In this document: in pieces, positions 1 through 64,000 of the stretch
How the letters are laid out: every line of letters starts with the position of its first letter
Numbering within the stretch: position 1 is the stretch's first letter
Source of the DNA: an uncultured Hyphomonadaceae bacterium
GTDB lineage: Bacteria > Pseudomonadota > Alphaproteobacteria > Caulobacterales > Maricaulaceae
Reading direction: 5' to 3'
DNA length: 64,000 bases
Assembly: GCA_913058335.1 (NCBI GenBank)
Contig: CAJXPX010000001.1
Span: 118,618 to 182,617 of the forward strand
The notes under the pieces: generated by a model
The model's database searches: none
Seen by the model: only the letters and a program-made list of their open reading frames with translations
What the model was told of the DNA's origin: nothing
Program-made: the position numbers and the translations under genes

Positions 1-429
1 AATCCCCTCGCTACGGCAGACGAATGCTGGGACGCATTAAATCGCGCCCGAATTGGTGACTTCATACGAAGCCTTCCAGACGGATTGAACACTTTAGCAG
101 GAGATCGGGGAACGCGTTTTTCAGGCGGGGAGCGGCAAAGGCTGACATTGGCAAGAGCCCTCCTGCGAAAACCTCAACTTCTAATACTTGATGAAGCTAC
201 GAGCGCGCTAGATTGGGAAAACCAGCGCCAAATAATAGAAGCAGTTAAAGCGCTAAGGGGAGAGCTGACGATAGTTGTAATTGCTCATCGGTCTTCTCTC
301 GTAACTTTTGCAGATAATATTGTAGCGTTGGATGAAGGGCAAATCATAGAAAATGGGTCTTACACGTCGCTAAGAGCTAACCCGTTAAGTAGGCTTTCAC
401 TTATGATCGAAGGGGATAGCCAAGAATAA
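1..429 (+). CDS. ABC transporter, C-terminal ATP-binding part (5' truncated by window edge)
   Basis: Frame 1 is open from base 1 (NPLATADECWDALNRARIGDFI...). Contains ABC signature FSGGERQRLTLARALLRKP, Walker B LLILDEATSALD and H-loop IAHR. The ORF-track start at 85 is an internal TTG. Confidence 0.9.
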   Translation, partial: NPLATADECWDALNRARIGDFIRSLPDGLNTLAGDRGTRFSGGERQRLTLARALLRKPQLLILDEATSALDWENQRQIIEAVKALRGELTIVVIAHRSSLVTFADNIVALDEGQIIENGSYTSLRANPLSRLSLMIEGDSQE

Positions 430-432
430 TAA

Positions 433-1350
433 TCAAGCATACTCCTTAAGAATTGTAGGCTTTAAACGGTAAGATAAGGCCCCGGCATGTAGATAGGCGC
501 GCGCCCACCACCCTCGTGACTTATAGGTGCCGGGAATTGTCAGTAACGTCATGACTGTGCATACCAAAAGTTTCATACCGGCTGATAGAAACAGCATACG
601 ATAAGCTTGTGGGTCAAAGTCTTTACAAAGTAGTCCATGAGTTTGACCGGATCTAAATTTACGTGTTTTCACCCACTCCATATTCGCTCGCCCCGGAGGG
701 ACGGGTTCCAAAACGCGAGAGTCAGGACAATACTTAATTTTTCCCCCTAGGTTCGATAGTTCGCGGAAGAAGATCGTATCCTCTCCACCCGTTTTCCCAA
801 GTTCGGGCCGGAATCGGAGATCGTGAGATTTTATGAAGTCCATGTCGAGTAGCGCGTTGCTTGTATAGGCGTTTTCAGTACGGCCCGTCAGGCGATTAGA
901 ATGAAAATCACATCGCATTAACCAAGCTGGCATATCTTCAGAATATATGGCTTCGCATTGACCAATCACAACTTCGTAGCCTTCCTTATTTTCCATCAAC
1001 TTGGTGAGCCATTGTGGCTCCGCAGTTTCATCATCATCGATTAATGCTAGCCACCTCCCCTGTGCCGCATCCAGGGCCGCATTGCGAGCGATAGAGATGT
1101 TTTTCGCTGGTGCGTGAACATATCCTAATGGAAATTTGAACTGCTCAGAAAACTTTTCAACTTCGGAGCGTAATTGATCTGTTTCATCATTATCAATAAC
1201 CACTACATTTATTGCAAAATCCTGAAGGTCAGTAAGATTTTCAAACGAAGTTAAAGTCTCGAACAAAGATTGTCGACGAAACGTGCAGACTGCAATCGTT
1301 ATTCTTGAATCCATCTTCTCTTGAGTTTTTTGGAGATATGTTACCGACAT
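433..1350 (-). CDS. Glycosyltransferase family 2, ExoM-like
   Basis: GT2 N-terminus ITIAVCTFRRQSLFETL, VVIDND, AKNISIARNAALDAAQGRWLALIDDDE. Confidence 0.85.
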   Translation of the reverse strand: MSVTYLQKTQEKMDSRITIAVCTFRRQSLFETLTSFENLTDLQDFAINVVVIDNDETDQLRSEVEKFSEQFKFPLGYVHAPAKNISIARNAALDAAQGRWLALIDDDETAEPQWLTKLMENKEGYEVVIGQCEAIYSEDMPAWLMRCDFHSNRLTGRTENAYTSNALLDMDFIKSHDLRFRPELGKTGGEDTIFFRELSNLGGKIKYCPDSRVLEPVPPGRANMEWVKTRKFRSGQTHGLLCKDFDPQAYRMLFLSAGMKLLVCTVMTLLTIPGTYKSRGWWARAYLHAGALSYRLKPTILKEYA

Positions 1351-2619
1351 TCAGGCTTTACCTATCGCGGGAAAATATGTGGGTCTCAGTCCATATGCCA
1401 TAACTACGAAAACGATAATGGTCGCAAAATGCATATTCTGAAACCCTATGAGTTCGAAGAAAACTCTAGGGCATTCAAATACGAATAATGCGCAGCAAAG
1501 TATGCCTGAATAGTTAGGTGTCACCATCATGCGTAAAATCAATTTCGCGGCTGCAAAAAATATAACTATCGCGTACAAAGCTAGGCCTACAAATCCTAAA
1601 TCCACCAGAATATCGCGTGGTGTGTTATGAAAGTTAAAGCCCGTTCGTGTGGAAATTCCCATAGCCCGCCATAGGTATTCAGCGTCCAAATTGTTATGCA
1701 CCCAAAATGAATAATAGCCTCTCCCAAACCACGGTCTCTCAGTGATAAGTTGATCTGCTTTTCTCCATAGAATATCACGGCCAGTCAGTCCGGCATCTTT
1801 CCCACTACTCTCAAGCACTACTTCGAATAGCGGCTCCATCCAGAAATTCATCGTGGATAGCGCGGCTATACCAACAACGATAGAAATTATAAAAATTGAG
1901 GTACGGATGCGTTTGTCAAAGCCTACGGATATCATCCATGCTAATAGGCAAGGTAGAGCAATAATTGTCGCGACCAATGCCCCCGTCGCTTTGCTCCCCC
2001 ATAGGGTAAAAATGCCACACAGCAATACAAATAACGCTGTACCGCACCAGACAAACTGGCGCCGGTTCATAGCGAAAAAAATCATAGCAAAAGAACAAAT
2101 AATTGTAAGGGCAGCAGCATCCCCCGACGCGTTTTTAGAGCCTAACAGGCCTGCAAAGGCCCGTCCGCCTGGCCCGCCCCAACCAACCCAACGGCCAAAT
2201 GGTAAACTTAAGCACATATAAATTGCAAAAGAGATAAACAGCCCTTTAAGCAAAGCGTCACGACTGCACCCTGCACCAATGAAAATTGCAGGGAGCACTG
2301 TCATCAAATACAAAAAACCATATCGTAGAGTTCTGGCCGGAGTTTCCGACCACAAAATAGATATCATGGCGAAGGCTGGCAAAAGCACGAGCGGCCAGCA
2401 TTTGATTAAAGTTGGATAAAGACGTTCCCATCTCATAAGCACATATGCTGGCGTCACAGCTAAGACTAACAAAGGGGTTAACGGTCCCAACCAACGATTA
2501 AACAAGATGGCTGTAAACGGTATTGCTACAATAATAATGTCTATAAGTTCCGACCGTCGATCAAAGACACCAATTCTTTCATGCGTCTCGCAATGCAATG
2601 GCTCACGAAAACTATTCAT
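1351..2619 (-). CDS. O-antigen ligase/Wzy-like polysaccharide polymerase (ExoQ-like)
   Basis: Multi-TM protein with Wzy/WaaL-like loop (GLTGRDILWRKADQLITERPWFGRGYYSFW...FNFHNTPRDILVDLGFVGL). Confidence 0.8.
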   Translation of the reverse strand: MNSFREPLHCETHERIGVFDRRSELIDIIIVAIPFTAILFNRWLGPLTPLLVLAVTPAYVLMRWERLYPTLIKCWPLVLLPAFAMISILWSETPARTLRYGFLYLMTVLPAIFIGAGCSRDALLKGLFISFAIYMCLSLPFGRWVGWGGPGGRAFAGLLGSKNASGDAAALTIICSFAMIFFAMNRRQFVWCGTALFVLLCGIFTLWGSKATGALVATIIALPCLLAWMISVGFDKRIRTSIFIISIVVGIAALSTMNFWMEPLFEVVLESSGKDAGLTGRDILWRKADQLITERPWFGRGYYSFWVHNNLDAEYLWRAMGISTRTGFNFHNTPRDILVDLGFVGLALYAIVIFFAAAKLILRMMVTPNYSGILCCALFVFECPRVFFELIGFQNMHFATIIVFVVMAYGLRPTYFPAIGKA

Positions 2620-2624
2620 GGATT

Positions 2625-3197
2625 TTAAAAGTAGCGTTCGCCAATCCGGATCGTATCTCCGGGAGCAATATAAATTGGACGCGCAGATCGAAGGTCATAT
2701 TCGCGCTCTTGTGAATCATTCGCCCGGCGAATGTAAACGTGGCGTTGATCAGCGCGGTAAGAAAATCCTCCTGCTAGAGCAATTGCCTGTACTGCAGTCA
2801 AATCATCTTCGAAATCAAATTTCCCAGGGCGGTCTACTTCTCCTAGAATAAAAAAAGGTCTGTAATTCAACACCTCTACTGTCACGCGCGGTTCATTCAG
2901 GTACCCGTCTCCAAGCCTAGCTTCTAGGTCCGTTTGTAAGCTCGCAACGGTTCGTCCGGTGACGGGTACATTTCCAACAAGCGGGAAGGATAGATCACCA
3001 GCGGAGGAGACTTGGTACTCAGCATTGAATCTGTCTTCACCGAAAACCGTAATCCGAAGCTGGTCTCCCGGAGCGAGCTTGTACTCAATAGCCGTATAAG
3101 CTTCCGTTCCGACTGGGGCCGACGTGGTCGAACAGGACGAGAGTCCTAGAACCGAAAAGACTATGACAACAAAAAAAATATTTGTGTAAAAGCTCAT
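2625..3197 (-). CDS. Polysaccharide export lipoprotein (Wza/ExoF-like, SLBB)
   Basis: Lipobox-like LSSCS; YKLAPGDQLRITVFGEDRFNAEYQVSSAGDLSFPLVGNVPVTGRT is typical of Poly_export. Confidence 0.88.
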   Translation of the reverse strand: MSFYTNIFFVVIVFSVLGLSSCSTTSAPVGTEAYTAIEYKLAPGDQLRITVFGEDRFNAEYQVSSAGDLSFPLVGNVPVTGRTVASLQTDLEARLGDGYLNEPRVTVEVLNYRPFFILGEVDRPGKFDFEDDLTAVQAIALAGGFSYRADQRHVYIRRANDSQEREYDLRSARPIYIAPGDTIRIGERYF

Positions 3198-3287
3198 TCA
3201 GCTAGCCCCAATCTTCTGATCAATTCTTGAATGAAGAGTTTAGCACTTGAGTCATTCTGGTGAAAGAATTTGAAGGTGATTTCACTC

Positions 3288-4241
3288 TTACCGCCTCCAA
3301 CGCCCTAAAGCTGCCATAATAGGAATTTTATATAACAAAATTGCAGCAGGCCGACGTAATAATATGCTGATTGCAGAAAATAGAGCCCCGGATTTAATCT
3401 TTTCAATCGACTCAACAAAAGAGAGGCCTGTTTTGATAGAAGCATAGCGGCGGCGGTAAAGCTTAGATTTTGCCTGCTCTCCAAGCCGCTTTTGTATTTT
3501 GTGCTCAGTTTCGACCATTTTTTGGGCATTTTTAACTGAAAGTCTATGTGAGATAGAGTGCCCATGCTTGCGATACATGTAAAACGGCCTATTGACGAGT
3601 AGATAGCGATAGCCCGATGCGAGCAGACGAACAATAAGTTCATCGTCTTCACCTACACGAAGACGTTCATCATACCGTAGAGTCTCGGCCCGAATCACAC
3701 GACTATGGATCATTGGCTTGAGAAATCCGTAGCCAGGCCTCTTCCCAAAAAGAAGGGACCTTTCAAAATAGGAATCTAAAGTGACTTCAAATTGATCCTC
3801 TTCTATATCAAAATTCACTAGCCTATGCGTTGTCACTTCATCACCAAATATCTCCAAGTCATCTGCTATAAGATCCGCGTTGTTTGCTGTTGCCACGTCT
3901 ATTAAATATCGCGATCTTTCGGGCTTTATCAGGTCATCGCTATCCAGAACAGCATACCAATTCCCGCGCATTTCATGTAAGCCTAAATTTCGGGCCCCAC
4001 CGGGACCTGAATTTACGGCTGTTCTAATTACCCGAACACGATCGTCCTGCTTTGATAGTTCTTGCGCCACTTCAAGACTGCCATCTGTGCTTCCATCATC
4101 GATGATAATTACTTCAACTCTGACTCCGCTTTGACCTAAGGCTGATAAAACGGCTGGCACAAGGAAGTTACCAGAATTGTAGGAAGCGATCACAAAGCTG
4201 ACGTCTATTTGTGCATCGTCAGCGATTGTCGCGTCGATCAT
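3288..4241 (-). CDS. Glycosyltransferase family 2
   Basis: VSFVIASYNSGNFL, IIIDDGSTDGS, GPGGARNLGL, YAVLDSDDL. Confidence 0.87.
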   Translation of the reverse strand: MIDATIADDAQIDVSFVIASYNSGNFLVPAVLSALGQSGVRVEVIIIDDGSTDGSLEVAQELSKQDDRVRVIRTAVNSGPGGARNLGLHEMRGNWYAVLDSDDLIKPERSRYLIDVATANNADLIADDLEIFGDEVTTHRLVNFDIEEDQFEVTLDSYFERSLLFGKRPGYGFLKPMIHSRVIRAETLRYDERLRVGEDDELIVRLLASGYRYLLVNRPFYMYRKHGHSISHRLSVKNAQKMVETEHKIQKRLGEQAKSKLYRRRYASIKTGLSFVESIEKIKSGALFSAISILLRRPAAILLYKIPIMAALGRWRR

Positions 4242-4286
4242 GATTTAGCTCTTACAAACCCACAATTTAATTCATAATAAGCTATC

Positions 4287-5114
4287 ATGTTTTTTAAGAA
4301 AAACAAAAGACCTCAAACGGTTCGCACTGCGCCGAACGAACGCATTTATGCCATTGGCGACATTCATGGGCGTCATGACCTATTGAATGCCTTATTAAAA
4401 GTCATCATTGAACAACTTCAAAATGATAACAACTTACCAAACAAAGTCCGATTGATCCTACTTGGGGACATTGTGGATAGGGGGCCCGATAGTTTAGCCT
4501 GCCTTCAAACCATATTTAAACTCACACATGAATATGGCGCAGAACTTATTTTAGGCAACCATGAAGACTTGCTATTACGTACAATAGGCGGCGATCAACA
4601 GGCGCAAGAAATCTGGCTGAAATTTGGGGGTTTAGAAACCTTGAAAAGTTTAGGCATTACCCCGCCAAAATTTGCGGAAGACAGTATTGATTTTGGGGAG
4701 CGCGTTAGAGAGGCAATCCCGGAGGAGTATATCCAAATGTTGCAGCAAGCCCCGCTCTTTCTTGAAAGCGGAGACTATCTGTTTGTCCATGCTGGAGTGC
4801 GGCCCGGAGTTGATCTGGACAAGCAGGACGACCTTGATCTCTATCTTATACGAGATGAATTTTTACAATCTAAAGAATGGCATGGCGCCATGATCGTTCA
4901 TGGACATTCTATCGTAGATGAGGTGACAATCTGTGAAAACCGTATTGCTGTTGATACTGCAGCTTATAAATCCGGACACTTATCTTGTATTATTCTTGAG
5001 GGACAACGGCAAGACACCTTGAGTACCAACAAAAATATGAAAAGTATAAAAACCAATCTAAAAACCCAACGCCCAAACGTCCCTCTTTTTGCAAAGGGGT
5101 TTTCACCCGCATGA
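4287..5114 (+). CDS. PPP-family metallophosphatase (serine/threonine phosphatase-like)
   Basis: PPP motifs GDIHGR, GDIVDRGPDS, GNHEDL and VHGHS. Confidence 0.88.
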   Translation: MFFKKNKRPQTVRTAPNERIYAIGDIHGRHDLLNALLKVIIEQLQNDNNLPNKVRLILLGDIVDRGPDSLACLQTIFKLTHEYGAELILGNHEDLLLRTIGGDQQAQEIWLKFGGLETLKSLGITPPKFAEDSIDFGERVREAIPEEYIQMLQQAPLFLESGDYLFVHAGVRPGVDLDKQDDLDLYLIRDEFLQSKEWHGAMIVHGHSIVDEVTICENRIAVDTAAYKSGHLSCIILEGQRQDTLSTNKNMKSIKTNLKTQRPNVPLFAKGFSPA

Positions 5115-6409
5115 AATATCCCCTGATATTTATCCTCACAGCCTGCGCTCTTGGGGTTGCAGGTTTGTCGTTAGCCTATCTTGACGAAGGTAATCTAAAT
5201 TCTGTACGCCCCGCTCGCAGTCCCTCTCTCACAAAACCTATGCCCCTGAAACCTGACACTTTTGGGTTCAGTGAAACCGACTACAAAGTTCAAGCAGTGC
5301 TTGATTTACATGATACCGTTATCAGTGCGGGTGCTGATAGTGCTTTCATCATAGCAGAATTATCCACCCCCTCTCCGAATACGGTTGTCTCTGTGATTAG
5401 CTGCTCCAATGGCAGAGGCTTCGCCCTTGAAAAAAAGGTTTTTCAAGCAGTAATTTTCAGACCAGGGGATCCTCTGAAACGTGCTGTGGACTGTTCTATA
5501 CAAAACTCTAAATCAGGCGACTATATAGAATTTAGACAGGCTCATATACCAGATGGGGCAATTGCCGGGGACCGAAAGGCTCGCGCCGTTATTACAGAAA
5601 CAGAAAATACGTCGTCTCGCCCCTCCGAACAGCCTAGAGCTCCGTATAAGTTCGCCCCATACGGCAGGCTGTCTTACATCCTAGACTCCTCTCAGGTTAA
5701 AATTAGCGATAACTCTAAAAATGGGGAATGGTCGACAGCATTTACACATGGGCGCACGCAACCTGCAAATCGTGAGACAGGATATTATGGCACCTTGCAA
5801 ATGGGGTCTGTATCGAAATCTCAAAGTGTAATAAATCTAAACACTAAACGGTTAGAACACCCCATAGACGCAAAGGATGGCCGACCTCCTTACCCCTTTA
5901 TGGCAGCTGTGATGTCTGGACATAATCTCAAGCAATCCCATTTCAAATATGGAAGCATAGAATGGGTCGCCCGCATGCCGTCTCAAAAGGGCACATGGCC
6001 CGCCCTTTGGTTGCTGCCGCGCTCAGGTTGGCCTCCAGAAATTGATGTTTATGAAGGTTTCTCTCACAATTCAGAATGGAGGCCGTCCGCGAGTTTATCT
6101 TCCGCGATACATGGTGGTAAAAACCTTCAGAGGGAATTTCAACGGTCTATTTTAAGACTACAAGTAGGTGACATTGGTATAGATACGGATTTAACAAAGT
6201 CGTTCAACCGGTATCAGGTTCGAGTCACGCCGGATTGGATCACGACATTTGTTAACGACATTGAAACAGCACGTTTCGCGAATATTTTTGATGGCGAAAT
6301 CTGGTATCCACTCATGACCGTCGCAGTTCGAACTTCCGAAGACAAACTATACGATGAAAACATTGCGAAAATGGAAATTAAATCCATGAAAGTGTGGCAG
6401 CAAAATTAA
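5111..6409 (+). CDS. Glycoside hydrolase family 16 protein (ExoK/ExsH-like glycanase)
   Basis: GH16 catalytic motif EIDVYE in GTWPALWLLPRSGWPPEIDVYEGF; N-terminal signal/TM segment. Confidence 0.85.
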   Translation: MKYPLIFILTACALGVAGLSLAYLDEGNLNSVRPARSPSLTKPMPLKPDTFGFSETDYKVQAVLDLHDTVISAGADSAFIIAELSTPSPNTVVSVISCSNGRGFALEKKVFQAVIFRPGDPLKRAVDCSIQNSKSGDYIEFRQAHIPDGAIAGDRKARAVITETENTSSRPSEQPRAPYKFAPYGRLSYILDSSQVKISDNSKNGEWSTAFTHGRTQPANRETGYYGTLQMGSVSKSQSVINLNTKRLEHPIDAKDGRPPYPFMAAVMSGHNLKQSHFKYGSIEWVARMPSQKGTWPALWLLPRSGWPPEIDVYEGFSHNSEWRPSASLSSAIHGGKNLQREFQRSILRLQVGDIGIDTDLTKSFNRYQVRVTPDWITTFVNDIETARFANIFDGEIWYPLMTVAVRTSEDKLYDENIAKMEIKSMKVWQQN

Positions 6410-7386
6410 GACAGTCCATATTTTGGAAGAGGTTCACTTTTCCATTTAATATAACTCCAGACAAAACCACTCCCCCAAGCTAAGTGCATAATAGAGGCTG
6501 CAACCCCAGCTAATAATTTTGCACCTCCGCCAGCGCGGATGCCTAAAAAAGCCCCTAAAAGCAAACAAATGCTAAGCCAAACCAAAAACGGGACCGCAAA
6601 AACCCAATGTATAGCTGTAAAGAGCAACCCTATTGCCGCCACCGGAATGGCAAGCGGTAAAACCTGTCTTAGATGAGGTTGCATTCCGTGTCGTTTTAGA
6701 GTTCTGGCTCTACCGACACCATATTTAAAATACTGCGTCCACAAAGCTTTCGGAGTACTCCGTGGGAAATAATCGATTGCGGCGTCCGTCTCCAACCATA
6801 TTTTTGCTCCTGCCTGAGTTTGCCTGTAATCAAACTCAGCATCTTCATTACAAGGCATAGCCTCACAATAACCGCCAATTTCACGAAATACCCTCATGCG
6901 TATTAAAGCGTGATGACCATGGTCAACAAAATGGCTTTTACCAATATGGCGATGCGCTGCCCCCCCCGTACCGAGAACACTGTTTTGAGCCAAGGCTACA
7001 GCATCCTGAAATCCTCCGGCCCCTATCGTTCGCATGGGCACAACAACACTGTCGGCCCTATTCTTAATTGCAGAAGACAATAACTTTTTCGCGTAATTAT
7101 CAGGGTAAAGACAATGCGCATCAACACGTAAAAGCCAGTCGAAATCAGTGCCAAATTCTGAAACGGCCAGATTGACCCCGGCACTTTGTATTTTCGCGGC
7201 GTTATGTATCAGTTTGACGCGGTAGTTTGTGCTGCAAATTTGCTGAACGATTTCACGGCTTCCGTCGGAACTACCGCCATCAACCACGACAATAAGCTCG
7301 GCAGTAGGATCCGAAAGGAACTGCTCTAGTAAAATTGGTAAATTTTTGCTCTCATTTAGACAGGGAATAACAATCATTAAAGTCAT
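6406..7386 (-). CDS. Glycosyltransferase family 2, ExoA-like
   Basis: IVIPCLNESKNLPILLEQFL, VVVDGGSSDGS, NEDAEFDYRQTQAGAKIWLETDAAIDYFPR, C-terminal TM segments. Confidence 0.85.
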   Translation of the reverse strand: MTLMIVIPCLNESKNLPILLEQFLSDPTAELIVVVDGGSSDGSREIVQQICSTNYRVKLIHNAAKIQSAGVNLAVSEFGTDFDWLLRVDAHCLYPDNYAKKLLSSAIKNRADSVVVPMRTIGAGGFQDAVALAQNSVLGTGGAAHRHIGKSHFVDHGHHALIRMRVFREIGGYCEAMPCNEDAEFDYRQTQAGAKIWLETDAAIDYFPRSTPKALWTQYFKYGVGRARTLKRHGMQPHLRQVLPLAIPVAAIGLLFTAIHWVFAVPFLVWLSICLLLGAFLGIRAGGGAKLLAGVAASIMHLAWGSGFVWSYIKWKSEPLPKYGLS

Positions 7387-7387
7387 A

Positions 7388-8491
7388 TCAGACAGCTTCT
7401 TTCATAGCCGAAACTAACAATTTACAGTCTTCTGCATCGGCCATCACCGCAGACGGGGGCACACGCCTCAAATCTACTTGCAGGTCATGAATGTGAGATG
7501 GACTCAAAGCCAGTACCGACTCTTCAGGCGATTGGTCTTCGTCTAATATAAAGCCAGCATCCCAATCCTTAAGCCATTTCGCCATTTGCGTTCTGGCCTT
7601 AACAATTGGAACGCTGCCATGCGCAATCGACTCATATAATCGATTAGGTAAAAGCCATTCACTATTCATCCCAGCCTCAAACCAATCAATTGCCCAAGCA
7701 AAATGGCATTGTCCATACAAAGCCGGAAGATCGGAATAATGATACGGGCCGGAATAAGTCATATGGGGCGTTGAATTCGCCTGCTCTGGTAGATCGGGAA
7801 GCTCTGCTTCCGAAGGTTTGCCTGCGATTAAAACCTCTATTCGTCCGCCGCTCCGTCGCGAAATATTTTTTAAAACCTCGAAACTCCTGCGGCAACGAAG
7901 CATTCCAAACCAGCCAATTCGTAAAACATCAGATAATGCTGGTGGGGTGGGAATGGCCATGTCTTTATTGTCGACAAGTAATTTATTCTCAATCAGATAT
8001 ATATCACCCTCAAACAGGTTCGAGTCGAAGTGGTGTTTCAAATAGGCTGGAGAGGAAGTTAGCAATAAATCGACACTTCCTAGCATTTTCGCTTCTATTG
8101 ATTGTAAAATTTTAGAGGGCATACTGCTGCCAACCAGTAAGCGATGGAGGTCGAGACACTCATATATTAAAGCTCGTCCAGCTTTTATAGATTGCCCTAT
8201 TGCGAGTTGTTCTAAGTTTCGTACCAAAATAACATCGCAATTTGCAAAGGCTTCTTTTAGAGTGGGGCTCGAAACAACATGTCGCACGGTTGAAAGTACT
8301 CGAGATACCATCGCCGCATCTTTAGATTGCCCTAATATAATCGGGCGGCGTTTTTTGACTGATTCTTTTACATTAGCTTGGCGGTGAAAGCCGGCCAAAA
8401 CAATTTTTGCTCCCCCTCTTTCAAGCATCTCACATCGACGTTCTACCGACGCATCGTTCAAATCATGAACAAGATATCCAATCAGCATCAC
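7388..8491 (-). CDS. Glycosyltransferase (GT-B fold, ExoL-like position in cluster)
   Basis: IGWFGMLRCRRSFEVLKNIS, YDSLPALYGQ-type region and LLPNRLYESIAHGSVPIVK resemble GT-B C-terminal domains. Confidence 0.7.
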   Translation of the reverse strand: MMLIGYLVHDLNDASVERRCEMLERGGAKIVLAGFHRQANVKESVKKRRPIILGQSKDAAMVSRVLSTVRHVVSSPTLKEAFANCDVILVRNLEQLAIGQSIKAGRALIYECLDLHRLLVGSSMPSKILQSIEAKMLGSVDLLLTSSPAYLKHHFDSNLFEGDIYLIENKLLVDNKDMAIPTPPALSDVLRIGWFGMLRCRRSFEVLKNISRRSGGRIEVLIAGKPSEAELPDLPEQANSTPHMTYSGPYHYSDLPALYGQCHFAWAIDWFEAGMNSEWLLPNRLYESIAHGSVPIVKARTQMAKWLKDWDAGFILDEDQSPEESVLALSPSHIHDLQVDLRRVPPSAVMADAEDCKLLVSAMKEAV

Positions 8492-8607
8492 GTATTCCCA
8501 TAAATTTTATTATCTTTCAAACCTTCTTAAATTAAGTCTATATTTTCCCAAAATAGTAATGGTGTTTCTCTTCCCGTTTTGAATGGACTGATGAGAGCCT
8601 GACCTAA

Positions 8608-9645
8608 TTGGCACAATTTTTAACCGAAACCAAAGCTACGGCGACGGAGAGATCAAGAATGCAACAGAAAAACATTGCAGTGGTCATTGCCGCCTTCAAT
8701 GCACAGAACACAATCGACATCGCAATCCGTAGCGCACTGGAAGAACCAGAAACGGCAGAAGTTATCGTAGTTGATGATGCGTCTTCCGATCATACCCCTT
8801 CAGTTGTACAGACAATTTGTAACAAAGATGATCGCGTGAAGTTAATCGTCCAAGAAAAAAACCAAGGACCCTCAGCGGCCCGAAATGTCGCAATCCAAAA
8901 TAGCTCGTCCCCCCTTATCGCCATTCTTGATGCTGATGACATTATCCTGCCGGGCAGATTTGCACGTTTATTGAAAATTCAGGACTGGGATTTTATTGCT
9001 GACAATATAGCATTCTGCGAGAATTTCGATCAAATCGCACAAGTCAACGAGCTGCAATCTTTGCATGAGCTAACCTATGACGACTCTATCGCATTTGACC
9101 TTGCTCAGTTCGTTTATGCAAATATTTCAGACACTAAGCGGGTCAGAGGCGAGTTAGGATTCTTGAAACCCGTCATGCGTCGTGATTTTCTGGAAGCTCA
9201 CCAATTAAAGTATGAAGAGTCCTGTCGCTTGGGAGAGGATTTTCTTTTCTATTGTTATGCCCTATCGGTCGGGGCACGTTTAAAGCTTATCTATAGCTGC
9301 GGCTACGCAGCCCTAATTCGCGCCGATTCACTTAGCGGACAGCACAGCCTTGAAGATTTAAGAGCACTACACTCGCAGTCCATAAAGCTAACTCGGGATT
9401 TTGCGAATTTACCTCTCGCGCATGTCGCAATGCAGAAACACGCTCGGTCAATCTTGCGGCGGATCCACCACAGAGAGGTTTTACAAGTTAAAAAAGAGCA
9501 TGGCGCGTTCGCGGGAGTTATCGAAGCAATAAAAAAACCGACAGCTATTTTAGATATATTGAAAGATAGAACGACATCACGCTCTGCTCCAAATATAACT
9601 CCACGGCTATTATTTACAAAGTCTGATCTTGAGGATTTTGTTTAA
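8608..9645 (+). CDS. Glycosyltransferase family 2, ExoO-like
   Basis: IAVVIAAFNAQNTIDIAIRSAL, VIVVDDASSDHT, GPSAARNVAIQ, IAILDADD. Start may be the in-frame ATG at 8659. Confidence 0.85.
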   Translation: MAQFLTETKATATERSRMQQKNIAVVIAAFNAQNTIDIAIRSALEEPETAEVIVVDDASSDHTPSVVQTICNKDDRVKLIVQEKNQGPSAARNVAIQNSSSPLIAILDADDIILPGRFARLLKIQDWDFIADNIAFCENFDQIAQVNELQSLHELTYDDSIAFDLAQFVYANISDTKRVRGELGFLKPVMRRDFLEAHQLKYEESCRLGEDFLFYCYALSVGARLKLIYSCGYAALIRADSLSGQHSLEDLRALHSQSIKLTRDFANLPLAHVAMQKHARSILRRIHHREVLQVKKEHGAFAGVIEAIKKPTAILDILKDRTTSRSAPNITPRLLFTKSDLEDFV

Positions 9646-9921
9646 CACCCATCTAGGCAGTGTGTACTCACCTCTTTGCTTTATCTCGAAAGTGAGTCAG
9701 CAAATTTTAGCTCTGATAAGATGGGTGCAAATTACATCATTAACGCCTATTTTTTCATCACCCTAAGATTTCTCCCTAAAGGTTTTCTTTTAAAGCAACG
9801 CGAGTACTCCACTTGTTGCATTGTGCGCACATGGCGCGAAACCACTCTGGCATGTTTCGCTAAATGAGCTTTTCAAATAGCTTTAGCCTATTCGGTAAAA
9901 TTTACGAGAAGAAGAATTTAA

Positions 9922-12090
9922 ATGAGCGGGCCTTTTAAGATGAATGATACAAATCATCAGGCGCCAATTGCGTCCATTATTCATCCATCGTCTGACATAG
10001 GAATCCCATTACTTCCTGATCCAGGTTTCTTGTGGCAGGTATTTCGAAGAAACATGGGAATGTTCTTTTGTGTGGTCGCTCTGATTTGTGTCCTAACTAT
10101 CGTCTTACTTCGGACACTGCCGCCTATATATGCTGCTCGCGCCAGTATATTGATTGAACCCGTTTCCGACCCAGTTCGCACCACTGCGCCTGGTCGTGCT
10201 AATGGCATAGTAAATGCTGATGAGGTGGATACTGAAATTCGCCTTATCGGCTCAGCACTCGTCGCTGAACGTGCGGCTAGGCTTCATGCTGAGAATGTAC
10301 AAAGGCCGGATAATTTGCCGGTTACGGAAGAGCAAATTCTAAGTTTAGCCGCCCAAATTCGCTCTAGCATCCAAGTTTCTCGCGCCGGCCAAACTCGGGT
10401 CGTGGATATCACATCGACCGGTACTGATGCAGACTTCGTCGCTATTGCAGCAAATTCTATAGCAAATGCTTATTTAGATAGTCAAATAGAGGCTAAAACT
10501 ACTCGGACGGATGCGTCTTCCGAATTTATAAATGCACGCTTGGAAGAACTGGAAAAAAATTCTCTTACGGCGCTAGCACAACTTGATAATTATCGTGCCG
10601 ATCGCGGGTTAATTAGCTCACAAGGTATAACTAACGCAGATCAAGAAGTATCTCTTTTAAACCAGCAAGTTAGCACCGCAGAAGCTGACTTACGAGCTGC
10701 AGAAGCACGGCTCAACACCGCCCGAACTCAATTAGAAGCAGGGCGCAATGGCGACGATATTGGAGTTACCCTGAGCTCTAGTACAATTTCCAGCTTACGC
10801 CAAAGCGAAGCTCAAGCCAGCTCTCGACTTTCCATACTCGCTCAACGCTACGGATCATTACACCCTGAGCGGCGCCAAGCCGAAGCAGAATTGAGTGACA
10901 TACGAGCCCGAATACAAGAGGAAATATCCCGCATCCTTTCAAGCCTCAGTTCAGATGTGCAGACCTCTCAATCGCGCGTGGACTCCCTTAATCTCAGCTT
11001 AGCAGCAGCACGAAACCGTAGAAACGAAACCAACAATGCGCAAGCCGGGTATAGCCGTTTGCAACAGAAAGCCGACGCAGCTCAAGCAATCTATCAATCC
11101 TTTTTAGAGAGGTCTCAGGAAACCGGGGCTCTGCGGGACAGCGCAATGCCCGACGCAGTAATTTATGCGCGTGCCAACGTACCTGTCGCGCCTATCGGCC
11201 CTCGCTATAAACTTCTAGGGGCGGCGGGTTTTATTTTAGCCCTCGGAGCAGGCGTATTCGCTATACTTGTTAGTGAGTATTTACGGCGAGGCGTAAGGAC
11301 AAAGCGTGATATAGAGCGGCGCTTACAACTACGTTATGCTGGGGCTGTTCCAACTCTTCGTTCTACAACGGGCTGGAGAAAGCCCAAACTTCTCCCTCAT
11401 GATTATGTTTTGAAATTCCCTCACTCAATTTTTGCCGAGTCGTTTAGGTCTATCCGTACATTTTTGACCTTGTCGCCTGGCACTCGCCCAAAAGCTTTAG
11501 CAATCACTTCCGCATTACCTGGAGAAGGGAAAACGACAACATCCCTTTGTCTTGCGCTAACCACGGCAGCGGAAGGGGTCAGCACAATTCTTGTCGATGC
11601 GGATTTAAGACGAAGAGGCGCGAGCAGACTAACAAACTACTCTTCCGAGCTGGATATTTATGACTATCTACTAAACGGAGCCCCTCTATCAAAATGTTTA
11701 TATTTTGACCCGAACTCATCTTTGCATATTCTCGGCTCCAACGGAACTAATCACAGCTCTACCAACCCTCTCCAAGAAGCATTGATCATAAAAATGTTTG
11801 AAGAATTACGGGAGGCATATGACGTAACAATAGTCGACACGGCCCCGATCTTAGGGGTTGCAGACGGGAGAGTGATAGCCACACTTGCAGATCGGGTGCT
11901 CTTGGTAACGCGTTGGAAGAAAACCTCTATGCGAGCTGTAGAAGCCGTCACCTCAATGCTCGTGAACACCAAAGCAAAAGTAACAGGACTCGCTCTAACT
12001 CAAGTCAATATCAAGAAATATGCAAGCACAGGGGACGGCGATGTTTATGCCTATACCAAGAAGTTTCGAGGGTATTATCAAAATGGTTAG
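9922..12090 (+). CDS. Wzz/Wzc-type polysaccharide co-polymerase with BY-kinase domain (ExoP-like)
   Basis: Wzz N-terminus with TM; coiled coil; Walker A ITSALPGEGKTTTS, Walker A' ILVDADLRRRG; C-terminal Tyr cluster KKYASTGDGDVYAYTKKFRGYYQNG. Confidence 0.92.
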   Translation: MSGPFKMNDTNHQAPIASIIHPSSDIGIPLLPDPGFLWQVFRRNMGMFFCVVALICVLTIVLLRTLPPIYAARASILIEPVSDPVRTTAPGRANGIVNADEVDTEIRLIGSALVAERAARLHAENVQRPDNLPVTEEQILSLAAQIRSSIQVSRAGQTRVVDITSTGTDADFVAIAANSIANAYLDSQIEAKTTRTDASSEFINARLEELEKNSLTALAQLDNYRADRGLISSQGITNADQEVSLLNQQVSTAEADLRAAEARLNTARTQLEAGRNGDDIGVTLSSSTISSLRQSEAQASSRLSILAQRYGSLHPERRQAEAELSDIRARIQEEISRILSSLSSDVQTSQSRVDSLNLSLAAARNRRNETNNAQAGYSRLQQKADAAQAIYQSFLERSQETGALRDSAMPDAVIYARANVPVAPIGPRYKLLGAAGFILALGAGVFAILVSEYLRRGVRTKRDIERRLQLRYAGAVPTLRSTTGWRKPKLLPHDYVLKFPHSIFAESFRSIRTFLTLSPGTRPKALAITSALPGEGKTTTSLCLALTTAAEGVSTILVDADLRRRGASRLTNYSSELDIYDYLLNGAPLSKCLYFDPNSSLHILGSNGTNHSSTNPLQEALIIKMFEELREAYDVTIVDTAPILGVADGRVIATLADRVLLVTRWKKTSMRAVEAVTSMLVNTKAKVTGLALTQVNIKKYASTGDGDVYAYTKKFRGYYQNG

Positions 12091-12143
12091 ATTTTGTTTT
12101 GATGTGCCAAATCCCACAAACGCGCAAATGTGAGATTAGCTTT

Positions 12144-13442
12144 ATGTTTAACAAATACCGGTCCCAGATAAGCAAAAAATTCACATCAGGGACGTTACCT
12201 AAAAAAGTTACGATTACGTTTTGCATGTGCCTAGTCTCATTACCCGCATCAGCGCAGCAAGTTCAGAACAATAGACAAATTGACCGCGTGCCTGAAGATT
12301 ACAGGCCGGAGCCAATATACTTTAACGCCTTCGAACTGAGCCCCACGGTCGGTGCCGAAATCGAATATGTTGATAATCTTTTTCTTTCAGATAGTAATAG
12401 AGTAGATGATACCATCGTTTCTCTTTCACCTGAACTCGTTGCTCAAGACCGCCGTCAAGACAGAGAGATTGGCTTAAGCTTAAAAGCGGAACTACAAACC
12501 TATCTCAATGGAAATGCAAAGGATCGACTTCTAGTAGATGCGGCTGGCTCAGCTCGGTTTGGACTGGGGACTTTAACCCGAACATCTATTAGTGGCTCCT
12601 ATAAAAAGAACGACACTCAAGGCGCCGGACTAAGGAATTCCGGCACCGGTGGGCAGCCCCTCACCCTGACAAGTTACAAAGGCAGTATTGGACTAGAACG
12701 CGACCTAGGCTCTTTTACGGCCTCCGCAAACGGTGATTTCACATCGACTTCTTTTAATGGCAATAACTTGCTTTTCAATAATGTCGCTTTCGACAGTAGC
12801 TACAGGGACTTTGAAACTTTGAGTGGGTCGGGTAAATTAGCCTATGAAGTTACACCTGCGCAGCGTATATATTCCAAGTTTGAGTATAATGACCGAAAGT
12901 ATCAAGATATAGGCAATAGTGATGATTTTCCAAGCTTTCTCAAAGTCAATCGATCATCCACTGATGCATCATTATCCGTGGGATATAGACGAGAGCTGAC
13001 GAGATTAATTTCTATAGATGTGAGCGGAGGATATATCACGCAGGATTTCGAGGATAACGCTTTCTCAGACGTATCATCCTTGACATTTAATGCAGATATC
13101 TTTTGGGAGCCCACCCAATTAACTACTATTAGCCTTCGAACCTCTCGGTCAGTTGACACGACGAATGATCCTCTTTTCACTGGGCTATTGCGCTCGGCGG
13201 CCAGTATATCTGTAAGGCATGAATTACGGCGCAATCTCATTATAGGTTTAAATGGACGCTATGCTTTTATCGATATTGAAGACGGCGAAAATGGTACCCA
13301 AATTTCCACTTACGCAACAGCTCGCTACTATCTTTCAAAGAACTGGTCTTTTGAATTAAAGGGTGAATATTTTGATCAGGACGTTGACTTATTTCCGGGC
13401 AAACAATCCCGTCTGAAGCTAGGAATCTTTTATGCCTACTGA
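12144..13442 (+). CDS. Outer-membrane beta-barrel protein of exopolysaccharide cluster
   Basis: ATG at 12144 followed by signal-like MFNKYRSQ...FCMCLVSLPASAQQ; beta-strand-rich, ends in aromatic FYAY. The ORF-track start at 11913 overlaps the preceding kinase and is unlikely. Confidence 0.8.
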   Translation: MFNKYRSQISKKFTSGTLPKKVTITFCMCLVSLPASAQQVQNNRQIDRVPEDYRPEPIYFNAFELSPTVGAEIEYVDNLFLSDSNRVDDTIVSLSPELVAQDRRQDREIGLSLKAELQTYLNGNAKDRLLVDAAGSARFGLGTLTRTSISGSYKKNDTQGAGLRNSGTGGQPLTLTSYKGSIGLERDLGSFTASANGDFTSTSFNGNNLLFNNVAFDSSYRDFETLSGSGKLAYEVTPAQRIYSKFEYNDRKYQDIGNSDDFPSFLKVNRSSTDASLSVGYRRELTRLISIDVSGGYITQDFEDNAFSDVSSLTFNADIFWEPTQLTTISLRTSRSVDTTNDPLFTGLLRSAASISVRHELRRNLIIGLNGRYAFIDIEDGENGTQISTYATARYYLSKNWSFELKGEYFDQDVDLFPGKQSRLKLGIFYAY

Positions 13443-13517
13443 CCCTTTTCATTGACAAACTTTAAATTAAGTGTTCCCTGCTATTGATCGCGGCGTTGTA
13501 ATGACCGTGAGGGGAAA

Positions 13518-13724
13518 ATGAAAAACTCGAATTTCAAATCCAAAGATCCTATCCCGCCGAGCTCCAAGGGTCATGTGCGCAAACAGATAAGCGGTGAACC
13601 CGCAAGACGTAAAGAAGGCGAGCAAGGCTATTCATTTCCGGTGAAATGCCTTCTTTGGGTTTCACTGCCCCTCTTATCTTGGGGACTAATTGTGGCCCTC
13701 TATAGTTTTTTTACAAAGCTCTAA
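13518..13724 (+). CDS. Small single-TM hypothetical protein
   Basis: 68 aa; GAGGGG Shine-Dalgarno-like upstream (gtgaggggaaaATG); one C-terminal hydrophobic segment. Confidence 0.5.
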   Translation: MKNSNFKSKDPIPPSSKGHVRKQISGEPARRKEGEQGYSFPVKCLLWVSLPLLSWGLIVALYSFFTKL

Positions 13725-13926
13725 ACAAAAGAAACTTCTTACGACTTGTCATTTCTCGCATAGAAATAGTGCAAATTCAGCAATTTCTACATATATAATT
13801 GTGCCAGAATATCAAATTATTGCGTCGATCGGATTAAAGAGTCCCATCCAATGATTTCCGGTTTAAGATGTTGTTAACCTTAGATCTCGTGTCAAAGGGT
13901 TTCAGCTATCTTGGAGGCGCACGAAA

Positions 13927-14649
13927 ATGACTTTTTTAATGCCGGACAGTAAATTTACTTCAGCCGAAGAAAAATCCAATTTTGATAAATCAGAATACCA
14001 AACGCCGAAGGTTTTGTCTATGGGGCAAGCTATTTCTGATAATCCCTTAGAGGTACGACTGCTAGATATGTTGGGCGCACTTGCTATGTTGGTCTTATTT
14101 GGACCATTAATGATCATAGTCGCCCTCGCAATTTTTGTCGCCAATCCGGGACCGATCTTTTTTAAACAAAAACGTATCGGACAATATGGAAAACCGTTTT
14201 ACTGCTATAAATTTAGAACTATGGCCGTCGATGCTGAAGCCAGATTAGAAGCATTGTTACGTAACTGCCCTGCAAGTCGAGCCGAATGGGCTCGAGATCA
14301 TAAGTTACGGAATGATCCCCGTATCGTAGGCATTGGCCGATTTCTTCGGAAAAGTAGCTTTGACGAGTTGCCGCAAATTTTTAATGTTCTGAAAGGTGAA
14401 ATGAGCCTTGTTGGTCCTCGCCCCATTGTGGCCGATGAGTGTAAAAAATATGGTCGCTACATCTCTCATTACTGCTCTGTCCGACCCGGGATTACCGGTT
14501 TGTGGCAGGTAAGTGGTCGCAACGACGTACATTATAGACGCAGAGTCGCATTCGATGTCTTATACGCGCGGAAAAGTGGACTCCAAGATTATTTGCGCAT
14601 TCTGTTCATGACCGTTCCTAGCGTTTTAGCCTCCCGAGGTTCTTACTGA
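13927..14649 (+). CDS. Undecaprenyl-phosphate sugar phosphotransferase (ExoY/WcaJ-like bacterial sugar transferase)
   Basis: [59 protein letters not shown]. Confidence 0.93.
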
Positions 14650-14663
14650 CCCTTTAATTATTA

Positions 14664-14691
14664 TTTGCGATGATAATTCGTTCATCGCAAA
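14664..14691 (+). terminator. Perfect 10-bp inverted repeat just after the sugar transferase stop (possible terminator or RNA stem)
   Basis: tttgcgatga-taattcgt-tcatcgcaaa, 14 bp after the stop; no strong U-tract follows. Confidence 0.4.
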
Positions 14692-14804
14692 ATAAGCTTT
14701 GTAATTCCAATCTGAAGCCTAGGAGTTGAAAGACTGCGGGGCTTTACTCACTCTAAAAAACCATCTGCTCAACAATCATTTTTAGGGATGGGAGGCGACA
14801 GAGA

Positions 14805-15014
14805 ATGATATATCACGGCCTAGAGAAGCTGGAAAACATCGCCGGGCATATCTGGAACAAAGCTCCCAAAAGTAACCTCAATAAAGTGTTGGACGAGGCG
14901 CTCAATACATCAGAGCTATCGCTACATGCGATGGCCGGGCGTTTTTTACCAACAACAAAGACTGCGCTGTTACTGAAACCTTATTATACTGCTTATGGAA
15001 AGCACATAAATTGA
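14805..15014 (+). CDS. Small hypothetical protein (69 aa)
   Basis: ATG preceded by GGGAGG Shine-Dalgarno-like sequence (ttagggatgggaggcgacagagaATG); no recognised family. Confidence 0.35.
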   Translation: MIYHGLEKLENIAGHIWNKAPKSNLNKVLDEALNTSELSLHAMAGRFLPTTKTALLLKPYYTAYGKHIN

Positions 15015-15234
15015 TCTCCTGCTCTGGTTTATGGTTGTGAAAACGGCAATTAAGTTCAAGGATTAGGCTAAAGATATAAACCCAATGTGGCCCCCAATAG
15101 TATTTCCTCGCTGCGCTCAGGGTGCAGCACAGAAAGTTGTCATTTAATTGCAACCAAAGAAGTGAGCAAAATTTCTCTAAGCCCAGTTCGAAATCAGGGC
15201 CACTTTATACGATACCGAACAAAGTATGAGTTTA

Positions 15235-15708
15235 TTAGCTAAACTTAGGATGTAAATGGGCATGACCTTTATGTTCATGTGCATCATGTTGGTGATGGTG
15301 ATCATCCAAACTGACCCCGATAATATTTACAGAGCCAAACCCGACTCCGCGCTCCGTTCGCAAATTATTAGCAAGCGAACGAACATCTTTAGTTAAGCCA
15401 TGTAAAATGACGCATTCAAGACTATGGTCATGATCTAAATAAACGCGCGAGGTTGAGACGATTAAATCATGGTGGGCATGATGGATATCAGACAATCTTT
15501 CCGCCAAAGTTCGAATTGTGCGGTTGAATATGAAAGAGACTATCCCCACACAGTAAGCCGGATCTTCTGGTTTGGTTTTCTCGGCTTTCAATGCATCGCG
15601 TATAAGATCCCGTATCGCTTCTGAACGGCTCTCATATCCGTTCCGAGAGATATGATCCTCAAATTCTTCGGCCAGAGCATCATCAACTGAAAGAGTAATA
15701 CGTTGCAT
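15235..15708 (-). CDS. nikR: NikR-like ribbon-helix-helix metalloregulator with His-rich C-terminal tail
   Basis: MQRITLSVDDALAEEFEDHISRNGYESRSEAIRDLIRDAL is a typical NikR RHH domain; ACT-like NikR C-terminal domain HHAHHDLIVSTSRVYLDHDHSLECVILHG; tail DDHHHQHDAHEHKGHAHLHP. ATG at 15708 preferred over the TTG at 15726. Confidence 0.88.
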   Translation of the reverse strand: MQRITLSVDDALAEEFEDHISRNGYESRSEAIRDLIRDALKAEKTKPEDPAYCVGIVSFIFNRTIRTLAERLSDIHHAHHDLIVSTSRVYLDHDHSLECVILHGLTKDVRSLANNLRTERGVGFGSVNIIGVSLDDHHHQHDAHEHKGHAHLHPKFS

Positions 15709-15820
15709 GGGCACCTGACTGTTCAAAGTTTCCGATAAGCATACTTAAACGTAATAAACTAATCTTTGAAATATAAATCAAAAAATTGCATCCGGTGGAC
15801 AAATGGCAACGTAACTGTAT

Positions 15821-15848
15821 GTAAGAAGAAAATATAAAAAGTTCTTAC
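15821..15848. promoter_or_regulatory. Candidate NikR-type operator (variant half-sites)
   Basis: Perfect inverted repeat GTAAGA-N16-TCTTAC in the nikR/operon divergent region; E. coli NikR operator is GTATGA-N16-TCATAC (same 6-16-6 geometry). Confidence 0.6.
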
Positions 15849-15870
15849 TCGCCCTCGTTGAAAGTCATTT

Positions 15871-16413
15871 ATGAAATTATCGATTACAAAACTCTTAAAG
15901 GCGTCTCGCGGTTTAAAATTTTTCAGCTGTTTTTTTACGGTCTTTTTAGGGGTTAGTCTTTTTCTCGCCCAGACCGCACAGGCCCACGCCCCTAGCTGGT
16001 CAGTCGAAACTGAGGCCGCTCCCATCATTCTTCGCTTTACCTATACAGACGGAAAACCCATGTCATTTTCCAAGGTTAGGGTTCTTTCACCCGACGGCGA
16101 GATTTACCAAGTCGGCAATGCGGATCGTGAAGGCTATTTTTCTTTTATTCCGCGCGGGTATGTAGAGTCCACAGAGTCAGATTCAGCTCCTCTCTGGACA
16201 GTCTTGGCCATTGGAGATGAAGGGCATGAAATAAAAGCTGAAGTGTCTGCTGAAGCCTCCACAAACATTCAATCGCGCCAATCCTCAATGTCGTCAGCTC
16301 TGGCTTGGTTATTGGTTGTTAGCGTTCTTCTCAACTTCGCTTTTTTAGGGGCAAAACTGGAACGCCTCCTGAGCGGTCGTTCTTCTGGAACCCCGTCCAA
16401 TTTGAAAGCCTGA
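15871..16413 (+). CDS. Periplasmic carboxypeptidase-regulatory-like protein with C-terminal TM (NikL/CbiL-like accessory protein)
   Basis: Signal peptide; APSWSVETEAAPIILRFTYTDGKPMSFSKVRVLSPDGEIYQVGNADREGYFSFIP; C-terminal TM helix. Confidence 0.6.
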   Translation: MKLSITKLLKASRGLKFFSCFFTVFLGVSLFLAQTAQAHAPSWSVETEAAPIILRFTYTDGKPMSFSKVRVLSPDGEIYQVGNADREGYFSFIPRGYVESTESDSAPLWTVLAIGDEGHEIKAEVSAEASTNIQSRQSSMSSALAWLLVVSVLLNFAFLGAKLERLLSGRSSGTPSNLKA

Positions 16414-16415
16414 AA

Positions 16416-18455
16416 ATGAAATTTGCAATTGCCTCAATAAGCATCTCCGCATTGATGATAAGCCAGATCAGCTTTGCCCATGCCCAGAACAATCCAGAAG
16501 CAGAGCCCCTCCTCGCGCCGCAAACCCGCGTAATTGATACGATTACAGTGAAAGGACAGATATTCAGAGGCGTTGAATCTTCATATTCTGCGACAGAAAT
16601 TTCTTCCGAGGATATCCGGATTAAACGCGTTAATGAAGTGAATGAACTTTTGGAAGATGTTCCGGGTGTCAGTGTGCGCGATTTTGGCCTTGGCGGTGTC
16701 GCCAGCTCAACCGTAATTCGTGGCTTTGGTAATGGAGCGCATGGCGGCGATCTCGGCGTCGTTATTGACGGCATACCGTTGAACGAAGCTAATTCTCATG
16801 CGGACGGGTATGTCGATTTGAATGTTATTGTTCCCCTTGAAGTCAAAGATTTGACTGTATTCCGAGGTCCTGTCTCAGCGCTTTACGGAAATTTCAACCG
16901 CGGCGGCTTAATCGCGCTCGAAACCCGAAACTCAGGAAACTATACCGAAGCAGATATTAGCGCAGGGTCTTTTGACACATTTGATGCCCAAGCTGCTTTC
17001 GGGAAAGAGGTCGGCCAAAATCAAGCGTATAATTTCGCCGCGCAATACTTCCGCACAGATGGTTTCCGGCCCCAATCAGACGCTGAACGCGGAACAGTTT
17101 CAGGCCGAGGTCAATTTCAACTCAATCCAAAGATAGACCTCTCCCTATCAGGTCGATATCACGAAGCAGAGGCAGACTCAGCCGCTTACACAACGCTCCA
17201 TCAGTTTGAAACTGATCCTTACGGCATAGACCCGCGTGTGCAAAATGACGGCGCGGAAAAAACATTCGGCACGCTTCGCGCTGATCTTGGTTTTATATTA
17301 AATGACACCAACAAACTCCTGACTTATGCCTATGGTACGCAACAGGATTTCACGCGCTGGTTTTCCAGAGGGGGAGCTGACGCCCCGAGCTGGAGGCAGC
17401 GCGAGGAAACGTATGACCGTGATGTTTATGGCCTTGGCACAAGCCTAAATGGACGGGTTGATATTGCTGGCCGTGAAATCGCTTACGTCGCCGGAGTTGA
17501 GCATTTCGGCGAAGCGACAGAATTTCAGTTCTATGATGATTTGGATAACCGCCGCCGCACCTTCCCGGCCGAGTTCAACCGGGAATCCACGCTCAACAGT
17601 AATGCGCTTTTTGCGGAAGCTGATATTGCCCTAACGGATCGCCTAGACCTCTCGCTCGGCGTACGAGCAGACGAATTTGATGGCGACTGCGAACCTTTGG
17701 GGCCCGAAACTGGGGCAGAAGCTTGCGGAGAGCTAGAAAGCGTGAGCAATGTTAGTCCGAAAATCGGTCTGCGCGCGCAGCTTCTGGATCAAGTTCAGCT
17801 GCGTGCAAGTTATTCCGAAGGTTTTGCTTTGGCGAGCGGCTTCGCGAAATTTGCGTCTGGCGCTCAATCCCTTGGGGTGAATGGACTTCGCCAATATGAA
17901 ATCGGGGCGACAATCAACCCTGCGCCTTCGGTCAGACTTGATCTAGCACTTTACGACATCACCTCTTCAAATGAAATCAATGAAGTGACGCCGGGAGAGT
18001 TTGTCAATTTTGGGGAAACATCCCGGACGGGATTTGAATCCAGCTTGGCTTGGGAAATTTCGGATCAATTTCAAGTCAAGGCGGTCTATGGCTATGCCGA
18101 CTCTGAAATCGATGAAAATCTAAATTCAGCTCTCATCGGAAATCGTGTCAATGGCGTGCCAGAGCATACCGCGACACTAATTGCCACTTACTTTCCAATT
18201 CCAGATCTAAGGTTTACGGCGACGGGTCGTTATATCGGAGAGTATGATATCGATGCCGCCAATACAATGAGGTCTGAGGATTACGGCGTTCTAGACCTTG
18301 ACGCAACGTATCGCCTTAACACGAAGTCGCCGACAAACCTCTTCATCAGCGTCGATAATGTGACCGATAAAGTTTACGCGACAATTTTCAACAGTTTGGG
18401 CGCGTCAGCTGGGGCACCTCGCGCCGTCTTTGCTGGAGTGCAATTCGGCTTTTAA
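16416..18455 (+). CDS. TonB-dependent outer membrane receptor (candidate metal-complex receptor)
   Basis: Signal peptide, plug domain (VNEVNELLEDVPGVSVRDFG...VIRGFGNGAHGGDLGVVIDGIPLN), barrel with C-terminal aromatic FAGVQFGF. Confidence 0.92.
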   Translation: MKFAIASISISALMISQISFAHAQNNPEAEPLLAPQTRVIDTITVKGQIFRGVESSYSATEISSEDIRIKRVNEVNELLEDVPGVSVRDFGLGGVASSTVIRGFGNGAHGGDLGVVIDGIPLNEANSHADGYVDLNVIVPLEVKDLTVFRGPVSALYGNFNRGGLIALETRNSGNYTEADISAGSFDTFDAQAAFGKEVGQNQAYNFAAQYFRTDGFRPQSDAERGTVSGRGQFQLNPKIDLSLSGRYHEAEADSAAYTTLHQFETDPYGIDPRVQNDGAEKTFGTLRADLGFILNDTNKLLTYAYGTQQDFTRWFSRGGADAPSWRQREETYDRDVYGLGTSLNGRVDIAGREIAYVAGVEHFGEATEFQFYDDLDNRRRTFPAEFNRESTLNSNALFAEADIALTDRLDLSLGVRADEFDGDCEPLGPETGAEACGELESVSNVSPKIGLRAQLLDQVQLRASYSEGFALASGFAKFASGAQSLGVNGLRQYEIGATINPAPSVRLDLALYDITSSNEINEVTPGEFVNFGETSRTGFESSLAWEISDQFQVKAVYGYADSEIDENLNSALIGNRVNGVPEHTATLIATYFPIPDLRFTATGRYIGEYDIDAANTMRSEDYGVLDLDATYRLNTKSPTNLFISVDNVTDKVYATIFNSLGASAGAPRAVFAGVQFGF

Positions 18456-18501
18456 TTTCACTTTGAAATATATCTCACCTTTAACCATTACAGAGAAAAT
18501 T

Positions 18502-19218
18502 ATGTTAAAACGGTTTATGTTACTGGCGTCTGGACTGACCCTTCTATGGTGTCCGTCAGCCTTCTCTCACACAGCTTGGTTCGTACCTGTTGAGAGCGGC
18601 CTGACGGATACGGCGCAATACCAAATTTATTTTGGAGGTCACGAAGGCAAGCTGGAAGGTTATTCCGCTGAGAAAGTAAAAACCATCTCCGCTATTGACG
18701 TAAATGGTGCGCCCCTAACCGTTTGGCGAACAATGGATGACGACAAAATGCAGATTCGTGCCGAGGGTATGCCCGCCATGCTACTTATGCACTTCGATAA
18801 TGGCATTTATACTCGTACCGCAGAGGGTGACAGCGTAAATGTGCCAATGAGTCAGGTCGAAGATCCGATTTCTGCGGTCAATGCTATCAAATACCATAAG
18901 ACTATTAGTCTTTGGACAGAGGTCGTCACAGAGGCTCAAGGACAACCATTTGAAGTCGTGCCGATGAGCGGCGAGGCCCCAAAAGCGGGTCAACCAATGA
19001 AAGTAAAAGTCCTGATAGACGGCCTTCCAGCAGAAGACATAGAAATTGGGACAGGAGAAAACACGTCCGAGACGAAAACAGATGCGGATGGCATGGCGAT
19101 GTTCACACCTGCCTCAGGCTTTAACAAACTTTGGGCTGGAAAAAGGACACCTGTCAAAGACAATCCCGACTATACGGAATCAAGCGTAGAATATCTATTC
19201 ACGTTTAACGTCGAATAA
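18502..19218 (+). CDS. DUF4198/NikK-like periplasmic protein
   Basis: Signal peptide ending CPSAFSHTAWF; TKTDADGMAMFTPA, typical of DUF4198. ATG at 18502 avoids overlap with the receptor gene. Confidence 0.75.
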   Translation: MLKRFMLLASGLTLLWCPSAFSHTAWFVPVESGLTDTAQYQIYFGGHEGKLEGYSAEKVKTISAIDVNGAPLTVWRTMDDDKMQIRAEGMPAMLLMHFDNGIYTRTAEGDSVNVPMSQVEDPISAVNAIKYHKTISLWTEVVTEAQGQPFEVVPMSGEAPKAGQPMKVKVLIDGLPAEDIEIGTGENTSETKTDADGMAMFTPASGFNKLWAGKRTPVKDNPDYTESSVEYLFTFNVE

Positions 19219-19261
19219 TAAAGCTATAACGCCGTTTAATTCTTGGTATAAGGCTTCTGAC

Positions 19262-20434
19262 GTGTCACACTTCTTCAAAAGCTCAGCCATCTGTAGAACA
19301 CCCCTTATCGGGGTATTCTTAGGGTTTGCTGGCGCTCTGATTTTGATCAGTCCTCTGGGAAGAGGTCAGCCGGGAAAATACGGTTTTGCCCCTGGAGAAA
19401 TACCCCCTGCCGTTCAAGGCGCCATGTCAAGGCTCGGCGCAAACCCTGATGACCCCTCTGTCACTTTAGAGGTTGCCAAAACATTGATAAATCAAGGACG
19501 TATGAGAGGCAATTCGGAGGTCGTCGCCATTGCCGACAATCTTCTGACCTCAATGAAGGACGGCAAAAATATGGCCGAAGCATTGAAGTACCGCGCTATT
19601 GCCCAACAATATCTTCATGAATTTGACGAGGCTTTAGAGCTTCTTGAGCTGTCGCTTTCTCTGAACGGAAATGATCCCACGGCGCTTTTAACACGCGCTA
19701 ACATACTTTTGGTTCAGGGCAGAACGCTGGAGGCCAAAACTGCATGCCGCGCTCTGGCCAAGACTGGACGAGCGGATTTACTTTTACTCTGCGATACAAC
19801 AGCAAAAGCGCTGGGCCCCGAAGCACTAATGGCCGCAAGTCGCTTAAACGCGATGATCAAGTCCGGCCGAATGGATCCGGCTTTGACAGGGTATGGCTAT
19901 AGCGTGCTGGGGGAAATCGCGATGTTTCAGGGCGACGACAAACTAGCGCAAAGCCTGTTTGAAAAAGCCCAGATTGCAGATCCCGAAAACCTAAGAGTTC
20001 GAGCATTGCATGCGGACAGCTTTCTCGCCCTGGGCCAGCCAGAAGCTGCGATAAACGCTTTGGACGTAATGGCAGATACTGACGCGCTGCTCGTTAGGCG
20101 CGCCATCGCGTTCAAACTCGCTGGCGACGCTGCATCCCTTTCCCGTATAGAAAGTGAATTTTCCAGCAGAGTGCAGAGTAATCTGCAGGAAGGGCATATA
20201 GGTCACGCACGAGAAGAAGCCAGATATTTTCTTGAGGTCACAAATGAACCTTCCAAAGCGCTCGAAAGGGCAAAGTTAAACTGGAAGGTTCAAAGAGAGT
20301 TTGAAGACGCTTGGCTTTTAATTGACTCGGCCAGAGCGGCAAATGCATCGGATGAATTAGATACGGTGCGAAGCTGGATGCGCGCCGAAACCGTGGTAGC
20401 TCCAGAACTGGTTTCGCGTCTCCCGCGGGATTGA
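19262..20434 (+). CDS. TPR protein, CcmH/NrfG-like, membrane anchored
   Basis: N-terminal TM; repeats such as AEALKYRAIAQQYLHEFDEALELLELSLSLNGNDPTALL. GTG start. Confidence 0.72.
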   Translation: MSHFFKSSAICRTPLIGVFLGFAGALILISPLGRGQPGKYGFAPGEIPPAVQGAMSRLGANPDDPSVTLEVAKTLINQGRMRGNSEVVAIADNLLTSMKDGKNMAEALKYRAIAQQYLHEFDEALELLELSLSLNGNDPTALLTRANILLVQGRTLEAKTACRALAKTGRADLLLLCDTTAKALGPEALMAASRLNAMIKSGRMDPALTGYGYSVLGEIAMFQGDDKLAQSLFEKAQIADPENLRVRALHADSFLALGQPEAAINALDVMADTDALLVRRAIAFKLAGDAASLSRIESEFSSRVQSNLQEGHIGHAREEARYFLEVTNEPSKALERAKLNWKVQREFEDAWLLIDSARAANASDELDTVRSWMRAETVVAPELVSRLPRD

Positions 20435-20469
20435 ATTTACAATCAGACAATTTGAAATGAGCTTTAACA

Positions 20470-21090
20470 ATGAATCAAACAAATAAACGGCTGCCTCATA
20501 TCTCTCTTAGGGTGAAAGCTCTGACGGCTCTTTTGGGCGCCTTTTTTCTCGCATTTCCCGCCTTTGCCCACACGGGTGAAGGTTTGGTGGGGGGCTTCTA
20601 TAGTGGTTTTCTCCACCCTGTCTTAGGGTGGGATCATGTTGCAGCTATGGTTGCTGTTGGCCTTTGGGGCGCCTTTCTTCGGGCCCCGGCCATTTATATA
20701 CTTCCCATCGTTTTTCCCGTCATCATGGCATTAGGCGGCGCGGCGGGTGTTGTCGGCGCGCCTTTGCCTTATGTCGAAATTGGGATAGCGCTTTCGTCCG
20801 TCCTCTTAGGCTTATTGATTGCCTTCGCTGTGAAATCACCGCTCTGGTTAGCGACCGTCATTGTCGGCATTTTTGCCGTCTTTCATGGTCACGCTCACGG
20901 CACTGAACTACCCCAAGCATCCAACGCTATGAGCTTTTCTATTGGCTTTGTTCTCGCAACGGGACTGCTACATTTGCTGGGTATTGGCTTGGGTGTTTTT
21001 ATTGGCCGCCCCGGCGGAAAAATTGCCGTTCGCGTTATGGGAGCTTTGATCGCCTTGGCCGGGTTTGGGTTCCTATTTGGCATAATTTAG
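20470..21090 (+). CDS. HupE/UreJ family membrane protein
   Basis: AFAHTGEGLVGGFYSGFLHPVLGWDHVAAMVAVGLWGA, FHGHAHGTELP, GLLHLLGIGLG: HupE/UreJ hallmarks. Confidence 0.92.
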   Translation: MNQTNKRLPHISLRVKALTALLGAFFLAFPAFAHTGEGLVGGFYSGFLHPVLGWDHVAAMVAVGLWGAFLRAPAIYILPIVFPVIMALGGAAGVVGAPLPYVEIGIALSSVLLGLLIAFAVKSPLWLATVIVGIFAVFHGHAHGTELPQASNAMSFSIGFVLATGLLHLLGIGLGVFIGRPGGKIAVRVMGALIALAGFGFLFGII

Positions 21091-21105
21091 AGTTGGAACA
21101 CGTAA

Positions 21106-21648
21106 ATGCTCCTTGAAAATTGGACGCCAGGATTTATTCCAAACACGGTTAAAGCAGGCCAAATCCTACTCGGTATCGGAGCAGGTTTACTCTTTGGTAA
21201 TCTCAAAATGTTGCCGCCTTCAAAAGGGGTGACGACAGGTCTGATGCTTTTATTATCCGGTCTTGGTTTAGGTTTCGGAACCGCCTTTTTCATGGACGGC
21301 AGTCTAACGCTCATTTTACTCTTTTCATTGACCTTAATATCAGGTGGCGCGGTTGCCGGGAATCTGACACATACATATTTAATCCCCTTCGCTGCGTGGC
21401 TCTGTTTTTTCACCTTGGGTCTTTCAAGCCTCCCCTCCGGTGGTCATTTCCCAGCCAGCGCGAGTGTCGTTTTAGCAAATATAATCGGACTTATCTGTTT
21501 AATCGGAGGGGCCACCACCCTCTCGCATTGGGCAACCCATCGTCAAGCTGACCTATGGCCTAAAATTGGAGTACGAATTTTAGGGTCGTGGTTACTCGCC
21601 ATTGCGGTTTTAATGCTAACGTTCGAATATAAAACTATAGTTTTTTAA
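21106..21648 (+). CDS. Multi-TM membrane protein of metal operon
   Basis: 180 aa, several hydrophobic helices, directly follows the hupE-like gene. Confidence 0.7.
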   Translation: MLLENWTPGFIPNTVKAGQILLGIGAGLLFGNLKMLPPSKGVTTGLMLLLSGLGLGFGTAFFMDGSLTLILLFSLTLISGGAVAGNLTHTYLIPFAAWLCFFTLGLSSLPSGGHFPASASVVLANIIGLICLIGGATTLSHWATHRQADLWPKIGVRILGSWLLAIAVLMLTFEYKTIVF

Positions 21649-21913
21649 CATTGCCAAAGTTCAAACTAATTTTTTATTTTGTACCTAGCCTTTACCCTCT
21701 CTATTTCGGTTAGATAAATTGTCGCCCTGGGAGGGCCTCAAACATAAGCTATTAATCAAGATTTTAACGTCCTAAAGACAGCTTCTTACAATTCAAATTA
21801 GCGTGCATATAAGCACATACAAACCATACTAAAGGCAGGCCTCTAAATTTCATTTACTGATAATTAGAAATTTTTTACCAATTCAACTTTCTGAAGCCCT
21901 ATTCCTATGAACC

Positions 21914-22726
21914 TTAATTCAGTCTGTAAGCTACAGGTACAGTAAACGTAAGATCCGTTCCCTTTAACTCATCCGGAGGTTTAGGAAATGGCGAAACCCT
22001 CTCAAGTAATTCAAGGGTTGCTTTATCCAGAACTCTGTGTCCCGCCCCCTCGACTATACGTGCTTCCAAAAGATTTCCATTTACATCAAGTCGAAACCAA
22101 ACCTGGACGACTCCCTGCATACGGCGAGATCTAGCGCGGTGCGGATAACGTTTATGTTTTAACAGCCACGCCTGTAATGTTCCGGCAAAGTTTTCTTTGC
22201 CCTCTGCGACGCCAGAGGAGACACCGAAATTTGCCTGTGACGCAGAAGGTTTTGGAGCGGATTGATCTGAAGCGGAGGACTTAGTTTGCGTGGCAGTCGA
22301 GGGTCGTGCCACTTTTTCAGGCTTAACTTCTGAATTTGACGCTGGAGTCGTTGGGGCAATCTCCACCATTTTCGTCACCGAAGGGATTTCAAATTTCTCA
22401 ATAGGAACAATTGGATCGACCTTAGATTTTGGCTTAAATTTGAGGTTAGGTTTAGGTTCTAACTCGGGCTTGGGCTTGGACTTGGGCTTGGGCTTGGGTT
22501 CAGGTTTTTGTTCTGACGCTGATTTTGAAGGCGGCTTTGAAACCTTCTCTTTCACAGGCGACTCTAGAGACCCTAGCGGCGGAAGGATAATTTCATACTC
22601 GACCGGTTCCAGTTCTGGTACTGTCTTTGGCCCAAAACTTATGGCAAAGTAAGCTCCTGCATGTGCTGCGGCCGCAAGAAATAATGCCCCCCCCCAAATC
22701 AAACTTTTGCCAACAGAGCCATGCAT
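21914..22726 (-). CDS. tonB: Energy transducer TonB
   Basis: N-terminal TM, Pro/Lys/Glu-rich spacer (KPKPKSKPKPELEPKP), C-terminal domain YPHRARSRRMQGVVQVWFRLDVNGNLLEARIVEGAGHRVLDKATLELLERVSPFPKPP. Confidence 0.93.
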   Translation of the reverse strand: MHGSVGKSLIWGGALFLAAAAHAGAYFAISFGPKTVPELEPVEYEIILPPLGSLESPVKEKVSKPPSKSASEQKPEPKPKPKSKPKPELEPKPNLKFKPKSKVDPIVPIEKFEIPSVTKMVEIAPTTPASNSEVKPEKVARPSTATQTKSSASDQSAPKPSASQANFGVSSGVAEGKENFAGTLQAWLLKHKRYPHRARSRRMQGVVQVWFRLDVNGNLLEARIVEGAGHRVLDKATLELLERVSPFPKPPDELKGTDLTFTVPVAYRLN

Positions 22727-23148
22727 TATCGGCTCTCCTTTAGAGATTCAGTTGCCAGCCTTACCTTTGTAATGCCGACTTTTCGAAGACTGTCCATAAG
22801 AGCTACGATTTCAACTGTTTCGATTCCCTTATCGGCCACAATCCGCACAGGTCTGTCAGGGTTACCCTCTAATATTTGTTTTAGCCGCAGAGGCACATCC
22901 GATTTTTCAGTTGCTATTTGTTCCAAAACGATATGCGCGTCTGCATCTATATAGAGATTAATGGAGTCCTCCGGACTAATGTCTTCAACAACTGATTCCG
23001 GCGGAAGAATATCCATCGGGTCGGCTTCCCGAATAATACCTGCTACGAGAAAAAAGATTAGCAGAAGAAAGACAATATTGATGAGCGGCATGATTCGGTC
23101 GTCAATGCTTGGTTTTTCGACTTTTTTTGTAAATTGGGACAGCTTCAT
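22726..23148 (-). CDS. exbD: ExbD/TolR biopolymer transporter
   Basis: DDRIMPLINIVFLLLIFFLVAG; RPVRIVADKGIETVEIVALMDSLRKVGITKVRLAT. Confidence 0.9.
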   Translation of the reverse strand: MKLSQFTKKVEKPSIDDRIMPLINIVFLLLIFFLVAGIIREADPMDILPPESVVEDISPEDSINLYIDADAHIVLEQIATEKSDVPLRLKQILEGNPDRPVRIVADKGIETVEIVALMDSLRKVGITKVRLATESLKESR

Positions 23149-23546
23149 GGAGCTTTCCTCGCTTGAACAAGAGAAGTCGGGCCAAGGTCATATTTCTTCA
23201 ACTTGTCCATTACAAAAACAGTGTCTTCGAGCACAACTCCCGGCGCTATTTCGATCAATACTCCGGTCACTGAATCGCTAGTCTCGGACAAAGCTTTATC
23301 CAATTTGTCAATCTGTATAGACTTTCCTCCAATGCTCAAATTCGACTGGGTCATTTTTATCCTAAGGATTTCAGGGTCAGTTTCCTTCGGTTCTGAGGCT
23401 GCGACAGGGGAGTTTAGTCCCAAAACAAATCGATCCGAAAAGGTTGAGGTCAGCATAAAGAATAACAGCAGAATAAACACCACATCTATGAGCGGTGTTA
23501 AACTGATGCGAGACTTCGATTTAGGCGCTGTAATTGCGAGCTTCAT
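23145..23546 (-). CDS. exbD: ExbD/TolR biopolymer transporter (second copy)
   Basis: SRISLTPLIDVVFILLLFFMLTSTF. Confidence 0.9.
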   Translation of the reverse strand: MKLAITAPKSKSRISLTPLIDVVFILLLFFMLTSTFSDRFVLGLNSPVAASEPKETDPEILRIKMTQSNLSIGGKSIQIDKLDKALSETSDSVTGVLIEIAPGVVLEDTVFVMDKLKKYDLGPTSLVQARKAP

Positions 23547-24246
23547 CTTTAGCTTTTGAAATTGTTTCAGTTGGACGATGGTTATTTAAGTCAGGCGCAA
23601 AAATACTGGTCACAGCATTTTCTGTCCGTAAGGCCGTATTCATAATTTTACGCTCAAACCAGCTCACAATAGCCACAACTGGAATTGCAACAATCAATCC
23701 GGCCGCAGTCGTCAGAAGCGCCGCCCAGATACCGCCCGAAAGGACTGCCGGATCAACATTTCTTCCAGCCTCTTCCATGGCGCGAAAGGCCTGTATCATT
23801 CCCATAACGGTTCCCAGCAATCCAAGCAAAGGAGACAGAGAGCCAATCAAATCAAGCACAGAAAGGTGGGCCCTCAGTTTTGTCATCTCAGTTGTAGCAA
23901 TGCGCTCAACTTCTTCTCGAACAGCGGCTTCCGGAATGTCGCATCGTAAATGCCCTCGGATTGCCGCAGTCATTGCCCGCGCGGCCGGATCTTTGGCCTC
24001 CTGAACTGATGAGAGGGCTTCCTGCGCATGTCCGTCCCTAAACAGGACAACGGCCCGATCGATATGGGCACGGCGAAATACACCTGTCGATAAAAACTGG
24101 TAAAGTTTATAAAGCACAATTGTCAGGGCGATAACGGATAAAATAATGAGCAGCAATACGACCGGCCCCCCCGCCGATATAAGGTCGCTCGTTTCATTCA
24201 GACCTTCTGTGGTCTGCGTCGGAATTTCTGCATCTTCAATTTGCAT
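23521..24246 (-). CDS. exbB: MotA/TolQ/ExbB proton channel protein
   Basis: LDLIGSLSPLLGLLGTVMGMIQAFRAMEEAGRNVDPAVLSGGIWAALLTTAAGLIVAIP. ATG at 24246 preferred. Confidence 0.92.
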   Translation of the reverse strand: MQIEDAEIPTQTTEGLNETSDLISAGGPVVLLLIILSVIALTIVLYKLYQFLSTGVFRRAHIDRAVVLFRDGHAQEALSSVQEAKDPAARAMTAAIRGHLRCDIPEAAVREEVERIATTEMTKLRAHLSVLDLIGSLSPLLGLLGTVMGMIQAFRAMEEAGRNVDPAVLSGGIWAALLTTAAGLIVAIPVVAIVSWFERKIMNTALRTENAVTSIFAPDLNNHRPTETISKAKDEARNYSA

Positions 24247-24263
24247 AATCAGTAATTCACCCG

Positions 24264-25004
24264 TCAGGCATCCGCCCAACGACGGACAAGGTTATGATAT
24301 ATAGACGTTAGGTCGACCACGCTTTCATGATCGGGGTTTTCAATATTTAATTTTTGAATTGTTGTATCGAGATCGAACAAAATGCGCCTTTTCCCTTCAT
24401 CTCGCACCATACTTTGTATCCAGAAAAAAGAGGCTACGCGGGCCCCGCGTGTGACTGGCAAAACTCTGTGTAAACTCGACGACGGATAGAGAATTAAACT
24501 TCCAGCAGAGAGTTTGACGGAATGCGAACCGTAAGTGTCTTCGATGACCAACTCTCCCCCGTCATAATCATCCGGTTCTGCCAAAAAAAGAGAGGCAGAT
24601 AGATCCGTACGGATACGGAAATCCTGACCTTTGACAGGGCGAATGGCATTATCGACATGATTACCAAAAGTTTGACCGCCTTCATAACGGTTGAATAAAG
24701 GCGGATAGACCTTATGCGGCAAGGCAGCGGAAATAAAACGCGGGTTACTCTGTAAAGCATCCAATATAAAATTTCCCGCTTTGCGAGTAATGTCAGAGCT
24801 CTCCTCCAATTGGGCATTTCGCTTTACTTTTGCCGCCTGTGGACCTGACGTGACATTTCCGTCCACCCATTGGCCAGAATTGATTACATCCCGTAAGCGG
24901 GACACATCATCTTTTGTAATGATATTTTCAATACTAACGAGCAAAGAGAGCTCTCCTATTGATAACGGAGCGAAAGGTTTCGCTCCGTAAAATTTTAAAA
25001 TCAA
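24264..25004 (-). CDS. Fe(II)/2-oxoglutarate-dependent PKHD-type hydroxylase (PiuC-like)
   Basis: Body typical of PiuC ([33 protein letters not shown]); Hx[12 protein letters not shown] and distal [18 protein letters not shown]. True start uncertain. Confidence 0.88.
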
Positions 25005-27262
25005 TAACGGAAATTCAAGCTTCCGATCACAGTTCGTCCGGCGGCAACTGTCGCCATATGCGTAGTATATACCCGCTCATAATAGCGCTTATCCGTCAAA
25101 TTGTTTACATTCAACTGGAAGTCGATATTTTTCGTCAATTCGACAGACGCCATGGCATCAAACCGAACATATCCATCAACGCTTTTTGTATTTGCCGTGT
25201 TCCCGAATCGCTTGCCTTGGTAAAAGGCCCCGCCGCCAACCTGAAAACGGTCAAGTACGTCATAACTCGTCCAGAGAGAAACGCTGTGCTCCGGTGTATT
25301 AGGTAGGCGGTTCCCAACTTGGTCTGTGTTGATCGGTCCAGCATCAATGATTTCCGAGTCCAAATAGCTATAGCCTGCAAATACATTCCATTCCGGCGTT
25401 ATATTTCCGGTTGCACTTAATTCCAAACCCTGCGTCCGTTGTTCTCCAATCGCCTCCTGAGGAGCTCCACGCCCTGCGGCAGTTGCGACATATCCGTCCA
25501 CAACTTCATTCCGGAAAACAGCCGCATTGAGCGAAATATTCCCAGCGCCGGGTTCCCATTTTACGCCAACTTCATAGTTGCGGTTTTTCTCAGGGTTTAA
25601 GTCTTCATTAGTGCCAGACAAATTATTCCCACCATCCCCTATCGTGACACCGGCCGGGCTGGCAGAGGTCGCGTATGAGGCATAAATACTGGTATTGTAA
25701 CTAGGCTTATAAATCGCACCCAATTGATAGCTGAAAATTGTCTCTGAATTGGAAAGCCCGCTCGACGTTTTTGTATCAAAATCGTCAACCCGTAAACCGA
25801 TATTTGCAATGAACTTTTCAGAGATATCAATCGAGTCAAACAAATAAGCCCCATAGGTCTCAGCCTTAGTATTCGTTGGATCATTCAGAGTGATTTCTCC
25901 CTGCCAAGGGTCATTCGGATTTGGGTTAAATAAATCCGTACAATTATAACCGCTCGGAGCTCCAGCCCCAAATTGGTCACATCCGCCCCGCGGAATTTCC
26001 ACTCCACCCGCAGCCGACTGATCCACGGAATAGCTTCCCCGATCCGTCTCTTCATGCGTATATTCTACACCGGCTGAGAAACTATGAGCGAATGAGCCCG
26101 TATCAAAATAAGCTGTAAAGTCTGTTTGGTTAGAGAAAATATCACTTTCGGAGTTTGTACTTTTGACAACGCGGCGAACTAACCCATTATTCAAGTTTCC
26201 CTGGGAATCGTCTGGATTGGTTGCGATATAAGCCAAGTTAGTATTTGTCAGCCTGGAAATATTGCGTACACTTACACTATCGTTGAATGCATGTTTAACT
26301 TCGAACTGACCGCTGTCCAATTCTGTATCATTAAAGTCCCGGCCCAAAAGGCCGTAGAAATTATCCGGATCAATTCCTTCCACAGGCTCTCCCGTAACGA
26401 GGTCAAGCGGATGACCATAATCGATAATTCCTTCACTTTCATAATGAGTATAAAGCGCCGATATTTGTGTAGGCCCTTCCAGACCATAGGTAATAGATGG
26501 AGAAATTCCAAAACGCTCGTCAAAGACACCGTCACGTCCTACGATGTCGGTATCATGGCGCATTACATTGAGACGAACCCCAAGGTTATTTCCGGTGTCT
26601 CCAGAATTCATATCCAGAGTACCGCGAAAATAGTCACCGTTCCCCGCGCCTAAAGATCCTGCAACAAAGCTGTCAGCTTTCGGCGTCTTGGTAACGAGGT
26701 TGATACTACCGCCTGCCGCGCCGCGTCCCGCCAAAGGCCCACTAGCCCCACGAACAACTTCGACCTGCTCTAGATTAAAAACGTCACGAACTTGCGCACT
26801 CGAATCGCGTAGTCCGTCAACCAGAATACCAGCAGTAGATTCTGATCCGCGAATAAAAGGGCGATCTGCAAGTGGTTGCCCGCCCTCACCCATAGCCAAT
26901 GTAATGCCTGGGACGTTCCGAAGTGCTTCCGCCAAGGTTGTAGCTGACCGGTCTTCTAGAACCTCTTCTGTAACGACGGTTACAGAACGTGGTGTATTGA
27001 TAAGTGGCGCTGTATATTTCGGATTATTTGGCTCCTCTTTATAATTCGACTCATCCGCTTCAATGCCGACCTCTTCAATTCGGATTGGGTCTGAAGTCGT
27101 TGTTTCACTATTTGAAAGCTGTGATTGCGCAAAGGCCGGCGCTGCAAAAAAGCTCATTGCAGTACTCAAGACGACTCCTTGCGCAATTTGATTCTTTCTA
27201 GATCGATTAAGCCGATCCTTTGGTCTATTTTGGTAAGATGACATTTCTGTATTTTCCCTCAT
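25001..27262 (-). CDS. TonB-dependent siderophore receptor (Fiu-like)
   Basis: Plug [47 protein letters not shown]; barrel ending VIGSLNFRY. Start could be 27262 or 27244. Confidence 0.92.
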
Positions 27263-27315
27263 ATTCAAAATGTATTTGCGAGCTACTCGCAATCTCAACA
27301 AATATCAACCCTTAA

Positions 27316-27330
27316 TGCGAATTATTCTCA
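27316..27330. promoter_or_regulatory. Fur-box-like site upstream of siderophore receptor operon
   Basis: TGCGAATTATTCTCA (reverse complement TGAGAATAATTCGCA), 11/14 matches to TGATAATnATTATCA by eye. Confidence 0.6.
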
Positions 27331-27389
27331 ATATTAATATATAGAAAACACTTGGATGCTTTTGAATTTATGGAATTACTCAGATTGCC

Positions 27390-28415
27390 CTAAAGTCTTA
27401 GGCTCTGCGCAGCCACCGAATAAATAGACTCGCCTCCAACCCGTTGAAAAACAGCCATCAAGTTTCGGTCTTCTGATAAAGCCAAGCCGTCCTTAAGACC
27501 CAAAGCGAAAAGAGCCGTTGCCCAGCCATCTGCCCATAGGCAATCCTTATGAAGCACTGATACGCAAGACAGATCTGGATCATTTTTTTCCGTCCCGATG
27601 ACGCTTCCGGCCGGGACAATATGAGAAATTCGTCCCGTCTCAGTTTTTTTTAACTGACGAAATGCACCTGATGTTGCGACGGATAAATTGAACAGCGCTA
27701 TTCTGATTGGAACGTTAGAAGGGCGGTGCTTATAACTTTCTTCAAGGCTTTCTTGTTCAAGATCGACCCACCAAGGTAGCCCATCCGGTTTAGCGCCACT
27801 CCCTCGAAACTCTCCTCCGATTTCAGTAAGGCATTGTGTGATACCCATTTGATGCAAAGCCGATGTCATCTCATCAACAGCATAGCCTTTAGCAATAGCG
27901 GAGAGATCTAGTCGGACGCCACCCGGCTGATAAACAACCCCCTTCTTAGGAGTTATACTCTCCCATATGTCAGAGCCGTGAAGCCCTTTTTCGTTATTGA
28001 TACGAGAAACATCTGAGCCAAAGCCGCGCTCGGCAATCAAACCGCCATATGTAGGATCGAATGCCCCTTGGCTCTCTCGGGCTAAATTAAGAGCATCCCT
28101 CAAAACTTTTTGGAAATCTGGGCCTATTTCTAAATTTGATCCAGCCGGCAATTGATTGAAACGAGAAATTTCGGACCCGCTCTCCCAAGTACTCATTTGC
28201 TTTATGATCCGGTTAAAAACCGCATGTAACTTCATCTGAACGTCTTCGTCCAAAATAGATTTTGGCGCACACCATTGTACCGACCATTCCGTCCCCATCG
28301 TTTGACCGGAAAGCCGATTTCGCAGAACAAAGCCGGGTCGAGTCGTCAGCCCGGCCCGGCTCATATTTTGCGGGATTAGAATTTCGCCGACACCTTGAAT
28401 GGCCATAAACTCCAA
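27390..28415 (-). CDS. apbE: FAD:protein FMN transferase (ApbE)
   Basis: GTEWSVQWCAP, LDLSAIAKGYAVDEM, CLTEIGGEFRGSG, SVATSGAFRQ, CVSVLHKDCLWADGWATALFALG: ApbE motifs. Start may lie downstream. Confidence 0.92.
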   Translation of the reverse strand: MEFMAIQGVGEILIPQNMSRAGLTTRPGFVLRNRLSGQTMGTEWSVQWCAPKSILDEDVQMKLHAVFNRIIKQMSTWESGSEISRFNQLPAGSNLEIGPDFQKVLRDALNLARESQGAFDPTYGGLIAERGFGSDVSRINNEKGLHGSDIWESITPKKGVVYQPGGVRLDLSAIAKGYAVDEMTSALHQMGITQCLTEIGGEFRGSGAKPDGLPWWVDLEQESLEESYKHRPSNVPIRIALFNLSVATSGAFRQLKKTETGRISHIVPAGSVIGTEKNDPDLSCVSVLHKDCLWADGWATALFALGLKDGLALSEDRNLMAVFQRVGGESIYSVAAQSLRL

Positions 28416-28427
28416 ACAAGGTCTCGA

Positions 28428-29243
28428 TTAAAACGGAAGTGCTTCGAATGTCATAATATAAGAAGTTCGTGAACTAATCTCCTTACCATTCAACATCGCC
28501 TTGCCATCCACCTCGGCGCTGAGCCAATACGGTCCGGCCTCTTCCAGAGTAAAATTAATCATTCCATCTGCGTCAGTCGTCAAGGCCTTAGCGCCTTCAC
28601 TATCACGATAGCGGTCATGTCCACGTACAATTTCAATTTCGACCCCATTGGTTGCTTCTCCGTTAAGTGTAAATGAGAAGCTAACTTCTTCGCCCGCATA
28701 GATATCATTAGGATGCGTGCCGGAAGCTAGCTCTAGTCCCTCTCCTGTTTTCGTAAAGGCACTTTGACTTGGAGCCCCAAGCGTGACGAAGGTCATATTA
28801 GTCCGGTCATTTTTCGAAATTCTAACTCCCGGTTTATCGGCTATATTTTCATTGGCTAATTCTTCTTCTGTACCGCGCCAGCGGCGGCGTTCGCCGTCTT
28901 CTTCCCAACTCGCAAAATATCCTGACCCTTGGCTACCAATACGGTAAGTTCCCTCTTGTACCAAGGGCACATCAAACACAGATCTATATTCACCTGTAGA
29001 GACATCCTCCATCTCAATATTACTGCCATCCGGGCCCGTCACAGAGACTTGCTCCAGTGAAAGTGCGTGATGGTTGGGGTAGAATAAATTATTCGAAATG
29101 GCAGCGTCCACAGTAATGCGCTGATTTTCTCCCGATAATGTGAAACTGGAGGGAAGTATCCAAGCGCGATGGGCAGATGCCTGTCCCGCGAGAAGCAGAG
29201 CAGCGCCGGTTAAAAGTAATGTTTTTCCGAATTTATAAGTCAT
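28428..29243 (-). CDS. DUF4198 domain-containing periplasmic protein
   Basis: Signal peptide AGQASAHRAWILPSSFTLSGENQRITVDAAISNNLFYPNH; TTDADGMINFTLEEAGPYWLSAE. Confidence 0.85.
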   Translation of the reverse strand: MTYKFGKTLLLTGAALLLAGQASAHRAWILPSSFTLSGENQRITVDAAISNNLFYPNHHALSLEQVSVTGPDGSNIEMEDVSTGEYRSVFDVPLVQEGTYRIGSQGSGYFASWEEDGERRRWRGTEEELANENIADKPGVRISKNDRTNMTFVTLGAPSQSAFTKTGEGLELASGTHPNDIYAGEEVSFSFTLNGEATNGVEIEIVRGHDRYRDSEGAKALTTDADGMINFTLEEAGPYWLSAEVDGKAMLNGKEISSRTSYIMTFEALPF

Positions 29244-29289
29244 GGGTGTTTCCAGTTTAGTAAATTTTGGTTAAAATGAATGGGAGGCA

Positions 29290-29814
29290 TCAGTCTATAG
29301 AACTAATGAGGGCAAGCTGAACGGCCCCTAACTCTGTTTCGCCCTCAGCCATCAGTGTTTGTCCGGCTTGCAAGGGCCATTTAAACGGTACATTGACCAT
29401 TTCTCGTCCGCCGACTTCTCGAACAGATTCGATAACGAGTGTATAGGAACCCGGGTCCAGATCTGCGAAGGGCCCCGACCTAGTATCGAATGTCATATCA
29501 TGTGCGCCCGGCGCGTGAGTGGGGCCGGAGAGACCATCTTTCGGCATCTCTATTGAACGACCGGCACGGCGCCACCATTGGCGTAAATCTTTTAGCCAGG
29601 TCTCGCCTTCATCACTGCCGCGCTTTTCGAGCTGATACCAAACGGCTAAGTTAGCGGCCACACTATGATCTTCTTTGGCGATCCATGCCGCAACATAAGG
29701 TTTGTGATATTCCGCGACATCCAGTTCGGGTATGGTCACGCCGACTTTAATCTGGTCCGCCAGTGCCGGACTAGCCAAGAGGCTCGCCCCAGTTACCGTT
29801 AATAAAAATCTCAT
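29290..29814 (-). CDS. DUF2271 domain-containing periplasmic protein
   Basis: Signal peptide; KPYVAAWIAKEDHSVAANLAVWY...WLKDLRQWWRR...DGLSGPTHAPGAHDMTFD. Confidence 0.85.
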   Translation of the reverse strand: MRFLLTVTGASLLASPALADQIKVGVTIPELDVAEYHKPYVAAWIAKEDHSVAANLAVWYQLEKRGSDEGETWLKDLRQWWRRAGRSIEMPKDGLSGPTHAPGAHDMTFDTRSGPFADLDPGSYTLVIESVREVGGREMVNVPFKWPLQAGQTLMAEGETELGAVQLALISSID

Positions 29815-29821
29815 TTAAGCC

Positions 29822-30502
29822 TCACATATGAACAAATAAAATTAAAAGACCAACCGGAACAGCCAATCCTCCCCCCGCAAGCCACCACGTGGATGCGCGT
29901 CGTTTGGAATGAATTTGCAAAAGCCATAGACCCGACAAACAAAATACGATTGTGGCTACTGCAAAAACATCCAAAAACCAGCTCCAAGCCGTGCCCGTAT
30001 TCCGGCCTTTATGAAGGTCATTCAAATAAGACACGGCCCCGCGAGACGTCTCTTCAAAAAACACTTTTCCAGTGGCACGGTCTATACTTAGCCACGCGTC
30101 TCCTCCGGGGCGCGGCATTGGGATATAGACATCGACATCAGTCCATTCCGGAATTTCGTTACCAATCCGTATGCCAATGCCGCGGCGAATATCCCGGCGT
30201 AGTAAAGCCGGCAAAAGCGTTCCGTCTTTTACATCTCCGCCGAGCTCCGCAAGATCTTCGAGCGCAGACGCCTCTAGCGTCATTTCACTTTGGCTCGTTT
30301 TCGGGCTCGCCTTGATTTGTGCCGCATGATTTAAAGTAATTCCTGTTATTGCAAATAAAACCATGCCGATCAGACACATCGCCCCGGACATCCAGTGCCA
30401 AGTTCTAACCTGACGTTTCCAGAAGCCAGGGGGAAACCTTCCTGCGCGGCTCATATTGTCTGTCCATAGAAAGAATAATCTTGGGTCAACTCTCTTGTCC
30501 AA
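29822..30502 (-). CDS. PepSY-associated TM helix protein
   Basis: WHWMSGAMCLIGMVLFAITGITLNHA; WLSIDRATGKVFFEETSRGAVSYLNDLHKGRNTGTAWSWFLDVFAVATIVFCLSGLWLL. Confidence 0.85.
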   Translation of the reverse strand: MDKRVDPRLFFLWTDNMSRAGRFPPGFWKRQVRTWHWMSGAMCLIGMVLFAITGITLNHAAQIKASPKTSQSEMTLEASALEDLAELGGDVKDGTLLPALLRRDIRRGIGIRIGNEIPEWTDVDVYIPMPRPGGDAWLSIDRATGKVFFEETSRGAVSYLNDLHKGRNTGTAWSWFLDVFAVATIVFCLSGLWLLQIHSKRRASTWWLAGGGLAVPVGLLILFVHM

Positions 30503-30574
30503 CCTCTAATTTCTGACTGGCAAACTCATCTCGCGCAGTTCCTAGATGAGCCTATAAGCAAGTCAAAAAGTTAT

Positions 30575-30589
30575 TGCAAGTCATTCTCA
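30575..30589. promoter_or_regulatory. Fur-box-like site upstream of PepSY/DUF2271/DUF4198/apbE operon
   Basis: TGCAAGTCATTCTCA (reverse complement TGAGAATGACTTGCA), 10/14 matches to TGATAATnATTATCA by eye. Confidence 0.55.
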
Positions 30590-31079
30590 TTCATAGAGCT
30601 GATTAATAAATTGAAGAGCTGTAAGTATCGAAAGTTGATATTCCAGCCTATCTAGACCCTTCAGAGCACAGTCAAAAATCAATTAGCTAAATTTTGATTT
30701 GTTTAAAAATGAAATGCTTATTAATCAGTGGTAAAACTACCATGACAATAACCATTGCAAGGTATTTCCAGAATTTGAGCACTATCAAGTCCTGAGAAAT
30801 AGACCTACAATCTCTTTCATAACAGCAACGAAGTCTAATGGACTTGCTCTAGCAAGTTGAACTTAATTTTTCGAAGTAATGAAACATCGGTAAGAGATAT
30901 TCGATGGTGGCTGAAGTCCAGCCATACATACAAGCCTAGATAGCAAATCTTGCCTTAGAAACTCTGAATCCGAAAACGTTTCCTTCTCTAAATCATCCCT
31001 TTTATAAATGCTTGTACGTCTTAACAATACTTCACAGGCAGAGTACTAGCTGATAGGTATCGTCAAACTTTAAAAAGAA

Positions 31080-32090
31080 TTGTTTTCCGTCATGAAAATA
31101 GCTGCCGCCACGAAATCAAGCCCTCTTCATGAGGACAACTTCTCAGAATTTGATATCGCGGTGATTGTTCCCTGCTATAACGAGGAAATGGCGATCACGA
31201 ATGTCGTGGAAGATTTCAAACGGGCTCTGCCCTCTGCTAAAATATATGTCTATGACAATAATTCGAACGACAGGACGATTGAGAAGGCACAAGAAGCCGG
31301 AGCCATCGTGCGCCATGAACCCCGTCAAGGCAAGGGCCACGTTGTCCGTAGAATGTTTTCAGACATTGAAGCTGACATATATCTAATGGTCGATGGAGAC
31401 GACACTTATGATGCAAGTGCTGCCCCCCTACTTGTCAGCCTGATGGTTGAGCAGGGCGTCGATATGGTAAATGGGGCACGCCGCGAAGTTGCAAAGGAAG
31501 CTTATCGTTTAGGCCATCGCACAGGCAACAAAATGCTCACAGGCTTGGTAAAGCTGGTTTTTGGAGCCGAGCTAAAAGATATGCTCTCCGGCTATCGAGT
31601 TTTTTCTCGGCGTTTCGTCAAGAGCTTCCCAATGATGTCAAGCGGGTTTGAAATTGAAACAGAGCTGACAATTCACGCGTTGGAGTTAGAGCTACCAGTC
31701 GCCGAAGTTTATACTGATTACAGCGAACGAGGCGAAAATTCAGAATCAAAGTTAAATACAATTTCTGACGGGATACGCATTCTAAAAACCATTCTAATGA
31801 TATTAAAGCAAGAGCGCCCAATGACTGTTTTCGGCCTTGCGGCGTTGTTTTGTTTTTTTATAGCCGCTATTGCCCTTATTCCCGTTTTAGCAAACTATTT
31901 TGAAACAGGACTAGTCGTCCGATTGCCGACATTCTTAACCGCTTGCGGGGTCATTCTCCTTGGTATGCTAAGCTTGGTCTGCGGACTCATTCTTTCAACT
32001 GTTACCCGAGGACGGCAAGAGGCTAAACGGATGCAATATTTAATGCTGGAAAGCCCACATTCAATCGCTGAAAACAAGTCCAAGCTGTAA
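31080..32090 (+). CDS. Glycosyltransferase family 2, DPM/GtrB-like
   Basis: IAVIVPCYNEEMAITNVVEDF, VYDNNSNDRT, IYLMVDGDDTYDA, DMLSGYRVFSRRFVKSFP, C-terminal TM pair. Start may be ATG 31092. Confidence 0.88.
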   Translation: MFSVMKIAAATKSSPLHEDNFSEFDIAVIVPCYNEEMAITNVVEDFKRALPSAKIYVYDNNSNDRTIEKAQEAGAIVRHEPRQGKGHVVRRMFSDIEADIYLMVDGDDTYDASAAPLLVSLMVEQGVDMVNGARREVAKEAYRLGHRTGNKMLTGLVKLVFGAELKDMLSGYRVFSRRFVKSFPMMSSGFEIETELTIHALELELPVAEVYTDYSERGENSESKLNTISDGIRILKTILMILKQERPMTVFGLAALFCFFIAAIALIPVLANYFETGLVVRLPTFLTACGVILLGMLSLVCGLILSTVTRGRQEAKRMQYLMLESPHSIAENKSKL

Positions 32091-32093
32091 AAA

Positions 32094-32489
32094 ATGCTTA
32101 GGTCAAAAACAACCCACCAATTTATCCGTTTCGGATTGGTTGGAACTTTAGGTTTTTTGGTGGATACAACCGCTTTATACCTATTCCTCTTTCTAGGTAG
32201 CGGCTATTATCTTGGCCGCATTGGCTCATTTCTATGCGCCGCCACCTTCACTTGGTATCTCAACCGAAACATAACCTTTCAAAATAACGAAGGATCTGCG
32301 CACCGCCAGTGGCTAGGGTTTCTCGGTGCAAATGCTATCGGCGGCTTTATAAATCTAGCTGTTTATAGTCTACTTATAATGAATTTTGACCTAGTTCGTT
32401 CCTTCCCGGTTTTAGGAGTAGCGGCAGGCGCCATTTTCGGTCTGATGTTTAATTTCACTCTTTCTAAAAAGTTTATATTCCGAAGTTAG
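32094..32489 (+). CDS. GtrA-like membrane protein
   Basis: QFIRFGLVGTLGFLVDTTALYLFL...FTWYLNRNITF...FNFTLSKKFIFRS. Confidence 0.9.
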   Translation: MLRSKTTHQFIRFGLVGTLGFLVDTTALYLFLFLGSGYYLGRIGSFLCAATFTWYLNRNITFQNNEGSAHRQWLGFLGANAIGGFINLAVYSLLIMNFDLVRSFPVLGVAAGAIFGLMFNFTLSKKFIFRS

Positions 32490-32584
32490 AAATTGAGTTA
32501 ACATTATTAAGAAGCGCCTACACTTTTTAGCTGCGGACTTACTGAAGCCTTTGAAGTATGATCGGCCCAACCTGTGAGATATAA

Positions 32585-33256
32585 ATGACTGAAAATGACG
32601 AAATCTATTATAAACACGGTGCCAAATTTTCACTGTCACAAAGCGTCGTTAAATATGCTCGAAAAAAAATGTATGCTCATTTCATGAAAACGGTACAACC
32701 GACAAAAGGGACAAAGATCCTAGATTTTGGAGTCTCTGAGTTCATTACAGATGAATCAAATTTTTTGGAAAAAAACTATCCTCATCATGAAGACCTGACT
32801 TGTGTAGGCATAGGAGATGGCAAACAAGTCAAACAACACTTTCCAAATGTCAATTATTTCTCTCTCATCCCAAATGAAAAGCTCCCTTTTGACGACAATA
32901 GTTTTGATGTGTCTTATTCAAACGCAGTTTTTGAGCATTTGGATACTGATGCATTACGGGTATTTTTCTTTAATGAGCTCGCCCGCGTCTCTAAACGAGT
33001 TTACATTACAATTCCTAACCGGTGGTTCCCAGTAGAACATCACACGGCTGTCCCTCTTCTGCATTATATCCCTTCCCTGTTCCGAAAGTTTCTTTCTGGA
33101 GGCGAGAAAGATTTTTGGGCGCAGCAGGAAAATCTGGCCTTTCTTGGTAAAAAAGAATTAGCCGAAGTGGCAAAGTCACACCCAGTAAAGATTGCTTATT
33201 CAGGCATATTTCTGGGGCCAATGTCGTCGAACATCTCGATTTGGACTGATAAGTAG
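32585..33256 (+). CDS. Class I SAM-dependent methyltransferase
   Basis: ILDFGVSEF, LPFDDNSFDVSYSNAVFEHLD, VYITIPNRWFPVEHHT. Confidence 0.82.
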   Translation: MTENDEIYYKHGAKFSLSQSVVKYARKKMYAHFMKTVQPTKGTKILDFGVSEFITDESNFLEKNYPHHEDLTCVGIGDGKQVKQHFPNVNYFSLIPNEKLPFDDNSFDVSYSNAVFEHLDTDALRVFFFNELARVSKRVYITIPNRWFPVEHHTAVPLLHYIPSLFRKFLSGGEKDFWAQQENLAFLGKKELAEVAKSHPVKIAYSGIFLGPMSSNISIWTDK

Positions 33257-33272
33257 CGCTTTAGAGCTATAA

Positions 33273-35687
33273 CTATTCTGTCAGTTCCTCAAACCGAATA
33301 GAGTTCATTCGGATAGATTCCCCATCGCTTTTAGAGAAAACGAGGCGGGACATAGCTGAATTATCTTTTGGCAAACAAGCTGGCTCTGTTACCCGAATTT
33401 CGAGTCTATAGTCCTTGATCATAAAAGGACTCACGGGCTCATTACCGCAAAAAATTGTTAAGTCCTTAAGCTTTTCAGGATTGCTCACAAAATCAATCGA
33501 AAAAATAAAGCCGTTCTCATAATTAGAAAGTAGGTAGGTAGGTAGCTTTAATTCCATTTGTTTTGTTGCCCAAACAGGCGCTCGCGGAGTAAGGCCGCGC
33601 CCCCTTGAGACATCTTGATCAACAACCATAAAAGTTCTGAGGTCATAGGCAGATATCTCATATCCTTTTCCAACATCCCGAATTCCATAAAGATGTTTAT
33701 TGATTTCGAAAAACCTATACTGGTCTTTAACATATAAACTAAACTGTTGCCGACGATCAAAAATCGTTGGAATGAGTTTATCTCGGTAAGATTGTGACAT
33801 TTCCGACGAACGTGATACGACCATACCAGAAATATGCCCTTTGTTTACAGCGTCTAATCCCTTTGCAACGGAATAAGGCTGAAATCTTATTTTTGGCATA
33901 TCTCTAAAGAAGTAGAATTGGTAAGCATGCTTTCTTGTGTTCACACCGATTTCCGCACCTTTTGAGAAGTAATTATCAAAGGCTTCAATGTTCGACTTTT
34001 GATCCGACCCATAAAGATAATAAATCGGCCCTTTGAGAAACTGTGAAAGTTTGCCGTCGGAGTGCTGCCTAGCCCCTTCTCCCCCTTGAAAAGTTACATA
34101 GAATAGTCCTGGTAGACAAAGTAATGCAGCAAACCGCAAAATTAAATTGCCGTACCGAAAGCAACCGAAAGAAATGAGCGTTCCTGCGCAAACCAAAGGA
34201 AATGCATTCATAAGATAACGGATGGAGCCAGTTACATTCCATGGAACTAGAGCTGATATTCCAATTAAAAAAATCCAAAAACCCGTTAGGAGGGCCGCCG
34301 AGATTTCCCATCCCTTAGTTTTTCTGAAAATAATTAGGAAGAATAAGATGAATGGCGAAAAAAATATAGATAGAAAACCTATTACACCATATCCACTACC
34401 ATTCCAATCTGCGCGACCAGACCCAATGTCAAAATACCTCAAAAAATCGTTTTGCGCCTTTTCGTTGACGTCGAGTACATCTAAAATATACTTATCAATT
34501 TTACGTTGTTGCCCCCTGAGATTAGAACCACGCTCTTCACTAGATGTGTTTTCCTGTACCAATCCTTGAAAATCTAAACTTTGTAAAACTGTCATTGATA
34601 AATTAGTCAAAGTTTTCGTATTCGTATTATTAAATAGCTCACCATGCTCCTCAACAACTTGTTGTGAATAAAAAGGGTGCCCAAAAGAGGCGTAATTCTT
34701 GACATATTGATATGAGCCAACAATCAAAAAACCTACGATGCCACTAAAAGTCAGAAAGATAAGACGGTCAAATTTAACTCTGTTTTTTAAAGCAAGTGCG
34801 AATAGCGGCACTAAGATCGCTCCGATTAGAGCAAACCCGGTAACTTTCACCCCGATAGCTAAACCTGCTGCCAAGCCACAAGTTAACGCTGTTCCAACAA
34901 AAGTTGTTTTGTCACATTTTAAGGCATGAATTCCAAAGAGGAAGGTTATCATGCCCAAAGCCCCTAAAATAATATCATTTGAGGCATTTGTAGATTGTAA
35001 GACAGGTTGAGGGACTGAGCAAATGATAGCGGCGATCAGTAAGGCATTCGCTGTTGAGACTTTTGCTAACTTCACAACTTTAAAACTAGCGAAGAAAAGA
35101 ACGATTGCCCCAATATATTGCGGTAGAAAGGCGAGGCTATAATTTTTACCAAACAAGAAAAGCCATAATAATAATAGGTTAGAATTGATAGGAAGTTCAT
35201 TTTGGCGAGCATCGCTACTTGGAAAGAAATCTAAGGAATTCAATTGGCTCCAGAAGTAAGCCCTAGGTAAATGATAAGCTTCCGCATCACCAAAAAGTGG
35301 GAATAATTTTAGAGCCCAAAAAAAGTTAACAATATGTAGGCCCATGAAAACAAATAGAATTAAAGAAACAATTTTATTGGATAAAATAAATTTTTTCATT
35401 TCTTTAAGTTTTAGGAAGCAGTCAACTTTTATTAAGACGTCTTTACGCTTAACTAACCAGTACACGCCAAATAGGATAAGGACGTTCAAGAATAAAAGAG
35501 ACCAGACATAGATGGCATCAAAAAAGGAAAGAAACAGAATTGTAACAACCATCTGAGCAATGCTCAAAATATACATCTGCAGGCCACTCAACACTTTATC
35601 ACCGACTGGCAAGAGTCTTGAAATTAAGAATCCCGAGAGTATGACAGGCACCAATGAGCCGACGAGTAATATTAGATTAAAAATCAT
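33273..35687 (-). CDS. Large polytopic membrane glycosyltransferase-like protein (GT39/PMT-like topology)
   Basis: 804 aa, many N-terminal TM helices, FPLFGDAEAYHLPRAYFWSQLNSLDFFP acidic first loop; soluble C-terminal domain. Confidence 0.65.
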   Translation of the reverse strand: MIFNLILLVGSLVPVILSGFLISRLLPVGDKVLSGLQMYILSIAQMVVTILFLSFFDAIYVWSLLFLNVLILFGVYWLVKRKDVLIKVDCFLKLKEMKKFILSNKIVSLILFVFMGLHIVNFFWALKLFPLFGDAEAYHLPRAYFWSQLNSLDFFPSSDARQNELPINSNLLLLWLFLFGKNYSLAFLPQYIGAIVLFFASFKVVKLAKVSTANALLIAAIICSVPQPVLQSTNASNDIILGALGMITFLFGIHALKCDKTTFVGTALTCGLAAGLAIGVKVTGFALIGAILVPLFALALKNRVKFDRLIFLTFSGIVGFLIVGSYQYVKNYASFGHPFYSQQVVEEHGELFNNTNTKTLTNLSMTVLQSLDFQGLVQENTSSEERGSNLRGQQRKIDKYILDVLDVNEKAQNDFLRYFDIGSGRADWNGSGYGVIGFLSIFFSPFILFFLIIFRKTKGWEISAALLTGFWIFLIGISALVPWNVTGSIRYLMNAFPLVCAGTLISFGCFRYGNLILRFAALLCLPGLFYVTFQGGEGARQHSDGKLSQFLKGPIYYLYGSDQKSNIEAFDNYFSKGAEIGVNTRKHAYQFYFFRDMPKIRFQPYSVAKGLDAVNKGHISGMVVSRSSEMSQSYRDKLIPTIFDRRQQFSLYVKDQYRFFEINKHLYGIRDVGKGYEISAYDLRTFMVVDQDVSRGRGLTPRAPVWATKQMELKLPTYLLSNYENGFIFSIDFVSNPEKLKDLTIFCGNEPVSPFMIKDYRLEIRVTEPACLPKDNSAMSRLVFSKSDGESIRMNSIRFEELTE

Positions 35688-36001
35688 TAAGCGCTTTTCT
35701 GAAATATCACAGGTATTTCTTAAATCTATAGCTTCTATTTATCGGGGAAAAGGACTAGATTATAGTAGCTTTTGAGACATCTTGCTTATGCGCTTATATT
35801 GAGTGAGCATCGAACCTGCAAGTGCCGTAAAGAGCGATTAATACTTGATGATAAGCCCTATCCTAATGATTGCTAGGGTGTCTTCCTATTTTACTTTGCT
35901 TATCTCTCGTTTTAATAAACGAACGCATCTGCCCTACGATAAAAGCAAAGTTGTCGTGCCGCGCCTAAGATTTTTTAGTTTACATTTTTTGGAGCTTTGA
36001 A

Positions 36002-37171
36002 TTGAGCAACCTATTTCAAAAAGTCAAAAGGCGTATCGGACCTAAAATTATACGCGTTTTAATCGGTAAACGAAGCCCCCGCCCGTTCTCCGTTCCGAAC
36101 AAACGCATTGTCGTTGCGGGTCTATTTAACACCGCTTCCGGCATTGGTGAATCAGCGAGGCTATGCTTTGAGGGATTAAAGCAAACAGGGTATAAAGTCG
36201 AAGCTCTCGACGTGAGCTGGGTCTTTAACATGGGAGATTTTGAGTATGAGAATGCGCACGCGACAGCTTTGAAAAATCCGGGGTCAGGCGGGACATTAAT
36301 CTTACACCTCAATGGGCCAGAAACCTTGTCTGGTCTTTGGAGAATAGGTTTCCGGCGCTGGCATAAAAACTGGAAAGTAATCGGATATTGGGCTTGGGAA
36401 CTTCCCATCCCGCCACCAGGATGGAAAACATCCGCTAGATTTTTAGATGAAATTTGGGTGCCTAGCCGTTTTGTTAAAGAATCGTTGGAACCCATTGTTT
36501 CAATTCCGATAAAAATTGTACCCCATGCCGTTGGACTTACGGCGATTGACGAAAGACCAAGAAACACCCAATTACAATGCCTAACAATGGCTGACGGCCT
36601 ATCCTCTTTTGAGAGAAAAAATATCGTCGGAGCGTTGGAGGCCTACATTCGGGCATTTCCCGTGGAAACGGAAACAAAGCTGATAGTCAAATGTCGGAAC
36701 TTAGAGGCAAATTCTTCTTTTTTAAAAATAGTAGATAAGATAATTTTTGGGCGTGATGATATAGAACTTGTCACTGAAGTATTGGATGCGGAAGCTTTAG
36801 AGAGCCTATTTGCCACCTCTGATGTCTTAATTTCACTCCATCGCGCCGAAGGGTTTGGTTTGACTATCGCCGAAATTATGCAAGCTGGAAATATCGCTAT
36901 TTGTACAGCGTGGTCTGGAAACATGGAATTCGTTTCAAAAGATTCCGCCTGTTTAATAGATTACGACCTAATAAAGGTGAATGATCCTTATAATGTATAT
37001 AACTCTCAAAATGATGCCGTGTGGGCTGACCCTCACATAGATCAGGCGGCTGAGTTTTTAAAAGATATATATCACAGACGGGCTGCGTATGATCCCCTAC
37101 GGGATAAGGCGCGGCAGGCTATAAAAAGTAAGCTATCCCCTGAAAACTATGGAAAAGCCCTTATCAATTAA
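36002..37171 (+). CDS. Glycosyltransferase (GT4/GT1-like)
   Basis: NKRIVVAGLFNTASGIGESARL...SDVLISLHRAEGFGLTIAEIMQAGNIAICTAWSGNMEFV. TTG start. Confidence 0.8.
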   Translation: MSNLFQKVKRRIGPKIIRVLIGKRSPRPFSVPNKRIVVAGLFNTASGIGESARLCFEGLKQTGYKVEALDVSWVFNMGDFEYENAHATALKNPGSGGTLILHLNGPETLSGLWRIGFRRWHKNWKVIGYWAWELPIPPPGWKTSARFLDEIWVPSRFVKESLEPIVSIPIKIVPHAVGLTAIDERPRNTQLQCLTMADGLSSFERKNIVGALEAYIRAFPVETETKLIVKCRNLEANSSFLKIVDKIIFGRDDIELVTEVLDAEALESLFATSDVLISLHRAEGFGLTIAEIMQAGNIAICTAWSGNMEFVSKDSACLIDYDLIKVNDPYNVYNSQNDAVWADPHIDQAAEFLKDIYHRRAAYDPLRDKARQAIKSKLSPENYGKALIN

Positions 37172-37187
37172 GACGCAGCTTTATTTT

Positions 37188-38648
37188 TCAAAAAACTTCT
37201 TTTGCAAATAGATCTGCCGTCTTTTCATATCCATAATTCTTCATGACATGTAATCTGGCCTTTTTTTCCATGTCCAATCGCTCTTCTGGATTGTCTAACA
37301 TCCATTGGACCTTCTTTATAAAAGTGCTATAATCGCCCGGCTTAACTAAAATTCCTGTTTTCCCGTCAACTATAGTCTCATTCAGACCACCGACAGCAAA
37401 TGATACAATTGCCCTCCCAGCTACGGCGGCTTCTAGAGGCACTCTGCCAAATGGTTCAGGCCAAACCGTAGGAGCAATAACAAGTTTTGCTTTTCTGATT
37501 TCGTCATAAATGATTTCCTGTGGTCTGAACCCCAGAAGCTTCACCTGTTTAGCAATTCCATTTTTTTCACAGTAGGATTTTATCGCCGACGCGATTCTAT
37601 CTCCGCGCCCACACAGAACAATCTCCACATCCGGACGACTTTTAATCCATTGAGTCGCTTTTTTAATAAATTGAATCTGCCCTTTATTCTCATTGAGCAT
37701 CCCAATTAAAATCAGTTTGCTTTTATAGTACTGCGCTCGCCCATGTGTAAATTTGTCAATTTCTTCCAAGTTTCCAAACCCGTTTGGTATTCGGACAAGC
37801 TTAGACTTATCTTCAACTACGGGGAGCAGGTGCCGAATGAGCTGATGGCTAGTCGTAACTATTTTAGAAAAAGAATTTAACGATTTCTGACGATGCAAAT
37901 GAGTTAAGCTTAGAGATTTACGCCTTAATACAGGAGCCGCCGGAGCATCCTTCACGGCGCATTCAAACTGGCAGGGGGTTTTACACATTTTCCCCTCAAT
38001 ATTGGCGCTTTGGCTTGGACGCGGACAATGGAATCTATTGTCCCTCACAATCCCTACTGACTTCAGTGTAGGTTTTATCTCATCAATAATTTGCGCTCCG
38101 AGCAATATACTACGTGTATTATCCGCGACAAGCACGTCAAAATTATCCATCATTTTTATGAGATCAATATAGGCTCTGCCGTTGAAATTCTTAGAGCTTA
38201 CTAAATGATCTCGCATCATACCGCCGACAGGATGGATCCGGGCCTCTTTACGCGCTAGTAGAACTTTGGAACGCTCGCTAGGCCTTAACACCCGACGTGC
38301 AATTTGCGAACGCGTATGATTCTTTACACCGAGAATCCGGCGTAGGGGATGAGATAGAAGCTCGGCGAGCGATAACTCCTCAAAAGGGAAATCAGCTGCA
38401 GACGGCATACGAACTACCATCACACCGTTTGAATACCGGGAGGTTAAAGTCACCTGATCAGGATCATTAGTTATTACGACGATTTTATGCCGTTCAGCTT
38501 CTGATAAAGAGTTGATGCAAACACTCAGGCTAATTTCTGCGCCGCCCACCGTAAATGGGGGATAAGTATCAGACAAAACGACAATTGAACGGCTCTTCAA
38601 CGCTTCCCCGTCAAAGCCCTCGTGAGGAATTCTCGACAGGCTAGACAT
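37188..38648 (-). CDS. Glycosyltransferase family 4
   Basis: DTYPPFTVGGAEISLS; LVIAPTVWPEPFGRVPLEAAVAGRAIVSFAVGGLNETIVDGKTGILV. Confidence 0.88.
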   Translation of the reverse strand: MSSLSRIPHEGFDGEALKSRSIVVLSDTYPPFTVGGAEISLSVCINSLSEAERHKIVVITNDPDQVTLTSRYSNGVMVVRMPSAADFPFEELSLAELLSHPLRRILGVKNHTRSQIARRVLRPSERSKVLLARKEARIHPVGGMMRDHLVSSKNFNGRAYIDLIKMMDNFDVLVADNTRSILLGAQIIDEIKPTLKSVGIVRDNRFHCPRPSQSANIEGKMCKTPCQFECAVKDAPAAPVLRRKSLSLTHLHRQKSLNSFSKIVTTSHQLIRHLLPVVEDKSKLVRIPNGFGNLEEIDKFTHGRAQYYKSKLILIGMLNENKGQIQFIKKATQWIKSRPDVEIVLCGRGDRIASAIKSYCEKNGIAKQVKLLGFRPQEIIYDEIRKAKLVIAPTVWPEPFGRVPLEAAVAGRAIVSFAVGGLNETIVDGKTGILVKPGDYSTFIKKVQWMLDNPEERLDMEKKARLHVMKNYGYEKTADLFAKEVF

Positions 38649-39864
38649 TGTCGAGCGCCCTCATTATCCGGCGGGCAACTTCAGTCCAAACAAAACGCCG
38701 GCTTGATATTTGGCGGGTCTTTTCAATATGCTCAGTTAAATCTGTTTCATTTTCCAAGAACTTTTTAATCTTTTTCGCGTCTGCCTCCAGCTTTTCTGAA
38801 TCTTTCAAAGCCAAAAAGGCGCATTCATATTTTTTGGCAAAATCACTCATGCCATATTCACCCGAAGAAATGACAGCGCAAGCTGCTGCCGTGTATTCGA
38901 TCATGGTTATGCCGAATCCCTCAAACCCACCTGTTTTTTCATTGAAATTGGAAATCAAGAGTCCCGCATCACTCGCGCGTAAATAGTTCCACTTTTCTTC
39001 ATCATCAATTTGGCCAAGGAAGAAGACCCGATCGGTTAGTCCCAATTCTTCGCTTAATGCTTCTAGAGCTCCGCGGTCCGGCCCATCACCAACAATCACA
39101 AGCTGCGCCTCTGTCAGGTATCTCATCAGCTCTATAGATCGCTTTTGATTTTTGTGAGGCACTAACCGGCCTGTATGAATAAGGGTTTTGCGTTCAGGAA
39201 GTCCCAAATCTTCTCTAGCCATCAATTTTAGAACCCTTGAGTAAGAGGGCTGTCGATCCCTTTCTCTTTCAAAAATGGACGCATCAATTCCACACCCGAC
39301 AACGAAGGCTTTTTTGTGAGGAACCACATTTTCAATCAACTGAGCTGTGTAGCTACTATTTGTCAAAATCACATCAGCTTGGTCAATGGTGCTGTATAGG
39401 CGTTGGTCCAAATCCGTCGATTTCGGATTATACTCGAATTTAACCGGCCCATTTTTTGCATCCGGGATTTGACTAGTTAGCTCTGTCCCATGGACATACA
39501 CCGCCGTAGGGATATTTCTTTCTTTCGCCGCAGCGATCAGCCCCGGCCCATAATAAAAGGGATGCCATAAGACAACCATATCGAGTAGGTAGTTATCAAT
39601 AATAGCTAATGCCAAATTTTTGATACGTTCGTCTTCCGCTTGAGAGTGCTCTCCCGCTCTCAGTTTCGTCTCTGACTGGTGATCTTCGTAAACCTTCAAG
39701 GGCAATTCATCACCCAGAAAATATGTCCCTTTCGGTCCTAAATAAACCGACTCGGCTCCATAATTATCTGTAAGGGCTTTTGATACGCGTTTTGCCAAGA
39801 GGGAGACCCCCCCAACTTTTGGTGAGGAATCAACGGAGGCAAACAAAAATCTATGATTCGTCAT
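38641..39864 (-). CDS. Glycosyltransferase family 4
   Basis: LIHTGRLVPHKNQKRSIELMRYLTEAQLVIVGDGPDRGALEAL; GFEGFGITMIEYTAAACAVISS. Start at MTNHRF preferred. Confidence 0.87.
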   Translation of the reverse strand: MTNHRFLFASVDSSPKVGGVSLLAKRVSKALTDNYGAESVYLGPKGTYFLGDELPLKVYEDHQSETKLRAGEHSQAEDERIKNLALAIIDNYLLDMVVLWHPFYYGPGLIAAAKERNIPTAVYVHGTELTSQIPDAKNGPVKFEYNPKSTDLDQRLYSTIDQADVILTNSSYTAQLIENVVPHKKAFVVGCGIDASIFERERDRQPSYSRVLKLMAREDLGLPERKTLIHTGRLVPHKNQKRSIELMRYLTEAQLVIVGDGPDRGALEALSEELGLTDRVFFLGQIDDEEKWNYLRASDAGLLISNFNEKTGGFEGFGITMIEYTAAACAVISSGEYGMSDFAKKYECAFLALKDSEKLEADAKKIKKFLENETDLTEHIEKTRQISSRRFVWTEVARRIMRALDNV

Positions 39865-40158
39865 TGAAATGTCCCTTTGAATTTCTCTGGCTCTAATCAA
39901 CTTATACGCTCATGTCACGAAGATTTGCAGACCTCTTCTGTCCGGTTTTTGGCATATAGATTCTAAAAATCAGGATCCAAGAAACGTCCACTTTACTTAT
40001 TTATGAGCAATCTCTTCAATCAAACTTGATTTAGGAACGCGCAGGTGAATCGTAACAACCTTTTGTGAGCCCTATGTATTCACAGGCATTTATGTTGATT
40101 AGTTTTTTCAGTGGTTTATTGGGTCTAATATGTCAATTTCGTCCTACCGAAACCAATA

Positions 40159-41976
40159 ATGTCAGCTATGGTTCAAAATACACGCGAGCTAGAAGCTCTG
40201 GCAGCATCGTGTGGTAATTGGGGTAAATTCGTCCCATGCCAGAAGGATCCGGACACCTCCAAATTATGGGTAGTTTTCTCGCATGTTCGGATACCTGAGG
40301 GAAAATTCGCCCAATCCAAAGTCATGAACATGTTGGAAGGGCATAAGCTTTATCTGAATTGCGCGGAAAACCAATGGTACACAAAAGGTATCGGAAGTTT
40401 TTCCACCTCTCTCCCAGATACGGTTCATCAGATACTCGACGTCACTCAGCCATTTAAAACCACATTTGTGGGTCATTCCATGGGGGCTTATCTGTCTCTA
40501 CTAATTGGTAAGCTTAGTGAAAACTCCCGCTATATTTCAACGAGTCCAGAACTTTATTTAGGGCTAGCACATTCAAGAAGCTTCGAAAATGGCGTAAACG
40601 GTTCCGGGGCGATGCGAAACCTTGATGACATTTCCAGCGGTTTCCACAAATCAAATAGCGGATGCGTATTTTTCGGGGCATACGATCCGATTGATTGTTA
40701 CTTTCTTGCACAAGATATGACAAACAATATTGGTTCTGTTTTCGAAGTTCCTCATCATCATGGTGTGACAGAGTATTTTACGGGTAATAAGCTTTATCAC
40801 GAGATTCTGACTTCAAATGTAGATTCTGATTTATGGCGTTCTCTAGAAGAGCGCAACCATCTGTTTGATAGGGGGCATCATGGGACCCAAAAACAATACC
40901 TTCATTTCTACAATACGTTTCGAGATTATTTGGACGGGGCTGAAGCAAGCGTCCTAAAAGAAAGAGCTTCAACTTTTGCTCGTTGGAATAATCCAGGCTG
41001 GCAAGAATTACGATCCAAAGTCTGGCATCAGCTAAATGAACCTGTTCTATCCTTTGAGGCCGCGAGAAAGGCCTATCACTATCAACCAGACCTTATCCAA
41101 TTCATAGATGTGTATGGAAACGCTTGCCTCCGATATGGAGAAAAGTCGAAGCTATGTGACGTGATAGATTCTATGTCGGAAGCGCAACGCCAACACACTG
41201 TAGGTAAGCGACTAATTGAAAACACCCTGGAACAGTTTGGCGTCAATTTTTATCAGAATTTGATCCACGATCCTGAAGCCCAACCCTCCCTCACAGAATT
41301 TAACGGGGAAACTCCTCCGGATGTTACAAAAGATGAGAGACCTGCAGATGCAGAAACTCTTTATAAATTGAACACCAATAAAAAATTTGAAGCCGTTTTA
41401 TCACTGACCTCGCCAACGCTGAATGAAAATTTTCGTTACGATATTGAACTTGCTCCAGCTAGGGCTATTGCATTGATTTACTATGGCGATTCCTCAGCAG
41501 GACTGCGGCTTTTGCAAGTCTTGGACAATCGCGGGGCTAAAGATAAATATTTTGCCAGAGCTTTGATTACAGCTGCTCAAAAGCTTCATAGCGTTGATCT
41601 GTTACAACGCTATTTGAAGCTAGATATTCCGGGTCATTGGAAACTAAATTTTTCAAAAATATTAAAACCATGCTTGCAATTCGTAAGGTCACCCGCTTTG
41701 ATTGCCAATATCTTGGTGGAGCTGGCAAAATATAAATATGATAACCTAGAATCTACTATTGAAGAACTTCTGAACCGTTACCAATCTATCGAAATGCAAC
41801 GAAGCGTTGCGCAACTTATTCCGCTTTACGCCAATCACGATGCCTTTGAGCCAGAATACCGCGTTCCTCTTTTGAAATTTATGAAAGATGCGAAGCTTGA
41901 TTTAATTTTACATGAATGGCTTCCCGAAATATCGCGTAGCCGTGTTGAGATAGACCTTTTGCAACCAAATACTTAA
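40159..41976 (+). CDS. Alpha/beta-hydrolase-like N-terminus plus helical repeat C-terminus, function unknown
   Basis: Nucleophile elbow TTFVGHSMGAYLSLLIGK; C-terminal ~330 aa rich in TPR-like helices. Confidence 0.6.
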   Translation: MSAMVQNTRELEALAASCGNWGKFVPCQKDPDTSKLWVVFSHVRIPEGKFAQSKVMNMLEGHKLYLNCAENQWYTKGIGSFSTSLPDTVHQILDVTQPFKTTFVGHSMGAYLSLLIGKLSENSRYISTSPELYLGLAHSRSFENGVNGSGAMRNLDDISSGFHKSNSGCVFFGAYDPIDCYFLAQDMTNNIGSVFEVPHHHGVTEYFTGNKLYHEILTSNVDSDLWRSLEERNHLFDRGHHGTQKQYLHFYNTFRDYLDGAEASVLKERASTFARWNNPGWQELRSKVWHQLNEPVLSFEAARKAYHYQPDLIQFIDVYGNACLRYGEKSKLCDVIDSMSEAQRQHTVGKRLIENTLEQFGVNFYQNLIHDPEAQPSLTEFNGETPPDVTKDERPADAETLYKLNTNKKFEAVLSLTSPTLNENFRYDIELAPARAIALIYYGDSSAGLRLLQVLDNRGAKDKYFARALITAAQKLHSVDLLQRYLKLDIPGHWKLNFSKILKPCLQFVRSPALIANILVELAKYKYDNLESTIEELLNRYQSIEMQRSVAQLIPLYANHDAFEPEYRVPLLKFMKDAKLDLILHEWLPEISRSRVEIDLLQPNT

Positions 41977-42228
41977 TTTGGAAGACGGCTTTTCTTGCGT
42001 TAAATATTAATACATTCTATCGGCGGCAGATTGTCATTCGTAAAATATGGCAAAATCTGTTTATGAAAGAGCCCTATGAAGAAGACTGGGTTTCCTCAGA
42101 TCAATAGCCCTCACTGGAGTTACAAAGACTCGATGTTTCAAAAGGTCTTTTAAACTTGTTTCGCGTGGAATGAGTTTATATTAAGCGACTTCTTCCAGTC
42201 GTATAAATGTCTAAAAATTGAGTATACT

Positions 42229-43212
42229 ATGTATCTTATCACAGGTGGCGCGGGGTTTATCGGATCAAACATAGCGAAAGCGCTTTGTGAGCTCGGTCAT
42301 GACGTTGTAATTGTTGATACATTAGGCACAGACAATATTAAGTGGAAAAATGTTGCTCGACTACCGCTTGATCGCATTGTTCACCCTAATGATATTTCAA
42401 ATTTTCTTGAGTCTCGGCCAAATTTGACCGGAATAGTCCATATGGGCGCAATTTCGGCAACAACAGCGGTAGATGGAGATGAAATTGTGCGAAACAATTT
42501 CGATTTGTCCCGCTCTCTCTGGGAGTATTGCACAAAAGAGCAAATACCCTTCATTTATGCGTCTTCTGCCGCCACTTATGGGGATGGGAATCTTGGCTTT
42601 GATGATACTAACGACTTGAAACTAATGCAAACCTTACGCCCGCTGAATCTTTATGGATGGTCAAAGCAATGGTTCGATATTTGGGTTTTACGTCAGCTCG
42701 AAAAAAAAAGTTCAACTCCTCCTCAATGGGCAGGATTAAAGTTTTTTAACGTTTATGGGCCGAGAGAGCTGCACAAAGGGGATATGATGAGTATCGTATC
42801 CAAAAATTACGGGCTGTGTTCAGTGGGAAAAGAAGTGAAGCTTTTTAAGTCTCACCACCCTGATTATACAGACGGAGGACAACTCCGAGATTTCGTTTAC
42901 GTCAAAGATTGCGTCGATGTCGCATTGTGGATGCTTAAGCAAAAAAATACATCTGGTATTTATAATGTGGGAAGTGGAAAAGCTCGTAGCTTCAAAGATT
43001 TAATCGGAGCTGCTTTCAACGCCGCGGATCACGAGCCGAATATAAAGTATATCGACATGCCTGAACATTTGCGCGGCCGTTATCAATATTTCACGGAAGC
43101 AAATCTGGATAATTTGAGGGCGGTAGGATTTAATAACCCCATGACAGGCCTCGAAGAGGGCGTTAAAGATTTGATGCAATCCTATCTTATGACGGATTAC
43201 CCCCAAGGGTAG
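42229..43212 (+). CDS. hldD: ADP-L-glycero-D-manno-heptose 6-epimerase
   Basis: MYLITGGAGFIGSNIAKALCELG; YASSAATYGDGNLGF; NLYGWSKQWFD; KFFNVYGPRELHKGDMMS. Confidence 0.92.
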   Translation: MYLITGGAGFIGSNIAKALCELGHDVVIVDTLGTDNIKWKNVARLPLDRIVHPNDISNFLESRPNLTGIVHMGAISATTAVDGDEIVRNNFDLSRSLWEYCTKEQIPFIYASSAATYGDGNLGFDDTNDLKLMQTLRPLNLYGWSKQWFDIWVLRQLEKKSSTPPQWAGLKFFNVYGPRELHKGDMMSIVSKNYGLCSVGKEVKLFKSHHPDYTDGGQLRDFVYVKDCVDVALWMLKQKNTSGIYNVGSGKARSFKDLIGAAFNAADHEPNIKYIDMPEHLRGRYQYFTEANLDNLRAVGFNNPMTGLEEGVKDLMQSYLMTDYPQG

Positions 43213-43242
43213 TAATCAAAGTAGCTGTCAGGGCCCCATGCC

Positions 43243-44703
43243 ATGGAATTAAATAAGTTTTTTGATACCTCCACCCCCGCCAAGATCGTTGTGCTGGGGG
43301 ATGTAATGCTTGATCGTTATGTATTTGGAGGTGTGTCAAGAATATCCCCGGAAGCCCCTGTCCCAATCCTCAATCACTCGTCAATCAGACAAGTCATCGG
43401 TGGAAGCGGAAATGTTGCCGCAAATATTGCCGAAATGGGAGGTGAGGCAATATTAGTAAGCCTCACGGGTGACGATACATCACGTAAAACTATTTTGTCT
43501 CTTTGCCAAGAATACAAAGTGGACGCTAAAAAAATAGTTAAGTCAAAATCACGCCAAACGACTGTCAAAACGCGCTTTCTGTCTGGAACGCAGCAAATCC
43601 TTCGCTTAGACGATGAAAAAACTGAGGTTCTGTCAGAGGGTGAACGAAATGATATTTTAGATAATCTGAAGGCAGCTATAAAAGGAGCAAACTGCCTGAT
43701 TTTATCAGATTACGACAAAGGTATATTTAAATCCGATTTGGCAAGTTCAGTCATCGAGATAGCAAATGAGCAAGGCATTCCGATTTTAGTGGACCCTAAG
43801 GGACAGAATTATTCAAAATATGTTGGGGCCACGTCCTTAACGCCAAATCTCAAAGAGCTCCGTGAAGCGGTTCAGCGCCACGTCGAAACTGACGACGATG
43901 TGGTCAAGGCGGCGCGTGAACTGATATATAAATTTGATCTCGACTTTGTGCTCGCCACCCGCAGCGAAAACGGTATGTCGATTATCAGCGCCGAGGACGA
44001 AAAACACATCCCAACATATGCCAAGGAAGTTTTTGATGTTTCTGGCGCGGGCGATACGGTTATTGCTGCCCTCGCCCTCGGCCTGGCGCGAGGTATGGAA
44101 AGGGATGACGCCGCCTATATCGCGAATGTCGCAGCAGGGCTGGCTGTCAGTAAACAGGGCACAGCCCGCATCACGGCGAAAGAAATCCAAAGCGAACTTC
44201 AAAAACGTAAAGTTATAACGCGAACCGATAAAACAGTTTTGACTTGGAAAGAGGCCAAAGAACAATGTCAGGAGTGGCAAGAGGCCGGGCTGACCGTTGG
44301 TATGACGAATGGTTGTTTTGACATACTCCACCTGGGGCACGTCAGTAGTTTAAACAAAGCCCGTCAAGACTGTGACAAACTAATCTTGGCCCTTAATTCC
44401 GATGCGTCAGTGTCACGGTTGAAAGGAAAGAGTCGCCCTATAAACAATGCGCTGGATCGGGCTGGCGTGTTAGCCGGTCTTCGCGCTGTGAACGCAATTG
44501 TCGTATTTGAGGAGGATACCCCTCTTAAGATAATTAAACATTTAATGCCTGACAGGCTTTTTAAAGGGGCGGATTATGCCATTGAAGACGTCGTCGGGGG
44601 TAAAGAGGTAATGGAGAATGGCGGTGAAGTCATTCTTATAGATTTTGTTGAAGGACACAGCACGACGAGTCTTGTTGAGAAAATGGCTACTGGTGAGTCC
44701 TAA
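43243..44703 (+). CDS. hldE: Bifunctional heptose-7-phosphate kinase / heptose-1-phosphate adenylyltransferase
   Basis: PfkB kinase half (VLGDVMLDRYVFGGVSRISPEAPVPIL, DVSGAGDTVIA) plus cytidylyltransferase half (VGMTNGCFDILHLGHVSSL). Confidence 0.95.
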   Translation: MELNKFFDTSTPAKIVVLGDVMLDRYVFGGVSRISPEAPVPILNHSSIRQVIGGSGNVAANIAEMGGEAILVSLTGDDTSRKTILSLCQEYKVDAKKIVKSKSRQTTVKTRFLSGTQQILRLDDEKTEVLSEGERNDILDNLKAAIKGANCLILSDYDKGIFKSDLASSVIEIANEQGIPILVDPKGQNYSKYVGATSLTPNLKELREAVQRHVETDDDVVKAARELIYKFDLDFVLATRSENGMSIISAEDEKHIPTYAKEVFDVSGAGDTVIAALALGLARGMERDDAAYIANVAAGLAVSKQGTARITAKEIQSELQKRKVITRTDKTVLTWKEAKEQCQEWQEAGLTVGMTNGCFDILHLGHVSSLNKARQDCDKLILALNSDASVSRLKGKSRPINNALDRAGVLAGLRAVNAIVVFEEDTPLKIIKHLMPDRLFKGADYAIEDVVGGKEVMENGGEVILIDFVEGHSTTSLVEKMATGES

Positions 44704-44761
44704 AGTTCAAAGTGATCCACGCCAAATTGAACCCGGTCTATGGGAAGACAAACGACGTTTA

Positions 44762-45367
44762 ATGTGCAACAGTGAACGAACCGGCGCTTTATTCCTTGAC
44801 CGGGATGGTGTTTTAAATGTGGATACAGGCTATGTAGGCGACGTCACATTCCTTAAAGTCTGTCTGGAACTCGCGCCTTTAATTCGCCAAGCAAACCTAA
44901 ATAACATGCCCGTGATAATCGTAACTAATCAATCCGGAATTGGGCGGGGGTATTACACATGGTCTGACTTTGACGCTGTGAATCAGAAAATAATACATGA
45001 ATTTTCAAAACTAGGCGCACAAATTGATGCGGTATTCGCCTGCGCCTATCACGCAAAAGCTAAGCCTCCATACAAATTTGCTGACCACCCTTGGCGCAAA
45101 CCTAGTCCAGGCATGCTCCTCAGGGCTTCAGAACTTTACGACATTGACCTGCCAAAATCGCTCTTAATTGGAGACAAGCCAAGTGATATAGAAGCCGCGC
45201 GTAGAGCGGGATTAAAAAAAGCTATAAGATTAACGGATTCTCTCAGCATTAAAGACCCATTAGAAGTAGATAACTCAGGTTTTGAAGTGACAAGCCATAC
45301 GCTAAGGGGCACAGATTGGGGCGGATTTCCTCTCCCTGTAAACGAGCTATGTAAGCCCAATAAATGA
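44762..45367 (+). CDS. gmhB: D-glycero-D-manno-heptose 1,7-bisphosphate phosphatase
   Basis: GALFLDRDGVLNVDTGYVG, VTNQSGIGRGYYT, WRKPSPGMLLRA, SLLIGDKPSDIEAARRAG. The ORF extends 5' to 44645; start uncertain. Confidence 0.9.
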   Translation: MCNSERTGALFLDRDGVLNVDTGYVGDVTFLKVCLELAPLIRQANLNNMPVIIVTNQSGIGRGYYTWSDFDAVNQKIIHEFSKLGAQIDAVFACAYHAKAKPPYKFADHPWRKPSPGMLLRASELYDIDLPKSLLIGDKPSDIEAARRAGLKKAIRLTDSLSIKDPLEVDNSGFEVTSHTLRGTDWGGFPLPVNELCKPNK

Positions 45368-45394
45368 TTTTAAATTTCAAAGAGTAAGTGAGCT

Positions 45395-46507
45395 ATGCCT
45401 CTTAAAAGAATGAAATCCCATAGCCGAGATTGGTTGTTCGATGCGGCCTTCCCGCTCTGGAGCACGCAAGGTGTGGACGCGCATAACTGTTTTCGCGAAA
45501 AGCTAAATCTAGACAGCTCGCCAATTCAAAACGAAACAACACGGGTTCGAGTTCAAGCCCGGCAAACCTATTGTTTTGCTATAGCAACCAATTTGGGCTG
45601 GGATCGGGGGAAAGACGTGTTGCAAATGGGCGTTGATAATTTGCTCTCGCATTGTTTTCTTCCAATTGGATTGCCGGCGGTAAATATTCGTCCCGGACAT
45701 GGGCCCGTTAATCAAGATGTCGATCTTTATGATGTTGCGTTTGTCCTATTTGCCCTTTCGCATGCGGCAAAGACTCTAAACGACGACAAATTAAGAGAGC
45801 GTGTCCGGTCACTCATAAGCCGTATTTCCGACGTAATGAAACGTCCTGCCGAAATAGGCGGCTTTGCAGAAAGACTTCCTCCCCATAATTTGAGGGAGCA
45901 AAACCCTCACATGCATTTGTTGGAAGGATTGCTCGCGGCTTATCAAGCCACCTCTGACCCTAGAGCTCTAACTCTCGCCCGCGACCTCGTCTCTTTCGCC
46001 CGAAAAACATTTATTGACCCGGTTGATGGCGGCCTTCATGAATTTGGCCCAATTATAAAAACAGATATAATTGAAAACGATCGCTATGAGACAGGCCATC
46101 AATTTGAATGGGTCTGGCTACTTTATGAAAAAGCGCGGTTGGAAAATCAGCCTGTCGCTCCCTTTGTCACTGAGTTAGCAAAAAAGGGGTTTGAACTCCG
46201 CGCGCGGAATGGCCGCATACCCCTTTCGCATCATTTATCCGGAGCCGACCGAGAGACCTTTATGCGCACATGGGGCATTACAGAAGCCATTAAGGCCTAT
46301 AGCTATCTGACTCAGTATGGCGAGACAGACCATATGACCGATTTAGTTAAAGGTCATGAGATTTTATTCTCTGATCATCTCAGATCAGACGGCAGTTGGA
46401 TAGATATGATTACGCCAAACGGAGAAAGACTCTCTAAAGACGTCCCAGCATCAACTTTTTATCATGTGGTATTTGCACTAAATCAAATTTTGTCTCATCC
46501 AGTTTGA
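45395..46507 (+). CDS. AGE-family epimerase/isomerase
   Basis: RVQARQTYCFAIATNLGW, NPHMHLLEGLLAAYQATSDPRAL, DVPASTFYHVVFALNQI. Confidence 0.88.
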   Translation: MPLKRMKSHSRDWLFDAAFPLWSTQGVDAHNCFREKLNLDSSPIQNETTRVRVQARQTYCFAIATNLGWDRGKDVLQMGVDNLLSHCFLPIGLPAVNIRPGHGPVNQDVDLYDVAFVLFALSHAAKTLNDDKLRERVRSLISRISDVMKRPAEIGGFAERLPPHNLREQNPHMHLLEGLLAAYQATSDPRALTLARDLVSFARKTFIDPVDGGLHEFGPIIKTDIIENDRYETGHQFEWVWLLYEKARLENQPVAPFVTELAKKGFELRARNGRIPLSHHLSGADRETFMRTWGITEAIKAYSYLTQYGETDHMTDLVKGHEILFSDHLRSDGSWIDMITPNGERLSKDVPASTFYHVVFALNQILSHPV

Positions 46508-46529
46508 CGGGATAAGTTCGAGGATTAAT

Positions 46530-47825
46530 TTATAAAACGTGGACGTCTAAAACTTGATGACAAGCCCAATTGTGTAATGGCAACCCAGTCAAAGATTCAA
46601 TTTCAAGGTCGCTATCTCTGATATTTGTCCAGAGCATATTCTCGTAATTTCCTTCGGCCGAGACTTCCCCATCAAAATGCTTCGCCCCGAGACCTAGCTG
46701 GAAGTCTGTTTTTGGAATTTCATTCAGGAAAATATCAATTGCGTTTGGCTGCTCATCCACGCGGCTGACCGACTGAATCTTCAATGAAGATTGCTTTGAA
46801 GAAAGAGTAAACCCTTTATGCGGAAGTTCTGGCATTATGGTTTTATCGAATACTAATTCGCCATTAGGAACGTGGAAAAACACTCTCACAGTCTTCGTCG
46901 AACTTTCATACTGTGTCTTTGTCGCATGTAACGGCTGCCAATTTTGACCTTCTGCAGTTTTCGCGATAACTTTTCCAAAATAAGCTCCAAATTGGCGGCT
47001 TCCGCGTGAAGTGAAATGCAAGCCATCCTTTGCATGAGGAATGTGATAGCTCGGGCCAACGCAAAACCCCTGCTCTATTAGCTTTGGAAGCTCAAATTGG
47101 ACAGTCATAACGTCTGTGATTTGGCCCGTGTTCGTTTCCGACATTTGCGCATTTATAAATGGAATAGTATTTTCAAATTCAGTTATCGCTCTTACGCGGG
47201 CGATAAATTCTAAATAGTCCGCTTCATAGCTTTCCCTGTCCGTGCCGCGGTTTGACCAACCTTGGGAAAACAAGATTGCCGGAAGGTCATAGACCATTTC
47301 CCGAGCTTCTGACAATTTCTTGGCGGCCTCAATGACTTTTTTAGTGTTTTCAAGCGTCGCAGAGTCGTCCAAGAGATCTTTTATCGAGGCCCCTCCCAGA
47401 GCAGAATTACTCAATAAAATTTTATCTCCATCCTTAAACGTTTTGGCGGACTGGGCATAGACCGCAGCGCCCGTCATGGGGGTTTCCTCATATACCGATT
47501 TCGCTTGTTGTTCTTGTTCGACGGCTGGCTTGAAGTCATCGACACAATCAGCCGGAATAGAATCTCCGAAATTTTCTTTACTCGGTTCTTTGTTCAAGGG
47601 ACGAATGCCACAGGAAAACATTTCTATTCCGGCGGTAGCGGTTGTTGAAACAGCCTCCGAACCCGGTGTGACTCCCGCCATTTGAGACTGACCCAAGCCA
47701 ATAAGATGATGAAGCGTTCCAGAAGTAGGTTTGGAGCTACTTTGACAGGCCCCCAAACCGAAAAGTGCCGCGCTGCCAGGTAAGGCACACGCCCCAAGCA
47801 AGAAAGATTTTCTATCAATCATCAT
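46530..47825 (-). CDS. SGNH/sialate-O-acetylesterase-like carbohydrate esterase (putative lipoprotein)
   Basis: Signal/lipobox LFGLGACQ; GLGQSQMAG block; HIPHAKDGLHFTSRGSRQFGAYFG with distal Asp/His. Confidence 0.65.
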   Translation of the reverse strand: MMIDRKSFLLGACALPGSAALFGLGACQSSSKPTSGTLHHLIGLGQSQMAGVTPGSEAVSTTATAGIEMFSCGIRPLNKEPSKENFGDSIPADCVDDFKPAVEQEQQAKSVYEETPMTGAAVYAQSAKTFKDGDKILLSNSALGGASIKDLLDDSATLENTKKVIEAAKKLSEAREMVYDLPAILFSQGWSNRGTDRESYEADYLEFIARVRAITEFENTIPFINAQMSETNTGQITDVMTVQFELPKLIEQGFCVGPSYHIPHAKDGLHFTSRGSRQFGAYFGKVIAKTAEGQNWQPLHATKTQYESSTKTVRVFFHVPNGELVFDKTIMPELPHKGFTLSSKQSSLKIQSVSRVDEQPNAIDIFLNEIPKTDFQLGLGAKHFDGEVSAEGNYENMLWTNIRDSDLEIESLTGLPLHNWACHQVLDVHVL

Positions 47826-47881
47826 ACCTTCTCCTATCGTATATAGCGTCATTTGCCCAGCACCTTAAAGAGAGCAATAGC

Positions 47882-49036
47882 TTATGCCACAACCTGCCTG
47901 TCTGAGGATTGGCGCCAGTTGGTGCCATCGGAAACGCAAAGTTCCGACCCGTTTGACGCATCCATTACATATATGATCGCCCCAATTCCAAATTGGGCTG
48001 CAGACGGCAGGGCGGATACGGAGTAACTTTTGACCCTAACGGCCCCGTCCACATCTAAACGACTTAGCGGCGCGTTCAGTCCAATTCCGACATTGCCGGA
48101 TGCGCCGTTCAGGATCACATGGTTCTGCGTCTGACCTGACGCATCTCGCGACAGAAATCGTATGTCGCGCCCTCTTCCCAAACACCGAATGACAAAATCT
48201 GCTTCGTCAGCGCCCGAGTCATATTGTGTGTAAAAGACACCTGATTCATCATTTCCATGCCGTAAAGACACATAGGAACGTGCGAGATGCGTTTTATCAG
48301 CCTTAACAATCAGACGCGGGCTTTGCCCAATACTGTAACTTCCGAGTTCAACTTGCCCGCCGCCTGATGACGTAAATTGTATATTTCCAGAGGCATTTTC
48401 TATTCGAATTTTTTCCATATAAGTCACGCCGTCGGTCGACGTCTTGATTGTAAAATCATCACTCCCGGTAAGGCCCATTTCAGCCCGCCCACTGAAATCG
48501 GTTTGATATAAAAGCGCCGCCGTCTCCGCTAAAGCGGATTTATTTATTTTGATCTGATGACCATTTCCGTCATGATTGAACAGGCTTGCCGCCGAATTTA
48601 AGGAGAGTTTGTTTGTCGAGTCAGCGGCTGCGCCTATTCCGACGCGACCGAATTGAGGTGTCTCGGAAATGACTTCGTTCCATTTCGCTCCGTCCCAGAT
48701 ATAGAGCCCTGCCCTGTCCTCCATCCAAGCGCGCCAGCCCGTCTGCGGCGTAACGAAAGTCCAGTCCCCACTGATGACAACCGCAATCTGCCCCTCGCGC
48801 CCGGCCCATTCGGCGGCCGCATCTGGCGCCACGATATAACGGGCTCCCTCCTCTGGAGTCTCTGGCGGCGCGGCAAGCTCAGCCGTCAAGACGCTGAGCT
48901 GCACTACCGCGTCCAAGAGCAAAAGAGCTTCATTATGCGTAATATGTTTTTGCGCCTGTGCAGGCTGGATAAAGGGAAGATTAAGATGCTGAGATTTTGT
49001 CATGATAGCTCCATTTGACGTCGTAAAAGCCATCAT
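47882..49036 (-). CDS. DUF2793 domain-containing phage/GTA tail-fibre-like protein
   Basis: NLPFIQPAQAQKHITHNEALLLLDAVVQLSVL...PEEGARYIV...WAGREGQIAV...GWRAWMEDRAGLYIWDGAKWNE; C-terminal fibre-like repeats (NVGIGLNAPLSRLDVDGAVRVKSY). Confidence 0.82.
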   Translation of the reverse strand: MMAFTTSNGAIMTKSQHLNLPFIQPAQAQKHITHNEALLLLDAVVQLSVLTAELAAPPETPEEGARYIVAPDAAAEWAGREGQIAVVISGDWTFVTPQTGWRAWMEDRAGLYIWDGAKWNEVISETPQFGRVGIGAAADSTNKLSLNSAASLFNHDGNGHQIKINKSALAETAALLYQTDFSGRAEMGLTGSDDFTIKTSTDGVTYMEKIRIENASGNIQFTSSGGGQVELGSYSIGQSPRLIVKADKTHLARSYVSLRHGNDESGVFYTQYDSGADEADFVIRCLGRGRDIRFLSRDASGQTQNHVILNGASGNVGIGLNAPLSRLDVDGAVRVKSYSVSALPSAAQFGIGAIIYVMDASNGSELCVSDGTNWRQSSDRQVVA

Positions 49037-49206
49037 AACTCCGTTTTTAAAAGCGCGGATTTAGTTTTATGTTTTCTCTCTACATTGTCATTTTAAAGTG
49101 TCATAATTCTTTGTTAAGTTGTTTTTCTCGCTAATAAAATTCCTTCATATTTACGCTTGTAATTGCTCGTAATTTCAGAAAAACAGAACACAAAAGGAAG
49201 AACTAT

Positions 49207-49878
49207 ATGATTGTCGTCTGTTATGGAATTCATAAATCAGCAAGCACTTTTACTTATCAGATTGTGAAAGAAATCTTGTTGGCCAATTTTGATTCTGTAG
49301 AATGTCCGGATGGAGTCTTTCCGGCCAAGGAGAATTCTTTGGCGCAATTCAAAGATATAATTCTTAGCGACAACAAAGTCTTAGTGATTAAAACGCACGG
49401 AGCCTCAACCCCTTATGTTGATGAATTAAAATCTCAAACACGCGTTCTATCGACTGCAAATTACAGAGACCCCCGCGAAATTGCCCTGTCCATGATTGAT
49501 CACGGGAACCGTTCCCGCGAACAAGGCCAGGAAAATGTTATGGCAGGTATCGAAACTATCGACGATGCAATTTCTTTATTAAAAGTCGAGATTAAACGCT
49601 TTGAGACTTGGACAGCACATGATTTCAACATGCCAGTCTTTTATGAGGATATATGTTTTGACTCTATTCCCAACGTAAAAAAGCTATTTACGCATCTTAC
49701 AGGAAAGCCTTCCACAGATGAAGACGCTCAAGCCATTCTGGATAAGTTTTCAGAACGGAAAAACATTATGTTCAACAAAGGCAAGAAAAAGCGTTACGAA
49801 GAAGACATGACGCAAGAAAACAGTCAAAAAATTGTTGATGCTTTCCCTGAGTTTTATTCCAAATATATCAATAATTAG
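49207..49878 (+). CDS. Sulfotransferase-like protein
   Basis: IVVCYGIHKSASTFTYQIVKEIL resembles the PAPS-binding P-loop; NYRDPREIALSMIDHG resembles the 3'-PB motif region. Confidence 0.6.
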   Translation: MIVVCYGIHKSASTFTYQIVKEILLANFDSVECPDGVFPAKENSLAQFKDIILSDNKVLVIKTHGASTPYVDELKSQTRVLSTANYRDPREIALSMIDHGNRSREQGQENVMAGIETIDDAISLLKVEIKRFETWTAHDFNMPVFYEDICFDSIPNVKKLFTHLTGKPSTDEDAQAILDKFSERKNIMFNKGKKKRYEEDMTQENSQKIVDAFPEFYSKYINN

Positions 49879-49897
49879 TCATCTGAATACAAAGGGT

Positions 49898-51955
49898 CTA
49901 GTTTGGTCCCTTCTCCATAATATCTTCGAACAGATTTGGATGTGTCTTGGCGTACATCTCTCCGGACATTATTCCAAATTCATATGAAATGTGGCCGTGG
50001 TCATAAAGCGCGGGAATTCCGTCCGGCGTTTGCATCAAACATGACATCGCATCATCCGGGTCTGTACAAAGCATCGAAATCCTATCGATATAGTGGGATT
50101 CCATTTTCTTGAAGTCTTCTTTCAGAGCTGTCGTTCTACCATTAAACCCAAAATGACGGATATAGTCGGGCGCCGCGCAATTCCTTACATCTTTTGTTTG
50201 GTTTATCACCTTGTGACATTCACTATCCACGACGATGAAAGGCCCGTAAGTCACGACTGTGATCTTGGGATTTAACTCTCGAAGCTGGGTAAATATATGA
50301 AGTGTTCTAGTTTTACGCTGATAATAGGGATACCGGCTCGCATAGACTATGATGTCGAGCTTTTCTGCAAACTTCGGATTTTCAAGAATTTTTTTCCGAG
50401 CCTCGCATTCTTTGTTAGTCGTCGTCCAATCATCGTCCACCAGCTCTGACTTCACACACTCATTCATACTCCCAAAAACAATAAAGTTGATATTTTCATT
50501 ATTCCCATATCCTGCTTGCATGAAGTTATACCCATCGATCTCATGTGAGTTACCGAAAACAAGAACTTGAATCGGACGATCTCTATGACATTCTTCTTGG
50601 GTAAAGTAGGTCGTCAATCGGCAGGCATTTTCATATAATTGAAACCGGTCTTTTTTTCCTGATCTTATTTGCTGGGGGGATAAAAAAGTAATTTTTTTAT
50701 AGCTCGCCCCTTCAATTGATGCGCTTTGATTTTCCGTTTGGGAAACAATGTTTGCTACCTCATCCTTCTCTTTATAAAAACCGTCCTGTTGCCAAGCCAA
50801 GCCACCAAACGCAATCAGACCCAATGCCAGAGCGGCCGTGCGCCAAAGGAAACCCTTCTGGCTCGGCACGTCTTCTGTGCTCGCCTTATTCTCGCCGCGG
50901 GAATAAAAGGCTTTTTCGACGCCGTAATAAAGAATGAGGGTTGCGGCCAGAATGGCAAGGCTGAGCCCGCCCTGCTCCCAAAGTGTCAGCTCCAATCCGG
51001 TCGCGTAACGATAGAGGACGATAATAGGCCAATGCACCAAATACATGGAGTAAGATACACGTCCCAGCCAAGTGCTGAGTGGATTCGCCAAAAGGCCTGA
51101 TAAAGAAAACTTTGAATCGCTCTCTAGCATTGCTCCGCCGGCCATAAGAGCAAGGCAGGCGCCAATTGTTGGCGGGAAAACAGCAAATCCAGGAAATAAG
51201 GTTTCCTCGGTATAAGCCATGGCAGACCAAATAATAGCCGCAATCCCCAAGAACATAAGCAGCTCTCTTACCCCTTTGTGCGAAAGGAGAGAGGATAGTC
51301 TTTGACCTCTGGCGAGGACGAGTGTGAGCGCCCCAATTGAAAATTGGAATATACGAAAAGGAAAGAGATAAAAGGCCGCGGACGGATTAATAAAGCTCAT
51401 CCATAAACAGACGGCCGCACCAACTATCGTTACCAGAGCAAAACTCCACAGGAGGGATATACGCTTTTGTATCGTCAATAAGCCGACAAGCAGGGCCGGC
51501 CAAATCAGGTAGAACTGCTCTTCGACCCCGAGCGACCATGTATGGAGTAACGGCTTTAGGGAAGAATCTGCATCCCAATACCCTGCCTCAAAAAAGAAAA
51601 CAAAATTTGAGACCGAGACAACAGCCGCCGCCGCTGATTTAGCAAAATTCTGCAAATCTAAAGGCGTAAGGATAATAAGCGCCGCGACAAAAGTTGCCAA
51701 GACAGTCGCAAAAATTGGCGGGAAAAGCCGCTTGACCCGTCGGGCATAAAAATTTCGGAAGGAAAAGCGCTCCCCTTGCCAGCTTCTTTCAATAATCGCG
51801 CTGATGAGGTAGCCGGAAATGACGAAGAAGACATCGACGCCAATATAACCACCAGAGAACGCCGTAAGGTCAAGGTGAAATAAAACCACCAAAAGCACAG
51901 CCACAGCCCGCAAGCCGTCGATATCGCCTCTATATTTAAATCGAGGATGCATCAT
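49898..51955 (-). CDS. OafA/YrhL-type acyltransferase (acyltransferase_3 + SGNH-like C-terminus)
   Basis: YRGDIDGLRAVAVLLVVLFHLDLTAFSGGYIGVDVFFVISGYLIS; LLHTWSLGVEEQFYLIWPALL; WLGRVSYSMYLVHWPIIVLYR. Confidence 0.93.
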   Translation of the reverse strand: MMHPRFKYRGDIDGLRAVAVLLVVLFHLDLTAFSGGYIGVDVFFVISGYLISAIIERSWQGERFSFRNFYARRVKRLFPPIFATVLATFVAALIILTPLDLQNFAKSAAAAVVSVSNFVFFFEAGYWDADSSLKPLLHTWSLGVEEQFYLIWPALLVGLLTIQKRISLLWSFALVTIVGAAVCLWMSFINPSAAFYLFPFRIFQFSIGALTLVLARGQRLSSLLSHKGVRELLMFLGIAAIIWSAMAYTEETLFPGFAVFPPTIGACLALMAGGAMLESDSKFSLSGLLANPLSTWLGRVSYSMYLVHWPIIVLYRYATGLELTLWEQGGLSLAILAATLILYYGVEKAFYSRGENKASTEDVPSQKGFLWRTAALALGLIAFGGLAWQQDGFYKEKDEVANIVSQTENQSASIEGASYKKITFLSPQQIRSGKKDRFQLYENACRLTTYFTQEECHRDRPIQVLVFGNSHEIDGYNFMQAGYGNNENINFIVFGSMNECVKSELVDDDWTTTNKECEARKKILENPKFAEKLDIIVYASRYPYYQRKTRTLHIFTQLRELNPKITVVTYGPFIVVDSECHKVINQTKDVRNCAAPDYIRHFGFNGRTTALKEDFKKMESHYIDRISMLCTDPDDAMSCLMQTPDGIPALYDHGHISYEFGIMSGEMYAKTHPNLFEDIMEKGPN
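51787..51948. repeat. 162-bp perfect direct repeat, copy 1 (5' end of acyltransferase gene)
   Basis: Identical base for base to 53804-53965 by reading. Confidence 0.9.
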
Positions 51956-51956
51956 T

Positions 51957-53972
51957 TTATTCTGTTCCAGAACTGTCGAGCTGACGCTGACGTTTTGAGG
52001 GTTGCTTCATCATTTCCCTAAGTAGATATTTGTTCTTTTGCCAATACATGTACCCGGTCTTCATCGCGAAAGGTGGAAGCAAATGATCTTGGTCATACAT
52101 CATTGGAATTCCATCATTTGTTTCAACCATACAATTTTCCAACTTACCATCTGCGCACAAAAAGTTTGCTCTATCAATGTAATGGTCGGTCATTGCTTTG
52201 AAGACGTCTATATAAGCTAGGTTGGGTCCCTCATTTCCAAACCCAATGACGTTTTTGGGCAACTTACAACTATTACTGGTGCCAGATTCATTGATAAGTC
52301 GCGAACATGGAACATTCGTTTCGATATAATCTCCTAACACAATCAACTTTATGTCAGGATTTTTGACCAGCATTGCATCGAAAATTTTGTATGCTTCTCC
52401 ACCAAGATGGTTATAGGGATTTTTAGAGGAGTAAAATATAAAGTCTAGATTATCCAAAAAACGCGGATCAAATAAATTATCAAGTCTAGTCTGACATTTC
52501 TCACTGAAAACTCTTTCATTTACGAAATCAAATTCTACGCAACTTTTAATATTACCGAACTTGATGAGTTTTAAACTTTCGGATTGCGCATATCCAGAAA
52601 TTAAAAAATTGAACCCGTCACCTTCATGAGAATCTCCAATGACGAGCATATTTAACTCACTTGGGCGTTCGCATGTATAATGACTAAAATATCTAGAAAG
52701 AGGACATCCTGTTAACCAAAAAAATTGTCCATCACTTCGAGCAGCTTTGACTTGTTCGGCAGTAATTAACCGTCCATTGCCAGACATAGTCGCAGATAAT
52801 GGCCTAGAGAGCCAAATAAATACGGATACTCCAGCAAGAGTTGCCATCACTCCTACTGTTCGCAATACAACACCCCTATCCCGTTCTAATTGCCCACCAA
52901 GACCTTGCTGTTCATTCGGAATAGCTCTTTGATAGAATGCTCGCTCCACGCCATAATGAAGAACGAGAGTACCCAACATAATAACCGCTCCGAGGCCACA
53001 TTGTTCAATCCAGGTTAAATCAGGATTAGTTGAATACCGATAAAGTACAATTATAGGCCAATGTATTAAATACATAGAATATGAAATTCGTCCAACCCAC
53101 GCACTAAATCGGTTGGTCAAAAACCCTGAAAATAAAGAGGCCTCACTGTTTGTAAAAGCTATAAGGACAAGGCAGGCGGCCAAAGTTGGAGGATAAATAG
53201 CAAAGCCAGGAAAAACTGTTTTTTCAGTAACTAAAAATGAGAAACCGATAATTCCCATCAATCCGATAAGAATAGAAATATCTTTAGTAGCGGTTTTGCG
53301 AAACAGCCTTTTCACAGTCTCAGTGCGGCTTAAATGTAGTGTAAAAGCACCTATGGAGAACTGAAATATTCTAAAGGGAAAAAGATAAAATGCCGCTGAC
53401 TTATCGACTCCACTCATCAGATAACAAGCGATTCCTCCAACAAGCGTAATCAAAAAAGTTGTTACAAGTATGGAAACACGCTTTCTGATAGTAAAAAGAA
53501 GGAGAAAAAGGGATGGCCAAAATAAGTAGAATTGTTCCTCAACTCCAAGCGACCAAGTATGTAAAAGAGGTTTGAAACTCGAATCCGCATCCCAATACCC
53601 AGATTCGAAATAAAATACAAAATTGGACAAGGATACAACGGCTGCGGCCGCAGATTTTCCCATTGCTTGGAGGTCAGTCGGCCCAAGTATAAGCAAGCTT
53701 CCTAATACCGTTGCAAGAATAGTTGCGAACAATGCTGGAAATAGCCGCTTTACACGACGGATATAAAAATCTTTAAAACTGAAAGAGTCAGTTTGAAGTT
53801 TTTTTTCAATAATCGCGCTGATGAGGTAGCCGGAAATGACGAAGAAGACATCGACGCCAATATAACCACCAGAGAACGCCGTAAGGTCAAGGTGAAATAA
53901 AACCACCAAAAGCACAGCCACAGCCCGCAAGCCGTCGATATCGCCTCTATATTTAAATCGAGGATTCATCAT
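51957..53972 (-). CDS. OafA/YrhL-type acyltransferase (tandem paralogue)
   Basis: Same N-terminus as the downstream copy; LLHTWSLGVEEQFYLFWPSLF; C-terminal SGNH-like MLVIGDSHEGDG. Confidence 0.93.
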   Translation of the reverse strand: MMNPRFKYRGDIDGLRAVAVLLVVLFHLDLTAFSGGYIGVDVFFVISGYLISAIIEKKLQTDSFSFKDFYIRRVKRLFPALFATILATVLGSLLILGPTDLQAMGKSAAAAVVSLSNFVFYFESGYWDADSSFKPLLHTWSLGVEEQFYLFWPSLFLLLFTIRKRVSILVTTFLITLVGGIACYLMSGVDKSAAFYLFPFRIFQFSIGAFTLHLSRTETVKRLFRKTATKDISILIGLMGIIGFSFLVTEKTVFPGFAIYPPTLAACLVLIAFTNSEASLFSGFLTNRFSAWVGRISYSMYLIHWPIIVLYRYSTNPDLTWIEQCGLGAVIMLGTLVLHYGVERAFYQRAIPNEQQGLGGQLERDRGVVLRTVGVMATLAGVSVFIWLSRPLSATMSGNGRLITAEQVKAARSDGQFFWLTGCPLSRYFSHYTCERPSELNMLVIGDSHEGDGFNFLISGYAQSESLKLIKFGNIKSCVEFDFVNERVFSEKCQTRLDNLFDPRFLDNLDFIFYSSKNPYNHLGGEAYKIFDAMLVKNPDIKLIVLGDYIETNVPCSRLINESGTSNSCKLPKNVIGFGNEGPNLAYIDVFKAMTDHYIDRANFLCADGKLENCMVETNDGIPMMYDQDHLLPPFAMKTGYMYWQKNKYLLREMMKQPSKRQRQLDSSGTE
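53804..53965. repeat. 162-bp perfect direct repeat, copy 2
   Basis: Identical to 51787-51948; flanks diverge. Confidence 0.9.
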
Positions 53973-54021
53973 TTTCTTATAACTTTTCTTATCAATCTAA
54001 TTTTCTATTAAATCGGATATC

Positions 54022-55149
54022 TTAGAGTTTTGCGACGTCAAGAAACGCGGTCAGAACCCGCTGGATTTGGTCCTCGGTTATCTCCGGGAAGATAGGAAGG
54101 CTGATAATCCGGTCTGCAATAAGGGTCGTCACGGAGAGGTCGCCGCTCTTGAACCCTTTATCAATTAAAGCAGGCTGGGCGTGAACCGGTATTGGGTAAT
54201 GCACGCCGCAGGCAATGTTCTGAGCTTTCAGGGCCGCCATAACCTCATCGCGATTGCTGACCTCGACAATGTACTGATGATATACTGGATTGCTCTGTTC
54301 CGGCGGGAGAATGACTTTAAATCCTTTTTCCTTCAAAACGCTATCATAAGCTTTGGCAACTTGACGGCGAGCTTCTGTCCAGTCCGGGAGGTGACGTAGT
54401 TTAACATCCAAGACGGCGGCTTGGAGGGAGTCGATACGAAGATTATCGCCGATCATATCATGGCGGTATTTATCCTGCCGCCCGTGGTCGATATATTTCC
54501 GGATTTTATCGGCTATGTCTTTGTGTTTGGTCAGAACCATACCTGCATCCCCATAAGCGCCGAGGTTTTTTCCGGGATAGAAACTATAGGTCCCTGCATC
54601 CCCTAGTGTTCCGGCCATATGTCCGTTCCAAGTGGCAAGGTGCGCTTGAGCGGAATCCTCATACACTTTTAGATCGTGTTTTTCGGCCAGCGCGTTCAGG
54701 GCGTCCATATCTGCCATTCCGCCATAAATATGAACCGGACAAATAGCTGACGTGTTCTCTGTTACAAGAGCTGCCACTTTTTCAGGATCAATCGTGTAAT
54801 CTCTCGGATCAATATCGGCAAAGACGGGCACACATCCGGCAAGAAGAATAGATTCGGCGGTCGCAAAAAAAGTATGCGAAGGCAGGATTATCTCGGAACC
54901 TTTCGGCAGGTCCGAGACGATAATAGCAGCTGTCAACGCGGAGGTTCCATTGGAACAGCCAATGGCATTCTCAGCCCCTAAACCGTGCAGAGTGCCAAAG
55001 TTTTCTTCAAACGCAGAAACCGCTGGACCTTTTATGAAAGAGCAATCATCGAGCACCTTTTGAATGACGGGCGCTATCTCCCCTTTGATTTGCTGATATT
55101 GCGCTTTCAGATCACAAAGCGGAATAGGAGTTGAGTTTTTAGCCGTCAT
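54022..55149 (-). CDS. DegT/DnrJ/EryC1/StrS aminotransferase (WbpE-like)
   Basis: [61 protein letters not shown]. Confidence 0.93.
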
Positions 55150-55756
55150 AGTCTTTTACGTCTTTCTTTTGCCTGTGGTGCTTTGCCGGATTGCCAAAAG
55201 CGATCATCTCGTCCGGAACGTCTTTCGTAACCACCGATCCGGCCCCGACAAGTGCGCCGACGCCAATACGAAGGCCCGGCAATATTGTTGAATTTGCACC
55301 GATAATGGCCCCTTTACAAATAAGAGGCGCGTTAAGTTTGTCTTTGGTTTGAGCGTTTGCAGGGTAAACCGCATTTGTCAGGACAACATTCGGTCCGATC
55401 CAAACATCGTCCTCTATCACGGTATATTCAGGTATGAAAACCTGAGTGTGAATCCGCACCCGGTGACCAATTTTAACATGGTGTTCGACGACACTCAGCG
55501 TACCAATGGAGACGTTATCACCAATCTCATTGGATTCACGAATATTTGCCTTATTCCCGGTTTGAAATCCCTCGCCGATTTTATTTCCCGAATATATTGT
55601 CGTCCCGGAACGTATTTTTGCTCCGGCCCCTATATGGGTTGGAAGGTCTTTAGGACCCGTCCCTAACAGGCAAAAGTCTTCGACAAGACTATTGGCTCCA
55701 AAGGTCACATCCCCCAAGAGGACAGCGCTTTTCGCAATCATTGATGTCACGCGCAA
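55139..55756 (-). CDS. Left-handed beta-helix acyltransferase (WbpD-like)
   Basis: Hexapeptide repeats; [49 protein letters not shown]. Confidence 0.9.
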
Positions 55757-56863
55757 TTAGCTCCGGCGACCAAGGCGGGAATGATGTTGACGGTAACGGA
55801 GTTGAACTTCTTTACCGGATTCAATCGATTCATAAATCGCGGAGACCAGTTCCAGCGATTTGCGCCCTTCGAGTCCATCGACCAGAGAGGCTTTCTCACC
55901 CAAAATTGCATCAGCGACATTATTTAAGTAGCGCTGATGACCGAAACCGTAAACGTCTTTAGGATTGTCATTGTGTTTTCCGCCATCGGCCTCAATCATT
56001 TTCATAGCCGCTTCATCTTCAAAGGCCCAAGTCTGGATCTCGTTCACGGCAAAGCCGCCAATAACAACAGTGCCCTTTTCGCCCAAAATTGACAGAGACC
56101 CTTCAAGATTTAGGGGTCTAGCTGCTGTCGTTGCCTCGACAATACCGGTTGCGCCATTTTCAAATTCGATCAATGCTGCGCCTGTGTCATCACATTCAAT
56201 ATCGGCCAAGGCGGCGCGTGATTTCGCATACACGCTTACGGGATTACCCATGAACCACTGGAGCAAATCAACGTGATGGCTGGCCTGATTGGCAAATACA
56301 CCGCCATCCATCTCCCACGTCCCGCGCCAATCATCCTGATCATAATAATATTGATCCCGACGCCAGCGAACGCGCACACTGCCTGAAATTATCTTTCCAA
56401 AATAGCCTGCTTCAAAGGCCTTACGGGCCAGCTGTACAGGTAAATTATATCGATTTTGCTTAACAACAAACAGTTTAACCCCGGCCTTGTCACATTCCTC
56501 GATCATGCGATCGGCGTCTTGGAGAGTGAGTGCCATCGGTTTTTCAACGATTACGTGTTTCCCGGCTCTTGCGACCTCAACGGCGTGGTCCGCATGATTT
56601 CCGCTCTCGGTAAGGATGCTGACGGCCTGTATATCGTCCCCATGAGCGGCAAGCATTTCCGAGAGAGACAAGAAACCGGGCGTTTCATAAGTGTCACTAA
56701 AAGTCTTTGCCCGATCACCCTGCGGGTCACAAACAGCTACTAAATGTCCGGCCGTAACCTCTCCGGAGTGCAAAATATCCGCGTGGCGCTTCGCAATGCG
56801 GCCGCACCCCATAATTCCAAATCCGATAGAATTCTTTTGTGACATGATTTTCCCAAATTCCAA
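55757..56863 (-). CDS. Gfo/Idh/MocA oxidoreductase (WbpB-like)
   Basis: IGFGIMGCGRIAKRHADIL, GKHVIVEKPMALTLQDADRMIEEC. MSQKNS start (56845) plausible. Confidence 0.92.
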   Translation of the reverse strand: MEFGKIMSQKNSIGFGIMGCGRIAKRHADILHSGEVTAGHLVAVCDPQGDRAKTFSDTYETPGFLSLSEMLAAHGDDIQAVSILTESGNHADHAVEVARAGKHVIVEKPMALTLQDADRMIEECDKAGVKLFVVKQNRYNLPVQLARKAFEAGYFGKIISGSVRVRWRRDQYYYDQDDWRGTWEMDGGVFANQASHHVDLLQWFMGNPVSVYAKSRAALADIECDDTGAALIEFENGATGIVEATTAARPLNLEGSLSILGEKGTVVIGGFAVNEIQTWAFEDEAAMKMIEADGGKHNDNPKDVYGFGHQRYLNNVADAILGEKASLVDGLEGRKSLELVSAIYESIESGKEVQLRYRQHHSRLGRRS

Positions 56864-56890
56864 TTTTACTTTTTTTTACTTTTTTTTATT

Positions 56891-59800
56891 TTATTCTGCC
56901 GATTGCAACACTTCTCTAACGGCATCGTCTATAATATCCAGTTGTTTCCGATAGTCGAACACAGCGACGAGATTTTCCAAAGACTCCTCATCGAAAGACT
57001 GGGCCATCATTTTATCAATCGCAACGGCCCAGGCTTGTGGTGTATTTTTCTGAAGTAACCAGTCTTGAGGCAGAACCTCTTTCATGCCCCCTCGGTCAAG
57101 TGACAATACAGGAGTTTGACTCATTAAAGCTTCAAAAACCACCCGTCCGGTTCCGCACGGATCATCTTCCCCAAGAGGGAACAGGAATAAAGCCGCATTT
57201 TTATACATATCCGTATAATCTCGGCCATTAAAGAACGGCTCCACTATCACATTATCCGGAAATGGTAGATTATCTCCGCCAATGACCCGAAACTTTAGCT
57301 CTGGCCTTAGGGTCGCCAACTGCCGAACTAACTGTCCGCCTAAAAACTTACGGGCATTTATCAATAATATTTCTGTCCGTTCGGATAACGGCCTTATCGA
57401 TGCGGAAGAGAGAGGTGGTTTTACGGGCACATAGGAATTTATCGAGTCGGAGCCATAGATGTTTTGAATAACTTCGCCAACATAATTCGCATTTGTGACG
57501 ACTTTGGCGGCCTCGTCATAGGTAAATTTATACTCATTTTGCGGGTTCAATATCGCTTGACGATTTACAAGGTTTAAATGCGGTCGCGGACAGACTTCAC
57601 CCCAATCACGCGGGAAGAAAATGAAAGGAATATCGTGCGCAACACAGACTGGCGCAGCCCGTAGTGCAACGCCCCCATATGTCAACACCATATCCGGACG
57701 CCAACTTGCCATCGCCCCGCTTAATCCGGATTTAAATGCAAACGGGCCAAAGAGAATATAATCTGTCAGATCCGATGCTTGGTCGAGACCATATTCTTTG
57801 GTTTTTTTATGATCTACAACGGTAATAACTTCGTAGCCCTGCGCTTTCAGGCGATCAACGATAGCGGCAGTTGAACGCTCTCCACCTCTCGGATTATATT
57901 TCTCAAGGTGATGATGGGCGACGACCATAATTCGCTCGGCCTGTCGTTCGGACACATCTACCGCATGGGAAGCGATCAAACCCTCAACTGTATTGGGGTT
58001 TTCTGCTTTGCCCGCATTTTCTTTCCCCCAGACGTCCCACTCTCTTCCCGATAGATCCGTTAGTCGGAAATTATATATAAAATGGGGTTGAAAATTCGGC
58101 AAAACAGTCACGTCGTCGTTTTCAGTGTCGTCACTAAGCGGTTTATCCACAGGAGCTAATTTAAGAATATAATCAACATCAGGAAGATCAATTCGCCCCA
58201 CTTCGTTTTCGTAAAGTGCATAAACCCCAACATCTTTATGATATTTTTTCAAACAAGCCGGCGGATTATTCCAATCGTCAATTACCGCAAACGTAACTTT
58301 CCGACTTGGTAATGTCGTAAATTGTTTATCTGGACGTCGGTAATAGGAATCATCCAACTGATTTATGTAAGCTTGGGGATCTCGATATTGATTTGAGCTT
58401 CCATCAATAACCAATTTTAGTCTGCGCCTCAGCTTAATTAATTCTGAATGATGAGTTCCCTGCATCGCCATTGCACGTAACGCACAGGTAGCTGTCTCAA
58501 CCCAAGCATTTTCATCCTCCGCAATGGATTCGCACTCAGTTCCACGCCACGCGGTCCAAAGTTCTATGATTTTGGTGTAATCTTGTTCTGATAGAAGGGA
58601 GCGAAATAAGAAGTTTTTAAGTAGCCAAGGCCGCGCGACCTTATCATAATCATTCTCGGCATAAGAAATACAAAGTTTGAATTTCCGACCAATGTAAGCG
58701 GCTCTCGCACGTGCATACCGAATGTCGTCTGTCATTTGACCTTCGTGCTGTATTGCCCACTTAACGATGTCTTCCGCACGTTCCATCCGGTGCTCCCGCA
58801 CGACGGAATTGAAAACATAATCCCAAGAAGGATTAAAATACTTATATAGCGAGAAAGACTCATTAAAAAACACGTCGCTATAAGCTGTACGTACGAGCAC
58901 ATGCTGCCTATCAAATTCCATCTCAATAGCCTTGGAATAGGGATGGCCGCACCACCCATAATCGTGCTTCAACTTACCGACTATTTCATCTTTCACCATG
59001 TCAGTCGTAACATCACGCATGCAAAGGGCAGTTTCACACGTTACGAATTCAGGTCGGAATTGACAAGGACTACAGGCTCGTTCTGTTCGAATAACAGATG
59101 TAGCCCGTGACATGGGGCCGTTTTTAACAGCACTCGTCGGGCCAAAGACACAAACTGTTGGCACTTTGAGGGCATCAGCCATATGAAATGCTCCCCCATC
59201 GGAGCAAACGAAAACATCCATTTGACGGATTTTTTCAATCGAATCGCGAAGCTTCGAATGTGTATGATCTATACACCCGGGAATATCCTCCTCAGGCCCC
59301 CCAAAACTGTGAAGTTCCGCTCCTTGATCTAACAGGATACGAGCGAGTTGATCAAATTGCGACCACTGTCGTTTTCCCCACAAGACTCCTCGCTTACCTC
59401 CGGCAAGACCAATTTTCGCAGAAGGGATTTCTTTACACCCGCCCATATCTTGTGGTGGTTCAGCATAGTTCCGAATAAAGGGGTTTACAGAGATATGGCG
59501 TAGGTCTTCTTTTTCCCCTTCAAGATTCCAAATTCCGAAGAAATGGTATTTTGCTTCAGAGACAAATTGTGTCTGGCCATAAAAATCATATACTTTGCGT
59601 TGGTTGAAAATCTGATTTGCGAGAACTCCTTTGGCATCCGCGCCGAATGTCGACGCACAAAACGCTTTATCATAATGTCGACCGCCAAAAATATCAGTCG
59701 AATGGTATGCTAGGTTGATAAATTCAGACTCTCCAAAGAGTTCATGCGAGATCCCTACGCTGGAATGAATACATACATCGATGGGCTGATCCAACCGCTT

Positions 59801-62623
59801 AGAAAGCCAACGTATTAGCGGCGTTGCTTGCAGAATATTACCGATGCCCGCCCCGACATTGACGACAAATTTACAAGTGTTAAAACTCAAAGCCCGCTCT
59901 AGCCCGTCGGAAAGAGACTTATGAACGGGTACAGCTATTCTGAACGTGTCTTCAAGCCATAACGCCACTGACTTTTGGGTGGTAACGACTGATGTCGCGT
60001 TGGCGAATTGCAAAGACCACGCTGACTTAAGTTCGGGTGTCTCAGAAATTTTTCTCAGATCTGAATCTGTCATATCTGAGGCGCAGAAAATTATAGAGTC
60101 CGAGAATCGGCTAATGTCGACGTCTGGATTCCAATCTTTTACATTTAGAATCAAAGAGCCCGCCCCCATCTTGGAGAACTGCCCGTCAATTGATTTACTC
60201 TCAATCCATTTAAGTTTTGCCTCGACTAGAGAATTCGCCTTTAAATCTATAGCGTTACGCAACGCGGTATCGACCATAATTTTTTTCGCAAGTCGTCTGT
60301 TCTCTCGCAACCCGAGCGGCACGAACTTACTCCCGTCTACACATGGTACATATTGAGCAGACAGCCGAGTTGCGGCTTTAGACAAAGCCTTAATAACACT
60401 CTGACTGCGTTCTGCATTCAGACAATCCAACACGTCTTCGCGCCTGATTAAAACTGCGGACGCCGAGAAGACACCCGGGTGACTCTCAATTTTCAGGACA
60501 TCAGGCGTTGCAAAAAACGTTACCCCAACGGCGCTACGCAATTCGGCGCATAACCCAGCTTGTTGACTTCGTGAGAGGCGGTTGCGCGAGAAAATAAAAA
60601 ATTCAAATTTAGAATCGGAGATGAGCTTTTTTAGGTCTGCCGGGCTGGTTTCATCAGAAATAGAATATTTTGATTTTAAGGGGTTAGCTGTTTTTTCGAC
60701 CAAGTGTATCAAGCGAGTTTTCGATTTGAAACAAACACTTTCAGCAAACTCTGACGGGATGGTCGCAAATGGAAGTTTTTTAGACTTGGCAAAGTCAGAA
60801 GCCGCATGGAGCGCTCCAAGATTTATCAATGCCTCCAAACGATTCTTAATTAACTCACCATTTCTGGGTGCCAATACCAATCCTTCAGCGATCTCATGCT
60901 CCGCGGCAGCGACTTGCCCACGCGCCGATAACGCATCTATATATTTTAATATCCCCGAAGCATTTTTCATGCGGGGATGCGCTTTAGCTTCCAGCCCAAA
61001 TTTTACAGCTTCATCCAACTGCCCCTGTACCCTTGCAAGAACAGACTTTAGAACCAGCACGTCAGGCGAATCCGGAAAAACACCACTGATTTCACGAAGA
61101 GTTTTTGCGGCGCCTTTAAAATTGCACCTACTGACATCAAGTAGAAATTTTTCTTGCCATAAAGGAAATTGGTTTGAATTTGCCCTCAAGCCAGAGCTGA
61201 TAAAGTCCTCTGCTTGCAATCGTTCCGGTGAACGAAAAATGCGTCCTTGTTTCTTTGCGCCTGCAATAGCGTTAGCGAGATAAAAAAGCTGAAGAGAGTT
61301 ATGCTTGTGCTTGGCGATTAAGGGACCAAGAGATTTCTCAATATTTAGAGCAGCCGTCTTAGGATCAATCGCCAAGTGGCACTTGACTATTTGATCGAAT
61401 ATTCGCTTATCCGTTACATTATCAGCGAATTTCTCTAGATACAGTCTTAACGCCGCTGAATATTCTGCCTGCCGGAATAATTTATTTGCATCCAACTTGG
61501 ATTTTTCTGCTTCTTCCGCGGCTAATGCTCTTCTCGCCGCCGCCTCTGCTGCCAATTTTTTTGCCTTAGATCTCTCGCGCTCTGCATTTAGCCTTCTTTC
61601 TTCAGCAAGAGCTTCTTCCTCCTCGCGCCGTTGACGCTCAAGTTCTTCAGCTGCCTGTTTAATTTCCAGAGCCCGTTGTTTATCGGCTTCTTGCTTAGCT
61701 TTTTCTTCAGCCTTCTGCTGAATTTGAATTTGCTCAAATTGAGCCTCAACCGAGGATATGTACTGCATTTGCAGAGGAGAAACCAACGCAGAGAGCGCCT
61801 TAAATTTTATGTCTATCACGTAGGGGAAGTATCCGCTCTTTAGAATCGCGGTCGACTTGGTTGCCAATCCTGACAGGTCAGCATCAGAATTTACTTTATA
61901 GGCTAATATAGATAAAATATCGCGTGTGAGCTTTCCATAAAGCTTCTGGTCTTTGACATTATCGGCGGATAAGAAATAACGCAGTATCAACAAGCCTGAT
62001 GTCGCATTTCGGACACCAAACCCTGGAATCTGCTCAATCGCGTTTGTTCTCTCTAGGGCTGCTTTGAAAAGCTCACTCCAGGGCCCTATATCTTTACAAG
62101 TCGTTTTATCTATATGCTTTGCCAATTCCAGGCCAATTTGACGACACTCCCCATCGGCTATTACGGACTTTGTATCCTTAAGCCCAGCCGTCACTATATT
62201 TAAAAAGTAATGGCCTCTGTCATTTCCCTTCAATTCGTCACTCGGGATTGCGGAAGGAAATTTTGACCTTTCTAAAATCTCAACATTACGACTAACTTTT
62301 AAAATGGAGGTTATAATATGATAGGCCTGTTTTGGCGCTGCAGAGCCCTCCAACTGATCGCGGAGGTCTGCAAAGAAAAAGTAAGACAAACCCTCCTCGA
62401 CGGGACGACTGCCTTTAGCCGTTCCCTCAATGAGCAAACGCCACCCCTCATGGCGTTCCGGCCAAGTCTCAATCAACTCTTTTGCTAGAGATACGGCCTC
62501 TTCAAATCTGGATTCTTTCAAAAGATTGCGTGTTTTCGCAATCTTTTTTTCTGGACCAAAAAGACTTTTTAACTGACTTTTCACGCAACCCACCAAAAAT
62601 TCAGAAATCAAAATATTGTACAA
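56891..62623 (-). CDS. Giant multidomain glycosyltransferase: TPR/coiled-coil N-terminus, GT9-like middle, GT4-like C-terminus (1910 aa)
   Basis: Coiled coil QKAEEKAKQEADKQRALEIKQAAEELERQRREEEE...; GT9-like FVVNVGAGIGNILQATPLIRWLSKRL...VFVCSDGGAFHMADALKVPTVCVFGPTSAVKNGP; GT4-like LFPLGEDDPCGTGRVVFEALMSQTPVLSLDRGGMKEVL. Confidence 0.85.
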   Translation of the reverse strand: MYNILISEFLVGCVKSQLKSLFGPEKKIAKTRNLLKESRFEEAVSLAKELIETWPERHEGWRLLIEGTAKGSRPVEEGLSYFFFADLRDQLEGSAAPKQAYHIITSILKVSRNVEILERSKFPSAIPSDELKGNDRGHYFLNIVTAGLKDTKSVIADGECRQIGLELAKHIDKTTCKDIGPWSELFKAALERTNAIEQIPGFGVRNATSGLLILRYFLSADNVKDQKLYGKLTRDILSILAYKVNSDADLSGLATKSTAILKSGYFPYVIDIKFKALSALVSPLQMQYISSVEAQFEQIQIQQKAEEKAKQEADKQRALEIKQAAEELERQRREEEEALAEERRLNAERERSKAKKLAAEAAARRALAAEEAEKSKLDANKLFRQAEYSAALRLYLEKFADNVTDKRIFDQIVKCHLAIDPKTAALNIEKSLGPLIAKHKHNSLQLFYLANAIAGAKKQGRIFRSPERLQAEDFISSGLRANSNQFPLWQEKFLLDVSRCNFKGAAKTLREISGVFPDSPDVLVLKSVLARVQGQLDEAVKFGLEAKAHPRMKNASGILKYIDALSARGQVAAAEHEIAEGLVLAPRNGELIKNRLEALINLGALHAASDFAKSKKLPFATIPSEFAESVCFKSKTRLIHLVEKTANPLKSKYSISDETSPADLKKLISDSKFEFFIFSRNRLSRSQQAGLCAELRSAVGVTFFATPDVLKIESHPGVFSASAVLIRREDVLDCLNAERSQSVIKALSKAATRLSAQYVPCVDGSKFVPLGLRENRRLAKKIMVDTALRNAIDLKANSLVEAKLKWIESKSIDGQFSKMGAGSLILNVKDWNPDVDISRFSDSIIFCASDMTDSDLRKISETPELKSAWSLQFANATSVVTTQKSVALWLEDTFRIAVPVHKSLSDGLERALSFNTCKFVVNVGAGIGNILQATPLIRWLSKRLDQPIDVCIHSSVGISHELFGESEFINLAYHSTDIFGGRHYDKAFCASTFGADAKGVLANQIFNQRKVYDFYGQTQFVSEAKYHFFGIWNLEGEKEDLRHISVNPFIRNYAEPPQDMGGCKEIPSAKIGLAGGKRGVLWGKRQWSQFDQLARILLDQGAELHSFGGPEEDIPGCIDHTHSKLRDSIEKIRQMDVFVCSDGGAFHMADALKVPTVCVFGPTSAVKNGPMSRATSVIRTERACSPCQFRPEFVTCETALCMRDVTTDMVKDEIVGKLKHDYGWCGHPYSKAIEMEFDRQHVLVRTAYSDVFFNESFSLYKYFNPSWDYVFNSVVREHRMERAEDIVKWAIQHEGQMTDDIRYARARAAYIGRKFKLCISYAENDYDKVARPWLLKNFLFRSLLSEQDYTKIIELWTAWRGTECESIAEDENAWVETATCALRAMAMQGTHHSELIKLRRRLKLVIDGSSNQYRDPQAYINQLDDSYYRRPDKQFTTLPSRKVTFAVIDDWNNPPACLKKYHKDVGVYALYENEVGRIDLPDVDYILKLAPVDKPLSDDTENDDVTVLPNFQPHFIYNFRLTDLSGREWDVWGKENAGKAENPNTVEGLIASHAVDVSERQAERIMVVAHHHLEKYNPRGGERSTAAIVDRLKAQGYEVITVVDHKKTKEYGLDQASDLTDYILFGPFAFKSGLSGAMASWRPDMVLTYGGVALRAAPVCVAHDIPFIFFPRDWGEVCPRPHLNLVNRQAILNPQNEYKFTYDEAAKVVTNANYVGEVIQNIYGSDSINSYVPVKPPLSSASIRPLSERTEILLINARKFLGGQLVRQLATLRPELKFRVIGGDNLPFPDNVIVEPFFNGRDYTDMYKNAALFLFPLGEDDPCGTGRVVFEALMSQTPVLSLDRGGMKEVLPQDWLLQKNTPQAWAVAIDKMMAQSFDEESLENLVAVFDYRKQLDIIDDAVREVLQSAE

Positions 62624-62751
62624 ATGCGCTGAAAACGAGATATTTCAAAGCGCTTAACAGACTTAAAAATGCATCACAAACTCAAATTGGCTTTTAACAC
62701 GGGAGCTAAAATACTAAAACAGTCATGTCCAGAGACATCGTGTGTAAAGAG

Positions 62752-63474
62752 CTAATCCTTTTTGGGACTGGCCCCAGGTAAACCTACAGGCGCGCGGTTA
62801 AGGCCCTCATTCACATAGCAATCCCAAGCCGCATCCGCATCGCCAAAAAACCGAATTTCACCTTCACGTATATACAACCCCTTATTGCAAATCTTCCGCG
62901 TCAGACTCTGATGATGAGTTGCCAGTACGATTATCCCGGATTGATCTAAGAGCTCCTGCATACGAGCTTCGCTCTTTTCACGAAAATCGGCGTCCCCAAC
63001 CCCTAACCACTCATCTAATAACAGAATTTGAGGCGTAAATTCAGTAGCAGCGGCAAACACGACTCTAACTGACATCCCCTGCGAGTATGTCTCCATAGGA
63101 TCATCTATTGCCTCTCCAATATCTGCGAATTCAATAATCCGAGGCATTCTTTCTTTGATTTCCTGAGCCGATCTTTTTTCAATCATGCTCCGCAATAGAA
63201 TGTTCCGGCGCCCAGTACTTTGCTTCCTTAACCCCAAGGATAAGTTGAATAGGGAGCTCACTCTTCCTTCAATATGAATGCTCCCCGAGCTCGGCGGTAA
63301 AACCCCCGCTATAGACTGTAAAAGAGTAGATTTACCCGCCCCATTGGGACCGATTAGGGCCAAGCGGTCTCCCCGCTCTAGCTTAAAGGAAATATCCTTT
63401 AAAATAGGCCGCGTTTTCAGAAAACCACCAGAGGAAAGGTGCACGGAAACATTGTTATATGTGATAGAAGTCAT
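62752..63474 (-). CDS. Polysaccharide ABC transporter ATP-binding protein (Wzt/KpsT-like)
   Basis: LALIGPNGAGKSTLLQSIAGVLPPSSGSIHIEGRVSSLFNLSLGL; TYSQGMSVRVVFAAATEFTPQILLLDEWLGVGDADF. Confidence 0.93.
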   Translation of the reverse strand: MTSITYNNVSVHLSSGGFLKTRPILKDISFKLERGDRLALIGPNGAGKSTLLQSIAGVLPPSSGSIHIEGRVSSLFNLSLGLRKQSTGRRNILLRSMIEKRSAQEIKERMPRIIEFADIGEAIDDPMETYSQGMSVRVVFAAATEFTPQILLLDEWLGVGDADFREKSEARMQELLDQSGIIVLATHHQSLTRKICNKGLYIREGEIRFFGDADAAWDCYVNEGLNRAPVGLPGASPKKD

Positions 63475-63476
63475 GT

Positions 63477-64000
63477 TTAAATGTGGCGCGCAATTTTATT
63501 GATAGAGGCGGGATATAAAGCAATTAAAATGAGCATAGTGGCCAATGTAAGGCCGACAATCCAAATCCAGCTTTCGCCGGGCACGGGTTCACTTAGAAGA
63601 GGCTGTCGCACCACGGCTAAAATATGTGTAAATGGATTATACTTTAAAATTTCGGCTTTGGACCCAAGCATACTGGGCAGCCAAATGATGGGAGTAAGAA
63701 AAAACATGATTCGCATTATCGCACTTACGAGCTGAACCAAATCACGAAAGAACACGCATAATACAGCGAGGATCAACTGCACAAACATTATCAAAGGTAC
63801 AATTGAGGCGAAGCCCAAAATTGACCAAAACAAGGAGGCCATAGAATAGGGATAAACGAAGTAACTCACGGTCAAGGCGGCGATAGCAGTAATAAAGGCC
63901 GTCACCAGTGAATTGAACATACACTGTATAACGAAGGTGGAATAATTACATTTCATCCCCAATATCCAATTTCGTGAGCTTATTAGGGACGTTGCACCGC
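63477..64000 (-). CDS. Polysaccharide ABC transporter permease (Wzm/KpsM-like), truncated by window edge
   Basis: Frame stays open to the window edge (GATSLISSRNWILGMKCNYS...); FSILGFASIVPLIMFVQLILAVLCVFFRDLVQLVSAIMRIMFFLTPIIWLPSML. Confidence 0.88.
   Translation of the reverse strand, partial: GATSLISSRNWILGMKCNYSTFVIQCMFNSLVTAFITAIAALTVSYFVYPYSMASLFWSILGFASIVPLIMFVQLILAVLCVFFRDLVQLVSAIMRIMFFLTPIIWLPSMLGSKAEILKYNPFTHILAVVRQPLLSEPVPGESWIWIVGLTLATMLILIALYPASINKIARHI

Follow-up and report, generated by a model that had tools for sequence, protein, structure and literature searches.

A NikR homologue lacking the canonical nickel site beside a predicted nickel/cobalt uptake operon of a Hyphomonadaceae bacterium

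NikR is the textbook nickel sensor, and its homologues are annotated on their fold. What, then, controls a NikR homologue that has lost the residues holding the nickel? This question is raised by a gene in a 64,000-nucleotide stretch of DNA (the window) from an uncultured Hyphomonadaceae bacterium, in which the metal site appears dismantled while the DNA-binding half of the protein, a NikR-type palindrome and a nickel/cobalt uptake operon stay in place. Since the nickel-holding residues have been lost by pinpoint changes, control by some other means is to be expected. The gene and the relevant positions of its product are listed below, with residues numbered as in Escherichia coli NikR; the own numbering of the window protein is higher by one after an extra linker residue.

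15235..15708, minus strand: nikR-like gene, ATG start, 157 aa, with an RHH DNA-binding domain, a NikR_C domain and a His-rich tail
15520..15522, minus strand: Arg at E. coli position 62, equivalent to H74 of Helicobacter pylori NikR (HpNikR); His in the 106 canonical homologues
15478..15480, minus strand: His76, a kept ligand, the one that the neighbouring subunit donates
15445..15447, minus strand: Arg at E. coli position 87, ligand lost (alignment to 1q5v)
15439..15441, minus strand: Tyr at E. coli position 89, ligand lost (alignment to 1q5v)
15421..15423, minus strand: Ser at E. coli position 95, ligand lost (alignment to 1q5v)
15358..15360, minus strand: Arg at E. coli position 116, also in the relatives L109 and L110 and in 0/106 canonical homologues
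15247..15306, minus strand: His-rich C-terminal tail DDHHHQHDAHEHKGHAHLHP, of a type common among canonical NikRs

Both Pfam domains are recognized in the window protein (RHH_1, 3e-8; NikR_C, 9e-21), and E. coli NikR (1q5v) aligns with it at a phmmer E value of 1.4e-23. The alignment, described as gap-free in the initial annotation, is nearly so, its sole gap being one extra residue of the window protein in the linker between the domains. An AlphaFold model built from 40 homologues (pLDDT 85) finds its best PDB matches among NikR entries, and its metal domain superposes on Ni-bound E. coli NikR (1q5y) at 0.7-0.8 A over ~80 columns. The nickel ligands of E. coli NikR are H87, H89, C95 and H76' (PMC7055735). 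This square-planar His3Cys set is incomplete in the window protein, where the corresponding residues are R, Y, S and H; the retention of H76 together with H87R, H89Y and C95S had been proposed from the sequence, and the phmmer alignment to 1q5v reproduces it exactly. Superposition of the model on 1q5y reveals no intact H/H/C set elsewhere in the domain, and H62R constitutes a further metal-site loss that had been overlooked. Judged by the aligned residues, the canonical high-affinity nickel site is unable to form in this protein. A second, canonical NikR elsewhere in the genome is rejected because the genome search returned a single NikR_C gene.

The rest of the protein has kept R3, T5, R28 and R33, which contact DNA, as well as E30, D34, H76, H79 and E97. 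E30 and D34 are the acids of the low-affinity/K+ site, both present here; in DNA-bound E. coli NikR, K+ sits at the domain interface on these two residues and the carbonyls of 116, 118 and 121 (PMC7055735). Rigidity analysis of HpNikR indicated that the equivalents of 87, 89 and 95 are strongly coupled to the interface and that of H76 weakly (PMC9860126). Of these four ligands, the window protein retains only the weakly coupled H76; the three with strong coupling are gone, as is H62.

The concentration of these changes was assessed in 131 NikR-like proteins collected from alpha-, beta- and gammaproteobacteria among the matches listed, with Sphingomonadales chromosomes left out. The canonical set comprises the 106 proteins with intact H62/H76/H87/H89/C95, in which 25 columns are near-invariant (each at least 95% conserved), five of them belonging to the metal site. 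The window protein deviates at only 5 of these 25 columns, namely 62, 87, 89, 95 and a mild Y58F. The hypergeometric value for the concentration on the metal site is 0.002 (0.0004 for L109/L110) and is conditional on the 106 having been chosen by the same five residues. On this comparison, the metal site of the window protein is the object of targeted loss rather than of general erosion. At position 123, where 93 of the 106 canonical homologues carry His, the window protein has Phe.

Among the matches listed, the check for relatives with the same ligand loss yielded two, from Sphingobium sp. V4 (L109) and Novosphingobium sp. RL4 (L110), both Sphingomonadaceae and both plasmid-borne, that have lost the ligands at 87, 89 and 95. 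They share with the window protein its 157-aa length, a gapless alignment and about 46-50% identity (50% over the matched part for L109, 45.5% for L110). R62, H76, R116, F123 and the His tail are common to the three proteins, which differ at 87/89/95 (L/R/S in L109, L/R/G in L110). Their shared gains are thus Arg62, Arg116 and Phe123, with no new His, Cys, Asp or Glu in common. L109 and L110 are 79% identical to each other, and with a dN of 0.126 against a dS of 0.98 (dN/dS 0.13 overall, about 0.10 in the metal domain) the ligand-less protein is, on sequence grounds, under purifying selection in this pair. Both genes lie tail to tail with a HoxN/NixA-type Ni/Co permease, one locus also carrying a different TonB receptor. 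The suggestion that these variants define a clade always placed at the same TonB receptor operon is borne out as regards the adjoining Ni/Co uptake genes but fails on the transporter, which is of another type.

Whether the three proteins descend from one event was addressed with trees. In a quick tree the window protein groups with L109, L110 and the canonical NikR of Polymorphobacter (L111) with an SH-aLRT of 97; in a careful tree it is not grouped with them and its terminal branch is long. L111 falls near L109/L110 in the trees, and a clade of the window protein, L109 and L110 is not rejected by the AU test (p 0.71). Given the shared R62/R116/F123 and the identical length, a single origin for the three appears likely. 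To account for the distribution of canonical and altered ligand sets over the whole tree, at least 9-10 changes from one to the other are required, implying that ligands have been lost more than once. No relatives were found in viral contigs.

At the DNA level, the region between the nikR-like gene and the divergent genes contains a candidate operator.

15821..15848, no strand: predicted operator GTAAGAA-N14-TTCTTAC, a perfect 7-N14-7 palindrome in the divergent intergenic region

It is the sole perfect GT-starting 7-N13/14-7 palindrome within the 64-kb window, and when the intergenic stretch was shuffled 5000 times, such a palindrome arose in 6 cases. The layout is also that of enterobacterial and deltaproteobacterial NikR sites, whose half-sites differ from this one (PMC545781). 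The predicted 28-bp inverted repeat, located upstream of the nickel uptake operon, fits this NikR 7-N13/14-7 layout; no palindrome of the kind was found upstream of the L109 and L110 genes. The operon itself runs divergently from the nikR-like gene, from 15871 to 21648.

15871..16413, plus strand: NikL-like component, 180 aa (NCBIfam NF058648, E 5e-10, below its cut-off)
16416..18455, plus strand: TonB-dependent receptor, 38% identical to the receptor of the Massilia nikR operon
18502..19218, plus strand: NikK-like DUF4198 protein, 33% identical to Massilia NikK
19262..20434, plus strand: TPR-repeat protein inside the Ni/Co uptake operon, without an obvious role
20470..21090, plus strand: HupE/UreJ family permease (Ni/Co; Pfam PF04955, E 1e-55)
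21106..21648, plus strand: 180-aa protein without a family match, last gene of the same-strand run

NikK and NikL have been proposed as periplasmic parts of nickel transporters (PMC545781). The gene run of Massilia niastensis (L077) consists of TonB receptor, NikK, NikL and NikMQO and closes with a canonical nikR. NikK (DUF4198), a NikL-like gene whose match stays below the curated cut-off and a TonB receptor are all present in the window operon, the NikMQO ECF transporter being absent and a HupE/UreJ permease standing in its place. By analogy with the matching Massilia operon, this is a Ni/Co uptake set with HupE where NikMQO would be expected, and its relatives point to Ni/Co rather than Zn or Cu as the cargo. 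A second, convergent TonB-type locus at 21914-30502 on the minus strand encodes TonB, two ExbD, ExbB, a PKHD-type hydroxylase, a TonB receptor, ApbE and a PepSY membrane protein; it is iron-related in appearance and separate from the nickel cassette.

Both regulator and receptor are rare around this organism. A scan of 136 other genomes of the family returned just one NikR_C gene, distant and of a deep type, and a sample of 200 genomes of the order contained deep-type NikR_C genes plus one canonical NikR (L003); the receptor, at E 1e-80 or better, was found in no other genome of the 398 in the order. This rarity fits with the idea that operon and regulator were acquired together by horizontal transfer. 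On plasmids, the best match to the receptor is merely 23%. The search for nickel enzymes in the genome, which covered urease alpha and the NiFe hydrogenase large subunit, returned neither. Rfam identified no B12 riboswitch, which would be a pointer to cobalt, either within the window or next to any of the variant genes.

Among known systems, the window protein resembles E. coli NikR (1q5v, 2hza, 2hzv) in domain order, fold, R3/T5, the E30/D34 site, H76 and the layout of the 28-bp inverted-repeat operator; unlike it, it lacks H62, H87, H89 and C95, has R116, F123 and a His-rich tail, and is encoded at a TonB/HupE-type uptake operon. The closest laboratory counterparts of its ligand losses are engineered HpNikR mutants, 2wvb with A, A and S at 99, 101 and 107 (E. 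coli 87, 89 and 95) and 3pht with H74A (E. coli 62), in which the nickel-site positions mutated in the laboratory are those changed by evolution here. In contrast to these mutants, the window protein is natural, carries Arg and Tyr rather than Ala and is apparently under selection. The tailed canonical NikRs of alpha- and betaproteobacteria, such as L077 and L111, share with it the His-rich tail and a divergent or adjacent TonB receptor, L077 also the NikK and NikL genes, but they retain H62/H76/H87/H89/C95. A deep NikR_C family of Caulobacterales and other alphaproteobacteria (L004-L011, L027, L028) has the same fold and has likewise lost ligand columns; it differs in being changed at E30/R33/D34, only 25-28% identical, placed in a urea carboxylase context and set on a separate branch. 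Most nickel ligands are gone in that family (S/G/A/L at 76, F89, S/A95), and one of its members, L005 1471-1953, lies directly before urea amidolyase-associated genes. Urea amidolyase is a nickel-free urea route.

Other altered NikR homologues are scattered over the collection: L086 3025-3522, L101 10001-10453, L084 1968-2465, L068 10001-10480, L078 10001-10471, L073/L079 10001-10483 and L093 410-880. Their ligands at 87/89/95 are altered in part or completely (M/P/R, Q/Q/R, R/R/C, R/H/C, H/R/C, Q/H/C), and they are probably independent events; in several cases TonB receptors, NikKLMQO-type genes or a HoxN-type permease still lie alongside. In L025 (1498-1905), a NikR-like protein encoded divergently from hupE, erosion is heavy (R76, Q87, P89, Y95, H62 lost). 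L112-L131 come from one alphaproteobacterial order (the order of G259), some genomes of which (such as G708, G699 and G694) encode two or three NikRs whose ligands are intact.

Very probably, the window gene encodes a NikR-type regulator of Ni/Co uptake that is functional and lacks the canonical site. The mechanism proposed is that this NikR-derived repressor would bind the 28-bp palindrome at 15821-15848 and control the putatively horizontally acquired Ni/Co operon of NikL-like protein, TonB receptor, NikK-like protein, TPR protein and HupE. Its square-planar picomolar nickel site would have been selectively dismantled through H62R, H87R, H89Y and C95S, with the DNA-reading and domain-interface residues kept. 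The fold, the ligand loss, the constraint in the relatives, the operator layout and the operon context are established by sequence or by model; repression, the tetramer, the metal input and the alternative site are what we infer from them. As the operon is still Ni/Co-import-like, the input would most likely still be Ni or Co, at lower affinity, and sensed at a remaining weak site made up of the His cluster H76/H78/H79 with H92/H94, the interface E30/D34 site and the His-rich tail. A target of the Ni/Co-uptake type and relatives under constraint indeed suggest that some input should persist. H76, H79 and H92 are present in all 11 ligand-altered, H76-keeping homologues of the main NikR branch, but they are equally conserved in canonical NikRs, so their retention is no proof of a new site. 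Besides, a genome without urease and NiFe hydrogenase leaves the nickel demand unexplained, which counts against a nickel input. The whole statement, regulator plus metal sensing through a weak site, is held tentatively, with doubt slightly outweighing belief.

The shared gains fit at least as well with a repressor that has become independent of metals, as they comprise Arg62, Arg116 and Phe123 and none of a metal-binding type. Arginines would then replace the metal ions and keep the protein in a DNA-competent state, R62/R87 (R62/R89 in L109/L110) at the nickel site and R116 beside the E30/D34 K+ site, while the regulatory signal would be a different one, for instance protein level, pH or a partner. 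Of the 11 ligand-altered homologues that keep H76, 8 carry at least one Arg among positions 62, 87, 89 and 95 (the window protein, L109, L110, L068, L078, L084, L086 and L101), and R116 occurs in the window protein, L109 and L110 alone among the collected homologues. In E. coli NikR, the backbone carbonyl of residue 116 coordinates K+ along with E30/D34 (PMC7055735). Furthermore, apo-HpNikR binds DNA more tightly when any of several residues away from the metal site is mutated to Ala (PMC9860126). However, Arg is mutationally easy to reach, one base change sufficing to turn His or Cys into it, the remaining 3 of the 11 carry Gln and no Arg, and an uptake operon under a permanently active repressor would have no obvious use. 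A metal-independent repressor, the main rival to the weak-site reading, is rather unlikely, and so, by a shade more, is the general view that NikR-fold repressors have repeatedly swapped metals for arginines to become nickel-free, DNA-competent Ni/Co-uptake regulators answering another input.

Distinctly improbable is a change of metal specificity, in which Zn, Cu or Co instead of Ni would be recognized by a site rebuilt within or close to the former pocket (Y89, S95, H94, H92, C98, H76). Tyr, Ser, His and Cys are potential ligands located at or close to the old site, but no new ligand set is common to the relatives: Y89 is R and C98 is S in L109/L110, and S95 is G in L110. In addition, the relatives of the operon are Ni/Co systems, and no Zn or Cu gene adjoins it. 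C98 and H94, initially put forward as replacement ligands, are rejected as distinctive ones, the former being private to the window protein among the collected homologues and the latter occurring in 15 of the 106 canonical homologues as well. The claimed gain of a His-rich tail does not stand either, since at least four His follow position 130 in 93 of the 106 canonical homologues (median 5, up to 13); this set leans to relatives of the query, and the tail is equally common in a taxonomically even sample of the class. Being found in most canonical NikRs, the tail is no distinguishing mark of the window protein, although in both it may act as a metal binder. Finally, that the regulator is relaxed or decaying, its metal site drifting towards loss where nickel control has become unnecessary, is very improbable: the missing urease and NiFe hydrogenase, the long terminal branch and the plainly eroded gene by hupE in another genome (L025) would agree with it, but the open frame is full-length, DNA-contact and interface residues are kept, the losses do not extend beyond the metal site, purifying selection appears to act on relatives that share them and the palindrome is perfect.

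Returning to a functional regulator without the canonical site, there is a consequence for annotation. The window protein scores 144 bits against a cut-off of 83 with NF002815, 109 against 105 with NF003381 and 127 against 175 with TIGR02793. As NF002815, a curated NCBIfam equivalog for nickel-responsive NikR, accepts it, automatic annotation will label it NikR; the NCBIfam NikR models ignore ligand loss, and a match to NF002815 is no proof of a nickel response. With the defining site absent at the tested positions, the protein should not, on its sequence, be filed as a nickel-responsive NikR, and it serves as a warning that nickel regulons are not assignable from homology alone. The sequences suggest that the window protein and its kin are a small, constrained and recurrently arising kind of NikR homologue. 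For metalloregulator specialists they would represent natural equivalents, kept by selection, of the HpNikR ligand mutants 2wvb and 3pht, and the window protein offers a direct test case of whether nickel binding is the sole means of holding NikR on DNA.
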